Source: Tyzzerella sp. An114 | GTDB lineage: Bacteria; Bacillota; Clostridia; Lachnospirales; Anaerotignaceae | Reading direction: 5' to 3' | Length of the DNA: 64,000 bases | NCBI RefSeq assembly: GCF_002161055.1 | Contig: NZ_NFLT01000006.1 | Coordinates: 154,215 to 218,214 of the forward strand | Part shown: positions 1 through 64,000 of the stretch, in pieces | Layout: every line of letters begins with the position of its first letter | How positions within the stretch are numbered: the first letter of the stretch is position 1 | The notes under the pieces: generated by a model | Told to the model about the DNA's origin: nothing | Database searches by the model: none | What the model saw: only the letters and a program-made list of their open reading frames with translations | Made by a program: the position numbers and the translations under genes

Positions 1-392
1 ATTTTACATTTGATTGGCAACTTGTGAATAGCAAGTCTTAACGCCTCTCTAGCTGTCTCCTCAGCAACTCCGCCGATTTCAAACATTACTCTGCCAGGTT
101 TTACTACTGCTACCCAGTATTCTGGTGTTCCTTTACCGGAACCCATACGAGTTTCAGCAGGTTTTGCTGTGATTGGTTTGTCTGGGAAAATTTTGATCCA
201 AACTTTACCACCACGTTTGATATATCTAGTCATAGCGATACGGGCTGCCTCAATCTGGTTTGATGTTACCCAGCTTGGCTCAAGAGCCTGGATACCGAAA
301 TCGCCGTATGTTACCTTATTTCCTCTGAGGGCTTTTCCTTTCATTCTGCCTCTCATCTGTTTACGTCTTTTAACTCTTTTTGGCATTAACAT
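1..392 (-). CDS. rplP: 50S ribosomal protein L16, 3' end beyond the window
   Basis: Ribosomal protein L16 of the large subunit binds 23S rRNA near the peptidyl-transferase centre and tRNA sites. The readable N-terminal ~130 codons begin [20 protein letters not shown], which is diagnostic, and continue with the family segment [19 protein letters not shown]. The gene runs off the left edge, so only the last few residues are missing (family length about 137-145). The ATG at 392 is preferred over the one at 386 because L16 normally starts MLMPKR. It lies 2 nt after the rpsC stop, and its Shine-Dalgarno (SD) sequence AGGAGG lies inside the rpsC 3' end, so translational coupling is likely. Confidence 0.96.
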
Positions 393-394
393 AA

Positions 395-1054
395 TTACTC
401 AGCTCCTCCTTCCTTTTTAGCTGCTTTAACAGGAAGAACCTCACCTTTGTAAATCCAAACTTTTACGCCAAGCTTTCCGTATGTTGTGTCAGCTTCTGCA
501 AATCCGTATTCGATATCTGCACGTAATGTCTGAAGTGGAATAGTTCCGTCATGGTAAGTTTCTGTTCTAGCCATATCAGCTCCGCCTAAACGTCCTGAAA
601 CAGCTGTTTTGATACCTTTAGCACCAAATTTCATTGTTCTTCCCATAGCCTGCTTCATAGCACGACGGAAAGTAACACGGTTTTCAAGCTGTAATGCAAT
701 ATTTTCAGCCACTAACTGAGCGTCAAGCTCTGGTCTTTTGATTTCTTCAACGTTGATTGCAACGTTCTGTTTTGTTAATTTCTGAACTTCTGATTTAAGT
801 TCTTCGATTGCAGCACCGTTTCTTCCGATAACGATACCTGGTTTTGCTGTATTTACAGTAACTTTAACTCTGTCTGCTGTTCTTTCGATAGCGATTTTTG
901 AAACACCAGCTGTGTAAAGTTTCTTTTTAATATATTCTCTTATTTTAACATCTTCAACTAAGTAGTTAGCAAATTCTTTTTCAGCATACCATTTAGTATC
1001 CCAATCTTTGATAATGCCAACTCTTAAGCCATGTGGATTTACTTTCTGTCCCAT
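395..1054 (-). CDS. rpsC: 30S ribosomal protein S3
   Basis: S3 sits at the mRNA entry tunnel of the small subunit. The 219-aa product starts [20 protein letters not shown]. It has the KH domain with the [14 protein letters not shown] loop near residues 75-88 and the C-terminal S3 domain ([22 protein letters not shown]). The SD AAGGAGG lies 7 nt before the ATG. It is co-transcribed in the S10 operon, 11 nt after rplV and 2 nt before rplP. Nothing is unusual in length or motif content. Confidence 0.98.
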
Positions 1055-1065
1055 TTCGTACCTCC

Positions 1066-1455
1066 TTATCTCTCATTGAGGATTATGGATATATGACTGC
1101 TTCTCTTTAAGATTCTATATGCTCTACCCTGTGCTCTTGGGCGAATTCTTTTCATTGTAGGACCCTGTCCTGCTATTACTTCTTCAACATATAATTTGCT
1201 GACATCCATACCTAAATTATTTTCTGCATTTGCTACTGCTGATTTTAATACTTTTCCGATTATATCTGCTGCAACTCTTGGAGAGTAGTTTAACATAGCT
1301 GCTGCTGTAACTACGTCTTTGCCCTTAATCTGGTCTAAAACGATTTTAGCCTTTGAAGCAGGAATTCCAACATATTTGGCTGTTGCCTGTGGGCGTTTGT
1401 CCTTAGTTGCTATATTTCTTTCCTTTTTAATTTGGCTTCTATGTCCCTTTGCCAT
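1066..1455 (-). CDS. rplV: 50S ribosomal protein L22
   Basis: L22 lines the peptide exit tunnel. The 129-aa product carries the family core (RKIVL-like region [13 protein letters not shown]) and the conserved beta-hairpin/C-terminal segment [20 protein letters not shown], which reaches into the tunnel. The N-terminus, [14 protein letters not shown], is extended and basic, as in many Clostridia. It lies between rpsS and rpsC in standard S10-operon order, 28 nt after the rpsS stop, with an AGGAGG SD. Confidence 0.97.
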
Positions 1456-1483
1456 GAACGAAACCTCCTTCCAATAAATCTAA

Positions 1484-1768
1484 TTAACGAACTCTTGATT
1501 TCTTTTCTGCGTCTTTTCCGTGACCTCTGTAAGTTCTTGTTAAAGCGAACTCACCAAGTTTGTGTCCAACCATATCTTCTGTTATATATACAGGCACGTG
1601 TTTTCTACCGTCATGAACAGCGATAGTGTGTCCGATGAATTCTGGGAAAATTGTTGAGCGGCGTGACCATGTTTTAACAACTTCTTTTTTGTTGTCAGCG
1701 TTTAACGCATCGATTTTCTTTAAAAGATGGTCATCTGCGAAAGCTCCCTTTTTGAGTGATCTACCCAT
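1484..1768 (-). CDS. rpsS: 30S ribosomal protein S19
   Basis: S19 is in the head of the small subunit and forms the S13-S19 complex near the A-site tRNA. The 94-aa product starts [20 protein letters not shown] and contains [22 protein letters not shown] and [23 protein letters not shown], all family signatures. The length is typical. It follows rplB by 66 nt and has an AAAGGAGG SD. Confidence 0.98.
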
Positions 1769-1834
1769 TTTCTAGTCCTCCTTTTACCTATGATGCGGCA
1801 TTAAGCCGCTATACGAAAACAAGCTTTTCTAATA

Positions 1835-2665
1835 TTACTTATCTCTTCTTCTGATGATAAGTTTGTTTGAAGCTTTGTGTTTATTTCTTGTCTTATAACC
1901 CATTGCAGGTTTGCCCCAAGGTGTCATTGGAGATGGACGTCCGATAGGTGCTCTACCTTCACCACCACCGTGTGGATGGTCATTAGGGTTCATTACAGAA
2001 CCTCTTACTGTTGGTCTGATACCCATGTGACGTTTTCTACCTGCTTTACCGATATGAACAAGTTCATTATCGATGTTACCAACCTGACCGATTGTTGCTT
2101 TACAATCAATAGGAAGTAATCTCATTTCGCCTGAAGGTAATTTTACTGTAGCGTATTTTCCTTCTTTAGCCATAAGCTGTGCAACGTTACCAGCTGAACG
2201 AACAAGCTGTCCACCTTTTCCAACTTTCATTTCGATGTTGTGGATGTTTGCACCAACAGGAATATATCTCATTGGAAGAGCATTACCTGTTCTAACTTCT
2301 GCTTCAGCACCACTCATTACAGTGTCGCCAACCTTTAATCCATAAGGTGCGAGAATGTATGATTTTGTACCATCAGCATATACGATAAGAGCAATGTTTG
2401 CTGTTCTGTTTGGATCGTATTCAATAGCTGTTACTTTTGCTGGAATACCGTCTTTATTACGTTTAAAGTCGATAATTCTGTATTTGATTTTAGCTCCGCC
2501 GCCTTTGTGACGAACAGTTATTTTACCCTGATTGTTTCTACCTGAATTTTTCTTTAAATGAATTACTAATGATTTTTCAGGTGTGGATTTTGTGATTTCA
2601 TCAAATGTTGACACTGTCATGTGTCTTCTGGAAGGTGTATAAGGCTTATATCTTTTAATGCCCAT
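1835..2665 (-). CDS. rplB: 50S ribosomal protein L2
   Basis: L2 is a primary 23S rRNA-binding protein needed for subunit association and peptidyl transfer. The 276-aa product reads [20 protein letters not shown] at the start. It has the C-terminal [19 protein letters not shown] loop containing the conserved active-centre histidine. I chose the ATG at 2665. The upstream GTG at 2674 falls inside the SD AAAGGAGTGG and is rejected. It lies in standard order between rplW and rpsS. Confidence 0.98.
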
Positions 2666-2742
2666 GTGTTCCACTCCTTTCGATTCGGTTTCAAATATAT
2701 TCTACACACAGCCGTGTGTTTTACTCAACGATTAAAAATTAA

Positions 2743-3042
2743 TTACATACCCTGGAAAATTTCGATTTCCTTGCTGTCTGCTGTAAGTTTTACAATAGCT
2801 TTTTTGAATTTAGCTGTCTTACCCCAAACCATTCCTCTTCTTTTTGGTTTTCCTGAGTAGTTCATTGTGTTTACAGATGCAACTTTTGCTCCGTCGAACA
2901 TTTTTTCAACTGCATCTTTAATCATAGCTTTGTTAGCTTCTGGGTGAACGAGGAAAGTATATTTCTTTTCGTCCATAATTGACATACTGTTTTCAGTGAT
3001 AACAGGTTTGAGTATTACGTCATAATATTTAAGGTCTGCCAT
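2743..3042 (-). CDS. rplW: 50S ribosomal protein L23
   Basis: L23 sits at the tunnel exit and docks trigger factor and SRP. The 99-aa product contains [13 protein letters not shown] and the conserved [17 protein letters not shown] and [13 protein letters not shown] segments. Its start codon overlaps the rplD stop by one base (TAATG), which points to translational coupling in the S10 operon. Confidence 0.97.
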
Positions 3043-3662
3043 TATGCGTACACCTCCTCAATTTTAGCTACAGCATCTTTTGTAACTACAAGTGTGTTGT
3101 ATTTTAATAAATCATATACATTGATTGTACTTACAGAAGCTGTTTTAACGCCCTCTATGTTTCTAGCTGAAAGCATAACGTTTTTGTTAACACCATCCAT
3201 TACGATAAGAGCTTTTTCAGCTTTGATGTTTCCTAAAACATTAACCATAGCTTTTGTTTTAACTTCGTCTAATTTTAATTCATCTAAAACGATGATGCTG
3301 TTTTCAGCAACTTTTGTTGAAAGAGCTGATTTAAGAGCAAGTCTTTTAACTTTTTTGTTAAGTTTGAAAGAGTAGTCTCTTGGCTTTGGAGCGAATACTA
3401 CGCCACCGCCAGTCCACTGTGGAGCACGGATAGAACCCTGTCTAGCATGACCTGTTCCTTTCTGTCTCCAAGGCTTTCTTCCGCCGCCTCTGACTTCTGA
3501 ACGAGTTTTAGCACTCTGTGTGCCCTGTCTCTGGTTAGCAAGGTACTGTACTACTGCCATGTGCATAGCATGTTCACTTGCTTCTAATCCGAAAATGTCG
3601 TCGTTAAGGTCGATTGTACCAACCTGCTCGCCGTTCATGTTATATAATGCAACATTTGCCAT
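3042..3662 (-). CDS. rplD: 50S ribosomal protein L4
   Basis: L4 is an early-assembly large-subunit protein whose extended loop lines the exit tunnel. In some bacteria it also represses the S10 operon through the leader mRNA. The 206-aa product has the basic loop [20 protein letters not shown] (about residues 60-80) and [20 protein letters not shown]. The SD AAAGGAGG precedes the ATG. The structured leader at 4788-5030 makes autoregulation possible here, but that is only an inference. Confidence 0.97.
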
Positions 3663-3689
3663 GTGTGTTATCCTCCTTTCGTAAAGAAA

Positions 3690-4319
3690 TTAAGCCTTTA
3701 CGCTGTCTTTAATTACTAAGATTGAACCTTTTGGTCCTGGAACAGCACCTTTAACAAGGATAATGTTCTTTTCTGCATCAGCACGTACAATTTCAAGGTT
3801 CTGAATTGTTACGTTAACGTGACCCATATGTCCAGGCATTTTTTTACCTTTTTTAACACGACCTGGTGTAGTACCTGAAGACATAGAACCTACAACTCTA
3901 TGTGATTTAGAACCGTGGCCCATAGGTCCTCTCTGAGCATTGTATCTCTTAATTGTTGACTGGAAGCCTTTACCTTTTGTGATACCGCTAACGTCAACTT
4001 TATCTCCTGCAGCAAATACGTCTGCTTTAATTTCTGCACCTACTTCATAGTTTTCAGCATCTTCAAGTCTGAACTCTTTTAAGTATCTTTTTGCAGTAAC
4101 ACCAGCTTTGTCAAAATGACCTTTTTCTGGTTTGTTAACAAGTTTTTCTCTTATTTCTGTGTAACCAACCTGAATAGCAGCGTATCCGTCGTTTTCTACT
4201 GTTTTCTTCTGAACAACAACGCATGGACCTGCTTCAAGAACTGTTACTGGAACGAATACACCGTTATCTGTGAAAACCTGTGTCATTCCAACTTTTTTTG
4301 CCATAATAGCTTTTTTCAT
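3690..4319 (-). CDS. rplC: 50S ribosomal protein L3
   Basis: L3 starts large-subunit assembly together with L24. The 209-aa product has the diagnostic start [14 protein letters not shown] and the conserved [17 protein letters not shown] and [13 protein letters not shown] segments around the glutamine that is methylated in E. coli. The start is at [14 protein letters not shown], with a good SD CAGGAGGTG. It is the second gene of the operon, 156 nt after rpsJ. Confidence 0.97.
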
Positions 4320-4475
4320 TCTCTTGCACCTCCTGATTTTCTACAGCGGATTGCCCTTCTCGAAAATTCTTTCTTACGGGTAATCATTCTAGTTTAATAT
4401 AAGTTGCGTTGGTGTGTTTCCCTTATATAAAACCATTCTTTTGGATAATTTCCTAATTTGTTGTACTTTTTTTTA

Positions 4476-4787
4476 TTACATAAGTTTTAATGTGATATCA
4501 ACACCAGCTGGTAAATCAAGTCTGCTTAAAGCATCAACTGTTTTAGCGTTTGGTGTAAGAATATCAATAAGTCTCTTATGTGTTCTCATTTCGAACTGCT
4601 CTCTAGAATCTTTATATTTGTGCACAGCTCTTAATATTGTAACTACTTCTTTTTTAGTAGGGAGTGGAATAGGTCCACTTATCTGAGCACCTGTTTTCTT
4701 TGCAGTTTCGATTATCTGAACTGCTGACTGATCGATTAACTTATGATCATACGCTTTGAGACTGATTCTGATTTTCTGATTTGCCAT
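4476..4787 (-). CDS. rpsJ: 30S ribosomal protein S10 (NusE)
   Basis: S10 is both a small-subunit protein and the NusE antitermination factor that contacts NusB and NusG. The 103-aa product begins [20 protein letters not shown] and contains [34 protein letters not shown], all family hallmarks. The ATG at 4787 is chosen because L/S10 families start there; the longer reading frame to 4871 is only leader sequence. The AAGGAGG SD is unusually far from the start (about 12 nt, bridged by a T-run). It is the first gene of the S10 operon. Confidence 0.98.
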
Positions 4788-5030
4788 AAAAAAAAGTCCC
4801 CTCCTTTTCGCACTTAATTGTTTCAGTACGACAAGTGGTGACTGCACACTTATCCGGGTGTATCTACACACTTATAGACACACTCATCGCCCTAATGACG
4901 ATTTCCTACCCTTATATTCTGTACAGTGACCTTGTCGCCCGGTTTCTTGAACTGGACATCGCTCTGCAGAAAAACCTAAGTCATTGGGTAACTTAGCAAC
5001 CTTCTGCTTCATCGCTCTTATGTCACAACA
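4788..5030 (-). promoter_or_regulatory. Long structured 5' leader of the S10 operon
   Basis: About 240 nt of untranslated RNA separate the promoter from rpsJ. Read on the minus strand it contains a local hairpin (CTAAGT at 4996-4991 with ACTTAG at 4981-4976) flanked by GCAGAA/TTCTGC. It also contains a long stem pairing 4937-4921 (CGACAAG + GTCACTGTAC) with 4847-4829 (GTGCAGTCAC + CTTGTCG). CCGGG at 4942-4938 can pair with CCCGG at 4858-4854, which lies between the two arms, so this pairing would form a pseudoknot or a competing fold. A small stem GTGTGTCT/AGATACAC lies between them. This is consistent with a ribosomal-protein autoregulatory leader, but the ligand is unknown. Confidence 0.6.
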
Positions 5031-5036
5031 TGGATT

Positions 5037-5065
5037 ATTATATACTATAAACTTTATTTTGACAA
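5037..5065 (-). promoter_or_regulatory. Sigma-A-type promoter of the S10 operon
   Basis: On the minus strand TTGTCA (-35, 5065-5060) and TATAAT (-10, 5042-5037) are separated by exactly 17 nt. Transcription would start near 5030 and run through the structured leader into rpsJ. Bases 5066-5302 upstream are AT-rich and I see nothing else in them. Confidence 0.75.
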
Positions 5066-5302
5066 GAGTTTTTTATAAAAAAATTCGTGTTTTTTCTTGG
5101 ATTTTCAATAAAAATTTAAACTCTTTAATTAAATTTTTATATGCATATTGTATAATACCTCTAAAACAAATGTCTTTTTAAAAGGTCTTATACTTAAAAA
5201 TCATTCAATATTTTTGTGCAATATTAATTTATACTTTAACCATAAATCCGTTTTTTATGCAAAAAATGCATAAAACTCAAAAAATATTTAAAAACACAAA
5301 AA

Positions 5303-5328
5303 CACCCTGAAGGCGAACCTTCAGGGTG
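5303..5328 (-). terminator. Rho-independent terminator after tuf
   Basis: A perfect 11-bp stem (CACCCTGAAGG / CCTTCAGGGTG) is closed by a TTCG tetraloop on the minus strand and followed by TTTTTGTGTTTTT. It lies about 57 nt beyond the tuf stop codon. Confidence 0.92.
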
Positions 5329-5384
5329 AATATCTTCCGGACACAAATTTATATAAAATTAAGTTTAAACTTTCTCAGTTAAAA

Positions 5385-6578
5385 TTACTCGATGATTTCA
5401 ACAACTGAGCCAGCTCCAACTGTTCTACCACCTTCACGGATAGCGAATCTAAGACCAGGAGCCATAGCTACTTTTGTGATAAGTTCGATTGTCATTTCAA
5501 CGTTGTCACCAGGCATACACATTTCTGTTCCTTCTGGAAGAGAGATAACACCTGTAACGTCTGTTGTTCTGAAGTAGAACTGTGGTCTGTAGTTGTTGAA
5601 GAATGGTGTATGACGTCCACCCTCTTCTTTACTTAATACGTAAACCTGAGCTTTGAATTTTGTATGAGGTGTGATTGAACCTGGTTTAGCAAGAACCTGT
5701 CCTCTTTCGATTTCGTTTCTCTGAACACCACGAAGAAGAACACCGATGTTGTCACCAGCTTCAGCCTGGTCAAGGAGTTTTCTGAACATTTCAACGCCTG
5801 TTACAACAACTTTTCTTGGTTCGTCAGCAAGACCAACGATTTCAACTTCATCAGATACTTTAACTACACCGCTTTCAACTCTACCTGTAGCAACTGTACC
5901 ACGTCCTGTAATTGAGAATACGTCCTCAACTGGCATAAGGAATGGTTTGTCAACATCTCTTTTTGGTTCAGGGATGTAAGCTTCGATTTCGTTGAAGAGT
6001 TCAAGGATTTTGTCTCCCCATTCGCTTGATGGATCCTGAAGAGCCTGGAAAGCAGAACCACGGATGATTGGTGTGTCATCTCCTGGGAATTCATACTCGT
6101 TAAGGAGTTCTCTGATTTCCATTTCAACAAGGTCAAGAAGTTCTTCGTCGTCTACCATGTCACATTTGTTCATGAATACTACGATGTAAGGAACACCAAC
6201 CTGTCTTGAAAGAAGGATATGTTCTCTTGTCTGAGCCATAGGACCGTCTGTTGCAGCAACAACAAGGATAGCACCGTCCATCTGAGCAGCACCTGTGATC
6301 ATGTTTTTAACGTAGTCAGCATGACCTGGGCAGTCTACGTGAGCGTAGTGTCTGTTAGGTGTTTCATATTCAACGTGAGCTGTAGAGATTGTGATACCTC
6401 TTTCTCTTTCTTCTGGAGCTTTATCGATGTTTTCGAAAGCAACTGCTTCACCGATGTTGTATCTTTCGTGAAGTGTTTTTGTGATAGCAGCTGTTAATGT
6501 TGTTTTACCATGGTCAACGTGTCCGATTGTACCAATGTTCATATGTGGTTTAGTTCTTTCAAATTTAGCCTTTGCCAT
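5385..6578 (-). CDS. tuf: Elongation factor Tu
   Basis: EF-Tu is the GTPase that delivers aminoacyl-tRNA to the ribosome. The 397-aa product shows G1 [10 protein letters not shown], switch [11 protein letters not shown]3 DCPGHADY, G4 NKCD and G5 GSA in the G domain (about 1-200). Beta-barrel domains 2 and 3 follow, and the C-terminus ends [10 protein letters not shown]. The ATG at 6578 has SD AAAGGAGG; the frame is open further upstream, but the homologous N-terminus [12 protein letters not shown] starts here. It is the last gene of the str cluster and appears to have its own promoter inside the fusA-tuf gap. Confidence 0.98.
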
Positions 6579-6603
6579 TTTTAAACTTCCTCCTTTAGGT
6601 AAT

Positions 6604-6619
6604 GAGAGCATAAGCTCTC
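6604..6619 (-). promoter_or_regulatory. Small hairpin just upstream of the tuf ribosome-binding site
   Basis: GAGAGC and GCTCTC form a 6-bp stem with a 4-nt loop, ending a few bases before the tuf SD AAAGGAGG. It could modulate tuf translation or protect the mRNA. There is no T-run, so it is not a terminator. Confidence 0.4.
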
Positions 6620-6673
6620 CAAAATTAATGAAGATTCAATAAATTAGCTTATAAAGCTTATAAATCAAATATA

Positions 6674-6702
6674 ATTATATTAAAAATAATTGTTTTTGGC
6701 AA
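6674..6702 (-). promoter_or_regulatory. Candidate sigma-A promoter of tuf
   Basis: On the minus strand TTGCCA (6702-6697) and TATAAT (6679-6674) are separated by exactly 17 nt, placing the start site near 6667 in the fusA-tuf gap. The -35 hexamer lies inside the long inverted repeat 6690-6721. Confidence 0.6.
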
Positions 6703-6721
6703 TAGTTATTGCCAAAAACAA
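6690..6721. repeat. Perfect 15-bp inverted repeat between fusA and tuf
   Basis: The arms TTGTTTTTGGCAATA (6690-6704) and TATTGCCAAAAACAA (6707-6721) are perfectly complementary around GT. It lies 18 nt after the fusA stop. A T-rich stretch (TTATTTTTAA) follows on the minus strand, so it may act as a fusA terminator or attenuator. It also overlaps the tuf -35 element. Confidence 0.75.
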
Positions 6722-6738
6722 TATTCTATTATCAGTTA

Positions 6739-8832
6739 TCAGTCTTTAGCAGCTTTTCCTGCAAGAACTTTCTCCTGAATGTTCTTTGGACAAGGTTCAT
6801 AGTGGTCAACTTCCATTACGTAAGTACCACGTCCCTGTGTCTTAGAACGAAGGTCTGTTGAGTATCCAAACATTTCAGCAAGTGGAACGAATGAATGAAC
6901 AACCTGTACACCACTTCTTGCTTCCATACCTTCGATACGTCCACGACGTGAGTTAATGTCACCAATAACGTCACCCATGTATTCTTCAGGAACAGAAACT
7001 GTAACCTTCATGATAGGCTCAAGAAGAACAGCGTCACCTTTCTTCATAGCTTCTTTGAATGCCATAGAACCGGCAATCTGGTAAGCTGTTTCAGATGAGT
7101 CAACTTCGTGGTAGCTTCCGTCATAAACTTCAGCTTTAACACCAAGTACAGGATATCCACCAAGGATACCACTCTGCATAGCCTGCTGTATACCTTTGTC
7201 GATAGCTGGGATATATTCTTTAGGAATAGAACCACCAACTGTGCTGTTTACGAACTCGTAGTTATGTTCAGCATCTGTACCGATAGGATAGAATCTAACT
7301 TTACAGTGACCATACTGTCCACGACCACCAGACTGACGTACGAATTTACCTTCTACGTCAACAGCTTTACGGAATGTTTCTTTATATGAAACCTGAGGAG
7401 CACCAACGTTAGCTTCAACTTTGAACTCTCTTAAGAGACGGTCAACGATGATTTCAAGGTGGAGCTCACCCATACCAGCGATGATAGTATCACCAGTATC
7501 CTGGTTTGTATATGTTTTGAATGTTGGGTCTTCTTCTGCAAGTTTTGCAAGAGCAATACCCATTTTATCTCTACCAGCTTTTGTTTTAGGCTCGATAGCA
7601 ACCTCAATAACTGGTTCTGGGAATACCATTGATTCAAGGATAACTTCGTCATCTTCAAAACAGATTGTATCACCAGTTGTAGTGAACTTAAGACCTACAG
7701 CAGCAGCGATGTCACCAGCATAAACCTTGTCGATTTCTTCACGGTGGTTAGCATGCATCTGAAGGATACGTCCAATACGTTCTTTTTTACCCTTTGTTGA
7801 GTTGTATACATAAGAACCTGCATCACAAGTTCCTGAATAAACTCTGAAGAAAGCAAGTTTACCAACGAATGGGTCGTTCATAATCTTGAATGCAAGAGCT
7901 GAGAATGGTTCTTCATCTGATGCATGTCTTTCGATTTCTTCATTAGTATTAGGGTCGATACCCTTTATAGCAGGGATATCTGTTGGAGCTGGCATGTATT
8001 CGATAACGCCATCAAGAAGTTTCTGTACACCTTTGTTTCTGTAAGCAGAACCACAGAATACAGGAATAGCTTCACAAGCGATACAAGCTTTACGAAGAGC
8101 AGCTTTAAGTTCAGCTTCTGTGATTTCTTCTTCGTTGAAGAATTTTTCCATAAGTTCTTCATCTGTTTCACAGATAGCTTCAACCATTTTTGCTCTGTAT
8201 TCTTCAGCTTTATCCATGTAATCAGCAGGAATGTCTTCTTCATCGATTTCTGTTCCTGTTTCATTTTCATAGATGTAAGCTTTCATTTTCATAAGGTCGA
8301 TAATTCCTACGAAGTCACTTTCAGCACCGATTGGAAGTGTAACAGCGATTGGATTACATCCAAGTCTGTCAACCATCATCTGAAGTACATTGTAGAAGTT
8401 AGCACCCATAATGTCCATTTTGTTTACAAATGCCATTCTAGGTACGTTATAGTTATCAGCCTGTCTCCAAACAGTTTCTGACTGAGGCTCAACGCCGCCC
8501 TTTGCACAGAATACACAAACAGCACCGTCAAGTACACGGAGTGAACGCTCAACTTCTACTGTGAAGTCAACGTGTCCCGGTGTATCGATAATATTAATTC
8601 TATTGTCAAGCCAATGGCAAGTTGTAGCGGCAGAAGTAATTGTTATACCTCTTTCCTGTTCCTGCTCCATCCAGTCCATTGTAGCTGTACCTTCGTGAGT
8701 ATCACCGATTTTGTAGTTACGGCCTGTGTAGAAAAGAATACGTTCTGTTAATGTAGTCTTACCTGCGTCAATGTGGGCCATAATACCAATATTTCTAGTT
8801 CTCTCAAGAGGATATTCTCTTTTTGCAGCCAC
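6739..8832 (-). CDS. fusA: Elongation factor G
   Basis: EF-G is the translocase GTPase. The 697-aa product starts (V)[21 protein letters not shown]1 [10 protein letters not shown], switch [12 protein letters not shown]3 DTPGHVDF and G4 NKMD are intact, followed by domains II-V ([29 protein letters not shown]). I chose the GTG at 8832 because it has SD AAAGGAGG 8 nt upstream. The longer frame to 8889 adds unrelated leader residues and has no ribosome-binding site. It lies between rpsG and tuf as in the classical str operon. Confidence 0.97.
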
Positions 8833-8933
8833 TTGTACTCCTCCTTTTTTCCATATTTCAAACGATTGTATTATCCCTTGCGGGTTCAATTTTCACACAT
8901 AAATTTTTTTGAAAATCCAAATAACCAACATAT

Positions 8934-8959
8934 GGGCGAAAACTTTAAAAGTTTCGCCC
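8934..8959 (-). promoter_or_regulatory. Stem-loop in the rpsG-fusA intergenic region
   Basis: GGGCGAAA and TTTCGCCC form an 8-bp stem, extended internally by CTTT/AAAG. It lies 27-52 nt after the rpsG stop. No T-run follows on the minus strand, so it is more likely an mRNA processing or regulatory hairpin than a full terminator. Confidence 0.45.
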
Positions 8960-8985
8960 CTATAAAGATTTTAAGATTTTCAAAA

Positions 8986-9456
8986 TCACCATTTGTAATG
9001 TGAGAAAGCTTTGTTAGCTTCTGCCATTTTATGTGTTTCGTCTTTCTTCTTAACAGCACCGCCGGCGTTGTTTAAAGCATCTAAGATTTCACCTGCTAAA
9101 CGGTCAATCATAGTCTTTTCGCCACGTTTTCTGCTGTATACTGTTAACCAACGAAGACCAAGTGTACGTCTTCTTTCTGGTCTAATTTCCATTGGTACCT
9201 GGTAAGTAGCACCACCAACACGGCGAGCTTTTACCTCAAGTACAGGCATGATGTTGTTTAAAGCTTCTTCAAAAGCCTCTAAAGCCTCTTTACCTGTTTT
9301 TTCTGATACTTTTTCGAATGCGCCGTAAACTATTTTTTCGGCAACACCTTTTTTACCGTCAAGCATTATGCTGTTGATAAGCTTTGTTACAAGCTTGCTA
9401 TTGTATAATGGGTCTGGTAAAACTTCTCTTTTTGCAACATGTCCTTTTCTTGGCAC
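8986..9456 (-). CDS. rpsG: 30S ribosomal protein S7
   Basis: S7 nucleates assembly of the 30S head and contacts E-site tRNA. The 156-aa product begins (V)[20 protein letters not shown] and carries [21 protein letters not shown], typical of the family. The GTG at 9456 is chosen because homologues start xPRKGHV and SD AAGGAGG lies 8 nt upstream. The frame to 9501 is leader sequence. It is the second gene of the str cluster. Confidence 0.97.
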
Positions 9457-9496
9457 GATTCTTCCCTCCTTAATGAATAAATATATTCTCGGTACT

Positions 9497-9516
9497 CGCA
9501 CATACTAAATTGTGCG
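9497..9516 (-). promoter_or_regulatory. Hairpin upstream of rpsG, candidate S7 control site
   Basis: CGCACA and TGTGCG form a 6-bp stem around an 8-nt loop, 41 nt upstream of the rpsG start. A second, longer-range pairing, ATGCCTTA (9520-9527) with TAAGGCAT (9578-9585), lies in the same 162-nt rpsL-rpsG gap. In E. coli S7 regulates its own synthesis through the rpsL-rpsG intercistronic RNA; a similar role here is an inference only. Confidence 0.4.
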
Positions 9517-9618
9517 TACATGCCTTAATACTATATCTTAATCTATACCGGCAATCAGCAGATTGTATTGATTTGTATAAGGCATAACCTATTTTTCAAA
9601 AATTAAATTAAATTAAAA

Positions 9619-10041
9619 TTATTTTTTAGCTGCTTTAGGACGCTTAGCACCGTATTTAGAACGAGCCTGCATTCTCTTAGCAACACCAGCTGTGTCGAGT
9701 GTACCTCTGATGATGTGATAACGAACACCAGGAAGGTCTTTAACTCTACCACCTCTTATAAGAACAACAGAGTGTTCCTGAAGGTTGTGTCCTTCACCTG
9801 GGATGTAAGCTGTAACTTCGATACCGTTTGAAAGACGAACTCTGGCGATTTTTCTTAAAGCTGAGTTAGGTTTCTTAGGTGTAGAAGTTTTAACTGCAGT
9901 ACAAACACCACGTCTCTGTGGAGAAGAAATATCTGTTGATTTCTTCTTTAAAGAGTTGAATCCTTTCTGAAGAGCAGGAGCAGTTGATTTTTTCTCTACT
10001 GTCTGTCTACCTTTTCTTACTAACTGATTAAATGTTGGCAT
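9619..10041 (-). CDS. rpsL: 30S ribosomal protein S12
   Basis: S12 is in the decoding centre and is the classical site of streptomycin resistance. The 140-aa product contains [20 protein letters not shown] with the decoding-site lysine and [29 protein letters not shown] with the second resistance hot-spot. Both look wild type by eye. The start ATG at 10041 has SD AAGGAGG. It is the first gene of the str cluster and has its own promoter. Confidence 0.98.
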
Positions 10042-10144
10042 TTAATTGCACCTCCTTACAAATTAATACGTTTCTGCCATTGCATTATCTGCAAAATATA
10101 TATCTTTGAACACACTAAATAAGCCTGCTCACAGACACTCAAAA

Positions 10145-10173
10145 ATCATATCATCTAAATAATTAAAAGTCAA
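10145..10173 (-). promoter_or_regulatory. Sigma-A promoter of rpsL
   Basis: On the minus strand TTGACT (10173-10168) and TATGAT (10150-10145) are separated by 17 nt. Transcription would start near 10138, giving a leader of about 95 nt to rpsL. The rest of the 319-nt rpsL-rpoC gap holds only the rpoC terminator; the ribosomal L7Ae-like gene often found here in Firmicutes is absent. Confidence 0.75.
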
Positions 10174-10325
10174 GGCATTTTTCCAAAACTTAACCTTAAA
10201 AAAATGTAGAAAATTAAGGATTTTCCAAGTTTTTTTCCACAAAATTGACATAATAAAACTTTGTTTTCAAAAAAATGCAAAATGATAAATTAAAAGAAAT
10301 CAAATTTTATGGTAAAAATGATAAA

Positions 10326-10347
10326 GGCACAGACAAATGTCTGTGCC
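10326..10347 (-). terminator. Rho-independent terminator after rpoC
   Basis: A perfect 10-bp stem GGCACAGACA/TGTCTGTGCC lies 14 nt beyond the rpoC stop. It is followed on the minus strand by a T-rich stretch (TTTATCATTTTT). Confidence 0.85.
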
Positions 10348-10360
10348 TAAAAATCATAAA

Positions 10361-13300
10361 TTACATTTCATCATCTTCATCATCAGAAGCATCACCAGAA
10401 GGAACAATATCAATATCACGATATCTATTCATACCTGTACCAGCTGGTATAAGCTTACCGATAATAACGTTTTCTTTAAGACCGATAAGAGGGTCAACTT
10501 TGCCTTTGATAGCAGCTTCAGTAAGAACTCTTGTTGTCTCCTGGAATGAAGCAGCTGAAAGGAATGAGTCAGTAGCAAGAGATGCTTTTGTGATACCAAG
10601 AAGTACACGACTTCCCTTAGCAGGCTCTTTTCCTTCTTTTTCAAGAGCTTCGTTTGTATTTTCGAATGTAAGCCAGTCAACAAGGCTTCCTGGAAGGAAA
10701 TCTGTGTCGCCATTTTCTTCGATTTTAACTCTCTTAAGCATCTGACGAACAATAACCTCGATATGTTTATCGTTAATCTCAACACCCTGAAGACGATAAA
10801 CTCTCTGAACTTCCTGTATCATGTAATCCTGAACACCACGAAGTCCTTTAATCTTAAGAATGTCATGTGGGTTAACGCTACCTTCTGTTATTTCGTCACC
10901 GGCTTCAATACGGTCACCGTCATAAACTTTTATTCTTGAACCGTAAGGTATAAGATAATCTTTAACTTCACCTGTTTCAGGATTTGTTATAACAACCTCA
11001 CGTTTTTTCTTTGTATCATTAAGTGTTACAGTACCACCAAACTCAGCGATAATAGCAAGTCCCTTAGGTTTTCTTGCTTCAAAAAGCTCCTCAACACGAG
11101 GAAGACCCTGTGTGATGTCATCTCCGGCAATACCACCAGTATGGAAAGTACGCATTGTAAGCTGTGTACCAGGCTCACCGATAGACTGAGCAGCTATGAT
11201 ACCAACAGACTCACCGATACGAACTGAACGACCACTGGCCATGTTTGCACCGTAACATTTTGAACAAATACCGATTTCAGAACGACAAGTGAGGACAGTT
11301 CTAATAAGAACTTCTTTAACTCCTGCTTTTTCAACTTTTTCAGCAAGGTCAGGAGTAATCATACTGTCTGCATGAACGATAACTTCACCTGTTTCAGGAT
11401 GAAGAATATCATTAACAGACCATCTTCCTCTAATTCTATCCTGTAATCCTTCGATAACTTCGTTACCGTCAACAATAGCTCTAACAACAAGACCTGGAGC
11501 TTCTTTTTCGCTGTCTGCACAACAATCCCATTCACGGATAATAATATCCTGAGAAACGTCAACAAGACGACGTGTAAGATAACCAGAGTCGGCAGTTCTA
11601 AGAGCTGTGTCAGTAAGACCTTTTCTAGCACCGTGAGCAGAAATGAAATACTCAAGAACTGTAAGACCTTCACGGAAGTTAGACTTAATAGGGAGCTCGA
11701 TAATACCACCAGATGGGTTAGCCATAAGACCACGCATACCGGCAAGCTGTTTAATCTGGCTGTTAGAACCACGGGCACCAGAGTTAGCCATCATGAATAT
11801 GTTATTGTATTTACCAAGTCCTTTAAGAAGAGCATCTGTAATCTTATCGTTGGCAATGTTCCAAGCTTCAATTACTTTGTTATGACGTTCTTCATCAGTC
11901 ATAAGACCACGTCTAAATTTCTTTGTGATAACTTCAACTTTGTCTTCAGCTTCTTTAAGGTATTCGCCTTTTTCTTTAGGAATTTCCATATCAGAAACAG
12001 AAACTGTAAGAGCAGCTCTAGTTGAGAATTTATAACCGAGAGCTTTAATCTTATCGAGAACAACAGCAGTTTCAGTTGAACCACATTTATTTATACATCT
12101 ATTTATAATTTTACCAATTCCCTTTTTATCTACAAGGAAATCAATTTCATATCTAAATTTATCTTCTTCGTTTGTTCTATCAACATAACCAAGGTTCTGA
12201 GGAATAGCTTCATTAAATATTATGAAACCAACAGTTGTAGGAACAATTCTTGTTTCTTTAACACCGTTAAATTCCATAGTTTTTCTAACTTTGATACGAG
12301 CATGAAGTGAAACTTCATGGTTATCATAAGCAAGAAGAGCCTCGTTTTCATCTTTAAACACTTTACCTTCACCAGGCTCACCGTCTTTAGTGAGTGTAAG
12401 ATAGTACATACCTAAAATCATGTCCTGTGAAGGAACAGTAACAGGAGCACCATCAGAAGGTTTTAAAAGGTTGTTTGGTGAAAGAAGAAGGAAACGGCAT
12501 TCTGCCTGTGCCTCAACAGAAAGAGGAACGTGAACAGCCATCTGGTCACCGTCGAAGTCAGCATTGTAAGCTGTACAAACGAGTGGGTGAAGTTTAATAG
12601 CTCTACCTTCAACAAGTTTAGGTTCAAATGCCTGAATACCAAGTCTGTGAAGTGTAGGTGCACGGTTAAGCATAACTGGGTGTTCTTTGATAACATCTTC
12701 TAAGACATCCCAAACTTCAGTCTGTAATCTTTCAACCATTCTTTTTGCTGATTTAATATTATGTGCAAGACCGTCTTCAACAAGTTTCTTCATAACGAAA
12801 GGCTTAAATAATTCAATAGCCATTTCTTTAGGAAGACCACACTGATAAATCTTAAGGTCAGGACCTACAACGATAACAGAACGTCCGGAGTAGTCAACAC
12901 GTTTTCCGAGAAGGTTCTGACGGAAACGTCCCTGTTTACCTTTAAGCATATCTGAAAGAGATTTAAGAGGTCTGTTTCCAGGACCTGTAACAGGTCTACC
13001 ACGACGACCATTATCAATAAGGGCGTCAACAGCTTCCTGAAGCATTCTCTTTTCATTTCTAACGATAATATCAGGAGCACCAAGCTCAAGAAGTCTTTTA
13101 AGACGGTTATTTCTATTTATAACACGTCTATAAAGGTCATTAAGGTCACTTGTTGCAAAACGTCCACCGTCAAGCTGTACCATAGGACGAATGTCTGGTG
13201 GAATAACAGGGATTGCATCAAGTATCATCCATTCAGGTTTGTTATTTGAAGTTCTAAATGACTCAATAACCTCAAGTCTCTTTATAATTCTAATTCTCTT

Positions 13301-13918
13301 CTGACCTGTTGTATCAACAAGCTGTTTTTTAAGCTCAACAGACTCTTTTTCAAGGTCAATATCCATAAGGAGCTGTTTAATAGCTTCAGCACCCATACCA
13401 ACTTTGAAAGTATTACCCCATCTGTCATAAGCATCTCTGAATTCTTTTTCAGTAAGAAGCTGTTTATAAGTAAGGTCAGTATCTCCACTGTCAAGTACAA
13501 CATATGAAGCAAAGTAGAGAACTTTTTCAAGAGCTCTTGGGCTCATAGAAAGTATGAGACCCATTCTTGAAGGAATACCTTTAAAATACCAGATATGTGA
13601 CACAGGAGCTGCAAGCTCGATGTGTCCCATTCTCTCACGACGTACCTTTGACTTTGTAACTTCAACGCCACATCTGTCACAGACAACGCCTTTGTATCTT
13701 ATTCTTTTATATTTACCACAGTGACACTCCCAATCCTTGTTTGGTCCGAAAATTCTTTCACAGAAAAGACCGTCCTTTTCAGGTTTGAGTGTTCTGTAAT
13801 TTATAGTTTCAGGTTTTTTAACCTCTCCTCTGGACCATTCACGGATTTTTTCAGGAGAAGCCAGACCGATTTTAATAGAATCGAAAACTATACCCTGTTC
13901 TGTATTCTGTGTTGCCAT
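10361..13918 (-). CDS. rpoC: RNA polymerase beta' subunit
   Basis: This is the catalytic beta' subunit of RNA polymerase. The 1185-aa product has the N-terminal zinc site [20 protein letters not shown], the clamp and rudder, the Mg-binding [12 protein letters not shown] motif (about residue 450-460), the bridge helix/trigger loop region [18 protein letters not shown] and the second Cys cluster [13 protein letters not shown]. Its length is normal for Clostridia. The C-terminus is acidic (SDDEDDEM). SD GAAAGGAGAT precedes the ATG. It lies 16 nt after rpoB in one operon. Confidence 0.98.
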
Positions 13919-13934
13919 GGTTCAATCTCCTTTC

Positions 13935-16900
13935 TTATTCCTCGTCAAAATCCGAAAAATCATCATCAAGACTTAAATCATCTGATAAAACATCATCAGA
14001 ATAATCGTCTTTTAAGAATGCATCATCAGACATATCATCTCCAAAGATAAAGTTTGAAATTTTTTCATCTTCATCTTCCTCAGCACTCTGATATTTACCT
14101 TTGTAGTAATCATCGTCGTCATCGTCTCTTTCGAAACCATCGATTTTTACATTAAGATCATCAACGTCATCAATAGACTCTTTAATTTCAACTTCTGTAT
14201 TGTCGTCACGAAGAACTCTTATATCAAGAGCAAGTGACTGAAGTTCTTTAAGAAGAACTTTGAATGACTCAGGAACGCCAGGTTCAGGGATATTTTCACC
14301 CTTAACAATAGCTTCATAAGTCTTAACACGACCAACGATGTCGTCAGATTTAACAGTAAGTATTTCCTGAAGTGTGTAAGCAGCACCATAAGCTTCAAGT
14401 GCCCAAACCTCCATCTCTCCGAAACGCTGTCCACCAAACTGTGCTTTACCACCAAGAGGCTGCTGTGTAACAAGAGAGTAAGGACCTGTTGAACGAGCAT
14501 GGATTTTATCGTCAACAAGGTGGTGGAGTTTAAGGTAGTGCATGAAACCTATTGTAACTCTATTATCAAAGAATTCTCCAGTACGTCCGTCACGAAGTTT
14601 AACTTTACCATCACGGCTTAACTGAACACCTTTCCATTCTTCTCTATGGTCTCTGTTTTCCCAGAGTTCTTCATAAATATCACCGTCAAGGAGTTCTTTC
14701 CATTTTTCGGAGAACTCGTCCCAATCAAGATTTACATAATCGTTTGCCATTTCGAGAGTATCCATAATGTCAATCTCGTCAGCACCGTCAAATACAGGTG
14801 TAGCAATCTTCCAGCCAAGAGCTTTTGCAGCAAGGCTTAAGTGAGTTTCAAGGACCTGACCGATATTCATACGAGAAGGAATACCAAGTGGGTTAAGAAC
14901 TATATCCAAAGGTCTACCGTTTTCAAGGAATGGCATATCCTCTTTAGGAAGAACTCTGGAGACAACACCTTTGTTACCGTGACGTCCGGCCATTTTATCA
15001 CCAACAGAAATCTTACGTTTCTGAGCAATATATACACGAACAAGCTGGTTTACACCAGGTCCAATATCGTCGCCATTTTCTCTTGTAAATATTTTTACAT
15101 CTACAATGATACCGCTCTCACCATGAGGAACACGGAGTGAAGTATCTCTAACTTCTCTCGCTTTCTCTCCAAAGATAGCACGGAGAAGTCTTTCTTCTGC
15201 TGTAAGTTCAGTTTCACCCTTAGGTGTAACTTTACCAACAAGAATATCGTTTGCACGAACCTCAGCACCAATACGGATAATACCTCTTTCGTCAAGGTCA
15301 CGAAGTGCGTCCTCACCTACGTTAGGTATATCTCTTGTGATTTCTTCAGGTCCGAGTTTTGTATCTCTTGCTTCAGCTTCAAATTCATTTATATGAACAG
15401 ATGTGTAAACATCTTCCTGAACAAGTCTTTCACTAAGAAGAACGGCGTCCTCGTAGTTATAACCTTCCCAAGTCATGAAACCTATAAGAGGGTTTTTACC
15501 GAGAGCAAGTTCTCCGTTTGATGTAGAAGCACCATCAGCAATAATCTGACCAGCTTTTACATTATCACCAAAGTTGATAATAGGTCTCTGGTTAAGACAA
15601 GTTGACTGGTTACTTCTCTGATATTTAATAAGTTTATATTTATCTCTCTTACCTGTTTCTGTTTTAATAACGATTTCGTCGGAAGAAATTCTTTCAACAA
15701 CACCGTCATTTTTAGCAATAACACAGATACCAGAGTCTTTAGCTGTTTTATATTCCATACCTGTTCCGACAATAGGTGAGTCTGTCACTAAAAGTGGCAC
15801 CGCCTGACGCTGCATGTTAGAACCCATGAGGGCACGGTTAGCGTCGTCATTTTCAAGGAAAGGAATAAGAGCAGTAGCAACTGAAACCATCTGTTTTGGA
15901 GAAACGTCCATAAGGTTGATTTGTTTCTCGTCAACTTCTATTGTATCGTCACGGAAACGACCAGCTACTTTCTTGTGAACGAAATATCCGTTTTCATCAA
16001 GAGGTTCATTAGCCTGTGCAACCATGAAGTTTTCTTCTTCGTCAGCTGTTACATATATAAATTCATCTGTAACACGTGGTCTTTCTCCAGAGTGGTCAAC
16101 TACTCTATAAGGAGCTTCAATGAAACCATACTCATTTATTCTTGCGAATGTTGCAAGGGAGTTAATAAGACCGATGTTAGGACCTTCAGGAGTTTCGATA
16201 GGACACATTCTACCGTAGTGAGAATGGTGAACGTCACGAACTTCGAAACCAGCTCTCTCTCTTGAAAGACCACCAGGACCGAGGGCTGAAAGTCTTCTCT
16301 TATGAGTAAGCTCTGAAAGTGGGTTATTCTGGTCCATAAACTGTGAAAGCTGTGAACTTCCAAAGAACTCTTTAATAGCAGCTGTTACAGGCTTAACATT
16401 AATAAGGTTCTGAGGAATAGCAGCATCTATATCCTGAGTAGTCATTCTTTCACGAACAACTCTCTCCATTCTTGTAAGACCAATTCTGAACTGGTTCTGT
16501 AAAAGCTCACCTACTGAACGAATACGTCTGTTTCCTAAGTGGTCGATATCGTCCACATTACCGAAACCGTAGTCAAGCTGCATAACATAGTTTATTGAAG
16601 CCATAATATCTTCAAGAGTAATATGTTTTGGAACAAGTTCATGCATATTTTCCTTAATAGCTTCTTTAATTTCCTGTGGATTTTCATATTCCTCAAGAAT
16701 TTTAGCAAGTACAGGATAATATACTTTTTCTTTTATATTAAGGTCTTTAGCTGTAAGACCATATTCACTTATGAAGCAATCAATATCAACAACCTGATTT
16801 GTAAGTATTTTGATATTTCTCTCTTCACCTTCAACTGTAATATAAACGAAAGGAATACCAGTATTCTGAATATCCTCACAGTTTTCCATAGTAAGTTTTG

Positions 16901-17831
16901 TACCTGCCTCACAAACTATCTCACCTGTAAGTGGGTCGATAACATCCTCTGCAAGTTCAGCACCTGCAATACGGTTTTTAAGGGCAAGTTTTTTATTAAA
17001 TTTATAACGTCCAACCTTAGCAAGGTCATAACGTTTAGGGTCAAAGAACATACCTCTTAAAAGAGTTTCTGAACTTTCTACTGTTGGTGGCTCACCTGGA
17101 CGGAGTTTTTTATAAATCTCAATAAGACCTTCCTCATAAGATTTACTTACGTCCTTTTCAATAGTCGCAAGAATTTTAGGCTCTTCGCCAAAAAGTTCAA
17201 CGATTTCAGAGTCTGAACCGATACCTAAAGCTCTTATAAGAACAGTAACAGGAACTTTTCTTGTACGGTCAACACGTACATAGAAAACATCATTTGAATC
17301 TGTCTCATATTCAAGCCAAGCTCCACGGTTAGGAATAACAGTTGAAGAAAGAAGTTTCTTTCCTACTTTGTCAAAGTCTGAAGCGTAGTATATACCGGGT
17401 GAACGTACAAGCTGGCTTACAATAACACGCTCTGCACCATTTATGACAAAAGTACCTGTCTCTGTCATGAGAGGGAATTCTCCCATAAATATTTCCTGCT
17501 CTTTAATTTCATCGAGCTCTTTGTTTATAAGTCTTGCCTTAACTTTAAGGGAAGCTGCATAAGTTGCATCTCTTTCCTTACATTCTTCAATAGAATACTT
17601 AGGCTCTGAATCCAAAGAAAAGTCGGTAAAACGAAGAATGATGTTACCGCTGAAATCAGTTATAGGGTTTATGTCGTCAAATACTTCTGAAAGACCTTCC
17701 TCTAAAAACCACTTGTAACTTTCTTTCTGAACTTCAATAAGGTTTGGCATTTCAAGAACTTCATTTATTCTTGAGTAGCTTTTCCTTGCTCCGTCACCGT
17801 ACTGGACAGAGTGAATTCTGTTTTTTTCCAT
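13935..17831 (-). CDS. rpoB: RNA polymerase beta subunit
   Basis: The beta subunit forms the other half of the RNA polymerase active site. The 1298-aa product has the rifampicin-binding region [30 protein letters not shown], and [15 protein letters not shown] with catalytic-site lysines and [20 protein letters not shown] near the C-terminus. The ATG at 17831 has SD GAGGGG; the TTG at 17846 lies just upstream of and into that SD and is rejected. The last ~85 residues are an Asp/Glu-rich tail (including runs of five or six Asp), longer than in many relatives. The gene is not preceded by rplJ-rplL. Confidence 0.98.
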
Positions 17832-18100
17832 AAAGTCACCCCTCAAAAAATTTAAAAACTATCTTAACGTAAAAAAATTAGAGCTGCCTAAACAAAGCTA
17901 GACCTTTGAACAAACTGTCTTTAATCAACAGCCTGAAACAAAAGCCGCAAAATTTAAGAAATTCTAATGAAATTTTACTTTTCTTACAAAAAAGAAAAGA
18001 TACTGTGTAAAATTACAAAATAATCACCAAAAGGCAATTTATATTAGTTACAATTTTTTAATGTATTTTACAACACATAAATTTTAACCAAAAATATATG
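17832..18100 (-). other. Untranslated region upstream of rpoB
   Basis: No gene is seen here. Minus-strand RNA would contain a hairpin CTTTTCTT/AAGAAAAG at 17978-17999. Nearer to rpoB it has paired segments around 17895-17945 (CTTTTG with CAAAGG, CTGT with ACAG). I could not identify a convincing -35/-10 pair for rpoB by eye. The region separates rpoB from the oppositely transcribed small-RNA candidate. Confidence 0.4.
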
Positions 18101-18129
18101 TTGAAATATAATTTGCATTGTGCTATAAT
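18101..18129 (+). promoter_or_regulatory. Sigma-A promoter of a candidate small RNA
   Basis: TTGAAA (18101-18106) and TATAAT (18124-18129) are separated by exactly 17 nt on the plus strand. No coding gene lies downstream. The predicted start near 18136 is followed within 80 nt by a strong terminator. Confidence 0.65.
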
Positions 18130-18135
18130 AAATCC

Positions 18136-18214
18136 AAAGCAATGTAATGTTTGTATCATAGCGTTATGTTTCATAATTTTAGCATATCAAGACCTTTTTG
18201 TCAAGGTCTTTTTG
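18136..18214 (+). ncRNA. Candidate small RNA opposite the rpoB leader
   Basis: A consensus promoter and a plus-oriented Rho-independent terminator bound about 78 nt without an SD-preceded ORF. The 60-codon frame that overlaps it starts at 18098, upstream of the predicted RNA, and lacks a ribosome-binding site. The RNA would consist of an AT-rich, mostly single-stranded 5' part and the terminator hairpin. I recognise no known family. Transcription runs away from rpoB and towards the end of the convergent zinc-ribbon gene. Confidence 0.5.
18189..18214 (+). terminator. Terminator of the candidate small RNA
   Basis: AAGACCTT (18189-18196) pairs with AAGGTCTT (18203-18210) and is followed on the plus strand by TTTGTTTTG. 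There is no T-run on the minus-strand side, which gives the orientation. Confidence 0.75.
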
Positions 18215-18309
18215 TTTTGCCCTTTTTTAAAAAAGCCTTTAAATACAAGCCTTCCCCCTTATTTAATTATTTCAATATAATTTTTGGAAATTTTTTTCAA
18301 AAACAATAA

Positions 18310-18340
18310 ATGCTTTTTAAAGCATTGCCCTAAAAAGCAT
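18310..18340 (-). terminator. Terminator after the CD1247-like gene
   Basis: The 10-bp arms ATGCTTTTTA (18310-18319) and TAAAAAGCAT (18331-18340) form a stem with an 11-nt loop. On the minus strand TTTATTGTTTTTG follows. It lies about 130 nt after the stop codon of the zinc-ribbon gene. Confidence 0.6.
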
Positions 18341-18471
18341 TTTATAAACATATTTTCAAAAAATACACAATAGTTATAATATTTTTACACCAAAATTTTT
18401 GCTAAAAATACAACAAAAAAATTTTCAAAAAATTGCAATTTCGTCACTTTTTATTTACATATATTTACAAA

Positions 18472-18804
18472 TCAGTCTTCAAAGTCCTCATCAGTGAAAT
18501 CTGTGGCACAAACAGGTATCATATTTCCACATTTAGGACATGGAATTTCTTCTTCTTCCTCAAAAACTTCCTCAGAAACTTCTATCTCCTCACCACATTC
18601 AGGGCATATAAAAGCATACTCATATGTAGCTTCCCCATTACCGTCTTCACCAAACTGTTCAAGTATTCCATCAAGAAGCTCTCCCATATCATCAAGAACA
18701 TCAGCAAAGGCAGCAAAAACTTTACCCTCTTTTGTATCCTCTGAAAAACCGCTTTCTTTACAGAAATTTCTTAAATAATCAACTTTGTCCTTAAAATAAT
18801 CCAT
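18472..18804 (-). CDS. CD1247-type small zinc-ribbon protein
   Basis: The 110-aa protein has an N-terminal helical region (residues 1-50, KDKVDYLRNFCKESGFSEDT and KVFAAFADVLDDMGELL), an acidic linker and a C-terminal zinc ribbon with two CxxC pairs, ICPECGEE and IPCPKCGN. This layout matches the widespread Clostridia family whose N-terminal domain is named after C. difficile CD1247. Its function is unknown; a role in sensing or protein contact is possible. SD TAGGAGG lies 6 nt before the ATG. It follows efp but with its own gap, so operon membership is uncertain. Confidence 0.7.
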   Translation of the reverse strand: MDYFKDKVDYLRNFCKESGFSEDTKEGKVFAAFADVLDDMGELLDGILEQFGEDGNGEATYEYAFICPECGEEIEVSEEVFEEEEEIPCPKCGNMIPVCATDFTDEDFED

Positions 18805-18868
18805 AAATTTTACCTCCTAAAAAAATAAGGTGCAGAATAATTTTTTCTGCACCAAAAATTTAAAATAA

Positions 18869-19426
18869 TTAAGCTCTACCTAAGTATTCGCCTGTACGAG
18901 TATCAATCTTGATAACTTCACCCTGATTGATGAAAAGAGGTACCTGAACACTAGCACCTGTCTCAACAACAGCTGGTTTTGTAGCACCCTGTGCTGTATT
19001 TCCTGCAAATCCTGGTTCTGTTTCAGTAATTTCAAGCTCTACAAATAATGGAGGCTCAATACCGAAAACCTGTCCTTCGTAAGAAAGTATTTTAACCATT
19101 TCATTTTCTTTAACGAATTTAAGAGCATCTCCAACATCAGATGCATTAACAGCAATCTGGTCAAATGTCTCTGTATTCATAAAGTGGAAAAGGTCGCCAT
19201 CTGTGTAAAGATACTGCATATCAAGTCTATCAATATGTGCTCTAGGCATTTTTTCAGTTGGTCTGAAAGTTTTTTCTACAACTGCTCCTGTTTTAAGATT
19301 TTTAATTTTTGTACGAACGAAAGCTGCTCCTTTACCTGGTTTAACGTGCTGGAACTCAAGAATAACGTAAATTTCGCCTTCGTATTCCATTGTTACACCA
19401 TTTCTAAATTCACCTGCTGAAATCAT
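18869..19426 (-). CDS. efp: Elongation factor P
   Basis: EF-P relieves ribosomes stalled on polyproline. The 185-aa product has the three-domain EF-P layout. The conserved tip loop [18 protein letters not shown] carries the usual modification-site lysine (about K32), and the protein ends [29 protein letters not shown] lies 7 nt upstream of the ATG. No modification enzymes lie nearby. Length and motifs are ordinary. Confidence 0.97.
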
Positions 19427-19528
19427 TAGTTTTCCTCCTCGTTAATAAAACAAATCATCTACTATTTTAAAATAATTTTTTATATTTTTCAATATAAAGT
19501 TTTGATTTTAGGCAAAATAAGGGGTTTT

Positions 19529-20053
19529 TCAGTTAATTTTAAAAGGTTTTATGCCCTCACGTCTGAAATAAAATCCCATAACAAATCTTTCCATTCCTCT
19601 TTTAACCTTTGTTATAAGCTGGTCTCTTTTACATATTGGTGATGTAAGTATAGACAAAGCACCGGCTCTGTTTCCGCACCAAACATCTGTAAAAGCTTGA
19701 TCTCCAATCATAGCTGTTTCTTCAGGTAAAGCATCAAATCTTTTCATAACAGCACGAAGTTTTTTGATACCAGGTTTACCTGCTTTATATACAGCCAGTG
19801 TTCCCAAATTTTCATTAAATATCTCTATTCTCTCTTTATTATTGTTGGAAAGTATTGAAAGTTTAAAGCCTTGCTTTTTTAAAAATTTTAAAAGCTCCAC
19901 AATATCATCATCAGGCTTTGCAACATCAAAAGGAGCAAGAGTATTATCAATATCAAAAACAAGAACTTTTATACTTCTTTTTTTAAGTTCATCAATAGGA
20001 AGCTCATAAACAGACCTTACATACATATCTGGGAAAAATCTGTCAAAAATCAC
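19529..20053 (-). CDS. yqeG: YqeG-family HAD-IIIA phosphatase
   Basis: This is a HAD-superfamily hydrolase of the YqeG type, with motif I VFDIDNTLAPFD (nucleophile Asp), motif II ILSNNN and motif IV region MIGDQAFTDVWCGNRAG. The B. subtilis homologue dephosphorylates phosphatidylglycerophosphate-type or other small substrates; the substrate here is unproven. The GTG at 20053 is preferred because it has SD GAGGTG 6 nt upstream. A TTG at 20071 is in frame but has no ribosome-binding site. The product is 174 aa. Confidence 0.85.
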   Translation of the reverse strand: MIFDRFFPDMYVRSVYELPIDELKKRSIKVLVFDIDNTLAPFDVAKPDDDIVELLKFLKKQGFKLSILSNNNKERIEIFNENLGTLAVYKAGKPGIKKLRAVMKRFDALPEETAMIGDQAFTDVWCGNRAGALSILTSPICKRDQLITKVKRGMERFVMGFYFRREGIKPFKIN

Positions 20054-20085
20054 AAAAAACACCTCAATCAAAAATTCTTTAAAAA

Positions 20086-20114
20086 ATTATATCAAACCTC
20101 TATGATATTGTAAA
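20086..20114 (-). promoter_or_regulatory. Candidate sigma-A promoter of yqeG
   Basis: TTTACA (20114-20109) and TATAAT (20091-20086) are separated by 17 nt on the minus strand, immediately after the metallo-hydrolase gene. Confidence 0.55.
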
Positions 20115-20123
20115 GAAAAAGCC

Positions 20124-20741
20124 TTATCCTCTCATAAAAGGATTATTTTTTCTCTCATAATCAAGAGTAGTTGAAGGGCCATGTCCTGGAAAAACTTTAT
20201 AATCTCCCTTAAACTCAGAAAGCTTTTTAAGTGATTTTATAATTTCTTTATAATCCCCTGTCTCAAAATCTGTTCTTCCACAGCTTCCCTGAAAAAGTGT
20301 GTCTCCTGATATTATACAATCACCTATTAAAAGACAAATACTTCCCTCTGTATGTCCTGGTGTATGCATAACTTTAAAACTCATTTCTCCAACAGTGAAA
20401 GTCTCACCATCTTTCAACAAAACATCAGGTATAATACTTACATCTCCCCCCATATAACAAGAAAGATTTATAGCTGGGTCTTGTAAAACTCTTGTTTCAT
20501 GCTCTCCCGCACAAACCTTACAGCCATATTTTTCTTTAATCTCATCAACAGCACTTATATGGTCTCCATGACCATGAGTAAGTATTATGTATGAAGGCTT
20601 TATATTATTTTTTTCAAAATAATCTTCAAATATTCCAGCATCACCCTCACAATCAATAATAACACAGTTTTTTTCACTGTCTGTAAGAACATAACAGTTT
20701 GTTCCACCATTACCCATAACAAAACATTTCATTTCTATCAT
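20124..20741 (-). CDS. MBL-fold metallohydrolase, glyoxalase-II-like
   Basis: The 205-aa protein has the full metallo-beta-lactamase metal-binding set: THGHGDH (about residue 53-59), HTPGH with its histidine, SGDTLF with the bridging Asp and FPGHGPSTT at the C-terminus. It resembles the short YcbL/YqgX group of thioester hydrolases related to glyoxalase II. The substrate cannot be read from the sequence. The ATG at 20741 with SD AAGGAG is chosen over the frame start at 20765. It is probably monocistronic with respect to yqeG, which has its own promoter. Confidence 0.85.
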   Translation of the reverse strand: MIEMKCFVMGNGGTNCYVLTDSEKNCVIIDCEGDAGIFEDYFEKNNIKPSYIILTHGHGDHISAVDEIKEKYGCKVCAGEHETRVLQDPAINLSCYMGGDVSIIPDVLLKDGETFTVGEMSFKVMHTPGHTEGSICLLIGDCIISGDTLFQGSCGRTDFETGDYKEIIKSLKKLSEFKGDYKVFPGHGPSTTLDYERKNNPFMRG

Positions 20742-20951
20742 TAATCTATCTCTCCTTATTATCACAATTATACTTTAATATGAATATTATAATCATAAAG
20801 TCATTTATCTATCAATATTTTTATATTCCAAAAATATTTTTAATACTTTTGTTCTAAAGTAGCGTATATTTACATATAGATAACATTACCTAAATATTTT
20901 TATAACAGGTTTATGATATTTATTATATATAAGATGAAAGGAGATGATAAT

Positions 20952-21050
20952 ATGAAAAATACTATAACAGTAAACACAGCTAACACAACAAATACAGTTA
21001 ATACAATTCCTGTGGAGGTATTAGAGGAATGTCTTTATCTTATAGACTAA
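20952..21050 (+). CDS. Small 32-aa Thr/Asn-rich protein, unknown
   Basis: The ORF translates as MKNTITVNTANTTNTVNTIP followed by VEVLEECLYLID. It has a near-ideal SD AAAGGAGATGATAAT before the ATG and is followed 10 nt later by a strong terminator, so it has the anatomy of a real short gene. The first 18 residues alternate Thr/Asn/Val; the last 12 are acidic and hydrophobic with a single Cys. No family is recognised and no signal peptide is present. It is the only plus-strand gene in this stretch and lies in a 373-nt gap between the MBL hydrolase and the diguanylate cyclase. Confidence 0.55.
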   Translation: MKNTITVNTANTTNTVNTIPVEVLEECLYLID

Positions 21051-21060
21051 TGATAATATA

Positions 21061-21108
21061 AAAAAAGAGAGTATTTTATTTTTAAAATAAAAAAATACTC
21101 TCTTTTTT
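21061..21108. terminator. Bidirectional terminator
   Basis: The 17-bp arms AAAAAAGAGAGTATTTT (21061-21077) and AAAATACTCTCTTTTTT (21092-21108) give A-tract/T-tract flanks in both directions. It would terminate both the small plus-strand ORF and the convergent diguanylate cyclase gene. Confidence 0.85.
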
Positions 21109-21114
21109 ATTTGT

Positions 21115-22299
21115 TCAAAAATTCAAATCATCAAAAAACATAAAATTATTTTTACCATTATTTTTAACATAATAAAGTGCCTTATCAGCCTTTTCAAAAA
21201 TATCATTCCAAAGTGTATATTTATATACCTTTTCAGTATGTACACCTAAACTTATAGAAAGATTTACATTTTCAATAGCAGTAGGAATATTCAAATTTCT
21301 TATAGAATTAAGAAGTACACAACTTAAATTTTTTGCATCCCCTTTTTTCATATTAGGTACTACAACACAAATTTCCTCGCCACCATATCTAACAGCATAA
21401 CCATATTTTATATTTGAAATTATTGTTTGTGATACAATTCTAAGTATATCATCACCTTTTTGATGACCAAAATAGTCATTAAAAAGCTTAAAATTATCAA
21501 TATCAATAACAAATATAGATATATAACCATAACCTACAGCTACACTTTTAAATATATTATCTATATTTTCATCAAAAAATCGTCTGTTATAAAGACCTGT
21601 AAGAGAGTCATGTTCCAAAAGATTTTTTAACATTTTATTTTTTTCTTCTATCTCATTTTTTTGAGATATTATTATTTTCTTTTCACAAAAACTTTGTCGC
21701 TCTCTAGAAAATTTATATACACTTATAAATATAGCTGAAAAAGCTATACAAATTGTAGATACCATAGCACCATAATGCTGGCTGCCTGTGGTTTTATCAA
21801 ATATATTAAGTGCAACAACAAACAAAATTGCAGGTATAGAAAAAATAAAAACAGCCTGTATAGGTGTCATATATACAAGTAAACCTATAAACATCATACC
21901 TGTAACATACTGAGATATATTATTCCCTACACGTTGGTCATAAAGTGTAACAGATGCAATCCAAAATATATAAAAAAAAGAAAAAACAAACTGAAGATTT
22001 ATAATACCTCTATAATTGGATTTATCCATATTTACACCAATTAATATAACAACCAAAGACACAATAAGCATTATTATATAAAACACTGTATAAACTTTAC
22101 TAGCAACACTTCTAAGTGTAAAATCAGTGTATATAAGTGTATGTATTATATTATAAATTTGAAATACAGGTATAATGAACAAAATAAATTTCATATATTT
22201 AATTATTTTTTTAGACTCTTCAATAAGAAATTCCTTTTCCATTTCTTCATTTAGGTATGCCATGTTAAAAAAACTTTTAATAGTATCAAATAAATTCAT
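21115..22299 (-). CDS. Membrane diguanylate cyclase (GGDEF domain)
   Basis: The 394-aa protein has about six predicted transmembrane helices in residues 30-205 (for example FILFIIPVFQIYNIIHTLIY). A short linker follows, then a GGDEF domain (about 225-390) with DSLTGLYNRRFFDE, DIDNFKLFNDYFGHQKGDDIL and the active-site loop RYGGEEI. The GGEEI variant is compatible with activity, so it probably makes c-di-GMP from GTP. The ATG at 22299 is correct. The longer frame to 22464 translates tRNA-Arg (MSVAQLDRAS is a typical tRNA artefact). SD GGTGGGG. Confidence 0.88.
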   Translation of the reverse strand: MNLFDTIKSFFNMAYLNEEMEKEFLIEESKKIIKYMKFILFIIPVFQIYNIIHTLIYTDFTLRSVASKVYTVFYIIMLIVSLVVILIGVNMDKSNYRGIINLQFVFSFFYIFWIASVTLYDQRVGNNISQYVTGMMFIGLLVYMTPIQAVFIFSIPAILFVVALNIFDKTTGSQHYGAMVSTICIAFSAIFISVYKFSRERQSFCEKKIIISQKNEIEEKNKMLKNLLEHDSLTGLYNRRFFDENIDNIFKSVAVGYGYISIFVIDIDNFKLFNDYFGHQKGDDILRIVSQTIISNIKYGYAVRYGGEEICVVVPNMKKGDAKNLSCVLLNSIRNLNIPTAIENVNLSISLGVHTEKVYKYTLWNDIFEKADKALYYVKNNGKNNFMFFDDLNF

Positions 22300-22355
22300 A
22301 AAATTCCCCACCAAAATAAAATTTAAATTTATTATACTATATGAGAACATAAAAA

Positions 22356-22383
22356 AAACAGCTTTGCAATAGCAAAACTGTTT
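22356..22383 (-). terminator. Terminator of tRNA-Arg
   Basis: AAACAG/CTGTTT plus TTTGC/GCAAA form an 11-bp stem with one mismatch. On the minus strand it is followed by an uninterrupted T8 run, 8 nt after the tRNA. Confidence 0.85.
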
Positions 22384-22390
22384 TAATTGA

Positions 22391-22464
<74 letters not shown>

Positions 22465-22494
22465 ATATTCACATTACTTATCAGAACGAATTAT

Positions 22495-22523
22495 ATTTTA
22501 ACTAAAAATAATGCTTTTGTCAA
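22495..22523 (-). promoter_or_regulatory. Sigma-A promoter of tRNA-Arg
   Basis: TTGACA (22523-22518) and TAAAAT (22500-22495) are separated by 17 nt, about 30 nt upstream of the mature tRNA 5' end. Confidence 0.75.
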
Positions 22524-22542
22524 CACTTTTTTTAAAAAATTT

Positions 22543-22564
22543 AAAGGCGGTATAAACCGCCTTT
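22543..22564 (-). terminator. Terminator after the RidA gene
   Basis: AAAGGCGGT/ACCGCCTTT forms a 9-bp stem, 11 nt beyond the ridA-like stop. A T-run follows on the minus strand (AAATTTTTT), and a stronger one on the plus side. Confidence 0.8.
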
Positions 22565-22575
22565 TTTTATAAAAA

Positions 22576-22959
22576 TTATTTACCGATATATGCTATCATT
22601 TCAATTTCAACCATAACATCTTTAGGAAGTCTTGCAACCTCAACACAAGCTCTTGCTGGTTTGTGTTCATTGAAATATTCACCGTAAACAGCATTTATTG
22701 CACCGAAATTATTCATATCAGAAATAAATATTCCAGCTTTAACAACATCTTTTACAGTAGCACCACATGATTTAAGTATTGCAACACAGTTTTCAAGAGA
22801 CTGTCTTGTCTGAGCTTCTATACCCTCAACAATAGTATTTGTAGCAGGGTCAATAGGGATTTGACCTGAAATAAAAGCAAAATCTCCAGCAACAACAGCG
22901 TGTGAATATGGTCCGAGAGCCTCAGGTGCATTTTCAGCAGTAATCATTTTTAAACTCAT
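22576..22959 (-). CDS. ridA: RidA/YjgF-family enamine/imine deaminase
   Basis: The 127-aa protein is a RidA-family member, which hydrolyses reactive enamines/imines released by PLP enzymes such as threonine dehydratase. It shows [22 protein letters not shown], the family Arg in [23 protein letters not shown] and normal length. The ATG at 22959 has SD GGGAGG; the frame to 23034 is upstream noise. It is monocistronic by context. Confidence 0.93.
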
Positions 22960-23082
22960 TTGAAAAACCTCCCATAAAATTATAATTTTTGCATTACCTA
23001 ATTTAATATTAGTTGTTGAAAAGGTCATTGTCAAGTAAAAAATGTATTTTACCGGCGGACAATCACAAATTTAAAAATATAA

Positions 23083-23090
23083 CATAAACT
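23083..23090 (+). promoter_or_regulatory. Possible sigma-E -10 element of the cotJ operon
   Basis: CATAAACT matches the sigma-E -10 consensus CATACANT at seven of eight positions and lies 33 nt upstream of cotJA. B. subtilis cotJ is sigma-E dependent. No convincing -35 was found, so this is a weak call. Confidence 0.3.
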
Positions 23091-23122
23091 ACTGTTAAAG
23101 AGACAAAAGGAGATTTTAAAAT

Positions 23123-23407
23123 ATGGAAGAATGTTTTAGAAATTATATTGGTAAATACTCAAAAAACAACGTAAATACAAGGAATTGTAATGATACAAAC
23201 ACAAATCCTGACACAGATATAACCTTCACAAATTGCAACAGATGTGTTATAGAAAAGATAGGATATGCTCAGGCTTATGTGCCATATCAGGAAGACACCA
23301 GTACCGCCAGTGAAGGACAAAGCCTTTTGACAGGCACAGTTTTTTCAGCTCTCGAAATGCCCTATGAAAAAGGTTCAGCTTTAAGAAGATTTAGTGTAAA
23401 GGAGTGA
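23123..23407 (+). CDS. cotJA: Spore coat protein CotJA
   Basis: The 94-aa protein contains the CotJA domain in its C-terminal half: KIGYAQAYVPYQ, then LLTGTVFSALEMPYEKG. CotJA is a small spore-coat component made in the mother cell. The N-terminal ~40 residues are rich in Asn, Thr and Asp (NNVNTRNCNDTNTN) and look low-complexity, unlike the compact B. subtilis form. SD AAAGGAGAT lies 8 nt upstream. It is followed 4 nt later by cotJB in one operon. Confidence 0.88.
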   Translation: MEECFRNYIGKYSKNNVNTRNCNDTNTNPDTDITFTNCNRCVIEKIGYAQAYVPYQEDTSTASEGQSLLTGTVFSALEMPYEKGSALRRFSVKE

Positions 23408-23411
23408 TTTT

Positions 23412-23672
23412 ATGACAAGGGACGAATTATTAAAAAGCCTTATGGAACTTGACTTTATGGCTGTTGATATAGGACTTTATCTCAACACCCACCCAACAGA
23501 TAGTGTAATGATTGAAGAATACAACAAAGTTGTAACAGCCGGTCAGACTTTACGTGAAAAATTTGAAAATCTTTATGGTCCTCTCTGTTCTTTCAGGTCT
23601 TATGCTCAAAAAGGATGGGAATGGATAGACAATCCTTGGCCATGGCAGCCTTCTGCAAATTTTAATTTATAA
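23412..23672 (+). CDS. cotJB: Spore coat protein CotJB
   Basis: The 86-aa protein matches CotJB throughout: LMELDFMAVDIGLYLNTHP, then an acidic helix, and the C-terminal aromatic motif GPLCSFRSYAQKGWEWIDNP plus WPWQ. It is a structural spore-coat/inner-coat protein that works with CotJA and CotJC. It lies 4 nt after cotJA and 20 nt before cotJC, with SD AAAGGAG. Confidence 0.93.
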   Translation: MTRDELLKSLMELDFMAVDIGLYLNTHPTDSVMIEEYNKVVTAGQTLREKFENLYGPLCSFRSYAQKGWEWIDNPWPWQPSANFNL

Positions 23673-23692
23673 TCGAAAGGAGATATTGAAAA

Positions 23693-23887
23693 ATGTGGAT
23701 TTATGAAAAAAAACTTGAATTTCCTGTAAAAATTAAAAAGCCCGACGGAAGGCTTGCAAAAATAATGATTGAACAGTATGGGGGTTCTGACGGAGAACTG
23801 GGAGCAGCTTTAAGATATTTAAGCCAAAAATTTACTATGGTTACACCAGAGGCAAAAGCAACATTAAACGATGTAGGTAGTTCGTGA
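23693..23887 (+). CDS. cotJC: CotJC (manganese catalase family), N-terminal segment of a split gene
   Basis: The 64 codons give the first 62 residues of CotJC (MWIYEKKLEFPVKIKKPDGR ... LNDVG). Then the frame leaves homology at SS and hits TGA. It keeps the first predicted Mn ligand, E35 in GGSDGELGAALRYL, but lacks all others. SD AAAGGAGAT is intact. The break lies exactly at TAGGTA (23874-23879), the same hexamer as at the start of the C-terminal segment 2,229 bp away. By itself this product cannot be an active catalase. It is best read as the 5' exon-like part of a gene rejoined by recombination. Confidence 0.92.
   Translation: MWIYEKKLEFPVKIKKPDGRLAKIMIEQYGGSDGELGAALRYLSQKFTMVTPEAKATLNDVGSS
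23874..23879 (+). repeat. Left recombination core (attL) of the cotJC element
   Basis: TAGGTA in the context AACGATG|TAGGTA|GTTCGTGAT. The gene side is cotJC codons D60-V61-G62. The element side supplies one half (GTTC-GTGAT) of the predicted attP dyad. Its copy is at 26103-26108. Confidence 0.8.
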
Positions 23888-23905
23888 TAAAAATTTAATA
23901 AAAAA

Positions 23906-23925
23906 GCGGATATATAAATATCCGC
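23906..23925 (-). terminator. Terminator of the element's aminotransferase gene
   Basis: GCGGATAT/ATATCCGC forms an 8-bp stem with an ATAA-type loop, 8 nt beyond the aminotransferase stop, followed by TTTTTT on the minus strand. It shields the cotJC N-terminal segment from antisense transcription. Confidence 0.85.
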
Positions 23926-23933
23926 CTAAAATT

Positions 23934-25106
23934 TTATTTTTTAATTATTCCACTCTTATCAATAGCATCAATAAGTTCTTCTATTTTCTCAACAGGTAAA
24001 ACAAGAGCAAATCTTACATGACCCTCTCCAAGAGAGCCAAAGCTTGAACCCGGAGTACATATAACACCTGTTTTCTCTAAAAGTTCCATACAAAATTCTT
24101 CTGAGTTTGTATATCCCTTTGGTAATGGTCCCCATGCAAACATAGTGCCTTCTGAGTCTGGTACATTCCAACCTATTTTTCTAAGACCACCACAGAGGGC
24201 ATCACGTCTTTTTTGATATTCTAAACGGTTTCTTTCAAGTATATCCTGTGGACCATTTAAAGCTGCAATAGCTGCTTTCTGTACAGGAATGAAAATACCA
24301 TAGTCAATTTGTGTTCTTATATTTTTAAATTTGCTTATTATCTCTTTATTTCCCAGAGCAAAAGAAATTCTTGCACCTGTAAGATTATAACTTTTTGAAA
24401 GAGAATTAAATTCTATTCCAACATCTTTTGCACCTTCAAATTTTAAGAATGAAGTTCCCTGTCTTCCGTCAAATATAATTTCAGAGTAAGCATTATCATG
24501 GATAATAATGATATTATATTTCTTAGCAAAAGCAATAAGTTTTACATAAAACTCATCAGGAGCTGTCTTACAGACTGGATTTGCTGGGAAAGATACAATC
24601 ATAACTTTAGCTTTTTTAGCAAGTTCTTCATCAAAATTATCAAGGTCAGGAAGATAATTATTTTCTTCCACAAGCTGATAGTATTCAAGTTTTGCACCAG
24701 CTAAAAATGGAGCTGTACTAAATATAGGATAACATGGGTCTGGAACAAGAACAGTATCCCCCTCATTACAGAGAGCAAGACAAACATGAGTAATACCCTC
24801 TTGAGAACCATAAACAGACATAATTTCATCAGTTTCAAGAGTTACATCATATCTTCTCTTATACCAATTCTGAACAGCCTCCAAAAGTTCAGGCATATCA
24901 GCCAAAGCATATTTATAGCTATCAGGATTTAATGCAGCCTCTGAAACAGCCTGCATAACATGAGCATCTGGTTTAAAGTCAGGAGTACCAACCGAAAGAT
25001 TATAAACAGTTTTACCCTCTTTAATCATCTGATTTTTTTTCTCATTGAGAACAGAAAATATATTAGGCTTAAAGCTTTCTTCTCTATCAGAAAAAACAAA
25101 ATTCAT
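23934..25106 (-). CDS. PLP-dependent class I/II aminotransferase carried by the cotJC element
   Basis: The 390-aa protein is a fold-type I aminotransferase. It shows NLSVGTPDFKP, YGSQEGITHVCLAL, SFPANPVCKTAP, HDNAYSEIIFDG, the PLP-lysine motif SLSKSYNLTGARISFALGN (about residue 230) and the substrate-binding Arg in GHVRFALV. It resembles the LL-diaminopimelate/aromatic aminotransferase branch; the substrate is not certain. It looks intact and full length. The ATG at 25106 with SD AAGGGGG is chosen over the frame start at 25157. It is transcribed away from the recombinase and would be lost from a cell in which the element excises. Confidence 0.88.
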   Translation of the reverse strand: MNFVFSDREESFKPNIFSVLNEKKNQMIKEGKTVYNLSVGTPDFKPDAHVMQAVSEAALNPDSYKYALADMPELLEAVQNWYKRRYDVTLETDEIMSVYGSQEGITHVCLALCNEGDTVLVPDPCYPIFSTAPFLAGAKLEYYQLVEENNYLPDLDNFDEELAKKAKVMIVSFPANPVCKTAPDEFYVKLIAFAKKYNIIIIHDNAYSEIIFDGRQGTSFLKFEGAKDVGIEFNSLSKSYNLTGARISFALGNKEIISKFKNIRTQIDYGIFIPVQKAAIAALNGPQDILERNRLEYQKRRDALCGGLRKIGWNVPDSEGTMFAWGPLPKGYTNSEEFCMELLEKTGVICTPGSSFGSLGEGHVRFALVLPVEKIEELIDAIDKSGIIKK

Positions 25107-25186
25107 AAATAATTCCCCCTTATTTTTCATTTTGATATGTGGAAAATTATAATACAAATTTTTAAAAAAGGATAGAGAAAAACCGT

Positions 25187-25212
25187 ATAAAATTAAACAA
25201 AAAACATAAATA
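25187..25212 (+). promoter_or_regulatory. Possible mother-cell (sigma-E-like) promoter of the recombinase
   Basis: ATA (25187-25189) and CATAAATA (25205-25212) are 15 nt apart and resemble a sigma-E pair (ATA / CATACANT, six of eight). The start codon follows 33 nt later. This is an eye-read match in an AT-rich gap and is weak. Confidence 0.3.
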
Positions 25213-25245
25213 TTAATAGTAAATAAAAATAAAGGATTATTTTAT

Positions 25246-26112
25246 ATGAAAAAAGCAGCAGTATATTGTCGTGTATCAACAGAAAAAACCGACCAAATAA
25301 ACTCACTACAATCACAAAAAAATTTTTTTACAGATTACATATCAAAATCAGATAACATAGAACTTTATAAAATATACTGTGATGAAGGGAAAACAGGAAC
25401 AACAGTATCAGGAAGAAAAGAATTTATGAAAATGATAAATGAAGGGCTAAAAGGAGAATATGACATAATACTTACAAAAGAAATAAGCCGTTTTGCAAGA
25501 AACACTTTAGACAGCATAAAATACACAAGAATACTAAAATCAAAAGGAATAGGAATATATTTTATAAATGATGGCATATACACCCTTGAAAATGACTCAG
25601 AACTTCGTCTTGCAATACTTTCATCAATAGCACAGGAGGAAAGCCGAAAAACCTCTGAGAGAGTACGCTTTGGACAAAAAATAAGTATGGAAAAAGGTGT
25701 TGTCTTTGGAAGAAGTCTTTTAGGCTATGATGTTAAAAACGGAGAAATGCATATAAATGAAGAAGGAGCAAAAATTGTACGTTTAATATTTTCAATGGCA
25801 AAACAAGGCATGGGAAGTTATAAAATATCAAAAAAACTTATGGAAATGGAAATTCCATCTTTTAGTGGCAATAATATATGGCATAATTCAATGATACATA
25901 AAATATTGAGAAATGAAAAATACACAGGAGACCTTGTACAACAAAAAACATACACAACAGACTACCTAAACCATAAAAGAAAATATAATAAGGGAGAAAG
26001 AGAATTTATAATAATAAGAAATCACCATGAGCCTATAATAGACAGAGAAACATTTTTAAAAGTACAAAAAATACTTGATAAAAGAAAAAAATCATCACCC
26101 AATAGGTACTGA
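25246..26112 (+). CDS. Short serine site-specific recombinase, probable excisase of the cotJC element
   Basis: The 288-aa protein starts with a resolvase catalytic domain (residues 1-145). The nucleophile is S11 in AVYCRVST; DEGKTGTTVSGRKEF, TKEISRFARNTLDS and SIAQEESRKTSERVRFG follow. A recombinase domain comes next (about 155-285: LLGYDVKNGEM, GAKIVRLIF, KILRNEKYTGDL). It stops right where related large serine recombinases begin their zinc-ribbon and coiled-coil domain, so those are missing. The last codons (AAT AGG TAC TGA) read through the TAGGTA core. On the excised circle the frame would instead end AAT AGG TAG, one residue shorter and otherwise unchanged. SD AAAGGA. Confidence 0.92.
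   Translation: MKKAAVYCRVSTEKTDQINSLQSQKNFFTDYISKSDNIELYKIYCDEGKTGTTVSGRKEFMKMINEGLKGEYDIILTKEISRFARNTLDSIKYTRILKSKGIGIYFINDGIYTLENDSELRLAILSSIAQEESRKTSERVRFGQKISMEKGVVFGRSLLGYDVKNGEMHINEEGAKIVRLIFSMAKQGMGSYKISKKLMEMEIPSFSGNNIWHNSMIHKILRNEKYTGDLVQQKTYTTDYLNHKRKYNKGEREFIIIRNHHEPIIDRETFLKVQKILDKRKKSSPNRY
26103..26108 (+). repeat. Right recombination core (attR) of the cotJC element
   Basis: TAGGTA in the context ATCACCCAA|TAGGTA|CTGAGG. The element side (ATCAC-CCAA) mirrors the left junction's GTTC-GTGAT: with the core they form a dyad of 5-bp arms ATCAC/GTGAT, each 4 nt from the core, centred on GG. That is the geometry expected for a serine-recombinase attP with a 2-bp GG crossover. Confidence 0.8.
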
Positions 26113-26527
26113 GGAATTAGCACACCTTGAAATGATGGGAACAATAGTAAAACAGCTTACACAAGGTCTTAGTGATAAAGAAATAAAAGAAGCAGGACTT
26201 GACCCTTATTATGTAGCCCACGGTTTAGGAGTATATCCATCATCAGCGGCCGGAGTTCCTTGGACAGCATCATATATGCAGTCAAAGGGAGACCCTATAA
26301 CAGACCTTTACGAGAATATGGCAGCAGAACAAAAAGCTCGCTCAACCTATGAATATTTAATGGATTTAACAGATGACCCAGATGTTTTAGCACCTTTAAG
26401 ATTTTTAAGAGAAAGAGAAGTTGTTCATTTCCAGCGTTTCGGAGAAGCCTTAGGAATTGTAAGAGATTATATGAATGAAAACAGATTTTTCAAAATGGGA
26501 AACACTAAAAATATAAAATGGAGATAA
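26105..26527 (+). CDS. cotJC: CotJC (manganese catalase family), C-terminal segment of a split gene
   Basis: From codon GGT at 26105 the frame encodes GTEELAHLEMMGTIVKQL through FLREREVVHFQRFGEALGIV, i.e. CotJC residues 62-201. It carries the remaining predicted Mn ligands E65, H68, E136 (AAEQKAR) and H169 (VVHFQRF). There is no SD and no convincing start codon of its own; the frame runs upstream only as far as a TTG at 26075 inside the recombinase gene. Expression therefore needs fusion to the N-terminal segment. Both segments lack stops, frameshifts or decay, arguing against a simple dead gene. Basic C-terminal tail NTKNIKWR. Confidence 0.92.
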   Translation, partial: GTEELAHLEMMGTIVKQLTQGLSDKEIKEAGLDPYYVAHGLGVYPSSAAGVPWTASYMQSKGDPITDLYENMAAEQKARSTYEYLMDLTDDPDVLAPLRFLREREVVHFQRFGEALGIVRDYMNENRFFKMGNTKNIKWR

Positions 26528-26535
26528 TAGAAATA

Positions 26536-26553
26536 GGGTGTCATAAGACACCC
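26536..26553. terminator. Terminator between cotJC and ftsH
   Basis: A perfect 7-bp stem GGGTGTC/GACACCC with loop ATAA lies 8 nt after cotJC and 7 nt after the convergent ftsH stop. Short T/A-rich tails follow on both sides. Confidence 0.7.
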
Positions 26554-26560
26554 TTTAATA

Positions 26561-28453
26561 TTAAAATTCAATATTAACTTTTTCTTTTTCATCATTAGAA
26601 TTTTCACTTTCAAGTATTTCCATAAACTCTTTACCTGTTATAGTTTCTTTCTCAATAAGGAAAGCGGCTATTTTATGGAGAACACCCTCATTTTTCTTTA
26701 AAATATCAATAGCATTTTTGTGACAATCTGTTATAATTTTAAGAACTTCACTGTCAACTTCTGCTGATGTAACTTCGGCACAGTTTCTTACATTTCTTCC
26801 ATCAAGATATTTATTTTGTATGCTTTCAAGTCCCATCATATCAAATCTATCACTCATACCATATTGAGCAACCATAGCTCTAGCCATTGCTGTTGCTCTT
26901 TCAATATCGTTTGAAGCACCTGTTGTCACAGTATTGAATATAACTTCCTCAGCAGCACGACCAGCTAAAAGAGTTGTTATCTGTTCAATCATTTCTTCTT
27001 TACTCATAAGATATTTTTCTTCTTCAGGCATCTGCATTGTATAACCTAACGAACCCATTGTCCTTGGAACAATAGTTATTTTCTGTACAGGCATTGTATT
27101 TTTCTGTAAAGCAGTTGCTAAAGCGTGTCCAACTTCGTGGTACGCTACAATTTTCTTTTCTTTTTCAGTAAGAATACGGTCTTTTTTCTCTTTACCAGCT
27201 ATAATGACCTCAATAGCCTCCATAAAATCACTTTGATTTACTTTATCTCTGCCAAGTCTTACAGCTCTTAAAGCCGCCTCATTTACTATATTAGCAATAT
27301 CAGCGCCAGCACAACCACTTGTACCTAAAGCAATAGCATTAAGGTCAACATCATCACCAAGTTTTACATCTTTAACATGAACCTTTAAAATATCCTCACG
27401 ACCTTTAAGGTCAGGTTTTTCAACAATAACACGTCTATCAAAACGTCCCGGTCTTAAAAGGGCCTTGTCCAAAACTTCAGGTCTATTTGTAGCACCTAAT
27501 ATAACAACACCTTTTGATGAGTCAAAACCATCCATCTCAGATAAAAGCTGATTGAGAGTCTGTTCTCTCTCATCATTTCCACCCATTTGGTTATCTCTAC
27601 TTTTACCTATTGCGTCAATCTCATCAATAAAAACAATACATGGAGCATTAGCCACAGCCTGTTTAAAAAGGTCTCTAACTCTTGAAGCACCAACACCAAC
27701 AAACATTTCAACAAAGTCAGAACCTGAAAGAGAATAAAAAGGAACGTTTGCCTCACCTGCAACAGCTTTTGCAAGGAGTGTTTTACCTGTTCCCGGAGGT
27801 CCTACAAGAAGGGCACCTTTTGGAAGTTTAGCACCTATTGCATTATACTTTTCAGGCTGATGAAGGAAGTCAACAATCTCATTTAAAGACTCTTTTGCCT
27901 CCTCCTGACCTGCAACATCAGCAAAAGTTACACCAGTTTCTTTTTGGGCATATATTTTTGCTGTGTTTTTTCCAAAACTCATAGGTCCACCGCCTCCGCC
28001 CATTTTCTTGGCAACAGAACGCATAAGCAGAGTAACAACAATATATATAAGTATACTTGGAAGTACCCAAGAAACCATAAACTCATATATAACAGAATTA
28101 TTTTCAACATTAGAAAATTGTACAGCACCAGACTCTATAATTCTATCTGTAAGTTCAGGGTCATCAACAGCACCTACAATATATGTGTTATGTTTTTGAT
28201 ACAATCCCACCTGACTTTCATCATCAACTTTTTCAGTTACAATAAGTCTATCAGACTGTCTCTCAACAGTAGCAACTTTTTTATCATCAAGCATTTGTAA
28301 GAATTGTGTATATGATATTTCTTGAGTTTGTCTTGATGTTACAGCAGACATAAATATATTTATTACCGAAGTAAATATAACTGCCATTATTATAAAGGAC
28401 ATCAAAGTTTTTGTGTCATTTCCATTACCTTTAGGCTCTTTACCAGTAGGCAT
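26561..28453 (-). CDS. ftsH: ATP-dependent zinc metalloprotease FtsH
   Basis: FtsH is a membrane-anchored AAA protease that degrades misfolded membrane proteins and regulators. The 630-aa product has two TM helices (about 18-38 and 118-140) flanking an extracytoplasmic domain, then Walker A GPPGTGKT, Walker [13 protein letters not shown] region [20 protein letters not shown] and the zinc site HEVGH. The ATG at 28453 has SD AAGGGGAG at 9 nt; the ATG at 28462 directly abuts the SD. In Clostridia FtsH also affects sporulation entry. Confidence 0.97.
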
Positions 28454-28571
28454 ACAAATCATCTCCCCTTTTGTATTTTTTATTTTTATATTTGAATATT
28501 TGTATATCTGTTAAATTATACGACAAAAATATGTAGTTGTTTGAAAAATTACGTTTTATTATAAAACTTTT

Positions 28572-29558
28572 TTAATTCACATTAACAGCTTCAGAAATAA
28601 GTTTCGCCAAGTAATACATAGAATTTTTAGCTTCTTCCTTTGTATTAGTCTGAGCCCCAACCTCAACAAGCATTGAAAGAGGTTTCATATGTAAACTATA
28701 TCTGTAAGCATTTACATATATTTTTCTTGTAAAATCACTATACTGTTGAGAAAGACTTTGCAATCTAAAACTCAAAGCAAGATTTTGTTCTATATAAGGA
28801 TTTGGAAGATAACTTATATTATTTAGACTTCCATTTTCATAAAGACGGCACATACCATTAAAAAACATTATTTTAGCACATTTTTTGCCATCAATTTCAG
28901 TTACAAGATGAACATTTTCAGGTACGCCATCTCTATGTAAGTCAATGACCATTTGTATAGAAGGATTTTCATCAAGAATTTTTTGTATAGAAGGCTCCAT
29001 TCTCTCATAAGCTCCCAAAACTTGACCTTTACCATTTACAATGTCATATCTTCCTGTGTCGTGCATAACCTCAACACCCATAGTTTTTTCAAGATACTCT
29101 TTTAAAACTTCACCAACGCCCCATATACCATCTTCCACATTTCCATTACTATCAGCATACATTTCATTTGAATGGGTATGAAATATAAGTATTTTAGGGC
29201 CTTCCATACTATTATCAATGGATAAATCCATTGTCATAAATTTTTCTGCATCTATATCGGAAGGTAATAAATCTGTACGTTTATCAATAGTATAAAAAGC
29301 ACTTTTAATTGATTGAAAATCTCCATAATCAACATTTGGAACAGGTGCTATATTATCCTCTTGAAATGTTATATCATCTATACCAACAACTCCACCATCA
29401 CCCATAGGAGCATTTATAATATCTGTATTATTAATACTATTAAAAATATTTTCTCCTTTTCCTGAATAGGCAAGAAATGAAAAAGCCATAATTGTTGCCA
29501 TGAATGATGCAGTATTCTTTATTATAAAACTTTTTCGAGAAGTTTTGTCCATTCCCAT
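28572..29558 (-). CDS. spoIIP: Stage II sporulation protein P
   Basis: SpoIIP is a peptidoglycan amidase/endopeptidase of the engulfment (DMP) complex. The 328-aa protein has an N-terminal TM anchor (about residues 15-35, SFMATIMAFSFLAYSG), a linker and the SpoIIP domain with ILIFHTHSNEMY, GVGEVLKEYLEKTMGVEV, MVIDLHRDGVP and VEVGAQTNTKEEA. It is somewhat shorter than the B. subtilis protein, mainly in the linker. ATG at 29558 follows SD GAGGTGG. It lies between ftsH and the ileS terminator; an AT-only hairpin at 28552-28568 may terminate it. Confidence 0.92.
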   Translation of the reverse strand: MGMDKTSRKSFIIKNTASFMATIMAFSFLAYSGKGENIFNSINNTDIINAPMGDGGVVGIDDITFQEDNIAPVPNVDYGDFQSIKSAFYTIDKRTDLLPSDIDAEKFMTMDLSIDNSMEGPKILIFHTHSNEMYADSNGNVEDGIWGVGEVLKEYLEKTMGVEVMHDTGRYDIVNGKGQVLGAYERMEPSIQKILDENPSIQMVIDLHRDGVPENVHLVTEIDGKKCAKIMFFNGMCRLYENGSLNNISYLPNPYIEQNLALSFRLQSLSQQYSDFTRKIYVNAYRYSLHMKPLSMLVEVGAQTNTKEEAKNSMYYLAKLISEAVNVN

Positions 29559-29649
29559 TATAACCACCTCTTTTTAAAATATACTGCTTTACAATTATAT
29601 TTTTAAAAAAGGAGTTTAATTCTTTATTTATAACAACTACACATAAAAA

Positions 29650-29672
29650 GGTACAGGCATAATGCCTGTACC
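29650..29672 (-). terminator. Terminator after ileS
   Basis: GGTACAGGC/GCCTGTACC forms a 9-bp GC-rich stem. It is followed on the minus strand by TTTTTATG, 20 nt beyond the ileS stop. Confidence 0.88.
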
Positions 29673-29691
29673 TTAATAACAAAATTAAATA

Positions 29692-32600
29692 TTATTTTTT
29701 AACTACAACAATATTTACTTTTTCGCCATTGATATTCCATTCTTTAGCGTATCCCTCAAATGTACCTTCAACAATTTCATCAGCAAGGACATCTGTCTTG
29801 ATTTCTTCAGCATTTCTCTCAACAACACCTTTTAAGAGGTCACTACCTTCAAAACCAACTTTAATTCTGTCCATAACCTCAAAGTCAGCTTCTTTACGCA
29901 TTGTCTGGATTTTGCTTACGATTTCACGAACAAAACCTTCCTCAATAAGTTCAGGTGTAAGATTTGTATCAATAACAACAGTTATTCCTCTGTCTTCCTC
30001 TGTAACAAATCCACCTTTTTCAGCTGTCTCAATTAAGAGGTCACTTTCAGCAAGTTCAACATCTGTTCCTTCAATATTAAATTTAACTGTTCCATTAGCT
30101 TTAAGCTCATTCATGAAAGCTGTTCCGTCAACTTCTCCAAGATAAGCACCAATCTTTGGAACAAGTTTTCCGTATTTTGGTCCTAAAGTTCTAAGCTGTG
30201 GTTTAAATTTATATGTTGTAAAGTTAGCAACATCATCAGAGAATATAACTTCTTTAACGTTAAGTTCTTCTGAAACGATAGCTGTAAACATTTCTGGAAG
30301 AACTTTTGGAGCTTTTACAAACATCTGACCCATAGGCTGTCTATTTTTGATGTTAGCAGTATTTCTTCCAGCACGTCCAAGAATAACGATGTTGAGAACT
30401 TCATCCATATTTTCTTCAAGCTCTTTATCAATCCATTCTTCTTTAGCAACTGGGAAGTCACAAAGGTGAACACTTTCAGGTGCATCGCTGTATGAATTGA
30501 GAACAAGGTTTCTATAAATTTCTTCTGCCATAAATGGTGTAAATGGAGCAGAAATTTTGATAACTGTTTCAAGAACAGTGTAAAGTGTCATATATGCATT
30601 AACTTTATCCTGTGGCATATCTTTGCCCCAGAAACGTTCACGGCTTCTTCTTACATACCAGTTTGAAAGCTCATCAACAAATTCCTGAATAGCTCTAGCA
30701 GGCTCTGTAATTCTGTAATTTTCAAGACCTTCATCAACTGTTTTAATAAGTGTCTGAAGTTTTGAGAGAACCCATTTATCCATAGGAGCAAGTTTATCAT
30801 ATTCAAGAGTATAATCCTTAGGATTGAAGTTATCTATATTAGCATAGAGTACATAGAAAGCATAAGTATTCCATAATGTACCCATGAATTTTCTCTGTCC
30901 TTCACTAACAGCTTCATCATAGAAACGGCTTGGAAGCCATGGAGCTGAATTTGTATAGAAATACCATCTTACAGCGTCAGCACCCTGTTTATTTAATACA
31001 CTCCAAGGGTCAACAACGTTTCCTTTATGTTTACTCATTTTCTGACCGTTTTTATCCTGAACGTGTCCCATAACGATACAGTTCTGGAATGGAGCCATGT
31101 CAAATATAAGTGTTGAGATAGCCATAAGTGTGTAGAACCAACCTCTTGTCTGGTCAACAGCTTCACTTATGAACTGTGCTGGATAGTTTTTCTCAAAAAG
31201 CTCTTTATTTTCAAATGGATAGTGATGCTGAGCAAAAGGCATACTTCCTGAGTCAAACCAACAGTCAATAACTTCTGAAACTCTTGTCATCTGTTTTCCA
31301 CATTCTGGACACTTAATATGAACAGCGTCAATGAAAGGTTTGTGAAGTTCTATATTTTCAGGACAATCATCGCTCATTTCTTTAAGCTCTGCAATACTTC
31401 CTATTACATGTCTATGACCACATTCACATTCCCAAATTGGAAGTGGAGTTCCCCAGTATCTTTCACGAGAAAGACCCCAGTCAATAACATTTTCAAGGAA
31501 GTTACCAAAACGACCTTCCTTAATATTATCAGGAAGCCAGTTTACAGTTCTATTATTAGTAACAAGTCTATCTCTAACTTTAGTCATTTCAATGAACCAT
31601 GTATCTCTTGCATAGTAGATAAGTGGTGTATCACATCTCCAGCAGAAAGGATAACTATGTTCAAATGGTAAAGCAGCAAAGAGAGTTCCTTTTTCTTTTA
31701 AGTATTCAAGAACGTATTTGTCACCATCTTTTACAAACATACCAACCCAAGGAGTAACATCTTTTGTAAAGTTACCCTGTGGGTCAACATACTGACGGAA
31801 AGGAAGACCATTTGCACGACCAACACGGGCGTCATCTTCACCGAATGCAGGAGCAATATGAACTACACCTGTACCGTCTGTAAGTGTTACATAGTCATCT
31901 GTAACAACTTTGAAAGCTTTATCATCATCAGCAACGAAATCAAATAAAGGCATATATCTAAGACCTTTGTAATCGTCACCTTTCTTAGTTTCAACAACTT
32001 CATATTCAGCCTCATCACCGAGAACTGTTTTTACAAGAGCCTCTGCAAGTATATAATACTCATCACCTGTTTTAATTTTTACATATGTTTCAACAGGGTT
32101 CATACAGAGACCAACGTTTGAAGGAAGTGTCCATGGAGTTGTTGTCCAAGCAAGAATATATGTGTTTTCTTCTCCTCTTACAGCAAATTTTGCAATAGCA
32201 GAAGTTTCTTTTACATCTTTATAACCCTGTGCAACTTCGTGGCTTGAAAGAGCAGTTCCACAACGAGGGCAGTAAGGAACAATTTTATGACCTTTATAAA
32301 GAAGACCTTTATCCCAAATTTTCTTTAATGCCCACCATTCAGACTCTATATAATCATTGTGGTATGTTACATAAGGGTGGTCCATGTCAGCCCAATAACC
32401 AACACGGTCACTCATTTCACGCCATTCATTTTCATATTTCCAAACGCTCTCTTTACATTTCTGAATGAAAGGTTCAACACCATAATCTTCAATCTGAGGC
32501 TTTCCGCTTATTCCGAGCATTTTTTCAACTTCAAGCTCAACAGGAAGACCGTGTGTATCCCAACCAGCTTTTCTGAAAACTTTATAACCTTTCATAGTTT

Positions 32601-32814
32601 TATAACGAGGAATAATGTCTTTTACAGCTCTTGTTATAATATGACCGATATGAGGTTTACCGTTAGCTGTTGGAGGTCCATCATAGAATGTAAACTGAGG
32701 ACTACCTTCTCTAATTTCTATACATTTGTCTGCAATTTTGTTTTCTTTCCAAAATTTCATTATCTCAAGTTCTCTATCTACGAACTCAAGATTTGTTGAA
32801 ACCTTATTGTACAT
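29692..32814 (-). CDS. ileS: Isoleucyl-tRNA synthetase
   Basis: The 1040-aa class I synthetase charges tRNA-Ile. It shows the HIGH motif (NGKPHIGH), KMSKH in GQKMSKHKGN, the CP1 editing domain (AWTTTPWTLPSNVGL, GTGVVHIAPAFGEDD) and the C-terminal anticodon-binding region. The ~1040-aa length and segments such as WADMDHPYVTYHN resemble the longer, eukaryote-like (type 2) IleRS rather than the ~920-aa type. That class assignment is an inference. SD GGAGG precedes the ATG. The gene is controlled by the T-box leader upstream. Confidence 0.97.
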   Translation of the reverse strand: MYNKVSTNLEFVDRELEIMKFWKENKIADKCIEIREGSPQFTFYDGPPTANGKPHIGHIITRAVKDIIPRYKTMKGYKVFRKAGWDTHGLPVELEVEKMLGISGKPQIEDYGVEPFIQKCKESVWKYENEWREMSDRVGYWADMDHPYVTYHNDYIESEWWALKKIWDKGLLYKGHKIVPYCPRCGTALSSHEVAQGYKDVKETSAIAKFAVRGEENTYILAWTTTPWTLPSNVGLCMNPVETYVKIKTGDEYYILAEALVKTVLGDEAEYEVVETKKGDDYKGLRYMPLFDFVADDDKAFKVVTDDYVTLTDGTGVVHIAPAFGEDDARVGRANGLPFRQYVDPQGNFTKDVTPWVGMFVKDGDKYVLEYLKEKGTLFAALPFEHSYPFCWRCDTPLIYYARDTWFIEMTKVRDRLVTNNRTVNWLPDNIKEGRFGNFLENVIDWGLSRERYWGTPLPIWECECGHRHVIGSIAELKEMSDDCPENIELHKPFIDAVHIKCPECGKQMTRVSEVIDCWFDSGSMPFAQHHYPFENKELFEKNYPAQFISEAVDQTRGWFYTLMAISTLIFDMAPFQNCIVMGHVQDKNGQKMSKHKGNVVDPWSVLNKQGADAVRWYFYTNSAPWLPSRFYDEAVSEGQRKFMGTLWNTYAFYVLYANIDNFNPKDYTLEYDKLAPMDKWVLSKLQTLIKTVDEGLENYRITEPARAIQEFVDELSNWYVRRSRERFWGKDMPQDKVNAYMTLYTVLETVIKISAPFTPFMAEEIYRNLVLNSYSDAPESVHLCDFPVAKEEWIDKELEENMDEVLNIVILGRAGRNTANIKNRQPMGQMFVKAPKVLPEMFTAIVSEELNVKEVIFSDDVANFTTYKFKPQLRTLGPKYGKLVPKIGAYLGEVDGTAFMNELKANGTVKFNIEGTDVELAESDLLIETAEKGGFVTEEDRGITVVIDTNLTPELIEEGFVREIVSKIQTMRKEADFEVMDRIKVGFEGSDLLKGVVERNAEEIKTDVLADEIVEGTFEGYAKEWNINGEKVNIVVVKK

Positions 32815-32900
32815 AATTTTTACCTCCGAATAAAATTAAAAAAAGATATGTTTAATACATATAATTGCCATACAGATAAAAAGTAAAACAAAAATAAAAA

Positions 32901-32935
32901 AACCTTCGTCCGAAAAAAATAACAGGACGAAGGTT
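32901..32935 (-). terminator. T-box-controlled terminator of ileS
   Basis: AACCTTCGTCC/GGACGAAGGTT is a perfect 11-bp stem followed by TTTTTTTATTTTTG. Its 5' arm overlaps the T-box, the usual antiterminator alternative. Confidence 0.9.
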
Positions 32936-33168
32936 ACCGCGTTACCACCTGAATTGTCGTTTGTAAACAAAAAACGACCTCTCAAAAAATCCCTTTAACG
33001 GCGGAAAACCGTCAGAAGCTACTAAATAAAAAATTTTTCACTCTGCCACTTAGGGGTGATATTCATCAAAAATCTAATCGCACCGGACTCTCACCATAAC
33101 CGGCTCGCTTTTGCTTTCAATAAAAGACTACTGTCCCCGTCATTGTGTTTAACTTTATCTGTATATAA
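32901..33168 (-). ncRNA. T-box riboswitch controlling ileS
   Basis: On the minus strand the leader has a Stem I with AGAGTCCGGTG and, in the specifier loop, ATC (33060-33058) followed by A and CCCCTAAGTGG. AUC is an isoleucine codon, matching ileS. Downstream are the T-box element AGGTGGTAACGCGG (about 32,938-32,951) and the terminator at 32901-32935. Uncharged tRNA-Ile pairing with the specifier and the T-box bulge should favour the antiterminator and switch ileS on. Specifier assignment is by eye; ATA overlaps it but lacks the usual following A. Confidence 0.9.
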
Positions 33169-33174
33169 AATAAA

Positions 33175-33202
33175 ATTATACCAATACGGTGGTATTATAC
33201 AA
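33175..33202 (-). promoter_or_regulatory. Candidate promoter of the ileS T-box transcript
   Basis: TTGTAT (33202-33197) and TATAAT (33180-33175) are 16 nt apart on the minus strand, about 7 nt before the inferred start of Stem I RNA. Confidence 0.45.
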
Positions 33203-33241
33203 TACCCCCTTTATTTTGTAAAGAACTTTTGTAAAATTAAA

Positions 33242-33270
33242 TTGAATTTAGATTTATTTTTGTGTATAAT
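33242..33270 (+). promoter_or_regulatory. Sigma-A promoter of the nicotinate phosphoribosyltransferase gene
   Basis: TTGAAT (33242-33247) and TATAAT (33265-33270) are separated by 17 nt on the plus strand, divergent from the ileS promoter. Confidence 0.7.
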
Positions 33271-33333
33271 ATCCCTAATAATCACATTATCGGTAGTATT
33301 TTTCAACATACTGTTACGAAAGGAAGCGTAGTT

Positions 33334-34791
33334 ATGAATTTTAATGAAATGTCTCTGCTCACAGACCTTTATGAGCTTACAATGATGCAGGGATACCATT
33401 CAACAGGAATTACAGAAAAAACTGTTGTTTTTGACCTTTTTTATCGCAAAAATCCAAGTGGAAACGGTTTTGCAATATGTGCCGGACTTGAACAGGCAAT
33501 AGATTATATCAAAAATCTTCGTTTTTCAAAAGAGGATATTGAATATTTAAAAAATCTCAATATATTCAATGATGAGTTTATAAAATATCTTGAGAATTTC
33601 AGATTTTCAGGGGATATTTATGCAATACCTGAAGGTACTGTTGTTTTCCCTCATGAACCACTTATGAGAATAACAGCACCTATAATGGAAGCACAGCTTA
33701 TTGAGACAGCACTTTTAAATATTATAAATCATCAAAGTCTTATAGCAACAAAAGCTGCTAGAGTTGTTTGGGCAGCAGAGGGAGACCCTGTTTTAGAGTT
33801 TGGTCTTCGCCGTGCTCAGGGACCTGATGCAGGAACATACGGTGCAAGAGCTGCTGTAATAGGTGGTTGTGTTGGTACAAGTAATGTTTTAACAGGAAGA
33901 CTTTTTGATGTTCCTGTAAAAGGAACTCACGCTCATAGCTGGGTAATGAGTTTCCCTGATGAACTTACAGCTTTCAGAAAATATGCAGAGCTTTTCCCAA
34001 ATGCTTGTACACTTCTTGTTGACACATATAATACTCTTGAATCTGGTGTACCAAATGCTATAAAAGTATTCCAGGAATTGAGAGATAAAGGAATTGAGCT
34101 TAAAAACTATGGTATAAGACTTGACAGTGGTGACCTTGCATATCTTTCAAAGAAAGCTAGAATAATGCTTGATGAAGCCGGATTTAATGATGCAGTTATA
34201 AGTGCATCAAGTGACCTTGATGAAAATCTTATTGCCAGCCTTAAACTTCAAAATGCACAGATACATCTTTGGGGAGTTGGAACAAAACTTATAACAAGTG
34301 ATGATTGCCCTGCTTTTGGTGGTGTATATAAACTCGCTGCTGAAACAGATGAAAATGGAAACTTTATTCCAAAAATAAAACTTTCAAACAATCCAGAGAA
34401 AGTTACAAATCCGGGAATTAAAAAGATATTCCGTCTATATGACAAAAAGACAGACAAAATAAAAGCAGACCTTATAACACTTGATGATGAAACAATAGAC
34501 ACAGAAAAACCTTTAAAACTTTTTGACTCCAGCGCAAAATGGAAAAAAATGAACCTTAAACCGGGTGAATACTACGTTCGTGAGCTTCTTGTACCAATAT
34601 TCATAAAAGGTGAATGTGTTTATGAGTCTCCAAAAACAATGGATATAAAGAAATACTGTGATAATGAGCTTAATACTCTTTGGGACGAACACAGACGTCT
34701 TAAAAATCCTCATATAGTGCCTGTTGACCTTTCAGAAAAACTTTATAACTTAAAACATGAGCTTATTGATGAAATGAGTAAAACAGAATAA
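33334..34791 (+). CDS. pncB: Nicotinate phosphoribosyltransferase
   Basis: This enzyme converts nicotinate and PRPP to NaMN in NAD salvage. The 485-aa product has LLTDLYELTMMQGYH, the catalytic-site THAHSWVMSFPDELTAF, LVDTYNTLESG and GIRLDSGDLAYLSKKAR with the phosphoribosyl-binding region. The ATG at 33334 with SD GAAAGGAAG is used; the open frame back to 33262 lies in the promoter. It is monocistronic, with a terminator directly after it. Confidence 0.95.
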   Translation: MNFNEMSLLTDLYELTMMQGYHSTGITEKTVVFDLFYRKNPSGNGFAICAGLEQAIDYIKNLRFSKEDIEYLKNLNIFNDEFIKYLENFRFSGDIYAIPEGTVVFPHEPLMRITAPIMEAQLIETALLNIINHQSLIATKAARVVWAAEGDPVLEFGLRRAQGPDAGTYGARAAVIGGCVGTSNVLTGRLFDVPVKGTHAHSWVMSFPDELTAFRKYAELFPNACTLLVDTYNTLESGVPNAIKVFQELRDKGIELKNYGIRLDSGDLAYLSKKARIMLDEAGFNDAVISASSDLDENLIASLKLQNAQIHLWGVGTKLITSDDCPAFGGVYKLAAETDENGNFIPKIKLSNNPEKVTNPGIKKIFRLYDKKTDKIKADLITLDDETIDTEKPLKLFDSSAKWKKMNLKPGEYYVRELLVPIFIKGECVYESPKTMDIKKYCDNELNTLWDEHRRLKNPHIVPVDLSEKLYNLKHELIDEMSKTE

Positions 34792-34794
34792 TAT

Positions 34795-34833
34795 AAAAAA
34801 AGATGTAAAATTAATACTTTTACATCTTTTTTT
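34795..34833. terminator. Bidirectional terminator between pncB and ppk
   Basis: AAAAGATGTAAAA pairs with TTTTACATCTTTT, with A-rich and T-rich flanks on both sides, between convergent gene ends. Confidence 0.88.
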
Positions 34834-34845
34834 ATTTATAAACAA

Positions 34846-36951
34846 TCAGTCTTCAAAATGACCTTCCACAGGTTTAAATATTTCTTTGTCAGTATTTTTC
34901 TTTGCTTTTTTATAGTTTTCAACAGCTTGACTATGGAAAATAAGCTGAGAGTGGATAACTTCCTTTCCTCTACCGTCAACATGTTCATAAGTTCCATCTG
35001 GTCTTTGAACTCTAGCTTTTACAGTATCCGCAAGAGTTATTTTTAAAGTCTCTTTTATTCTCTCTTTAAGTTTTTCATCTTCAATAGGGAAAGCTGTTTC
35101 AACACGCTTATCAAGGTTTCTAGGCATCCAGTCAGCACTTGAAAGGAATATTTTTTCATTACCATCATCATGGAAATAATAAATTCTGCTATGTTCAAGG
35201 AAACGGTCAACAATACTTATAACACGTATATTTTCACTTACTCCCGGTATACCTGATTTCAAACAACATATACCCCTTACAATAAGATTTACTTTAACAC
35301 CTGCTGCCGATGCTGCATATAATGCTCTTATTATTCCCGCATCAACAAGGGAATTCATTTTAGCAGTAATTTCTGCATATCTTCCCTTTTTAGCAATATT
35401 TGTCTCATTTTCAATCCACTGTATAAATGTTTGACGGAGAGATGTTGGTGCAACAGATATTTTTTTCCACTGTGGTGGTTTTGAATATCCTGTAAGTACA
35501 TTGAAAAGAGCTGATACATCAGTTCCAAAACTTTCTCTTGTTGTGAAGAAGCCAAAGTCAGTATAAAGTTTAGCTGTACTATCATTATAGTTACCTGTTG
35601 CCATATGGACATATCTCTTTATACCGTCCTCCTCCTGACGAACAACAAGGCATATTTTACAGTGTGTCTTAAGACCAACAAGACCATATATAACGTGACA
35701 ACCTGCTTTTTCAAGTTTTTTAGCCCAAATAATATTATTTTCCTCGTCAAATCTTGCTTTAAGTTCCACAAGAACAGTAACCTGTTTTCCATTTTCAGCT
35801 GCTTGTATAAGAGCCGCCACAATAGGAGAATTTCCACTTACACGATAAAGAGTTTGTTTTATAGCTAAAACATCAGGGTCTTTTGCTGCCTCCTGAATAT
35901 ATTTTACAACGCAGTCAAAAGTCTCATAAGGATGATGAACAAGTATATCTCCCTCACGAATAGCCTCAAAAATATTTTTATCCATAAAAGCAGGAACAGG
36001 CTGTGGTTTTAAAACTTCATTTCTCAAATGGTCAAAGCCTTCTATTGAACTAAACTTCATCCATACTGTAAAATCAATATATCCAGAGCTTTCATATATA
36101 TCTTCAGAGTCAAGCTCTAACATATCAAGAAGGAAATTTTTTGTTTCCTTATCCATATTTTTTTCTATTTCAAGACGAACAGGGTCTCCCCATTTTCTCT
36201 TTTTAATAGATTTTTCAATTTCTTCAAGAAGGTCTTCTGTGTCTTCCTCATCAATTGTAAGGTCAGAATTTCTTGTTATTCTAAAGTAACTTACATTTTT
36301 AACTTCACAGCCTTCAAAAAGCTCATCAACAAACATTGAGAGTATATCTTCAAGCATTATAAGCTCTCTATTTCCACTTGATGAAGGAAGCTCTGTTATT
36401 CTAGGAACAACAGTAGGAACCTGCATAACAGCGTATACAGTTTCTCCGTCTTTGACAATTTTAAGTATAAGGTTTAAAGACTTATTTGGAAGGAGTGGAA
36501 AAGGTCTACTTTGGTCTATTGCCATAGGTGTTACAATAGGGAATAAAGTAGAATTAAAATACTCCTTCAAAAACTTTTTCTGCTCAGAAGAAAGGTCTTT
36601 AGTGTCTAAGAAAACTACTCCCTCTTTTTCAAGAAGTGGAAGAAGTGAACGCATAAGACAGCTATTTTGTTTAGCATACATTTCATGGGCTTTTTCTGAT
36701 ATTCTTGAAAGCTGTTCTTTAGGATTTAATCCTGCAATATCTTTTTTAGTATATCCAATATCAACTTGGTCAAGAAGTCCTGAAACTCTTACCATAAAAA
36801 ATTCATCAAGGTTTGAAGCTGTTATGGCAAGAAACTTAAATCTTTCAAGAAGAAGATTTGTTTTATCATAAGCCTCCTCAAGAACTCTCTCATTGAACAT
36901 AAGCCAGCTTAATTCTCTATTTACATAATATTCTGTATTTTTAAAATCCAT
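34846..36951 (-). CDS. ppk1: Polyphosphate kinase 1
   Basis: PPK1 reversibly polymerises ATP gamma-phosphate into polyphosphate. The 701-aa product starts YYVNRELSWLMFNERVLEEA and has the N and head domains, then the two phospholipase-D-like catalytic domains with the autophosphorylated His in LVGLKTHCKICLVVR. A second His region lies in VDRFLEHSRIYYFHDDG. It begins 2 nt after the ppx stop codon (ATG TAA AT ATG) with only a weak SD, so translation is probably coupled to ppx. Confidence 0.96.
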   Translation of the reverse strand: MDFKNTEYYVNRELSWLMFNERVLEEAYDKTNLLLERFKFLAITASNLDEFFMVRVSGLLDQVDIGYTKKDIAGLNPKEQLSRISEKAHEMYAKQNSCLMRSLLPLLEKEGVVFLDTKDLSSEQKKFLKEYFNSTLFPIVTPMAIDQSRPFPLLPNKSLNLILKIVKDGETVYAVMQVPTVVPRITELPSSSGNRELIMLEDILSMFVDELFEGCEVKNVSYFRITRNSDLTIDEEDTEDLLEEIEKSIKKRKWGDPVRLEIEKNMDKETKNFLLDMLELDSEDIYESSGYIDFTVWMKFSSIEGFDHLRNEVLKPQPVPAFMDKNIFEAIREGDILVHHPYETFDCVVKYIQEAAKDPDVLAIKQTLYRVSGNSPIVAALIQAAENGKQVTVLVELKARFDEENNIIWAKKLEKAGCHVIYGLVGLKTHCKICLVVRQEEDGIKRYVHMATGNYNDSTAKLYTDFGFFTTRESFGTDVSALFNVLTGYSKPPQWKKISVAPTSLRQTFIQWIENETNIAKKGRYAEITAKMNSLVDAGIIRALYAASAAGVKVNLIVRGICCLKSGIPGVSENIRVISIVDRFLEHSRIYYFHDDGNEKIFLSSADWMPRNLDKRVETAFPIEDEKLKERIKETLKITLADTVKARVQRPDGTYEHVDGRGKEVIHSQLIFHSQAVENYKKAKKNTDKEIFKPVEGHFED

Positions 36952-36953
36952 AT

Positions 36954-38501
36954 TTACATCACTCTTTTCTTTTTAATTACTGCTTTCATACCAAATACTT
37001 CTTCAAAATATTTACTCTTTGAAGCGAAAGACCATTCTTCAATCTGTGTATTTCTAAGTGTGGCAATACCTATTGACAGAGTATTATTTTTTATTTTTAC
37101 ATCTATGTTTTCAAATTTCTTTATATGTCCTTTATCAAGAGCCTCAGCAATTCTAAGTATTGCTGTAAGTTTTGACACTCTCATTCTATCTTCATAACTT
37201 AAACGGTTAAAGTTATAGTCAAGCATATTAGGAACAGATGTACTGTGATATTTAGCTGCATTAGCAATAATCTCCATATCATGAACACTAAGTCCAACAA
37301 TCTCAGAACTTCTTATTATTTCATAAGAATGGTCATAATGATTTCTTATATTAATATATTTTCCAACATCGTGAGTTATGGCAGCAACTCTCAAAAGAAG
37401 TCTGTCTTTTTTTCCAAGTCCATGGTATGGTTTCATTTTATCAAATATAGATAATGAATATTTCTCAACAAAACCTGCATGGTCCTCATCAAAATTATAA
37501 CGTTTAGCCATAGTTTTTGCACTTATGACTGTATTCTCAGTAAAATACTCATTAAAAGCCTGTGCTTCTTTAGGTTTTAAAGCCTCAAAAAGAAGGGCAT
37601 CACCTATAAACACAGAAGGCAATATTATTTTTGTTGCTTTTGTGTATCCAAGAAGCATTGAGTTTATACTCATAGAATATTTTAAAAGTTCTGCATTTTC
37701 CTCTGAAACATCGTAATCCTCCATAATCTGGTCAAAGGATTTTTCAGAAATTTCGCTATAAAGTTTGTTAAAGTCCTCTACTTTTATGTAGTCAATATTT
37801 TCTGTCAATTTCTGTGAATTACAGAGCTGTGCTATAAGAGGAACTTGTCTTCCGCTGGCAACAAAATGTTTAAATTCACCCTTTGGAAGAACTGTTCTGA
37901 AAGTCTCATTAAAACCTCTTAAATAGTCCTCTATTACTATTTTATACTGTTCCTCAAAGTCATGTATTGATGTAAACATTTCAGATATACGAAGACTTCC
38001 CATTTTAATATTTGTTGTAAATGGTATTGTATTATTGTCTATAAAAGATATACCAAGATTTCCAACACCTGAATAAATCATAAGAGCAGGATTTTTATAA
38101 GTTTTATATCCCTTAAGACGACGCATAATCTCTTTATAAATTATTGTTTTCTCTTGAGAATCATCAAGAACCTCTATATCAAGACCTGTACGAAGTTTAA
38201 TTTGTTCAACAACATAATCTCTGTTTACAGCCTCTCTCACAGCTGTTGTTGCAACAGTTTTAATTTTTGTGACTTTATATTCTGATGATGATTTCACAAA
38301 TTTGTTAAGTATTTCACATGCTTTATTAACCTTTTCAATACTTATTTTTCCTGTGCTAAATGTATCCTTTCCAAGACTTAAAGGATACTCAAGCTGTTGA
38401 AGTATTTGTATTTTTCCATTAGAACACTGTCCCGTACACATTGTAAGGGAATTAGAGCCTATGTCTATTATGGACGCTATGGTAAAATTTTTTTTATTCA
38501 T
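36954..38501 (-). CDS. ppx: Ppx/GppA-family phosphatase with C-terminal HD domain
   Basis: The 515-aa protein has an ASKHA Ppx/GppA domain (ASIIDIGSNSLTMCTG at residue 9; VATTAVREAVNRD with the catalytic-type Glu) and a C-terminal HD domain (AAITHDVGKYI, with HYDHSYEIIRSSEIVGL). It would hydrolyse polyphosphate or pppGpp, opposing the adjacent PPK1. The usual second glycine-rich loop (DIGGGSTE) is replaced by IYSGVGNLGISF, which lacks the acidic residues, so activity may be altered. SD GAGGTG. First gene of the ppx-ppk operon. Confidence 0.88.
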   Translation of the reverse strand: MNKKNFTIASIIDIGSNSLTMCTGQCSNGKIQILQQLEYPLSLGKDTFSTGKISIEKVNKACEILNKFVKSSSEYKVTKIKTVATTAVREAVNRDYVVEQIKLRTGLDIEVLDDSQEKTIIYKEIMRRLKGYKTYKNPALMIYSGVGNLGISFIDNNTIPFTTNIKMGSLRISEMFTSIHDFEEQYKIVIEDYLRGFNETFRTVLPKGEFKHFVASGRQVPLIAQLCNSQKLTENIDYIKVEDFNKLYSEISEKSFDQIMEDYDVSEENAELLKYSMSINSMLLGYTKATKIILPSVFIGDALLFEALKPKEAQAFNEYFTENTVISAKTMAKRYNFDEDHAGFVEKYSLSIFDKMKPYHGLGKKDRLLLRVAAITHDVGKYINIRNHYDHSYEIIRSSEIVGLSVHDMEIIANAAKYHSTSVPNMLDYNFNRLSYEDRMRVSKLTAILRIAEALDKGHIKKFENIDVKIKNNTLSIGIATLRNTQIEEWSFASKSKYFEEVFGMKAVIKKKRVM

Positions 38502-38603
38502 ATATTTTCACCTCTGAGGTTATTTAAAAAACTTTTATATAATATTAATTATAGTTTATAAATTAGAAAGTGTCATCAAGTTTACATATATTTTACATAA
38601 AAA

Positions 38604-38636
38604 GAGACTATGTATTAAAATAATATACACAGTCCC
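38604..38636 (-). terminator. Terminator after the Gly/Asn-rich lipoprotein gene
   Basis: A 12-bp stem (GGGACTGTGTAT with ATACATAGTCTC, two G-T pairs) lies 24 nt after the stop and is followed by TTTTTATG on the minus strand. Confidence 0.75.
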
Positions 38637-38660
38637 ATTTTACGACAACATTTTATAAAA

Positions 38661-38948
38661 TTAATTCATAGTAATTCCATCGACAGATGTATTATATCCA
38701 TTGGCAGTTCCATTTCCAGAACCATTTAAAACACTGTTATAGCCTGTTCCGTCTCCTGTATCACTTCCAAGTCCGTCACCATAACCTGTTCCATCATTAT
38801 AAGAAGCATATCCATCACTGTTATCTATATAATCATAATAGTAACCAGATGTATATTCTTCATTGTTTTCAACAGCATTTCCATCATCGGAGCAACCTGA
38901 AAATAAAGCTATTGAAAGACCTAAAACCGTTAATATTTTATATTTCAT
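38661..38948 (-). CDS. Small Gly/Asn/Asp/Tyr-rich lipoprotein
   Basis: The 95-aa protein has a lipoprotein signal (MKYKILTVLGLSIALFSGC, lipobox LFSG-C19). An acidic linker and a low-complexity tail follow, with repeated Gly-Asp-Gly, Gly-Tyr and Asn-Gly units (GDGLGSDTGDGTGYN). The mature protein should be lipid-anchored and largely unstructured. No family is recognised. SD AAAGGAGG is strong and a terminator follows, so it is a real monocistronic gene. It is divergent from malQ. Confidence 0.75.
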   Translation of the reverse strand: MKYKILTVLGLSIALFSGCSDDGNAVENNEEYTSGYYYDYIDNSDGYASYNDGTGYGDGLGSDTGDGTGYNSVLNGSGNGTANGYNTSVDGITMN

Positions 38949-39084
38949 TAATTTTTCCTCCTTTATATAAAGAGAATTTTTATACATATATATTTTTCTT
39001 TGAAATATACAAAAAATACTATGGTTACTATGGTATTGCATATAAAATATGGAATTTAATAAAATTTTTTGTTATTTGTTATTA

Positions 39085-39113
39085 ATGACATAAAACTTAA
39101 AAATTGCTAAAAT
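39085..39113 (+). promoter_or_regulatory. Candidate sigma-A promoter of malQ
   Basis: ATGACA (39085-39090) and TAAAAT (39108-39113) are separated by 17 nt, 34 nt upstream of the malQ start. Confidence 0.5.
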
Positions 39114-39147
39114 TTAATTGATTACAATTAAAAAGGAGGACGGAAAT

Positions 39148-40764
39148 ATGAGTTTTTTACGTTCAAGCGGAATACTTTTACACCCTACAAGTTTCCCTTC
39201 ACCTTATGGTATAGGTGACCTTGGTGAAAGCGGATACAAATTTATTGATTTTCTTGAAAAAGCCGGTCAAACTCTCTGGCAGGTACTTCCATTAGGTCCT
39301 ACAAGTTTTGGAGACTCTCCTTATCAGAGTTTTTCCACATTTGCAGGAAATATACTTTTAATAAGCCCTGACACACTTATAAAAAAAGGACTTCTTGATG
39401 AAAGTATAAAAAATGAAATACCTACAAATATTTCAGCTACAAAAACAGAATATGGAAATGTTATAAAGTATAAAACAATATTATATAAAAAAGCCTTTGA
39501 AAATTTCAAAAAATCAAAGGATAAAACATTAACAGAAAAATTTAATAAATTCTGTGAAGATAACAAACACTGGCTTGATGACTATGCACTTTTTGTGTCT
39601 TTAAAAGATTACTTTATAGAAAAAAGAAAAATGGAGTGGGAGTCAAAAGAATTTAAAGCCTTTTGTAAAAAAACAGAAGATAAACTCTCTGAAAATGTTC
39701 AGAAGGATTATTATTATGGAGCTGTATGGAGCACATGGCCTTCCGGTCTTGTAAAGAGAAACTCTGCTTCCATAAGAAAATGGACAAAGGAGCTTTCAGA
39801 CTCTATACTTTACTATAAATTCCTTCAATTTGAGTTTTTTGAAGAATGGTTTGCTCTCAAAGAATATGCAAACAGTAAAAATATAAAAATTATAGGAGAT
39901 ATTCCTATATTTGTTGCTTATGACAGTGCTGACGCATGGGCAAATCCTAAAAATTATTATATGGACTCTGAAGGTTTCCCACAGCTTGTTGCAGGAGTTC
40001 CACCAGACTATTTCTCAGCAACAGGACAGCTTTGGGGAAATCCTCTTTATAAATGGAGTGAACACAAAAAGAGCGGTTACAAATGGTGGATTGCAAGAAT
40101 TGAAGCTGTACTCTCAATGGTTGATATAGTAAGAATTGACCATTTCAGAGGTTTTGAAAGCTATTGGGAAGTGCCTTTTGGTGAGGAAACAGCAATAAAC
40201 GGAAAATGGACAAAAGGTCCAGGAGCTGACCTTTTTGCAGCTGTAAAAAATAAATTAGGGGAGCTTCCTATCATAGCAGAAGATTTAGGAATTATAACTG
40301 ATGAAGTTTCAGCTCTTCGTGATGAATTAAAATTCCCGGGAATGAAAGTTCTTCACTTTGCCTTTGATGACTCTCCAAACAATGATTATCTTCCTCATAA
40401 CTATGACAAAAATTGTGTTGTATACACAGGAACTCATGACAATGACACAACTTTGGGCTGGTATACAAATGCAAGAGATAACGAAAAAGACAAAATGAGA
40501 AGATACTTAAATGTAAGTGGAGAAAATGTATCTTGGGACCTTATAAGACTTGCTATGTCATCAACAGCAGTATTCTCAATATTCCCACTTCAAGATGTAA
40601 TGAAACTTGGAGACTATGCAAGAATGAATACACCTTCTGTGGCTGGCGGTAACTGGCAATGGAGATATACAGAAGATATGCTTAAAGATGAATATGCAGA
40701 AGGTCTTTTATATTTAACAAAACTTTTTGCAAGAAAAACAGTTATAGAAAGTAAAGAAGATTAA
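39148..40764 (+). CDS. malQ: 4-alpha-glucanotransferase (amylomaltase)
   Basis: This GH77 enzyme transfers alpha-1,4-glucan chains in maltodextrin and glycogen metabolism. The 538-aa product begins SFLRSSGILLHPTSFPSPYG. It has the nucleophile region VDIVRIDHFRGFESYWEVP, the acid/base Glu in IIAEDLGIIT and THDNDTTLGWY. The ATG at 39148 with SD AAAAGGAGG is preferred to the frame start at 39118. No other glycan genes lie beside it. Confidence 0.96.
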   Translation: MSFLRSSGILLHPTSFPSPYGIGDLGESGYKFIDFLEKAGQTLWQVLPLGPTSFGDSPYQSFSTFAGNILLISPDTLIKKGLLDESIKNEIPTNISATKTEYGNVIKYKTILYKKAFENFKKSKDKTLTEKFNKFCEDNKHWLDDYALFVSLKDYFIEKRKMEWESKEFKAFCKKTEDKLSENVQKDYYYGAVWSTWPSGLVKRNSASIRKWTKELSDSILYYKFLQFEFFEEWFALKEYANSKNIKIIGDIPIFVAYDSADAWANPKNYYMDSEGFPQLVAGVPPDYFSATGQLWGNPLYKWSEHKKSGYKWWIARIEAVLSMVDIVRIDHFRGFESYWEVPFGEETAINGKWTKGPGADLFAAVKNKLGELPIIAEDLGIITDEVSALRDELKFPGMKVLHFAFDDSPNNDYLPHNYDKNCVVYTGTHDNDTTLGWYTNARDNEKDKMRRYLNVSGENVSWDLIRLAMSSTAVFSIFPLQDVMKLGDYARMNTPSVAGGNWQWRYTEDMLKDEYAEGLLYLTKLFARKTVIESKED

Positions 40765-40772
40765 TAAACAAA

Positions 40773-40799
40773 AAATGCGTCGATTAAATCGACGCATTT
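40773..40799. terminator. Bidirectional terminator between malQ and the PrsA-like gene
   Basis: AAATGCGTCGATT and AAATCGACGCATTT form a near-perfect 12-bp palindrome with A/T flanks, between two convergent stop codons. Confidence 0.88.
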
Positions 40800-40807
40800 C
40801 TATTTAA

Positions 40808-41767
40808 TTATTGATTAACTTTAATCTGATTTAAAATTTCATCATTTTTTTCTATTTTAACATTTTCAGACCATTTTTTATACTCATCTGTAAAAAGCTG
40901 TTGTTTAGCATTTTCAGTATACATCTGTTCTGCCATAGATTTAAGTTCTTCCTCTGTTGACTCCTCAATGTTTTCAACTTTTATAATATAATATCCGTCT
41001 CCGCCATCAAGTGCACTTGATATTTGTCCAGCCTGAACATCAAACTCAACACCAAATAAACTTTCTAAAGTACCTTTATATGTTGTTTCTGATTGATTTA
41101 TCATACCTTCCTGTTCTTCATACTCATCAAAGAGAGTATCAAAGTCAGTTCCTGAGTTATATTTTGAAATAACTTCTTCAGCTTTTACTTTATCACTTAC
41201 AAATATACTCTTTATAGTATATTTTTTATAATAATTTTGTAAATCACCTTTCACAGATTCATAATAAGCATTAAAATCAGCTTCACTAACTTCAAAACTG
41301 CTTGTAACACTATTATAAACTTTACTGTAAAGAGTTTGGTCAATCATTGTATTTTCAACATCTTCAAGAGTTATACCATTATTTTCAGCATACTCTCCAA
41401 GAGTCTCAAAAGATTTTTCCGCTTCACTTTTAGCAGATGAAATTTCATCTTCTGTCAAAGAAACTCCCAACTCATTAGCCTTCTGATTTGAAACTTTAAC
41501 AAGTTCAAGAGCATTTATAGCACTGTTTTTTGCAACATCTTCAGCAGTCATTCCTTCAAAATCAGTCTCCCAAATATCACTGCCTCCAACAGACTCAAAA
41601 TTAAGTCTTGCCTCATTAAGATATACCATAAATTCCCCTTTAGATACTTCCTCATCATTTATTTTGAGTACATATCCATCATTACCTTTAGTACTATTAC
41701 CACAACCAGCAAAAAGCATAATTGCAGACATAACACACAAGGCTGTCTTTATAAACTTTTTCATCAT
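40808..41767 (-). CDS. SurA/PrsA-like peptidyl-prolyl isomerase lipoprotein
   Basis: The 319-aa protein has a lipoprotein signal (lipobox LFAGC), a SurA-type N-terminal chaperone domain (VLKINDEEVSKGEFMVYL) and a PpiC-like segment (TIKSIFVSDKVKAEEVISKYNSGTDFDTLF ... GYYIIKVENI). It would assist folding of exported proteins on the outer face of the membrane. The parvulin core appears divergent, so chaperone activity is safer than isomerase activity. The start is the first of two adjacent ATGs (41767) after a GTGGGTG SD. It follows mfd, a common Clostridia arrangement. Confidence 0.85.
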   Translation of the reverse strand: MMKKFIKTALCVMSAIMLFAGCGNSTKGNDGYVLKINDEEVSKGEFMVYLNEARLNFESVGGSDIWETDFEGMTAEDVAKNSAINALELVKVSNQKANELGVSLTEDEISSAKSEAEKSFETLGEYAENNGITLEDVENTMIDQTLYSKVYNSVTSSFEVSEADFNAYYESVKGDLQNYYKKYTIKSIFVSDKVKAEEVISKYNSGTDFDTLFDEYEEQEGMINQSETTYKGTLESLFGVEFDVQAGQISSALDGGDGYYIIKVENIEESTEEELKSMAEQMYTENAKQQLFTDEYKKWSENVKIEKNDEILNQIKVNQ

Positions 41768-41847
41768 ACACACACCCACTTTAAAAAATTAGATTATATT
41801 CCATCAGTTAATATATTATACAACAAAATATTACCCAATAAAACATA

Positions 41848-44800
41848 TTACAAATCCTGTAACACATTCTTAATATAAGTAAGAGCTGTTATTTTTTCCT
41901 TAGGATTTGTTTTTATTGTAAGATAAGGATTAGCTCCAGATGTAAAAAGATATCTGCTTTTATTTTTATTTATAAGTTCTGTAAGTTTAACAGGGTCTAT
42001 TTTTGCATCAGGTTTAAATGTTATAACAATATTATTTCCCTTCTGAACAATATTTGTAACCCCTCTTTTATGGGCTTCCGCCTTGACAAGTACAACTTCT
42101 AAAAGATTTTGAACACTTTTTGGAATATCTCCATATCTGTCTTCAATTTCCTCTTGAATATCATAGTAATTTTCCATTGATGACACAAGAGATATTTTTT
42201 TATAAATCTCAAGACGCTGTTTTTCGTCATGTATATAAAAATCTGGTATAAAAGCATTTATATCTATGTCCATTGATGTTTCAAAGCTTTCTGAAACTTC
42301 CTCACCTTTAAGTTTTCTTACTGCTTCATCAAGAAGTTTACAGTACATATCATACCCAACACTTTCCATATGACCATGCTGTTCAGCTCCCAAAAGGTTT
42401 CCCGCACCTCTAAGTTCCAAGTCACGCATAGCAACTTTAAAACCTGAACCAAACTCAGTAAATTCACGTATTGTCTGTAAACGTTTTTCAGCAACTTCAT
42501 TTAAAACTTTATCACGCTTATACATCAAATAGGCATAAGCAATTTTATTTGAACGACCAACACGACCTCTAAGCTGATAAAGCTGTGAAAGCCCCATATA
42601 ATCGGCATCCTGTATTATTATTGTATTTACATTTGATATATCAAGTCCCGTCTCAATAATTGTTGTACATACAAGAACATCAATTTCACCTTCTATAAAT
42701 TCACTCATAATTCTTTCAAGTTCACGCTCTGTCATTTGACCATGGGCATAAGCCACAACAGCATCAGGTACAAGATTTTGAATTTTTAAGGCAACTTCTG
42801 CTATATTATGGACTCTGTTATTCAAATAATAAACCTGTCCTCCTCTTACCAATTCTCTATTTATAGCCTCTTTCACAAACTCTGGATTATCTTCAAGAAC
42901 ATAAGTCTGAACAGGTCTTCTCTCCTGTGGCGGTTCTTCAAGGACACTCATATCTCTTATACCTGCAAGGCTCATATGAAGTGTTCTTGGAATAGGTGTA
43001 GCTGTTAAAGTTAAAACATCAACATTTTCTTTAAGTGTTTTAAGTTTTTCTTTATGATTTACACCGAAACGCTGTTCCTCATCAACAATTATAAGTCCCA
43101 AATCTTTAAATTTAACATCTTTTGATAATATTCTATGAGTTCCTATTACAATATCAGCATAACCCTTTTCAAGGGCATTTAATGTTTCTTTCTGTTGTTT
43201 TGGTGTTCTAAATCTGGAAAGAAGGTCAACTCTCACAGGATAGTCCGCCATTCTCTGACAAAATGTATTATAATGTTGTTGTGCAAGTATTGTTGTAGGA
43301 ACAAGGTATGCAACTTGTTTTCCGTCTTGAACAGCTTTAAAAGCGGCACGTATAGCAACTTCTGTCTTGCCATATCCAACATCACCACATATAAGTCTAT
43401 CCATAACTTGAGTACCTTCCATATCTCTTTTAACGTCCTCAATAGCCAAAAGCTGGTCCTCAGTCTCATCATAAGGGAATGACTCCTCAAACTCTCTTTG
43501 CCACATATTATCTTCAGAATATTGAAATCCCTTTGTAGCCTGTCTTTTTGCATAGAGCATTACTAAATCCTGTGCAAGAACTTTTACAGCAGAACGAACT
43601 TTATTTTTAGCCTTTGACCATTCTTGACTTCCAAGTTTATTAAGCTTTGGTCTAGCTCCACCATTTCCTATATATTTCTGAATTAAATCCATCTGATTTA
43701 CAGGAACAAATAAATTTCCACCATCGGAATAGGATATTTTCATATAGTCTTTACTTATTCCCTCAACAACAATTTTTTCAAGACCTCTGTAAACTCCTAT
43801 ACCATGGCTCTCATGAACAACATAATCACCAACCTTTAAATCTGTAAAGCTTTCAATAGGTGAACCTTTTTTATTTTTCTTTTTAGTTTTTTTCTTTTTA
43901 ACATCTCCAAAAAGCTCACTCTCAGAGAAAACAGCAAATTTTATATCAGGATACTCAAAACCTTTTCCAAGTCTTCCTCTCATAACAGCAACAGAACCCT
44001 TTTGAATTTCACCTTCAAAATCTGTTGTATAATAACTTTCAATACCTCTTTCAGAAAGTTCTCTCACAAATCTTTCACATCTTGTCTGTGCTCCTGCAAG
44101 TATTAAAACTCTATAACCATTATTTTTAAGATATGAAATTTCATCACAGAAAAGGTCTAATCTCTGACTAAATGAAGATGATGTTTTTCCTGCTATATTT
44201 ATAATATCTTTAATATTAAAATCTTTAATATTTACTGTTACAGTTGTAAAAAGAATTTGCGTTTTTTTCTCTGCAAATTTTAATATGTCATGGTAATCAA
44301 AAACCATTGTACTTTGATTAGGTAAAAGATAGCCTTTTTCTATACGACTTTTAATACTTTCACTGTACTCATCAAAAATATTTTTGCTATGTTCTGCAAT
44401 TCTTTGAGGTTCATCAAAATATATAACAGTGTTTTCGGGCATATAATCAATGAGACTTACAGTATTTTCATAAAAATATTGTATATAGCTTACAGCACCA
44501 CCATAAGATTTATCTTCTGAAAATTTTTCTATATCCTCATTAATATATTCAAGAAGTCTTTCAGCCTCCTCATTATGTCCCTTTTTTGCATATTTTTCAG
44601 TACAAATTTTAAGTTCTGATTTTATTTTTTTAAGGGCATTTTCAAGTTCTTTTTTGCCATAAACCATTTCCCTTACAGGAAATAACTTTGTCTCATCAAC
44701 CTTCTCTATTGACCTTTGAGTATCTGCGTCCATAAGTCTTATACTGTCTATCTCATCGTCCCAAAGCTCAATTCTCACAGCTGTTTCCTCTATTGGTGAA

Positions 44801-45345
44801 AAAATATCTATAATTCCACCTCTAACAGAAAAACTTCCCCTATTCTCTGTTATATCATTTCTTTCATAACCCATCAAAACAAGTCTTTCACAAAGCTCTC
44901 CTACATTGATAACGTCCCCTTCTTTGAGAGTTATGATATACTTTTCAAACTCACTTTTATTAAGCAATCTATCAAAAAGAGCTTCTGCCGAAAGAACAAC
45001 AGTAGGTCTTTCATTTTTCATAACCATATCTATTACAGAAAGTCTTTTACGAACAATATCATCACTTCTAACATCAGCACTATAAAAAAGAATATCCTTT
45101 GAAGGATAGTACATACAATTTTTATCAAAAAACTGCATATCGTTACATATTTCTTTTGCTCTAAGCTCATTATGAGTTATTATTAAAGCTGGTGTATCTG
45201 TAATTTCTCTTAAAGCTCCAACAATATGATTTTTTTGAACATCAACAACTCCTGTCACAAGAACAGGAGAAACATTATTTTGAACATTGTAATTAAGTTT
45301 TTTAAATCCTTCAAGTTCTAAAAGGGGTTTTACAAATGTATTCAA
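41848..45345 (-). CDS. mfd: Transcription-repair coupling factor
   Basis: Mfd displaces RNA polymerase stalled at lesions and recruits UvrA. The 1165-aa product has the UvrB-like N-terminus, the RNA-polymerase interaction domain (VGDYVVHESHGIGVYRGLEK), a RecG-like translocase with Walker A GDVGYGKTE, motif II DEEQRFG, TATPIPRTLHMSL and QLRGRVGRS, and the C-terminal TRCF domain. Its SD GAGGTGA overlaps the pth stop codon TGA. It is the middle gene of pth-mfd-prsA-like. Confidence 0.97.
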   Translation of the reverse strand: MNTFVKPLLELEGFKKLNYNVQNNVSPVLVTGVVDVQKNHIVGALREITDTPALIITHNELRAKEICNDMQFFDKNCMYYPSKDILFYSADVRSDDIVRKRLSVIDMVMKNERPTVVLSAEALFDRLLNKSEFEKYIITLKEGDVINVGELCERLVLMGYERNDITENRGSFSVRGGIIDIFSPIEETAVRIELWDDEIDSIRLMDADTQRSIEKVDETKLFPVREMVYGKKELENALKKIKSELKICTEKYAKKGHNEEAERLLEYINEDIEKFSEDKSYGGAVSYIQYFYENTVSLIDYMPENTVIYFDEPQRIAEHSKNIFDEYSESIKSRIEKGYLLPNQSTMVFDYHDILKFAEKKTQILFTTVTVNIKDFNIKDIINIAGKTSSSFSQRLDLFCDEISYLKNNGYRVLILAGAQTRCERFVRELSERGIESYYTTDFEGEIQKGSVAVMRGRLGKGFEYPDIKFAVFSESELFGDVKKKKTKKKNKKGSPIESFTDLKVGDYVVHESHGIGVYRGLEKIVVEGISKDYMKISYSDGGNLFVPVNQMDLIQKYIGNGGARPKLNKLGSQEWSKAKNKVRSAVKVLAQDLVMLYAKRQATKGFQYSEDNMWQREFEESFPYDETEDQLLAIEDVKRDMEGTQVMDRLICGDVGYGKTEVAIRAAFKAVQDGKQVAYLVPTTILAQQHYNTFCQRMADYPVRVDLLSRFRTPKQQKETLNALEKGYADIVIGTHRILSKDVKFKDLGLIIVDEEQRFGVNHKEKLKTLKENVDVLTLTATPIPRTLHMSLAGIRDMSVLEEPPQERRPVQTYVLEDNPEFVKEAINRELVRGGQVYYLNNRVHNIAEVALKIQNLVPDAVVAYAHGQMTERELERIMSEFIEGEIDVLVCTTIIETGLDISNVNTIIIQDADYMGLSQLYQLRGRVGRSNKIAYAYLMYKRDKVLNEVAEKRLQTIREFTEFGSGFKVAMRDLELRGAGNLLGAEQHGHMESVGYDMYCKLLDEAVRKLKGEEVSESFETSMDIDINAFIPDFYIHDEKQRLEIYKKISLVSSMENYYDIQEEIEDRYGDIPKSVQNLLEVVLVKAEAHKRGVTNIVQKGNNIVITFKPDAKIDPVKLTELINKNKSRYLFTSGANPYLTIKTNPKEKITALTYIKNVLQDL

Positions 45346-45352
45346 ACTTAAA

Positions 45353-45922
45353 TCACCTCAATTTTTGGTTTGTTTTATTCATTGCCTCTTTGACACCTTC
45401 AGAAAGTATAATTTCAACAGCAGAAACAGCTCTGTCAATTCCTCCCACAAGAGCCGCCTCATCATCTTTTGAAAATTTACTTAAAACATAGTCTGCCAAA
45501 TCCCAACCAGCAGGTTTTTCACCAACACCAACTTTTATTCTCAAAAACACATCAGTCCCTAACTGACTTATAATATTTTTAATACCATTATGTCCTCCGG
45601 CACTACCTTTTTCACGTATTCTTGTACCACCAACAGGTAAACTTATATCGTCATATATAACAATAAAATCTTCCACAGGTATTTTATAAAAATTTAAAAT
45701 CTCTCTTATACTCTCTCCACTAAGGTTCATATATGTTTGAGGTTTTACAAGCATAACTTTTTTATTTTTTATACTTCCCTCACCAATAAAGGCTTTATGT
45801 TTCAATTTTGTCATACTAATATTATAATCATCAGCCAATTTATCTATAACTCTAAAACCTACATTGTGCTTTGTACCTTCATATTTTGAACCAGGATTTC
45901 CAAGACCTGCTATAACTATCAT
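45353..45922 (-). CDS. pth: Peptidyl-tRNA hydrolase
   Basis: Pth releases peptides from dropped-off peptidyl-tRNA. The 189-aa product starts MIVIAGLGNPGSKYEGTKHN and carries the catalytic His in KHNVGF, PQTYMNLSGES, YDDISLPVGGTRIREKGSAG and GHNGIKN. The ATG at 45922 has SD TAGGAGG; the frame back to 46009 crosses the leader hairpin. It is the first gene of the pth-mfd operon, an arrangement shared with B. subtilis. Confidence 0.96.
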   Translation of the reverse strand: MIVIAGLGNPGSKYEGTKHNVGFRVIDKLADDYNISMTKLKHKAFIGEGSIKNKKVMLVKPQTYMNLSGESIREILNFYKIPVEDFIVIYDDISLPVGGTRIREKGSAGGHNGIKNIISQLGTDVFLRIKVGVGEKPAGWDLADYVLSKFSKDDEAALVGGIDRAVSAVEIILSEGVKEAMNKTNQKLR

Positions 45923-45955
45923 ATTAATCCTCCTAAATTTTAATAACGACTTATG

Positions 45956-45995
45956 GGGCTCCTTTATTACACATGGGGTATAATAAAAGCAGCCC
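45956..45995 (-). promoter_or_regulatory. Long stem-loop in the pth-mfd leader
   Basis: GGGCT/AGCCC plus a 12-bp CTTTTATTATAC/GTGTAATAAAGG stem (one mismatch between them, two G-T pairs) with a 5-nt loop lies 34 nt before the pth start. No T-run follows, so it is a leader element rather than a terminator. No known riboswitch is recognised. Confidence 0.5.
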
Positions 45996-46014
45996 TTTTT
46001 GAATTCCATATAAT

Positions 46015-46042
46015 ATTATACACAAAACAAAAATAATAACAA
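46015..46042 (-). promoter_or_regulatory. Candidate promoter of pth-mfd
   Basis: TTGTTA (46042-46037) and TATAAT (46020-46015) are 16 nt apart, placing the start just upstream of the leader hairpin. Confidence 0.5.
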
Positions 46043-46048
46043 CAAAAA

Positions 46049-46098
46049 CGCCCTAAAATATATATCTCCAAATTAATAAGACATATATTTAAGGACGC
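46049..46098 (-). terminator. Terminator after the PH-domain gene
   Basis: GCGTCCTTAAATATAT can pair imperfectly with ATATATTTTAGGGCG, followed by TTTTTGTTG on the minus strand, about 20 nt beyond the stop. It contains one mismatch and a bulge. Confidence 0.55.
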
Positions 46099-46117
46099 TT
46101 TTATAACATTTTAATAT

Positions 46118-46675
46118 TTATGCTACATAGCTTACATCAACAAATGATGACACAGCTTTTTCAAAAGCATTATATTCTTTTACATTATAAAAAACTGCAT
46201 TATCAAAATCCTCATTTTTGAAATTATTATACTGTAATTTTCTATCATTAAAATATACAGTAGCAGTTTTTGAACGATTTTTTTCTATACATATATTTTT
46301 AAGTCTATTAAGGTTCATATATGTTGTTACATCACACTGACCTTTTTTTCTTCGAACAATAACTCTCTTGTTTGTAAGAATATAGAACGTATTTTGGGCA
46401 TCTTTTCTACTGTCATATAAAGGTTTTATTGCCAAAAGTATTCCACAAATAATAATAACCAATGTTACAACTTTTCTTATAGTGTCACTAACAACACCAT
46501 TATAGTACTCGAAATATTTTACACCAAAAGAAATACTAAACATACAAAATATCCATTTAAGAACAAGAAATTTTTTTGAGACATATTTAATAAGTTTTGT
46601 TCTACATGGTTTACCTTGCCATAGTATAACTTCATCATCTTCAATATTATTTAATATAAAATTTTTAGTTTTCAT
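46118..46675 (-). CDS. Membrane protein with bacterial PH domain
   Basis: The 185-aa protein has WQGKP near the N-terminus, two TM helices (about 37-53 and 66-84, VVTLVIIICGILLAI) and a C-terminal bacterial PH domain of the YdbS type (TFYILTNKRVIVRRKKG, and the final AFEKAVSS helix). Such proteins are membrane-associated and of unknown role. SD CAGGAG. It lies 36 nt after the response regulator and may belong to the same transcript. Confidence 0.75.
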   Translation of the reverse strand: MKTKNFILNNIEDDEVILWQGKPCRTKLIKYVSKKFLVLKWIFCMFSISFGVKYFEYYNGVVSDTIRKVVTLVIIICGILLAIKPLYDSRKDAQNTFYILTNKRVIVRRKKGQCDVTTYMNLNRLKNICIEKNRSKTATVYFNDRKLQYNNFKNEDFDNAVFYNVKEYNAFEKAVSSFVDVSYVA

Positions 46676-46711
46676 AAATAAAACTATCTCCTGATAAAGT
46701 TAAAAATATAT

Positions 46712-47260
46712 TTAAAGACTAAGAATATCTTTTATTTTAATAAATTTTTCAGCCTTTTCATATTCTTTTTTATCTTTAAAGATTTTTGCCAAAATATTAT
46801 ATATTTCTGGGTTTGCCGGATTTTTTAAAAACATCTCATATACTTTTTCAAGTTCCTTATCAAAATCACTTTCTTTTTCTCTTTCATCACCACCACAAGA
46901 GAAATCAAGATTAAGACTTTGCAAAGTATTTTTAAGTCTCTCTGCCGTAAAAGGTTTTTGGAGATATGAAACAGCACCCAGTCTCGTACATTCAACAGCA
47001 TTCTTAATTGTAGGGTAAGCAGTTATAATTATTACAGGGGTATTTATGCCCTTTCCTCTTATTCTCTTTAAAACTTCTGTGCCACTAAGTTCTGGAAGTT
47101 TTATATCAAGAAATATAAGGTCATAATTAAAATCCTCAAGAAGTTTCATTCCTTCAATACCATTTGTAGCTGTATCTGCATTATATCCTGATATTTCAAG
47201 ACATTTTGTAAGCATAATACGAATATTTTTGGTATCGTCTATAATAAGAGCTTTTCTCAT
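46712..47260 (-). CDS. Response regulator without DNA-binding domain
   Basis: The 182-aa protein has a full receiver domain: D8/D9 in LIIDD, phospho-acceptor D52 in LIFLDIKLPE, T80 in IITAYP and K102 in LQKPF. Residues 120-182 form a helical, TPR-like tail (NPEIYNILAKIFKDKKEYEKAEKFI) rather than a DNA-binding or enzymatic output. It probably works by protein contact. It overlaps the histidine kinase gene by 4 nt and is its likely partner. Confidence 0.9.
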   Translation of the reverse strand: MRKALIIDDTKNIRIMLTKCLEISGYNADTATNGIEGMKLLEDFNYDLIFLDIKLPELSGTEVLKRIRGKGINTPVIIITAYPTIKNAVECTRLGAVSYLQKPFTAERLKNTLQSLNLDFSCGGDEREKESDFDKELEKVYEMFLKNPANPEIYNILAKIFKDKKEYEKAEKFIKIKDILSL

Positions 47261-49098
47261 ACTAAATCACCTTTATCCAAATTATTTACAGGTAGAATAA
47301 AAGTAAATGTACTCCCCCAATCAACACTACTTTCACACCATATACGACCTTTGTGTCCGTCTATAATATTTTTAGAAGCCGAAAGACCTATGCCGCTTCC
47401 TCTAACTTCAATATCACAGCCGGATACCTGAACATATTTTTCAAAAACTCTATCTATAAAATCCTCAGGTATTCCCATACCTGTATCACTTACAGATGTT
47501 TTAACAAAACCATTCTCATAAAAAGAGCGTACTGTTATAGTATCATTTTCCTTTGTATATTTCAAAGCATTTGATAAAAGATTATTCAAAACCCATTTTA
47601 TTTTTGACTCATCAGCAATAATAAAAGGTATATTTTCATCAATATATGAATAAATCTCAACTTTATTATTTTTTGCGATATTTTTAAACTGTTTAAGAGA
47701 CGAATTTATAATATCTTTCATATTACACTTTGAAAAATTATAAACACCTTCAGCTGACTCAATTTTAGAAAGTTCCAAAAGGTCATTAACAAGAGTACAT
47801 AGTCTATCACTATCCTCTTTTATAGTGTTTATAATTTCAATCTGTTCCGAATTAAGTTTATCCCCTCCAACAATAGAAAGTAAATCCGCCCCCATAACTA
47901 TTGATGTAAGAGGTGTTTTAAACTCATGGGACACAGTTGCAATGAAATCACTACGCATTTTTTCAAGCTCTTTCATCTCTGTTATATCATAAAAAACTAT
48001 TATTTCTGAAAATTTTTCATCATTTCCATTACAATAATGGAAAGGTGTAACCATAACATTATAATATTTTGTTTTTCCGTTTTTTATAAATTTCACAATC
48101 TGTTCAGAGAATTTTTCTGACCTGTAATTAATTTTTGAAAGTTCATCAAAAAGTCCTCCAGAAGAAACAACCTCAAGAAAATGTTTTCCAAAGGACTCCT
48201 CTATTGTTGTAGAAAAAAGCTTTTCAAAAGAACGGTTCATAAGGGTAATATTAGATTTTTCATCTATAATCACCATAGGCTCTGTAATACTCCTCATGAC
48301 CGCAAAAGTTCTGTTTTTTTCCTCCATAAGACTTCCCATTGTGCTTTGCTCAAACTCCGAAAGTCTTTGCGTCATATTATTGAACTCGGTACATAAAACA
48401 CCAAGCTCATCTCCTGCCTCAACAGCAGTCTTTCTGTTCATATTTCCCTGTCTTACGGATTTTATATTTTCCGTAACCTCATAGATAGGTTTTAAAAGCC
48501 TATTTGTATAAAACTTAGAAGTTATATAACTTATTCCTCCTGTAATAACAAAGAGGCTAAGCAAAATTTTTATTGAAAGTTGAATAACATCTGTTGCTTC
48601 ATTTTGTCTTGCAAAAAGAGCTTTTTCATTCGACTCTAAAAGCTCATTTAAAGCACTATTTGTACTAGTATAGAGTGGGTATATATTTTCATTAAAATAT
48701 TCAAGTTTTTTTTCCGTTTCCTTCACACCATCAATTTCAAGGGACATAAGCTCATCAAAGCTATCCCCAAAACTTTCATAACAACCTGATATCTCCTTAA
48801 TAATTTCAACCTCTTTTGGTATAACCAATGTCTTATACTCCTCACTGTAATTAGACATAAAAGTTCTATCATACCCATCAAAGTTTTCACGGTGAACCCT
48901 GCTGTTTTCATTATCATAAATATAAAGCATTATTTCCAGTTTTTGAGCATCAAGGGCTTCCTTCATAGAGGTTATACGCTCAATACTGTTATAATTTGTA
49001 GTAATAAGATTTGTTACAGATTGTCTTATAGCATACATATTCCAAAGGGAGGCCGCCCCCAGAATAAGCATTACAATAATAAGACTTATATAAAGCAT
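47257..49098 (-). CDS. Membrane sensor histidine kinase
   Basis: The 613-aa kinase has TM1 at the N-terminus, an extracytoplasmic four-helix-type sensor (about 30-175), TM2 (ILLSLFVITGGISYI), HAMP, a PAS domain, HisKA with the phospho-His in VSHEFKTPLTSI and an HATPase domain (WVLNNLLSNALKY, DTGMGIP, RGSGIGLSAS). The listed ATG has no SD and leaves a very short N-terminus. A better start, with SD CAGGAG and MAMKKKSIKFKIS, lies 38 nt upstream but is out of frame by one base in a run of seven A. The start is therefore unsettled. Confidence 0.88.
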   Translation of the reverse strand: MLYISLIIVMLILGAASLWNMYAIRQSVTNLITTNYNSIERITSMKEALDAQKLEIMLYIYDNENSRVHRENFDGYDRTFMSNYSEEYKTLVIPKEVEIIKEISGCYESFGDSFDELMSLEIDGVKETEKKLEYFNENIYPLYTSTNSALNELLESNEKALFARQNEATDVIQLSIKILLSLFVITGGISYITSKFYTNRLLKPIYEVTENIKSVRQGNMNRKTAVEAGDELGVLCTEFNNMTQRLSEFEQSTMGSLMEEKNRTFAVMRSITEPMVIIDEKSNITLMNRSFEKLFSTTIEESFGKHFLEVVSSGGLFDELSKINYRSEKFSEQIVKFIKNGKTKYYNVMVTPFHYCNGNDEKFSEIIVFYDITEMKELEKMRSDFIATVSHEFKTPLTSIVMGADLLSIVGGDKLNSEQIEIINTIKEDSDRLCTLVNDLLELSKIESAEGVYNFSKCNMKDIINSSLKQFKNIAKNNKVEIYSYIDENIPFIIADESKIKWVLNNLLSNALKYTKENDTITVRSFYENGFVKTSVSDTGMGIPEDFIDRVFEKYVQVSGCDIEVRGSGIGLSASKNIIDGHKGRIWCESSVDWGSTFTFILPVNNLDKGDLV

Positions 49099-49209
49099 TG
49101 AAATCTTAAACTTTATTGACTTTTTTTCATAGCCATGAACTCCTGTAAATAATAGATGAATAAAAATTTAAACCTTTGGACAGTTTAACATACTCTATTA
49201 TCATTTAAG

Positions 49210-49238
49210 ATTATAATATTGCTGTAAATATTAAACAA
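49210..49238 (-). promoter_or_regulatory. Candidate promoter of the histidine-kinase operon
   Basis: TTGTTT (49238-49233) and TATAAT (49215-49210) are 17 nt apart on the minus strand, about 70 nt before the SD. The remainder of the 368-nt gap (49099-49466) is AT-rich and holds only the terminator at 49431. Confidence 0.55.
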
Positions 49239-49430
49239 TCAATTAAATTTAGAGTAAAAAAGAGAAATTGGGAGAAAAACAGAGTATATAGTTTAAAATA
49301 CTATAATTTCATTCTATATACTACTGCTAATCCTCCAAAAAACTAAAATTTATAACAATTATAAAATTCGTTAAAACTATACAAAGTCATTGATATATAA
49401 TATAAAATTATTGACAAAAAAATTTATTAA

Positions 49431-49460
49431 AAAAGGACTTTCAATTAAGAAAGTCCTTTT
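49431..49460. terminator. Terminator after the giant dehydratase-activator gene
   Basis: AAAAGGACTTTC/GAAAGTCCTTTT is a perfect 12-bp stem with loop AATTAA. On the minus strand it is followed by TTAATAAATTTTTTT, 7 nt after the stop codon. Confidence 0.85.
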
Positions 49461-49466
49461 TTATAT

Positions 49467-52400
49467 TTAAGCCTTTACACTCTTATTTTGTGGTTTAACA
49501 TTATAGTTTGAAGAATGTTTCTTTTTAGAATAAGCCTCATCTCTATAAAGATTTTTCTCTGCACTGGCAAGCATAAGTTTAATACGGTTAAGCTGATTAA
49601 CTTCACTTGCACCTGGGTCATAGTCTATTGCCACAACATTTGAGAGAGGATATCTTCTTCTAAGTTCTTTTATAACACCTTTTCCAACAACATGGTTAGG
49701 AAGACAACCGAAAGGCTGTGTACAAACTATATTATTTACGCCTGTATGTATAAGTTCCATCATCTCACCTGTAAGGAACCAACCTTCTCCAGTCTGATTA
49801 CAAAGTGAAACAATAGGTTCTGCCATCTCTCCAAGCTCTCTTATACTTACTGGAGCATCAAATCTCTTGCTTTCACTTAAAGCTTTTATCATAGAACTCT
49901 GATACATCTCTATAACTTTTATGACAGCTTCTGCAACCTTTTTACCTTTCTTTGTGCCACCAAGGAATTTTTCCTTCTGAACACTATTATAAGCACTGTA
50001 AAGGGCAAAACCTGCAAGGTCAGGAACAACAGCTTCTGCACCTTCTTTTTCAAGAAGTCCAACTATGTCATTATTTGCTGTTGGGTGGAATTTAACAAGA
50101 ATTTCACCAACAACTCCAACTCTAGGTTTAACTTCATTTGTAATTTCAAGATTGTCAAAGTCTTTTACAATATTTCTTATATTTGAATTAAATTTAATTA
50201 TATTTCCACTTCTAACATCTTTCTTTACAATGGCATTCCATTTTTCATAGAGTGCATTTGCAGAACCTTCAACTTTTTCATATGGTCTTGTTCTGTAAAG
50301 AACACGCATGAACAAGTCGCCATAAATAAGTCCCTGAAGTGCTCTATTTATTAAAGCTGGTGTAAACTTCATACCAGGGTTTTTCTCTATTCCTCCAGCA
50401 CTTACAGCTATAACAGGAATTTCACCCATTCCAGCATTTTTAAGAGCTTTTCTTATAAATCCAAGATAATTTGTAGCACGACAACCGCCACCAGTCTGGC
50501 TTATAAGTAAAGCAACTTTGTCTTTATCATATTTTCCTGAATTTACAGCATTTAAAAGCTGACCTACAACAATAAGGGCAGGATAACAAGCGTCATTGTT
50601 AACATATTTAAGACCTGTATCAACAGCACTTCTATCCATAGCAGGCATAATTTCTATGTTATATCCACAGGACTCAAAAACATCTTTGAATATATCAAAA
50701 TGTATAGGTGACATCTGCGGACAGAGAATAGTATAATTTTTCTTCATTTCTTTTGTAAATATAATTCTCTTTAATGAAGCGTCAGCTTTTTTAATTACAA
50801 CGCCTTTTTTCTTTCTATCTTCAATAGCTGCAATAAGAGAACGAACTCTTATTCTTGCAGCACCAAGGTTATTAACCTCGTCAATTTTAAGAGAAGTATA
50901 TATTTTTCCTGCTGCTGTAAGTATATCTTTAACTTCATCAGTTGTTACAGCATCAAGACCACAACCAAAAGAGTTGAGCTGAACAAGTTCAATATTCTCT
51001 TTTGTTTTAACAAAGGCTGCTGCCTCATAAAGTCTTGAGTGATAAGCCCACTGGTCACGAACAACTAAAGGTCTTTCAACTTTTCCAAGATGAGCAACAC
51101 TGTCTTCTGTTAAAACAGCTATATTATATCCTGCAATAAGTTCAGGAATACCATGGTTTACTTCTGGGTCAGTATGGTATGGTCTACCACTTAAAACAAT
51201 ACCTGTTATACCGTGCTCATCAATATATTTAACAGCTTCCTCACCTTTTTTATGCATATCATGTCTGAAAGCTGTCCATTCATTCCAACCTTTTTCAACA
51301 GCTTCTTCAATTTCATGAGCTGTAATTCCAAACTTTTCGAACTCCTCAAAAAGTCTCTTTTTAAGTGAGTTTTTATCTCCCATATTTATAAATGGGTTCA
51401 TAAATGTTATATTTCTCTCACGAAGTTCCTCAACATTGTTCTTTATATTCTCAGAATATGAAGCAACAATAGGACAGTTATAGTTATTATCAGCCTCAAG
51501 TATATCTTTTCTCTCAAAAGGAGCTCCTGGATAGAATATAGTATCAATTCCCTTTTCAATAAGGCTCATAATATGACCATGAACAAGTTTTGCAGGATAG
51601 CAAACTGACTCACTAGGTATTGACTCAATACCTTTCTCATAAAGTTTTTTATCTGAGAGAGGAGAAAGTTCAACTCTAAATCCTAAATCTGTAAAGAATG
51701 TAAACCAGAAAGGATAATCCTCATACATATTAAGAACTCTAGGAATACCTATTGTTCCTCTTCTCGCTAAATTCTCATCAAGAGGTTTATATACTTCAAA
51801 AAGTCTGTGAAGTTTATATTTAAAGAGGTTAGGAACATCACTGTTTGTCTTATTAAGTCCGAGACCTCTCTCACATCTATTACCTGTAATAAATCTTCTT
51901 CCACCTGTGAAATTATTTATTGTCAAAAGACAATTATTTGTACAACGTCCACATCTTGCAAGAGTTGTTTTTATTTCAAGGTTATTCATAGCCTCTTTGC
52001 TTATAAGTCTTGTCTCATAGCCTTCTTCATATTTATCAAGGGCAATAAGAGCAGAACCAAAAGCACCCATTATACCGGCAATATCAGGTCTTACAGCCTC
52101 TCTGCCAGATATAACCTCAAAACTTTTAAGTACAGCATCATTATAGAATGTACCACCCTGAACAACTATACTTTTACCTAAAGCCTTAGGGTCAGAAATT
52201 TTTATAACTTTCAATAAAGCGTTCTTTATTACAGAATAAGCAAGTCCCGCTGAAATATCTCCAACTTCCGCTCCTTCTTTCTGAGCCTGTTTAACTCTTG
52301 AGTTCATAAATACAGTACATCTTGAACCTAAATCAATAGGATTTTTTGCAAAAAGAGCAATTTTTGCAAAGTCTGAAACACTGTATTTAAGAGAGTTTGC

Positions 52401-53774
52401 AAATGTCTCAATAAATGAACCACAGCCAGAAGAACAAGCCTCATTTAAAAGAACACTGTCAATTACATTATTTTTAATTCTTATACATTTCATATCCTGT
52501 CCGCCAATGTCAAGTATAAAGTCAACATCTGGCTTAAAGAAACTAGCCGCTCTATAATGGGCAACAGTCTCAATATATCCAAGGTCAACCATGAGAGCCT
52601 CTTTTATAAGACCTTCACCGTAACCAGTTACACAGGAATTTTTAATTTTAACATTTGGAGGGAGTATTGAATAAAGCTCATTAAGACTCTTTATAACAAC
52701 ATTAAGAGGGCTTCCCTCATTACTTCCATAGTATGAATATAAAAGTTCTCCAGTATCACTTACAAGAGCAACTTTTGTTGTTGTACTTCCCGCATCAATA
52801 CCAAGGAATGCTTTTCCCTCATAATCACTTAAATTTCTTCTCTTAACTTTATCTTTGTCATGTCTCTCTTTAAACTGTTCATAGTCTTTAACATCAGTAA
52901 AAAGTGAGTCAAGACGACTAACTTCCATTTTAAGTTCTTTACTGTTGTTAAGTCTGTCTATAAGTTCATCAAGAGTTAAAACAACTTTTCCTGTACAACT
53001 TACAGCAGTACCAAAAGCCGCAAAAAGATGAGAGCTTTCAGGAAGAATTGTTGTTTCTTCTGTAAGTTTAAGAGTATCTATAAAACGCTGTCTAAGCTCT
53101 GAAAGGAAATGTAAAGGTCCACCAAGGAAAGCAACATGACCTCTTATAGGCTTTCCACAAGCAAGACCGCTTATTGTCTGATTTACAACAGCCTGAAATA
53201 TTGAAGCTGCCAAGTCCTCTTTTGCAGCACCTTCATTTATAAGAGGCTGAATATCTGTTTTCGCAAAAACACCACAACGTGATGCTATTGGATATATTAC
53301 TTTATGATTTTTAGCAAGCTCATTAAGACCTGAAGCGTCAGTTTTTAAAAGTGAAGCCATCTGGTCAATAAATGAACCTGTACCACCGGCACAAACACCG
53401 TTCATACGCTGTTCAATACCATTTTGGAAATATATAATTTTAGCGTCCTCACCGCCAAGCTCTATGGCAACATCTGTCTGAGGAGCAGAAACTTCAACAG
53501 CCTTTGCAGTAGCAACAACTTCCTGTATAAAAGGAACTTTAAGCTCATCAGCTATTGAAACACCGCCACTACCTGTAATCATTGCTGTTATATCTATATT
53601 TCCTAAAACTTCTCTAGTCTGTGAAAGTATATCCTGTAAAGTTTTCTTTATTTCTGAAAAATGTCTTTTATATCTTCCAAAAATCATTTCATTATCGTCA
53701 TCGACCGCGACAACTTTTATAGTTGTTGAGCCTATATCAATTCCGACCTTAACAATTTTATTTATATCCTTCAA
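49467..53774 (-). CDS. Giant acyl-CoA dehydratase activase-related protein (BadF/BcrA ATPase x2 + HgdB-like)
   Basis: The 1435-aa protein fuses two ASKHA ATPase domains of the 2-hydroxyacyl-CoA dehydratase activator family. The first has [16 protein letters not shown] at about residue 10 and [12 protein letters not shown]; the second has [17 protein letters not shown] at about 322 and [14 protein letters not shown] Cys cluster RCGRCTNNC (about 625) and a C-terminal region related to the dehydratase/DUF2229 proteins follow. It probably uses ATP to drive low-potential electron transfer through Fe-S clusters; the substrate is unknown. The start is TTG with a strong SD AAGGAGG 8 nt upstream. It is 18 nt downstream of a TetR gene. 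Confidence 0.9.
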
Positions 53775-53792
53775 TGTTTTGTCCTCCTTAAA

Positions 53793-54407
53793 TTAAGTCT
53801 GAATTTCATTCCAGATTTGCCCAAATGTAAGCTCGTACTTATCAATAAGTTTTATTTCGCCGTCAATAAAGTTCAATGCTTGCATACCATCTTTGAGGGC
53901 ATATAATGCTGTTGCTGTATTTTCTGAATTTATTTCCCTTTTAACTGCACCACAAAGTTTTCCCTCGTCAATAATTTCAGCTGTAAGTTTTATCATCTCA
54001 CGGCTGCACCTGCATCTTAAATCTGACAAGTAAGGATAACGCTTCATACATTCATACACAAGAAAAAAGAAATTTCTTGTATTTATATTTTTAAGTCCTG
54101 TATAAAGCTCGCCAAATTCATCAAAATCAGGTGTTCTACTGTAACAAAACCAAAGTTTTTCTTTCGGGTTACTCAATTTATCATCATTTATCTGTGCCCT
54201 AAGTCTTTCCAAAGGTTTTTCAAAAAAAGGACATATATACTTATTTATGACCTCGTTTATAAGTTCGTCCTTACTTGCAAAATGATGATAAAAACAGCCC
54301 TTTGTAACACCAGAAACTTTAATTGCCTCATTTGCGGATGATTCACCTATACCGTCCCTCAAAAAAAGGTCAAATGAACTTTTTAAAATAGCTTCCTTTG
54401 TACCCAT
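53793..54407 (-). CDS. TetR-family transcriptional regulator
   Basis: The 204-aa repressor has the TetR helix-turn-helix at residues 20-48 (SANEAIKVSGVTKGCFYHHFASKDEL) and a C-terminal ligand domain with several Cys. It is autoregulated by inference: the dyad ACCGAC-TG-GTCGGT lies just downstream of its promoter. It shares a transcript with the 1435-aa dehydratase-activator protein, 18 nt away, and probably controls it. The ligand is unknown. Confidence 0.9.
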   Translation of the reverse strand: MGTKEAILKSSFDLFLRDGIGESSANEAIKVSGVTKGCFYHHFASKDELINEVINKYICPFFEKPLERLRAQINDDKLSNPKEKLWFCYSRTPDFDEFGELYTGLKNINTRNFFFLVYECMKRYPYLSDLRCRCSREMIKLTAEIIDEGKLCGAVKREINSENTATALYALKDGMQALNFIDGEIKLIDKYELTFGQIWNEIQT

Positions 54408-54441
54408 AAAATCTCTCTCTTTCTTCTGCCTGTTTTATCAG

Positions 54442-54455
54442 ACCGACTGGTCGGT
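54442..54455. promoter_or_regulatory. TetR-type operator
   Basis: ACCGAC and GTCGGT form a 6-bp inverted repeat around TG. It sits 17 nt downstream of the -10 box, in the transcribed leader of tetR, a typical place for repression. The motif is the common TetR-family half-site GACCGAC. Confidence 0.75.
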
Positions 54456-54471
54456 TTTTTGAATCACTAGG

Positions 54472-54500
54472 ATTATATCATTTTATTTTAAAACTGTACA
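54472..54500 (-). promoter_or_regulatory. Promoter of the tetR-dehydratase operon
   Basis: TGTACA (54500-54495) and TATAAT (54477-54472) are 17 nt apart. Apart from this, the operator and the terminator at 54719, the 341-nt gap 54408-54748 shows no gene. Confidence 0.6.
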
Positions 54501-54718
54501 GAATATTCCTTTTCGACATCATATTATATAAAACACATAAAAAAGACATAGTTTAATTAAGAATTCTGTAAAAATATAAGGATTTTTGCATATGTACAGT
54601 TAGTATATTAAACAATATCATTTTGATTTTTATCCAAATTTAGACAAGATTTATCCTGAATTATCGTAAAATATTTTAGGTTAATTTTTTATAAAATTTA
54701 TTAAAATAACAATAAAAA

Positions 54719-54743
54719 AGAGATGTTCTTTTTGAACATCTCT
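54719..54743 (-). terminator. Terminator of the tmk-rsmI-decarboxylase cluster
   Basis: AGAGATGTTC/GAACATCTCT is a perfect 10-bp stem, 5 nt after the last gene, followed by TTTTTTATTG on the minus strand. Confidence 0.88.
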
Positions 54744-54748
54744 AATAT

Positions 54749-55162
54749 TTATATAATATTTTCTTCTTCTATATGTGATATAGCGTCTACAAAACATATA
54801 ATCATTTTATTTTCCGTTAAAATACATATTGTGTCAAAATCGTTTTTGCCCATAAATCTTCCTTTTATAACACTGCTTTTTCCCTTTTCACCGCTTGTTA
54901 CAACTTTTACATTCATTCCACGTTTAAAAACACTACCTCTGAAATAAAAATTTTCAATGGGAAAAAGAGTTTTACATTTTTCAATAGTTTCATCTGTATC
55001 AATGCCATTATGTTTCATATAAAACATTTCTCCATCATTTTTAAATAGAAAAAATCCAGGCATAATAACATTTCTTATTATAACTATTATAACAGTAAGA
55101 ACAAAAGCAAGACTTCCTGCAAAAACTATGTCATAAAAATCAATATATTCAAAAAAATCCAT
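54749..55162 (-). CDS. Small membrane protein, unknown
   Basis: The 137-aa protein has one N-terminal TM helix (about residues 13-34, IVFAGSLAFVLTVIIVIIRN). A cytoplasmic beta-rich domain of about 95 residues follows, with GSVFKRGMNVKVVTSGEKGKS and a hydrophobic ICFVDAISHIEEE end. I do not recognise the family. It starts 4 nt after the decarboxylase-like gene and ends at the cluster terminator, so it is the last gene of that operon. Confidence 0.65.
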   Translation of the reverse strand: MDFFEYIDFYDIVFAGSLAFVLTVIIVIIRNVIMPGFFLFKNDGEMFYMKHNGIDTDETIEKCKTLFPIENFYFRGSVFKRGMNVKVVTSGEKGKSSVIKGRFMGKNDFDTICILTENKMIICFVDAISHIEEENII

Positions 55163-55166
55163 AAAA

Positions 55167-56588
55167 TCACTTCTCTTTCTGACACAACACCTTCACACCA
55201 AAAGACTCATCAACACCCAAAACATTTATACCTTTATCAATAAACTCACAAATACATTCTAAAGCCTTTGATGTAATAACTTCTCCCGGACATAATACAG
55301 GTATACCCGGAGGATAAGGTATCAAAAAATCACCACATATTTTTCCAACGCTCTCATAAAGTGAAACTTTCTCTTTCTCTAAAAAATACGCTTTTCTCAA
55401 AGACACAGTCTGAAAAATATCAACATTACAATAGTTTAAAACACTGCTTTTTTCATATTTTATATGTTTATCAATATCACAAAGAGCATTAAAAAGTCTT
55501 TCAAAACCTTCTTTTGTGTCTGCAACAGAAGTCATAGCTATAATATGATTTCTTCCAACAGCTTCAAGCTGTATATTATACTTTTCTATCAATATTTTAT
55601 TTATATACTCTGTGCTAGTATCATTTACAATAAAAACAAGTTTGCCTTTATCGTAAGACTTTACACCGCATATATTTACAAAATCTTCACCAATAATTTT
55701 TATATTTTTAAGTGTTTTAAATTTTTCTCTATATTCTTTTAAAGTATCAACATATTTATCAAAATAATATTTTCCTTCTTTTTCTATAAAATCACAACAT
55801 CTATCAATAGATGACATAAAAATATATGAAGGACTTGAACTTTGAACCATAGCAAGAGCAGATTTTATATTTTCAATATTTACTCTATCACCCTTAATAT
55901 GCATAAGTGCTGTTTGAGTTACAGAAGGCAATGTTTTATGAACACTTTGTATTACAATATCAGCTCCAAGTTTAATTGCACTTCCAGGAAAATAATCATT
56001 AAAATTAAAATGGGCACCATGAGCCTCATCAACTATAAGAATAGCATTATTTTTATGTACTAAATCAGCTATTTTTTCAATATCAGCAGTAAAACCCTCA
56101 TAGGTTGGACTTGTTATAAAAACAGCTTTTGCATCAGGATTTTCACATAAAGCTTTTTCAATACTTTCCACAGTAACTTGTCCAACAATTCCAGTATCAT
56201 TAAAAACTTCAGGATAAACATATCTAACATCAGCACCAGACAAAACTATTCCAGAAAATACACTTTTATGGCTGTTTCTAGCAACAATTATTTTATCACC
56301 ATCACCACAAACACTTAAAATAGCAGCCATATTCCCGCCACTACTTCCATTTACCATAAAAAATGTATAATCGCTTCCAAAAAGTTTTAAGGCTCTCTCT
56401 TGAGAGTTTTTAATCATTCCTTCTGGATTATGAAGATTATCATAATCATCTATCTCTGTTATATCAAACTTATACACATCAGAAAAGGAACACAGCCTTC
56501 CCCCTTTATGCCCCGGCATATGAAAAGGATATCTAGGGTTTTTGCTGTATTCATCCATACTTTCAAAAATATATTTTTTACTGTTCAA
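55167..56588 (-). CDS. Orn/Lys/Arg decarboxylase-family PLP enzyme (YaaO-like)
   Basis: The 473-aa fold-type I PLP enzyme has FHMPGHKGG (about 22), TFFMVNGSSGGNMAAIL, VDEAHGAHFNF and the PLP lysine in SVHKTLPSVTQTAL, plus the family C-terminal part PYPPGIPVLCPGE. In B. subtilis the equivalent yaaO lies beside tmk. The substrate (lysine, arginine or ornithine) cannot be told. The TTG start at 56588 overlaps the ybaK-like gene by 11 nt; an ATG at 56558 would cut the conserved N-terminus less credibly. Confidence 0.85.
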   Translation of the reverse strand: MNSKKYIFESMDEYSKNPRYPFHMPGHKGGRLCSFSDVYKFDITEIDDYDNLHNPEGMIKNSQERALKLFGSDYTFFMVNGSSGGNMAAILSVCGDGDKIIVARNSHKSVFSGIVLSGADVRYVYPEVFNDTGIVGQVTVESIEKALCENPDAKAVFITSPTYEGFTADIEKIADLVHKNNAILIVDEAHGAHFNFNDYFPGSAIKLGADIVIQSVHKTLPSVTQTALMHIKGDRVNIENIKSALAMVQSSSPSYIFMSSIDRCCDFIEKEGKYYFDKYVDTLKEYREKFKTLKNIKIIGEDFVNICGVKSYDKGKLVFIVNDTSTEYINKILIEKYNIQLEAVGRNHIIAMTSVADTKEGFERLFNALCDIDKHIKYEKSSVLNYCNVDIFQTVSLRKAYFLEKEKVSLYESVGKICGDFLIPYPPGIPVLCPGEVITSKALECICEFIDKGINVLGVDESFGVKVLCQKEK

Positions 56589-57078
56589 TTTCTACCACTC
56601 TATATGTATGACCTGTGTAAGGAAGTATTTTTTCCAAAAGGTCACTTAATTTTATTATAACTGTGGCAGTATTTACACAAGGGTGAATTGCAATTCTGTC
56701 CATAGCCATAACATCTTTATCCACAATAAAGTTGACAACTTTGTTAGTATCCTGTATAAGTCCTAAAGGTGTAACAGAGCCGGGAAGAAGTCCCAAATAT
56801 TCTTTCATATACTCATCTTTTGCAAAAGTCATTCTAGGAACACCAAGCTGTTTTGAAACTTTTCCACTGTTAAAACGTTTTTCACCAGGCATAAGTATGA
56901 GATAGAACTCTGTACTGTGTCTTGTGCTCATAAAAAGATTTTTACATATTTGAAGACCCATTTTTCTGTCAAGTTCTTCTGCTGCCTCTATTGTATATAT
57001 AGGTTCATGTTCATAAAGTTCATATTCAATTCCAAGTTCTTTTAAAACTTCGTATGTTCTTTCTTGTGATGAAATCAC
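56578..57078 (-). CDS. YbaK/ProX-type aminoacyl-tRNA deacylase
   Basis: The 166-aa protein is a YbaK-domain (prolyl-tRNA synthetase-associated) editing protein: YELYEHEPIYTIEAAEEL, KNLFMSTRHSTEFYLILMPG, KVSKQLGVPRMTFA and GSVTPLGLI. Such proteins hydrolyse mischarged tRNA-Pro or related species; the exact tRNA is unknown. It overlaps the following decarboxylase-like gene by 11 nt. Confidence 0.88.
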   Translation of the reverse strand: MISSQERTYEVLKELGIEYELYEHEPIYTIEAAEELDRKMGLQICKNLFMSTRHSTEFYLILMPGEKRFNSGKVSKQLGVPRMTFAKDEYMKEYLGLLPGSVTPLGLIQDTNKVVNFIVDKDVMAMDRIAIHPCVNTATVIIKLSDLLEKILPYTGHTYRVVEIEQ

Positions 57079-57109
57079 AGTAATTACTCCTTTATAAATT
57101 ATTTATCTA

Positions 57110-57949
57110 TTATTTATGAATATATGCATATATATCTCTTTTTGAAACTCCTCTGTCTTTTGCTACTTGTTTCATAGCTTCCTTTTCAGACATTCCCTTT
57201 TCTGTATACATAAGCATATGTTCATCTATTGTCATTTCCTCAAAGGACTGAATTTCATTTTTTCTCAGTTCTTCTCTTGAAATTCCCTCAACAACTACAA
57301 CAAACTCACCTTTAGGCGGATTTGTATCATAATATTCCATAAGTTTTGAGAGAGGTTCTTTTTTGACCTCCTCATATTTTTTAGTAAGTTCTCTTATACA
57401 AGCTATATTTCTATCACCTAAAGCATTATAAAGTTCTTTCAAAGTATCTTTAAGATGATGAGGTGCTTCATAAAATATAAGAGTTCTTGTCTCATTTTCT
57501 ATTGATTTTAAAACTTCACGTCTTTCTTTTTTATCATAAGGCAAAAATCCCTCAAAAGAAAAACGTCTTGTGGGAAGTCCTGAAAGTACAAGAGCTGTTA
57601 TTCCTGCAACAGCCCCTGGTGCAACAGTGACATTTATACCCTCATCACGACATAAAGCAATCATATCAGCTCCCGGGTCAGATATTCCCGGCATACCTGC
57701 ATCAGTGACAAGAGCAATATTTTTTCCCTCTTTAAGCATTTCAACAAGTTTAGGACCTTTTGACGCTTTGTTATGCTCATGATAACTTGTAAGAGGTGTA
57801 TGTATATCAAAGTGATTTAAAAGCCCTAAAGTATGTCTTGTATCTTCAGCAGCAATAACATCACATTCTTTTAAAAGTCTTAAAACCCTTAAAGTAATAT
57901 CCTCAAGGTTTCCTATGGGAGTTGCACAGAGATAAAGTGTACCGTACAA
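57110..57949 (-). CDS. rsmI: 16S rRNA (cytidine-1402-2'-O)-methyltransferase
   Basis: RsmI 2'-O-methylates C1402 of 16S rRNA using SAM. The 279-aa product has LYLCATPIGNLEDITLR, AAEDTRHTLGLLNHF, LVTDAGMPGISDPG and YEAPHHLKDTLKEL, all family hallmarks. The start is TTG at 57949, with SD AGGAGGGGG. It lies 12 nt after trmN in the conserved cluster. Confidence 0.95.
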   Translation of the reverse strand: MYGTLYLCATPIGNLEDITLRVLRLLKECDVIAAEDTRHTLGLLNHFDIHTPLTSYHEHNKASKGPKLVEMLKEGKNIALVTDAGMPGISDPGADMIALCRDEGINVTVAPGAVAGITALVLSGLPTRRFSFEGFLPYDKKERREVLKSIENETRTLIFYEAPHHLKDTLKELYNALGDRNIACIRELTKKYEEVKKEPLSKLMEYYDTNPPKGEFVVVVEGISREELRKNEIQSFEEMTIDEHMLMYTEKGMSEKEAMKQVAKDRGVSKRDIYAYIHK

Positions 57950-57961
57950 TAATTCCCCCTC

Positions 57962-58711
57962 CTATTCATAGTATATTTTATAAACCTCATCTGTATATGT
58001 TCCATCACTGTTATATACAATAAGAGGAGCCATAACTTTAAGCCATGATTTTGAATTTCTTACAGCTTCAATCAAAATCATAGAAGGCTCTTTATCAATA
58101 TAAGAGTGTATAAAACGTAATTTTTTAGGTTCAAGTTTATTTTCTCTAAGTTTAAACATAATATCAGAAAGTCTGTGAGGTCTGTGAACCATATAAAACC
58201 TTCCGCCATTTTTCAAAAGTTTTGCTGCCCCTTTTATAACATCATCAAGACTGCAAAGTATTTCATGTCTGGCAATAGCTTTTGGTGTAAAATCATTTTT
58301 AAGACCTCCACCATCATTCATATAGGGAGGATTTGAAGTTATAACATCGAAAGACGCCAATTTGTACATACTAAGAACATCTTTAATGTCACCTTGGTCA
58401 ATATCAATTTTATCTGAAAGACCATTAAGTTTTACACTTCTTCTTGCCATTTCAACACTTTCTTCTTGTATCTCTAATCCTGTAAAATGATTACCTTCTG
58501 TTTTTGCCTCAAGCAAAATAGGTATTATTCCTGTTCCTGTACCCATATCAAGAACATTTTCACCTTTTTTTACAGTGGCAAAACCACTTAAAAGTACAGC
58601 ATCAATTCCAAAACAGAACTTTTTAGGGTCTTGAATTATTTTATAACCTTTTCTATGAAGGTCATCAACCCTCTCATAATCATTTATAAAAACATCTTTA
58701 TCAGTCATCAT
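57962..58711 (-). CDS. TrmN6/YabB-type adenine-N6 methyltransferase
   Basis: The 249-aa class I SAM methyltransferase has VLDMGTGTGIIPILL (motif I) and the N6-adenine motif NPPY (TSNPPYMNDGG), with GFGIDAVLL-like FCFGIDAVLLSGF at the start. The homologous family methylates A37 of tRNA-Val; the target here is inferred. The ATG at 58711 with SD GGAG is preferred to the TTG frame start at 58735. It overlaps ricT by 11 nt. Confidence 0.88.
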   Translation of the reverse strand: MMTDKDVFINDYERVDDLHRKGYKIIQDPKKFCFGIDAVLLSGFATVKKGENVLDMGTGTGIIPILLEAKTEGNHFTGLEIQEESVEMARRSVKLNGLSDKIDIDQGDIKDVLSMYKLASFDVITSNPPYMNDGGGLKNDFTPKAIARHEILCSLDDVIKGAAKLLKNGGRFYMVHRPHRLSDIMFKLRENKLEPKKLRFIHSYIDKEPSMILIEAVRNSKSWLKVMAPLIVYNSDGTYTDEVYKIYYE

Positions 58712-59588
58712 ATTTATCTCCAAGAAGTTTTTCAAGTTCCTTTTCAGCCTCGTCCTGTTTAGCCTTCTTTTTGCGTTTTATAACTTTTATTTCATCAACA
58801 GCATAAAAACCTATTGTAGGTGCATCATTTTCTGTTTTTCTAACAGCAGCTTTCACAACCTGCATAAGAACATTTGTTGAAAGTATTTCACCATTTCCGT
58901 CTGGTGTTGATATTATATCTCCAACATTAGGAAGTTTTTTATTAAGTTCCTCGTAAACGTCCTCTTCATATTTGAGACAACACATAAGACGACCACATAT
59001 ACCTGAAATTTTTGTTGGATTAAGTGAAAGACTTTGTTCTTTAGCCATTTTTATTGAAACAGGGTGGAAATCTCCCAAAAATGTGGCACAACAGAGAGGA
59101 CGACCACATATGCCTATACCATTAAGCATTTTAGCCTCGTCACGAACACCAATCTGTCTTAATTCTATTCTTGTTCTAAATATAGCAGCAAGCTCTTTTA
59201 CAAGCTCTCTAAAGTCAACTCTGCCATCAGATGTAAAGTAGAATATAAGTTTATTATGGTCAAAAGTTATTTCCACATCTATAAGTTTCATATCAAGTTG
59301 ATGTTTTGATATTTTTTCAAGACAAACTTCAAAAGCCTCATTCTCTTTTATTTTATTTTCAGCAGCAAGGGCTGTATCTTCATCAGTAGCTACACGTATA
59401 ACTTTTTTAAGAGGAAGAACAACATCTTCATCAGGTACAAGCATATTACCCTTTATTACAGAACCATATTCAACACCTCTTGCAGTCTCTACAATAGCAT
59501 AACTTCCGGCTTCAATAGTCTGTCCGTCAGGGTCAAAATAATATATTTTTCCTGCCTTTTTAAATCGTATTCCTACAACTTCTATCAT
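58701..59588 (-). CDS. ricT: RicT/YaaT, PSP1-domain protein
   Basis: RicT is a subunit of the RicA-RicF-RicT complex that carries [4Fe-4S] clusters and promotes RNase-Y-dependent mRNA maturation and sporulation phosphorelay in B. subtilis. The 295-aa protein has the PSP1 domain with the Cys-rich signatures GICGRPLCCATFLG and SGICGRLMCCLKYEE. A Lys/Glu-rich C-terminal tail follows. It starts directly after the holB stop (adjacent codons), with SD AAAGGAG inside holB. No yaaR or yabA is seen next to it. Confidence 0.93.
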   Translation of the reverse strand: MIEVVGIRFKKAGKIYYFDPDGQTIEAGSYAIVETARGVEYGSVIKGNMLVPDEDVVLPLKKVIRVATDEDTALAAENKIKENEAFEVCLEKISKHQLDMKLIDVEITFDHNKLIFYFTSDGRVDFRELVKELAAIFRTRIELRQIGVRDEAKMLNGIGICGRPLCCATFLGDFHPVSIKMAKEQSLSLNPTKISGICGRLMCCLKYEEDVYEELNKKLPNVGDIISTPDGNGEILSTNVLMQVVKAAVRKTENDAPTIGFYAVDEIKVIKRKKKAKQDEAEKELEKLLGDKYDD

Positions 59589-60584
59589 TTAATAACTCTC
59601 CTTTAGTTTCATAAGAAGAACTTCCATACAGAGACGGAAGTTTACATTCTTTAAAAGCTGATTTTTAGCCTCAAGACAGGCTTCTGCCTTATCTATAATA
59701 CACTCAGCACTGTATTTATTGGCTTCTTTAAAAATTATATCTTTTTTATCTTTCTGTATAATATATTTATCATCTTTTAAAACTTTTGCTGATAACATAT
59801 CTCTGTACCACATATACATTATATCTAAAAGACCTTTTTCATTTTTATACTCCTCAATATACTTTACAGAGTCACAAGCATAAAAATCATTTTTACCATA
59901 AAGATTTGTTATTGTATTTATAATATTTTCACGCATTTCTATAAACTCTGATGACTGGGACATCATAAGAGCTCTTCCTATACTTCCCCTTGAATATTCA
60001 GCAAAAAGCTCTATTTTCTCATCAGGTATCTCTGTATATGTTCTTATATAATTTATAACCTCACCATTTGAAAGAGGACGTATTTTTATATTTACACATC
60101 TTGAAAGTACCGTTGGCAAAAACTTTTCAGGATTTCTTGCCAAAAGTATAAAAACACCATACTCTGGAGGTTCTTCAAGAGTTTTTAAAAAGGCATTTTG
60201 AGCCTCTTTTGTCATATCATCAGCATTTTCAATTATAAATACTTTATATTTGTATTTATAAGGTTTTATTGATACATTCTCTATAACTTGCTCACGAATA
60301 TCATTAACACCTATTGATTTTGTTTTTCCCTTTTTAGGTTTAACATAGAATATATCGGGATTATTTCCATTTTCAAAGCTTTTACAACTTATACAGTTAC
60401 AGCAAGCATCAGTTTTGCCTTCCTCACATAATAAAGTTTTTGCAAAAGTTTCTCCAATCAAAGTTTTTCCACAACCTTCATCGCCACTTATTATATAGGC
60501 ATGGGAAACTTTATTATAAAATATTGCATTTTTTAAAAGTTTTATTATTGTTTGGTTACCCGTTATATTTCTAAAGGTTCTCAT
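59589..60584 (-). CDS. holB: DNA polymerase III subunit delta'
   Basis: HolB is the delta' clamp-loader subunit. The 331-aa protein has the AAA+ fold with SGDEGCGKTLIGETFAK (P-loop), a zinc cluster (CCNCISC), KTLEEPPEYGVFIL, and LSRC sensor residues. The ATG at 60584 with SD GGAGATAG is preferred to the TTG at 60599. It lies 17 nt after the c-di-AMP receptor gene. Confidence 0.93.
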   Translation of the reverse strand: MRTFRNITGNQTIIKLLKNAIFYNKVSHAYIISGDEGCGKTLIGETFAKTLLCEEGKTDACCNCISCKSFENGNNPDIFYVKPKKGKTKSIGVNDIREQVIENVSIKPYKYKYKVFIIENADDMTKEAQNAFLKTLEEPPEYGVFILLARNPEKFLPTVLSRCVNIKIRPLSNGEVINYIRTYTEIPDEKIELFAEYSRGSIGRALMMSQSSEFIEMRENIINTITNLYGKNDFYACDSVKYIEEYKNEKGLLDIMYMWYRDMLSAKVLKDDKYIIQKDKKDIIFKEANKYSAECIIDKAEACLEAKNQLLKNVNFRLCMEVLLMKLKESY

Positions 60585-60601
60585 ATATACTATCTCCAAA
60601 A

Positions 60602-60928
60602 TCAGAATTTTCTGAACTCTGAAACATCAACAACAAAAACTGTCGCTCCACCTACAACAATTTCAATAGGTCTTGAAACATACCCTTGAACACCACCATA
60701 AGGAGTTTCTATTGTTGTAAGCTCTTTTCTACTCTTACAACATCTCTCAAATATACTCATAACTTTTTCAACAAGTCTATCCTCAACACCTATAAGAAGT
60801 GTTGTATTTCCAGCTCTCAAAAATCCACCTGTTGATGAAAGTTTTGTAACAAAAAAACCTTCCTCACGAAGTGTGTCCATTGTATTTTTAACATCATCAT
60901 CATGTATAATTGAAATTACAAGTTTCAT
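60602..60928 (-). CDS. darA: PII-like cyclic-di-AMP receptor DarA (YaaQ)
   Basis: The 108-aa protein matches the DarA/PstA family: LSSTGGFLRAGNTTLLIGV (c-di-AMP pocket), the B-loop region around VEDRLVEKV, and PIEIVVGGATVFVVDVSEF. DarA is a trimeric c-di-AMP-binding signal protein of unknown output. It is in the usual position between tmk and holB. SD GAGAAGGT. Confidence 0.93.
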   Translation of the reverse strand: MKLVISIIHDDDVKNTMDTLREEGFFVTKLSSTGGFLRAGNTTLLIGVEDRLVEKVMSIFERCCKSRKELTTIETPYGGVQGYVSRPIEIVVGGATVFVVDVSEFRKF

Positions 60929-60957
60929 AAAACATACCTTCTCTCTAAAATTAATAA

Positions 60958-61575
60958 TTACAAAATTTTATTAATATATTCTATTACCTGTTTATGTACA
61001 TCAGAAATACTTTGTGAAGCATCAACTCTTTTTATTCTCTCAGGATATAATTTCAAAAGATTTTGGTATCCATCATAAACTCTTTTATGGAAATCTTCTT
61101 TTTCTTTCTCTATTCTGTCAAGCTTATGCATATTTTTTTTGCGTTTAATTCCTTCTTCCGGTGTTATATCAAAATAGAGTGTAATATCAGGAGTTATACC
61201 ACAAACAGCATATTTATTTATATCTTCTATTAATTCTCTTGAAATTCCCCTTGCAGAAGACTGATAGGCAATACTTGAGTCTACAAATCTATCACATATA
61301 ACAATTTTACCTTCTAAGAGTGCCGGTTTTATTTTTTCATTTACGTGCTGAGCTCTTGAGGCTGCATAAAGCATAGCTTCTGTAATATCGCTCATCTCAC
61401 TGTTTTCTGTATCAAGTATTATCTCTCTTATTTTTTCTCCTATTGGTGTACCACCTGGTTCTCTTGTAACCAAAACATCTCTACCTTTTTTTGAAAGATA
61501 TTCTGTCAAAAGTTCTATCTGTGTAGATTTTCCTGCTCCGTCTGTACCTTCTATTGTTATAAACAAGCCTTTCAT
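60958..61575 (-). CDS. tmk: Thymidylate kinase
   Basis: Tmk phosphorylates dTMP to dTDP. The 205-aa protein has GTDGAGKSTQIELL (P-loop), VTREPGGTPIGEKIREIIL, CDRFVDSSIAYQSSARGIS (DRx motif and lid) and YFDITPEEGIKRK. Normal length. SD AGAGGTG. It is the first gene of the holB-ricT cluster. Confidence 0.96.
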   Translation of the reverse strand: MKGLFITIEGTDGAGKSTQIELLTEYLSKKGRDVLVTREPGGTPIGEKIREIILDTENSEMSDITEAMLYAASRAQHVNEKIKPALLEGKIVICDRFVDSSIAYQSSARGISRELIEDINKYAVCGITPDITLYFDITPEEGIKRKKNMHKLDRIEKEKEDFHKRVYDGYQNLLKLYPERIKRVDASQSISDVHKQVIEYINKIL

Positions 61576-61665
61576 AAATAATACACCTCTGCAATAAAAA
61601 TTATCTTATCTATTTTACCATAAAACACAATCTTTTAAAACTGAATTTTAACACCTAAAAAAGTG

Positions 61666-61697
61666 AAAGCCTTTTTTGATTTAACAAAAAAGGCTTT
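61666..61697. terminator. Terminator after spoVT
   Basis: AAAGCCTTTTTTG/CAAAAAAGGCTTT is a perfect 13-bp stem, 11 nt after the spoVT stop. A T-rich stretch follows on the minus strand (CACTTTTTTAGG), and a longer T-run on the plus side. Confidence 0.8.
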
Positions 61698-61707
61698 TTT
61701 TTAAATA

Positions 61708-62253
61708 TCATTGTTCCATTTGTTTTCCTAAAAAACCGGCTGCTGTCTGAGCCAATTTACCTTCAACTTCTCCCATAGGTCTGTCATTTGATAAAAAGAG
61801 CACAGCACCCATAACATCTCCCTCGGAAATAATAGGAGTTATAAGCTGACTGTTATAAACATCTTCCAAATCGTCTTCCAATATAGGTACAAAATTGCTT
61901 TCATTTCTCTTTGCAATAACTGTGCTTCTCTGATTTATACATTTTTCAAGGTCAGCACTTATATGTTTTTCATAAAAATCTTTTTTAGAACCACCAGAAA
62001 CAGCTATAATATGGTCTCTATCAACAATACAAGTTATATGTCCTGCTGCCTGTGCAAGGCTTTCAGCATATTCCTTTGCAAATGTTCCAAGTTCACCTAT
62101 TGGTGAATATTTCTTTAATATTATTTCTCCTTCTCGGTCTGTAAATATCTCAAGAGGGTCTCCCTCTCTTATGCGAAGTGTTCTTCTTATTTCTTTAGGT
62201 ATAACAACCCTTCCAAGGTCATCTATTCTTCTGACAATTCCTGTTGCTTTCAT
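61708..62253 (-). CDS. spoVT: Stage V sporulation protein T
   Basis: SpoVT is a forespore transcription regulator acting late in sporulation. The 181-aa product has an N-terminal AbrB-type swapped-hairpin DNA-binding domain (ATGIVRRIDDLGRVVIPKEI) and a C-terminal GAF-like domain (CIVDRDHIIAVSGGSKKDF, GDVMGAVLFLSND). This domain pair and length distinguish SpoVT from AbrB. SD GGAGGAG. It sits upstream of tmk with a terminator between. Confidence 0.94.
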   Translation of the reverse strand: MKATGIVRRIDDLGRVVIPKEIRRTLRIREGDPLEIFTDREGEIILKKYSPIGELGTFAKEYAESLAQAAGHITCIVDRDHIIAVSGGSKKDFYEKHISADLEKCINQRSTVIAKRNESNFVPILEDDLEDVYNSQLITPIISEGDVMGAVLFLSNDRPMGEVEGKLAQTAAGFLGKQMEQ

Positions 62254-62380
62254 AAAAAAACTCCTCCACTTTTAAATTATGTCTGTAATTGTATTATTTG
62301 TAAAGTAATACAAAATATACACAAAATTTTAATTGTAGAAATATCATATTTTTCCATAAAAGCAAACTATATAATTATTA

Positions 62381-63175
62381 TCAGATTACAAAGAAACCAA
62401 AGTTTATACACAATAAAACACCAACTACAATTCCTGCTATAAAACACATTAAACCTACAAATATTAAAATTGAAATATTTTGTTGTTTATAAGTTTTAAA
62501 ATTATTCTTTTTAACACTATTTTTATTAGTTGGTTTAGGATTATATCTAAAATTATTTATTACAATATTCAAAAAATCTTTTACATATTTTCTATTCTCT
62601 TTATCTCTAAGACTTTCTAAATCAAATTTTTCATATCCATAATATTCAAGTCTCATAACAGTTCTTTTTATAACAGTATCTAAAGAATTAACACCATAAA
62701 AATTACTATAATCAGCTTCACTTTGTAATTTAGAAAGCATGTCCCACATTACAGCAGGAAAACCAACTCTGTCATCAATAGAGCCAAAAGCTGTAAAAAC
62801 ATCAACAGAAACTTCAAGAGCAATATATTTATATTTGCTGTCTGTTTCAAAACCAAAACATTCCATATTGTCTTGTATAATTTTTATTATTTTTTCACTT
62901 ATATCTTTACGACTAACCTTTTCATCGTCACGTTCTCTCAATGAACAAGGATAAATAAGACTCCAGCCTAATATAAAACCTTTTTTCCACAAATTATTTT
63001 CATCAAAATCAATATTTTTAAGTTCTTCAATATATAATTTTGCTAATTTTCTATAAATATCAATATTTACTCTTGTTTCTTCCAGAAATCTTTCATAATA
63101 TTCTTTAAATTGTTCATAGTAATTAATTTCTTTAAAAGCTCTATAAAACTCATCAATGCTAATATTTTTACCCAT
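62381..63175 (-). CDS. Tail-anchored protein of unknown function
   Basis: The 264-aa protein is mostly helical and charged (for example YYERFLEETRVNIDIYRKLAKLYI) with a conserved-looking central GFPAVMWDMLSKL. It ends in one C-terminal TM helix (about 233-262, ILIFVGLMCFIAGIVVGVLL). I do not recognise the family. It starts 3 nt after the helicase-like gene's stop with SD AAGGGG, so the two are translationally coupled and probably work together. Confidence 0.7.
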   Translation of the reverse strand: MGKNISIDEFYRAFKEINYYEQFKEYYERFLEETRVNIDIYRKLAKLYIEELKNIDFDENNLWKKGFILGWSLIYPCSLRERDDEKVSRKDISEKIIKIIQDNMECFGFETDSKYKYIALEVSVDVFTAFGSIDDRVGFPAVMWDMLSKLQSEADYSNFYGVNSLDTVIKRTVMRLEYYGYEKFDLESLRDKENRKYVKDFLNIVINNFRYNPKPTNKNSVKKNNFKTYKQQNISILIFVGLMCFIAGIVVGVLLCINFGFFVI

Positions 63176-63178
63176 AAT

Positions 63179-64000
63179 TTATACCCCTTCTATTTGTGCC
63201 ACAATATTTTTTATATTATCAATTTCACGTTGAGAATTTGTATGCCAATTGACAGAATACAGTCTATAAATATTCCAACCTTTATTTTTTAACACATCTG
63301 GATAAATAATTTCTCTATCACCAATATTATTTTTAAATTCTTTAAAATCATCAACAATAATACCCAGTGAATACTTATCTCTATTATTTGATACAATTCC
63401 TATATCAATTTTAAATTTTCCTTTTCCTATATTTGTATTTACATCAAAACCTTCTTTTATCAAATATTTTGCAATATTATCAATCATTGAATTATTTTTA
63501 AATACATTTTCATTGTTATAACAAAATTCTTTATTTGATAAATCCAAAGTATTTTCAACTATATTTTCATAGTCATATTTAAGTGTTTTTTTAGGCACAT
63601 TCATAATAATAGCCCTTTCAAATATACTTTCAAAATATGTATCAAATTTAAAAGTATCATCACCAAAAATCAAACATCTTTTACCATGAAAAATAGGTAT
63701 AAGTGATTTATCAACAGACAAATTAAAACCTTCATCAATAATAACAACATCAAATTTATCAAAATCTAAAGGTATATATTTAGATACAAAATCAGAACTC
63801 ATAATCATACATGGATAAATTTCTCTTATTATAGAAGGCATACTATTAAATATACTTTCTATACTTCTATCTTTATTTCTATGTATAAACTTTTGTAAAT
63901 TAGTAAATTCAACTCTATTTTCATTAAAAACATTTTTAATATTTTCAATATATACTTTAATTATATTATTTTTTATATCTTTACGCAGTCTTTCTTCTTC
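63179..64000 (-). CDS. Helicase-nuclease-like protein, C-terminal part, 5' end beyond the window
   Basis: The frame is open to the right edge, so 273 C-terminal residues are seen. The first part resembles the second RecA domain of DUF4011/DUF3320-type superfamily 1 helicases (SIIREIYPCMIMSS..VSKYIP, then FDVVIIDEG). However, the usual DEASQ is DEGFN and the following GDPKQ-like loop is GDDTFK, so catalysis may be lost. The last ~90 residues resemble the MTES-1575/Vsr-like nuclease fold (KFKIDIGIVS, LGIIVDDF, KNKGWNIYRLYSVNWH). Related helicase-nuclease fusions occur in phage-defence systems; function here is unproven. Confidence 0.65.
   Translation of the reverse strand, partial: EEERLRKDIKNNIIKVYIENIKNVFNENRVEFTNLQKFIHRNKDRSIESIFNSMPSIIREIYPCMIMSSDFVSKYIPLDFDKFDVVIIDEGFNLSVDKSLIPIFHGKRCLIFGDDTFKFDTYFESIFERAIIMNVPKKTLKYDYENIVENTLDLSNKEFCYNNENVFKNNSMIDNIAKYLIKEGFDVNTNIGKGKFKIDIGIVSNNRDKYSLGIIVDDFKEFKNNIGDREIIYPDVLKNKGWNIYRLYSVNWHTNSQREIDNIKNIVAQIEGV

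Follow-up and report, generated by a model that had tools for sequence, protein, structure and literature searches.

Does the DNA that interrupts cotJC in Tyzzerella sp. An114 put this gene for a manganese catalase of the spore coat out of use, or is it removed when the gene is needed? The DNA analyzed here (the window) is a stretch of 64,000 nucleotides from this organism, in which 2,229 bp, with TAGGTA on either end, interrupt cotJC at codon 62. The sporulation genes named as split targets of excisable elements in the available text of the literature are sigK, spoVFB, spoVR, spsM, gerE, yabG, and kamA (PMC5595907, PMC10747680, PMC5025042, PMC4191935, PMC6957869, PMC5553647, PMC3789829). In the known cases, as far as the available text describes them, sporulation controls the recombinase or its directionality factor, and the altered chromosome dies with the mother cell (PMC4191935, PMC5025042, PMC5595907). 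The cotJ genes of B. subtilis are controlled by sigma-E, according to the title of Henriques 1995. Several papers mention cotJC (including PMC4028888, PMC3416734, and PMC3533761), and in searches of the open-access literature we found no report of cotJC as the target of such an element.

Results

A two-gene element interrupts cotJC in the window

The gene order in the window is cotJA, cotJB, codons 1 to 62 of cotJC, the element, and codons 62 to 201 of cotJC. Both cotJA (23123 to 23407, forward strand; PF11007, E 3e-6) and cotJB (23412 to 23672, forward strand; PF12652, E 1.1e-25) are uninterrupted and lie 5' of the split gene. The 5' part of cotJC (23693 to 23887, forward strand) encodes residues 1 to 62, followed by SS and a stop codon, and matches positions 1 to 63 of PF05067 (E 4e-17). 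The 3' part (26105 to 26527, forward strand; residues 62 to 201), which lies within an open reading frame at 26075 to 26527, matches positions 62 to 196 of the same model (E 1.1e-35). The original prediction, that two CotJC fragments lie in the same orientation with TAGGTA at each break, was therefore confirmed. The two cores were placed by sequence, junction alignment, and attP symmetry at 23874 to 23879 (attL, forward strand, central GG at 23876 to 23877) and 26103 to 26108 (attR, forward strand, central GG at 26105 to 26106), a spacing of 2,229 bp. Joining the ends restores the frame, as had been proposed, and gives a single stop-free product of 201 amino acids that aligns with the solved Alr3090 over residues 3 to 179 and with the Mn catalase 1o9i over residues 3 to 176. 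An intact second cotJC had been named as grounds for refuting excision; a search of the draft genome (98.75% complete) found no second Mn-catalase (PF05067) gene. Spo0A-type genes are present.

The element contains only an aminotransferase gene and a recombinase gene, and no phage structural genes were found in it. Just within its left end is a terminator-like hairpin, called by consensus scan only (23904 to 23927, reverse strand), followed by the aminotransferase (23934 to 25106, reverse strand; PF00155, E 8e-62), for which the top NCBIfam models are LL-diaminopimelate aminotransferases, every one scoring under its cut-off. The serine recombinase expected at the right junction is there (25246 to 26112, forward strand; 288 amino acids, with the resolvase and recombinase domains PF00239 and PF07508; clade B1 below), and its reading frame ends within the 3' part of cotJC. 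It is a short form that has no CxxC and, given this, neither the zinc ribbon nor what follows it; a search of the other frames found no lost C-terminal piece. A recombination directionality factor has been identified for several elements of the skin kind. No further ATG-initiated open reading frame of at least 45 amino acids was found in the window element as a candidate for one, and it may be that the short recombinase needs no directionality factor or that a factor acts from elsewhere. The short recombinase may also need a partner. A strict sigma-E-like promoter pattern is absent upstream of the window recombinase, and Rfam and repeat searches gave nothing useful.

The junction is shared with a sister species

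We compared two further genomes of the genus, G001 and G002, with that of the window (G000). The right junction recurs in the sister species G001, where TAGGTA follows a related 285-amino-acid recombinase that is 64% identical to that of the window, although this junction is visible from the right side only because the contig ends before the N part. Its partly sequenced element also carries an aminotransferase to the left of this recombinase and a second recombinase of 416 amino acids. In G002, cotJC is intact, and the aminotransferase lies between cotJC and ftsH. By aminotransferase distance, G000 is nearer to G002 (dS 0.76) than to G001 (dS 1.40), and therefore the element was either gained twice or lost in G002. 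The position of the aminotransferase downstream of an intact cotJC in G002 is not accounted for by simple excision.

Decay of the halves in a sister strain had also been named as refuting, and the C half of cotJC in G001 has not decayed. Between G000 and G001, dN was 0.065 and dS 1.03 for the cotJC C half, and dN was 0.25 and dS 1.14 for the recombinases. The N half, compared between G000 and the unsplit gene of G002, gave dN 0.05 and dS 1.31, and the joined genes of G022 and G024, two genomes with a site-A split (below), gave dN 0.037 and dS 1.00. These ratios are rough given that dS is high and near saturation, but all are well below 1, and from these comparisons the split cotJC halves look to be under purifying selection.

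cotJC is split at a few sites across seven families

Among 58 genomes of the family, sorted by hand, cotJC occurs in two to four complementary fragments in 24. At least one junction lies on a single contig in 13 of those, and in the other 11 the fragments are on different contigs only, where contig breaks at cotJC may account for the fragments. Full-length CotJC was present in 23 genomes (21 by reading the sequence and 2 by length), a single fragment or one kind of fragment in 3 (G001, G013, G053), and a paralogue only in 1 (G045); 1 was undecided at contig ends (G050), and 6 had no match. As a control, ribosomal protein L1 was whole in 52 of the same genomes, in two complementary fragments in 1, a single fragment in 2, and absent from 3. 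We rejected an assembly artifact given that L1 was in two complementary fragments in just 1 of 58 genomes and that cotJC is also broken where the whole genome is in one or two contigs (G024, G029, G082, G205, G223, G279, G331). The nine paralogues that were read, which start with MFKHEK or MFCHEK, were unbroken, in a sample biased to whole genes because loci were given for best matches. Across the order, 233 of 392 genomes drawn as a sample had a cotJC match, and split genes were found in the window family and six further families; loci were inspected in 55 genomes picked for want of a strong full-length match, and the split count is thus not a rate.

Genomes with cotJC parts on one contig yielded 29 junctions from 27 genomes of the seven families, and in all 29 the parts are on the same strand and in order. 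Break points lie close to codon 31 (site A), 62 (B1, the window site), 64 (B2), or 135 (C), and once, in G279, close to codon 98 (site D). Wherever there was enough upstream DNA, a cotJB precedes the N part (22/22). The joined gene is an open frame in 27 of 27 genomes, a mapping that tests open frames and not the choice of frame because no indel was imposed, and in which the imposed register is off by one codon for G029 and G082. The products are 190 to 211 amino acids long in 23 of these; in the remaining four, a part is missing because it is on a different contig or beyond the end of one. In 27 of 28 junctions, including that of the window, the two sides share their central dinucleotide; by eye, the one departure, in G029, comes from a 3-nt slip of register in the automatic mapping. 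This identity and the shared sister junction place the TAGGTA junction beyond chance. A chance 6-bp repeat was rejected on the sister-species junction together with the recombinase clades and attP symmetry described below. Since the same few spots are cut across seven families, cotJC is likely, by these sequence comparisons, a favorite docking gene for removable DNA.

Several loci are more complex. G016, G017, and G032 each have four cotJC fragments, and the fragments of genes in three or four pieces are still recognizable. Repeated 3' copies of cotJC occur in G137 and G187, with no recombinase found in the fetched parts of either, and the final extra copy in G137 has decayed. In G011, contig C31 ends at the site-A core and overlaps by 141 nt with a contig bearing an intact cotJC; a third branch was not found at this fork.

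These data bear on whether cotJC could instead be permanently inactivated and dispensable, with the short recombinase as a dying remnant. The lack of a zinc ribbon, the decayed copy in G137, and the lack of a near-identical joined copy among the protein matches listed are what this explanation would lead one to expect. However, dN is far below dS for both the C half and the recombinase between G000 and G001, no severed recombinase terminus was found in another frame, the joined genes are all open and mostly of full size, and genes in three or four fragments keep recognizable pieces, so that we regard permanent inactivation as unlikely. Constraint on both parts could also be expected if the halves were used unjoined, as a two-chain protein or through trans-splicing. 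This is highly improbable, given that in the aligned junctions the N frame runs into element DNA and element DNA precedes the C part, and that the gene is in three or four pieces elsewhere, with break points that differ between genomes.

Each break site has its own recombinase lineage

Exactly one serine recombinase open reading frame was present in each of 26 completely fetched elements, and the partly fetched elements of G082, G331, and G348 had one each in the portion seen. In a maximum-likelihood tree of 35 recombinases, sites A, B1, B2, and C each form a single clade with support of 100/99 or better, and break site changes 4 times, which is the minimum, compared to a mean of 19.9 when shuffled. 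A quick tree that added viral recombinases, from which the row B1q_L134 (a wrong open reading frame) was disregarded, gave clade B2 a support of 87 versus 100/100. Among the 10 closest relatives of the window recombinase in the 392 genomes (at least 53% identity, its own sequence included), 8 lie in or beside a split cotJC; the other two, on contig 3 of G225 and in G048, are not beside cotJC. A B1-type recombinase also lies beside a cotJC part in MT839280 and MT837874, unannotated human fecal records filed as phage. Near-identical 288-amino-acid recombinases were found on 12 contigs, and the window recombinase as query returned no relative in the genome or viral contigs searched.

Predicted attP sites, made by joining the inner element ends, have arms that pair at a mean of 9.6 of 15 positions (28 junctions, site D excluded), compared to 4.2 in shuffled sequences, 4.9 (maximum, 6.2) when arms were swapped between elements, and 4.0 in the cotJC attB sites. 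The observed total of 270 exceeds the highest of 1,000 shuffled totals (147). One fixed centre was used per site, taken from the most symmetric members, and the null was given the same freedom there; this centre is GG at sites A and B1 and GA at B2 and C. The window attP pairs at 9 of 15 positions (p 0.008), and symmetry is weak in G029, G082, G143, and G039 (p 0.09 to 0.42) and borderline in G344 (p 0.057). The site-A attP pattern had one match among viral contigs, IMGVR_UViG_3300031998_000303, in which an unbroken attP lies less than 20 nt after a 485-amino-acid recombinase that falls inside clade A; no cotJC was found in the 9.3 kb fetched of its 39.9 kb. Neither the site-C pattern nor the window attP matched a viral contig, and the cotJC N part had no match in phage records.

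Elements range from phage sized to 1.6 kb

The largest elements fetched whole reach 37 kb. In nine small elements, a cargo scan covered ten open reading frames, none of which matched a phage family; the cargo includes a sulfate permease (G344), a sodium/hydrogen exchanger (G207), an LD-carboxypeptidase (G347), and an isochorismatase (G022). The sole other open reading frame of more than 50 amino acids in the 1.6-kb element of G385 is a 111-amino-acid stand-alone Spo0A C-terminal domain. Recombinase frames of 278 to 344 amino acids that lack CxxC occur in 5 of 29 elements (G000, G139, G344, G385, G279), and no detached C-terminal remainder of these short recombinases was found. Short recombinases tend to accompany small elements (Spearman 0.44, p 0.018, 29 elements, sizes entered by hand), being present in 4 of 12 elements of up to 5 kb versus 1 of 17 above that size (Fisher p 0.13). 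A strict sigma-E-like pattern lies upstream of 3 of 35 recombinases (shuffled mean 0.6; 4 of 200 shuffles as high). All three matches are at short recombinases, which we take as a lead only given that the pattern was written after G001 had been inspected by eye. The sigma-E -10 alone matched 3 of 35, with no excess, and sigma-K matched 0 of 35.

We considered that these could be ordinary mobile elements that excise at random or under stress, outside sporulation, with cotJC as nothing but a safe landing site. Sizes of up to 37 kb, a clade A recombinase and attP on a free viral contig, and the G011 overlap, which gives the impression of a sample that contained both forms, fit this explanation. 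The small elements do not, in that they have kept one recombinase and exact joins even though their cargo matches no phage family, and other split sporulation genes are, in the available text of the reports, rejoined during sporulation (PMC5595907, PMC4191935, PMC5025042, PMC6957869). We therefore consider excision unconnected with sporulation to be quite unlikely.

sigK is also split in the window genome

Matches to the sigK model on contig 12 are in two parts, which share an orientation and have an offset of 19,529 bp. A 609-amino-acid serine recombinase adjoins the 3' part, and the shared core is short (AATG). From these model matches, sigK appears to be split in the window genome as well. 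A full-length match to the sigK model on contig 1, beside an open reading frame that is SpoIIGA-like by eye, is probably sigE.

Discussion

The best reading of the split in the window, from these findings collectively, is a skin-like excision carried out in the mother cell by the element's own recombinase, and we consider it probable. The shared junction in a second species, the constrained halves, the inverted-repeat attP, the site-specific recombinase clades, and the split sigK all support the skin-like reading put forward in the original prediction. During growth, cotJC would stay interrupted by the element, and the aminotransferase gene would remain in the chromosome. During sporulation, recombination between attL and attR would occur in the mother cell, with the central GG as the likely crossover point, and the rearrangement would not be inherited because the mother cell dies. 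Against this reading we counted that no excised form was found, the short recombinase, the lack of an open reading frame for a directionality factor or of a strict sigma-E pattern, the G002 arrangement, and the two of the ten closest recombinase relatives that lie away from cotJC. With regard to an excised junction or circle, none of the 120 matches listed for the joined protein, from 8,000 scored, exceeded 89% identity, although near-identical 288-amino-acid recombinases occur on 12 contigs.

Skin in sigK of B. subtilis and C. difficile likewise splits a mother-cell sporulation gene, and in C. difficile, as in the window, the 3' part is directly preceded by a serine recombinase, according to the available text (PMC5025042, PMC4191935). 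Unlike skin, the window element targets a coat enzyme, is 2.2 kb long with two genes and a short recombinase, and has a predicted excision. The gin element in gerE of B. cereus is similarly a non-phage element with serine recombinases in a small sporulation gene but, as the available text describes it, is 28.6 kb long with three recombinases and a different target (PMC5595907). A short core with inverted repeats is common to the window and, in the text available, to SP-beta in spsM and phi12-5/phi3T in kamA, two genes that are rejoined in sporulation (PMC4191935, PMC6957869). Those are prophages in other genes, and the nearest parallel here is the free viral contig with a cotJC-type attP. Like the window element, vfbin (spoVFB), vrin (spoVR), and yin (yabG) lie inside sporulation genes (PMC4191935, PMC10747680), but in the available descriptions there is one element per gene, whereas cotJC has at least four sites with separate recombinase clades and up to four fragments per genome.

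The broader proposal, to which we give an even chance, is that DNA excised in development docks again and again in cotJC, making this gene a hub for such DNA in the order. Each of four or more recombinase lineages would read a conserved codon block of its own, and with up to three breaks per genome, the spore catalase would need up to three excisions. The window element could then represent the final stage of domestication, a cassette reduced to two genes whose trimmed recombinase, without zinc ribbon and directionality factor, would excise one metabolic gene with itself.

Known cases have, in the available text, been described gene by gene with a single site each, while cotJC has been split repeatedly by separate recombinase lineages. 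If excision is real, these elements would grade naturally from phage size down to a 1.6-kb cassette, a series that bears on how mobile DNA becomes a developmental switch, and they would provide serine integrases together with their matching attB and attP sites. They would also make it possible to test whether several DNA excisions in series can be a requirement for a coat enzyme.

The last ~110 codons of cotJC, the gene for the spore-coat Mn catalase, are present as serial, closely similar copies in genome G137 (contig 3, 115001-135000; fetched stretch L125), and the cargo between these copies includes a two-component system as well as an ABC transporter for iron. The final copy of the series is decayed. 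The array looks like a stack of elements, each of which brought one 3' end of cotJC. On contig 68 of genome G187 (L126), a pair of nearly identical cotJC 3' halves lies 3.5 kb apart, and the same sequence precedes both.

Some contig ends coincide with the core, the short repeat at each cotJC break. In genome G011 (L158/L159), one contig stops at the core of site A, near codon 31, and shares a 141-nt overlap with a contig on which cotJC is intact; the pattern resembles a fork of the assembly graph at the att site. The end of contig 104 in genome G032 falls exactly on the core of site C, near codon 135.

On contig 99 of genome G385 (L114; position noted, 1486-1818), a small cotJC element of 1.6 kb has a recombinase gene and also encodes a Spo0A C-terminal domain that stands alone. 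In G002, which belongs to the same genus as the window's genome, the aminotransferase is located downstream of an intact cotJC (L035, 5736-8636), whereas in the window it lies inside the element; the cotJC tail of G002 is also different. Elsewhere in the window's genome, on contig 12 (224282-244455; L167/L168), the two parts of sigK are offset by 19.5 kb, and a 609-aa serine recombinase adjoins the 3' part.

Recombinases of the B1 type, the group associated with the codon 62 break of the window, adjoin parts of cotJC in two records from human faeces that carry the name Bacteriophage sp. (MT839280.1 and MT837874.1; L156 and L157). Contig 3 of genome G225 (L131) carries a B1-clade recombinase located away from cotJC, next to a sequence that, judged by eye from a motif, resembles a V-type ATPase B gene in its N-terminal part. 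This recombinase could possibly represent a change of target.
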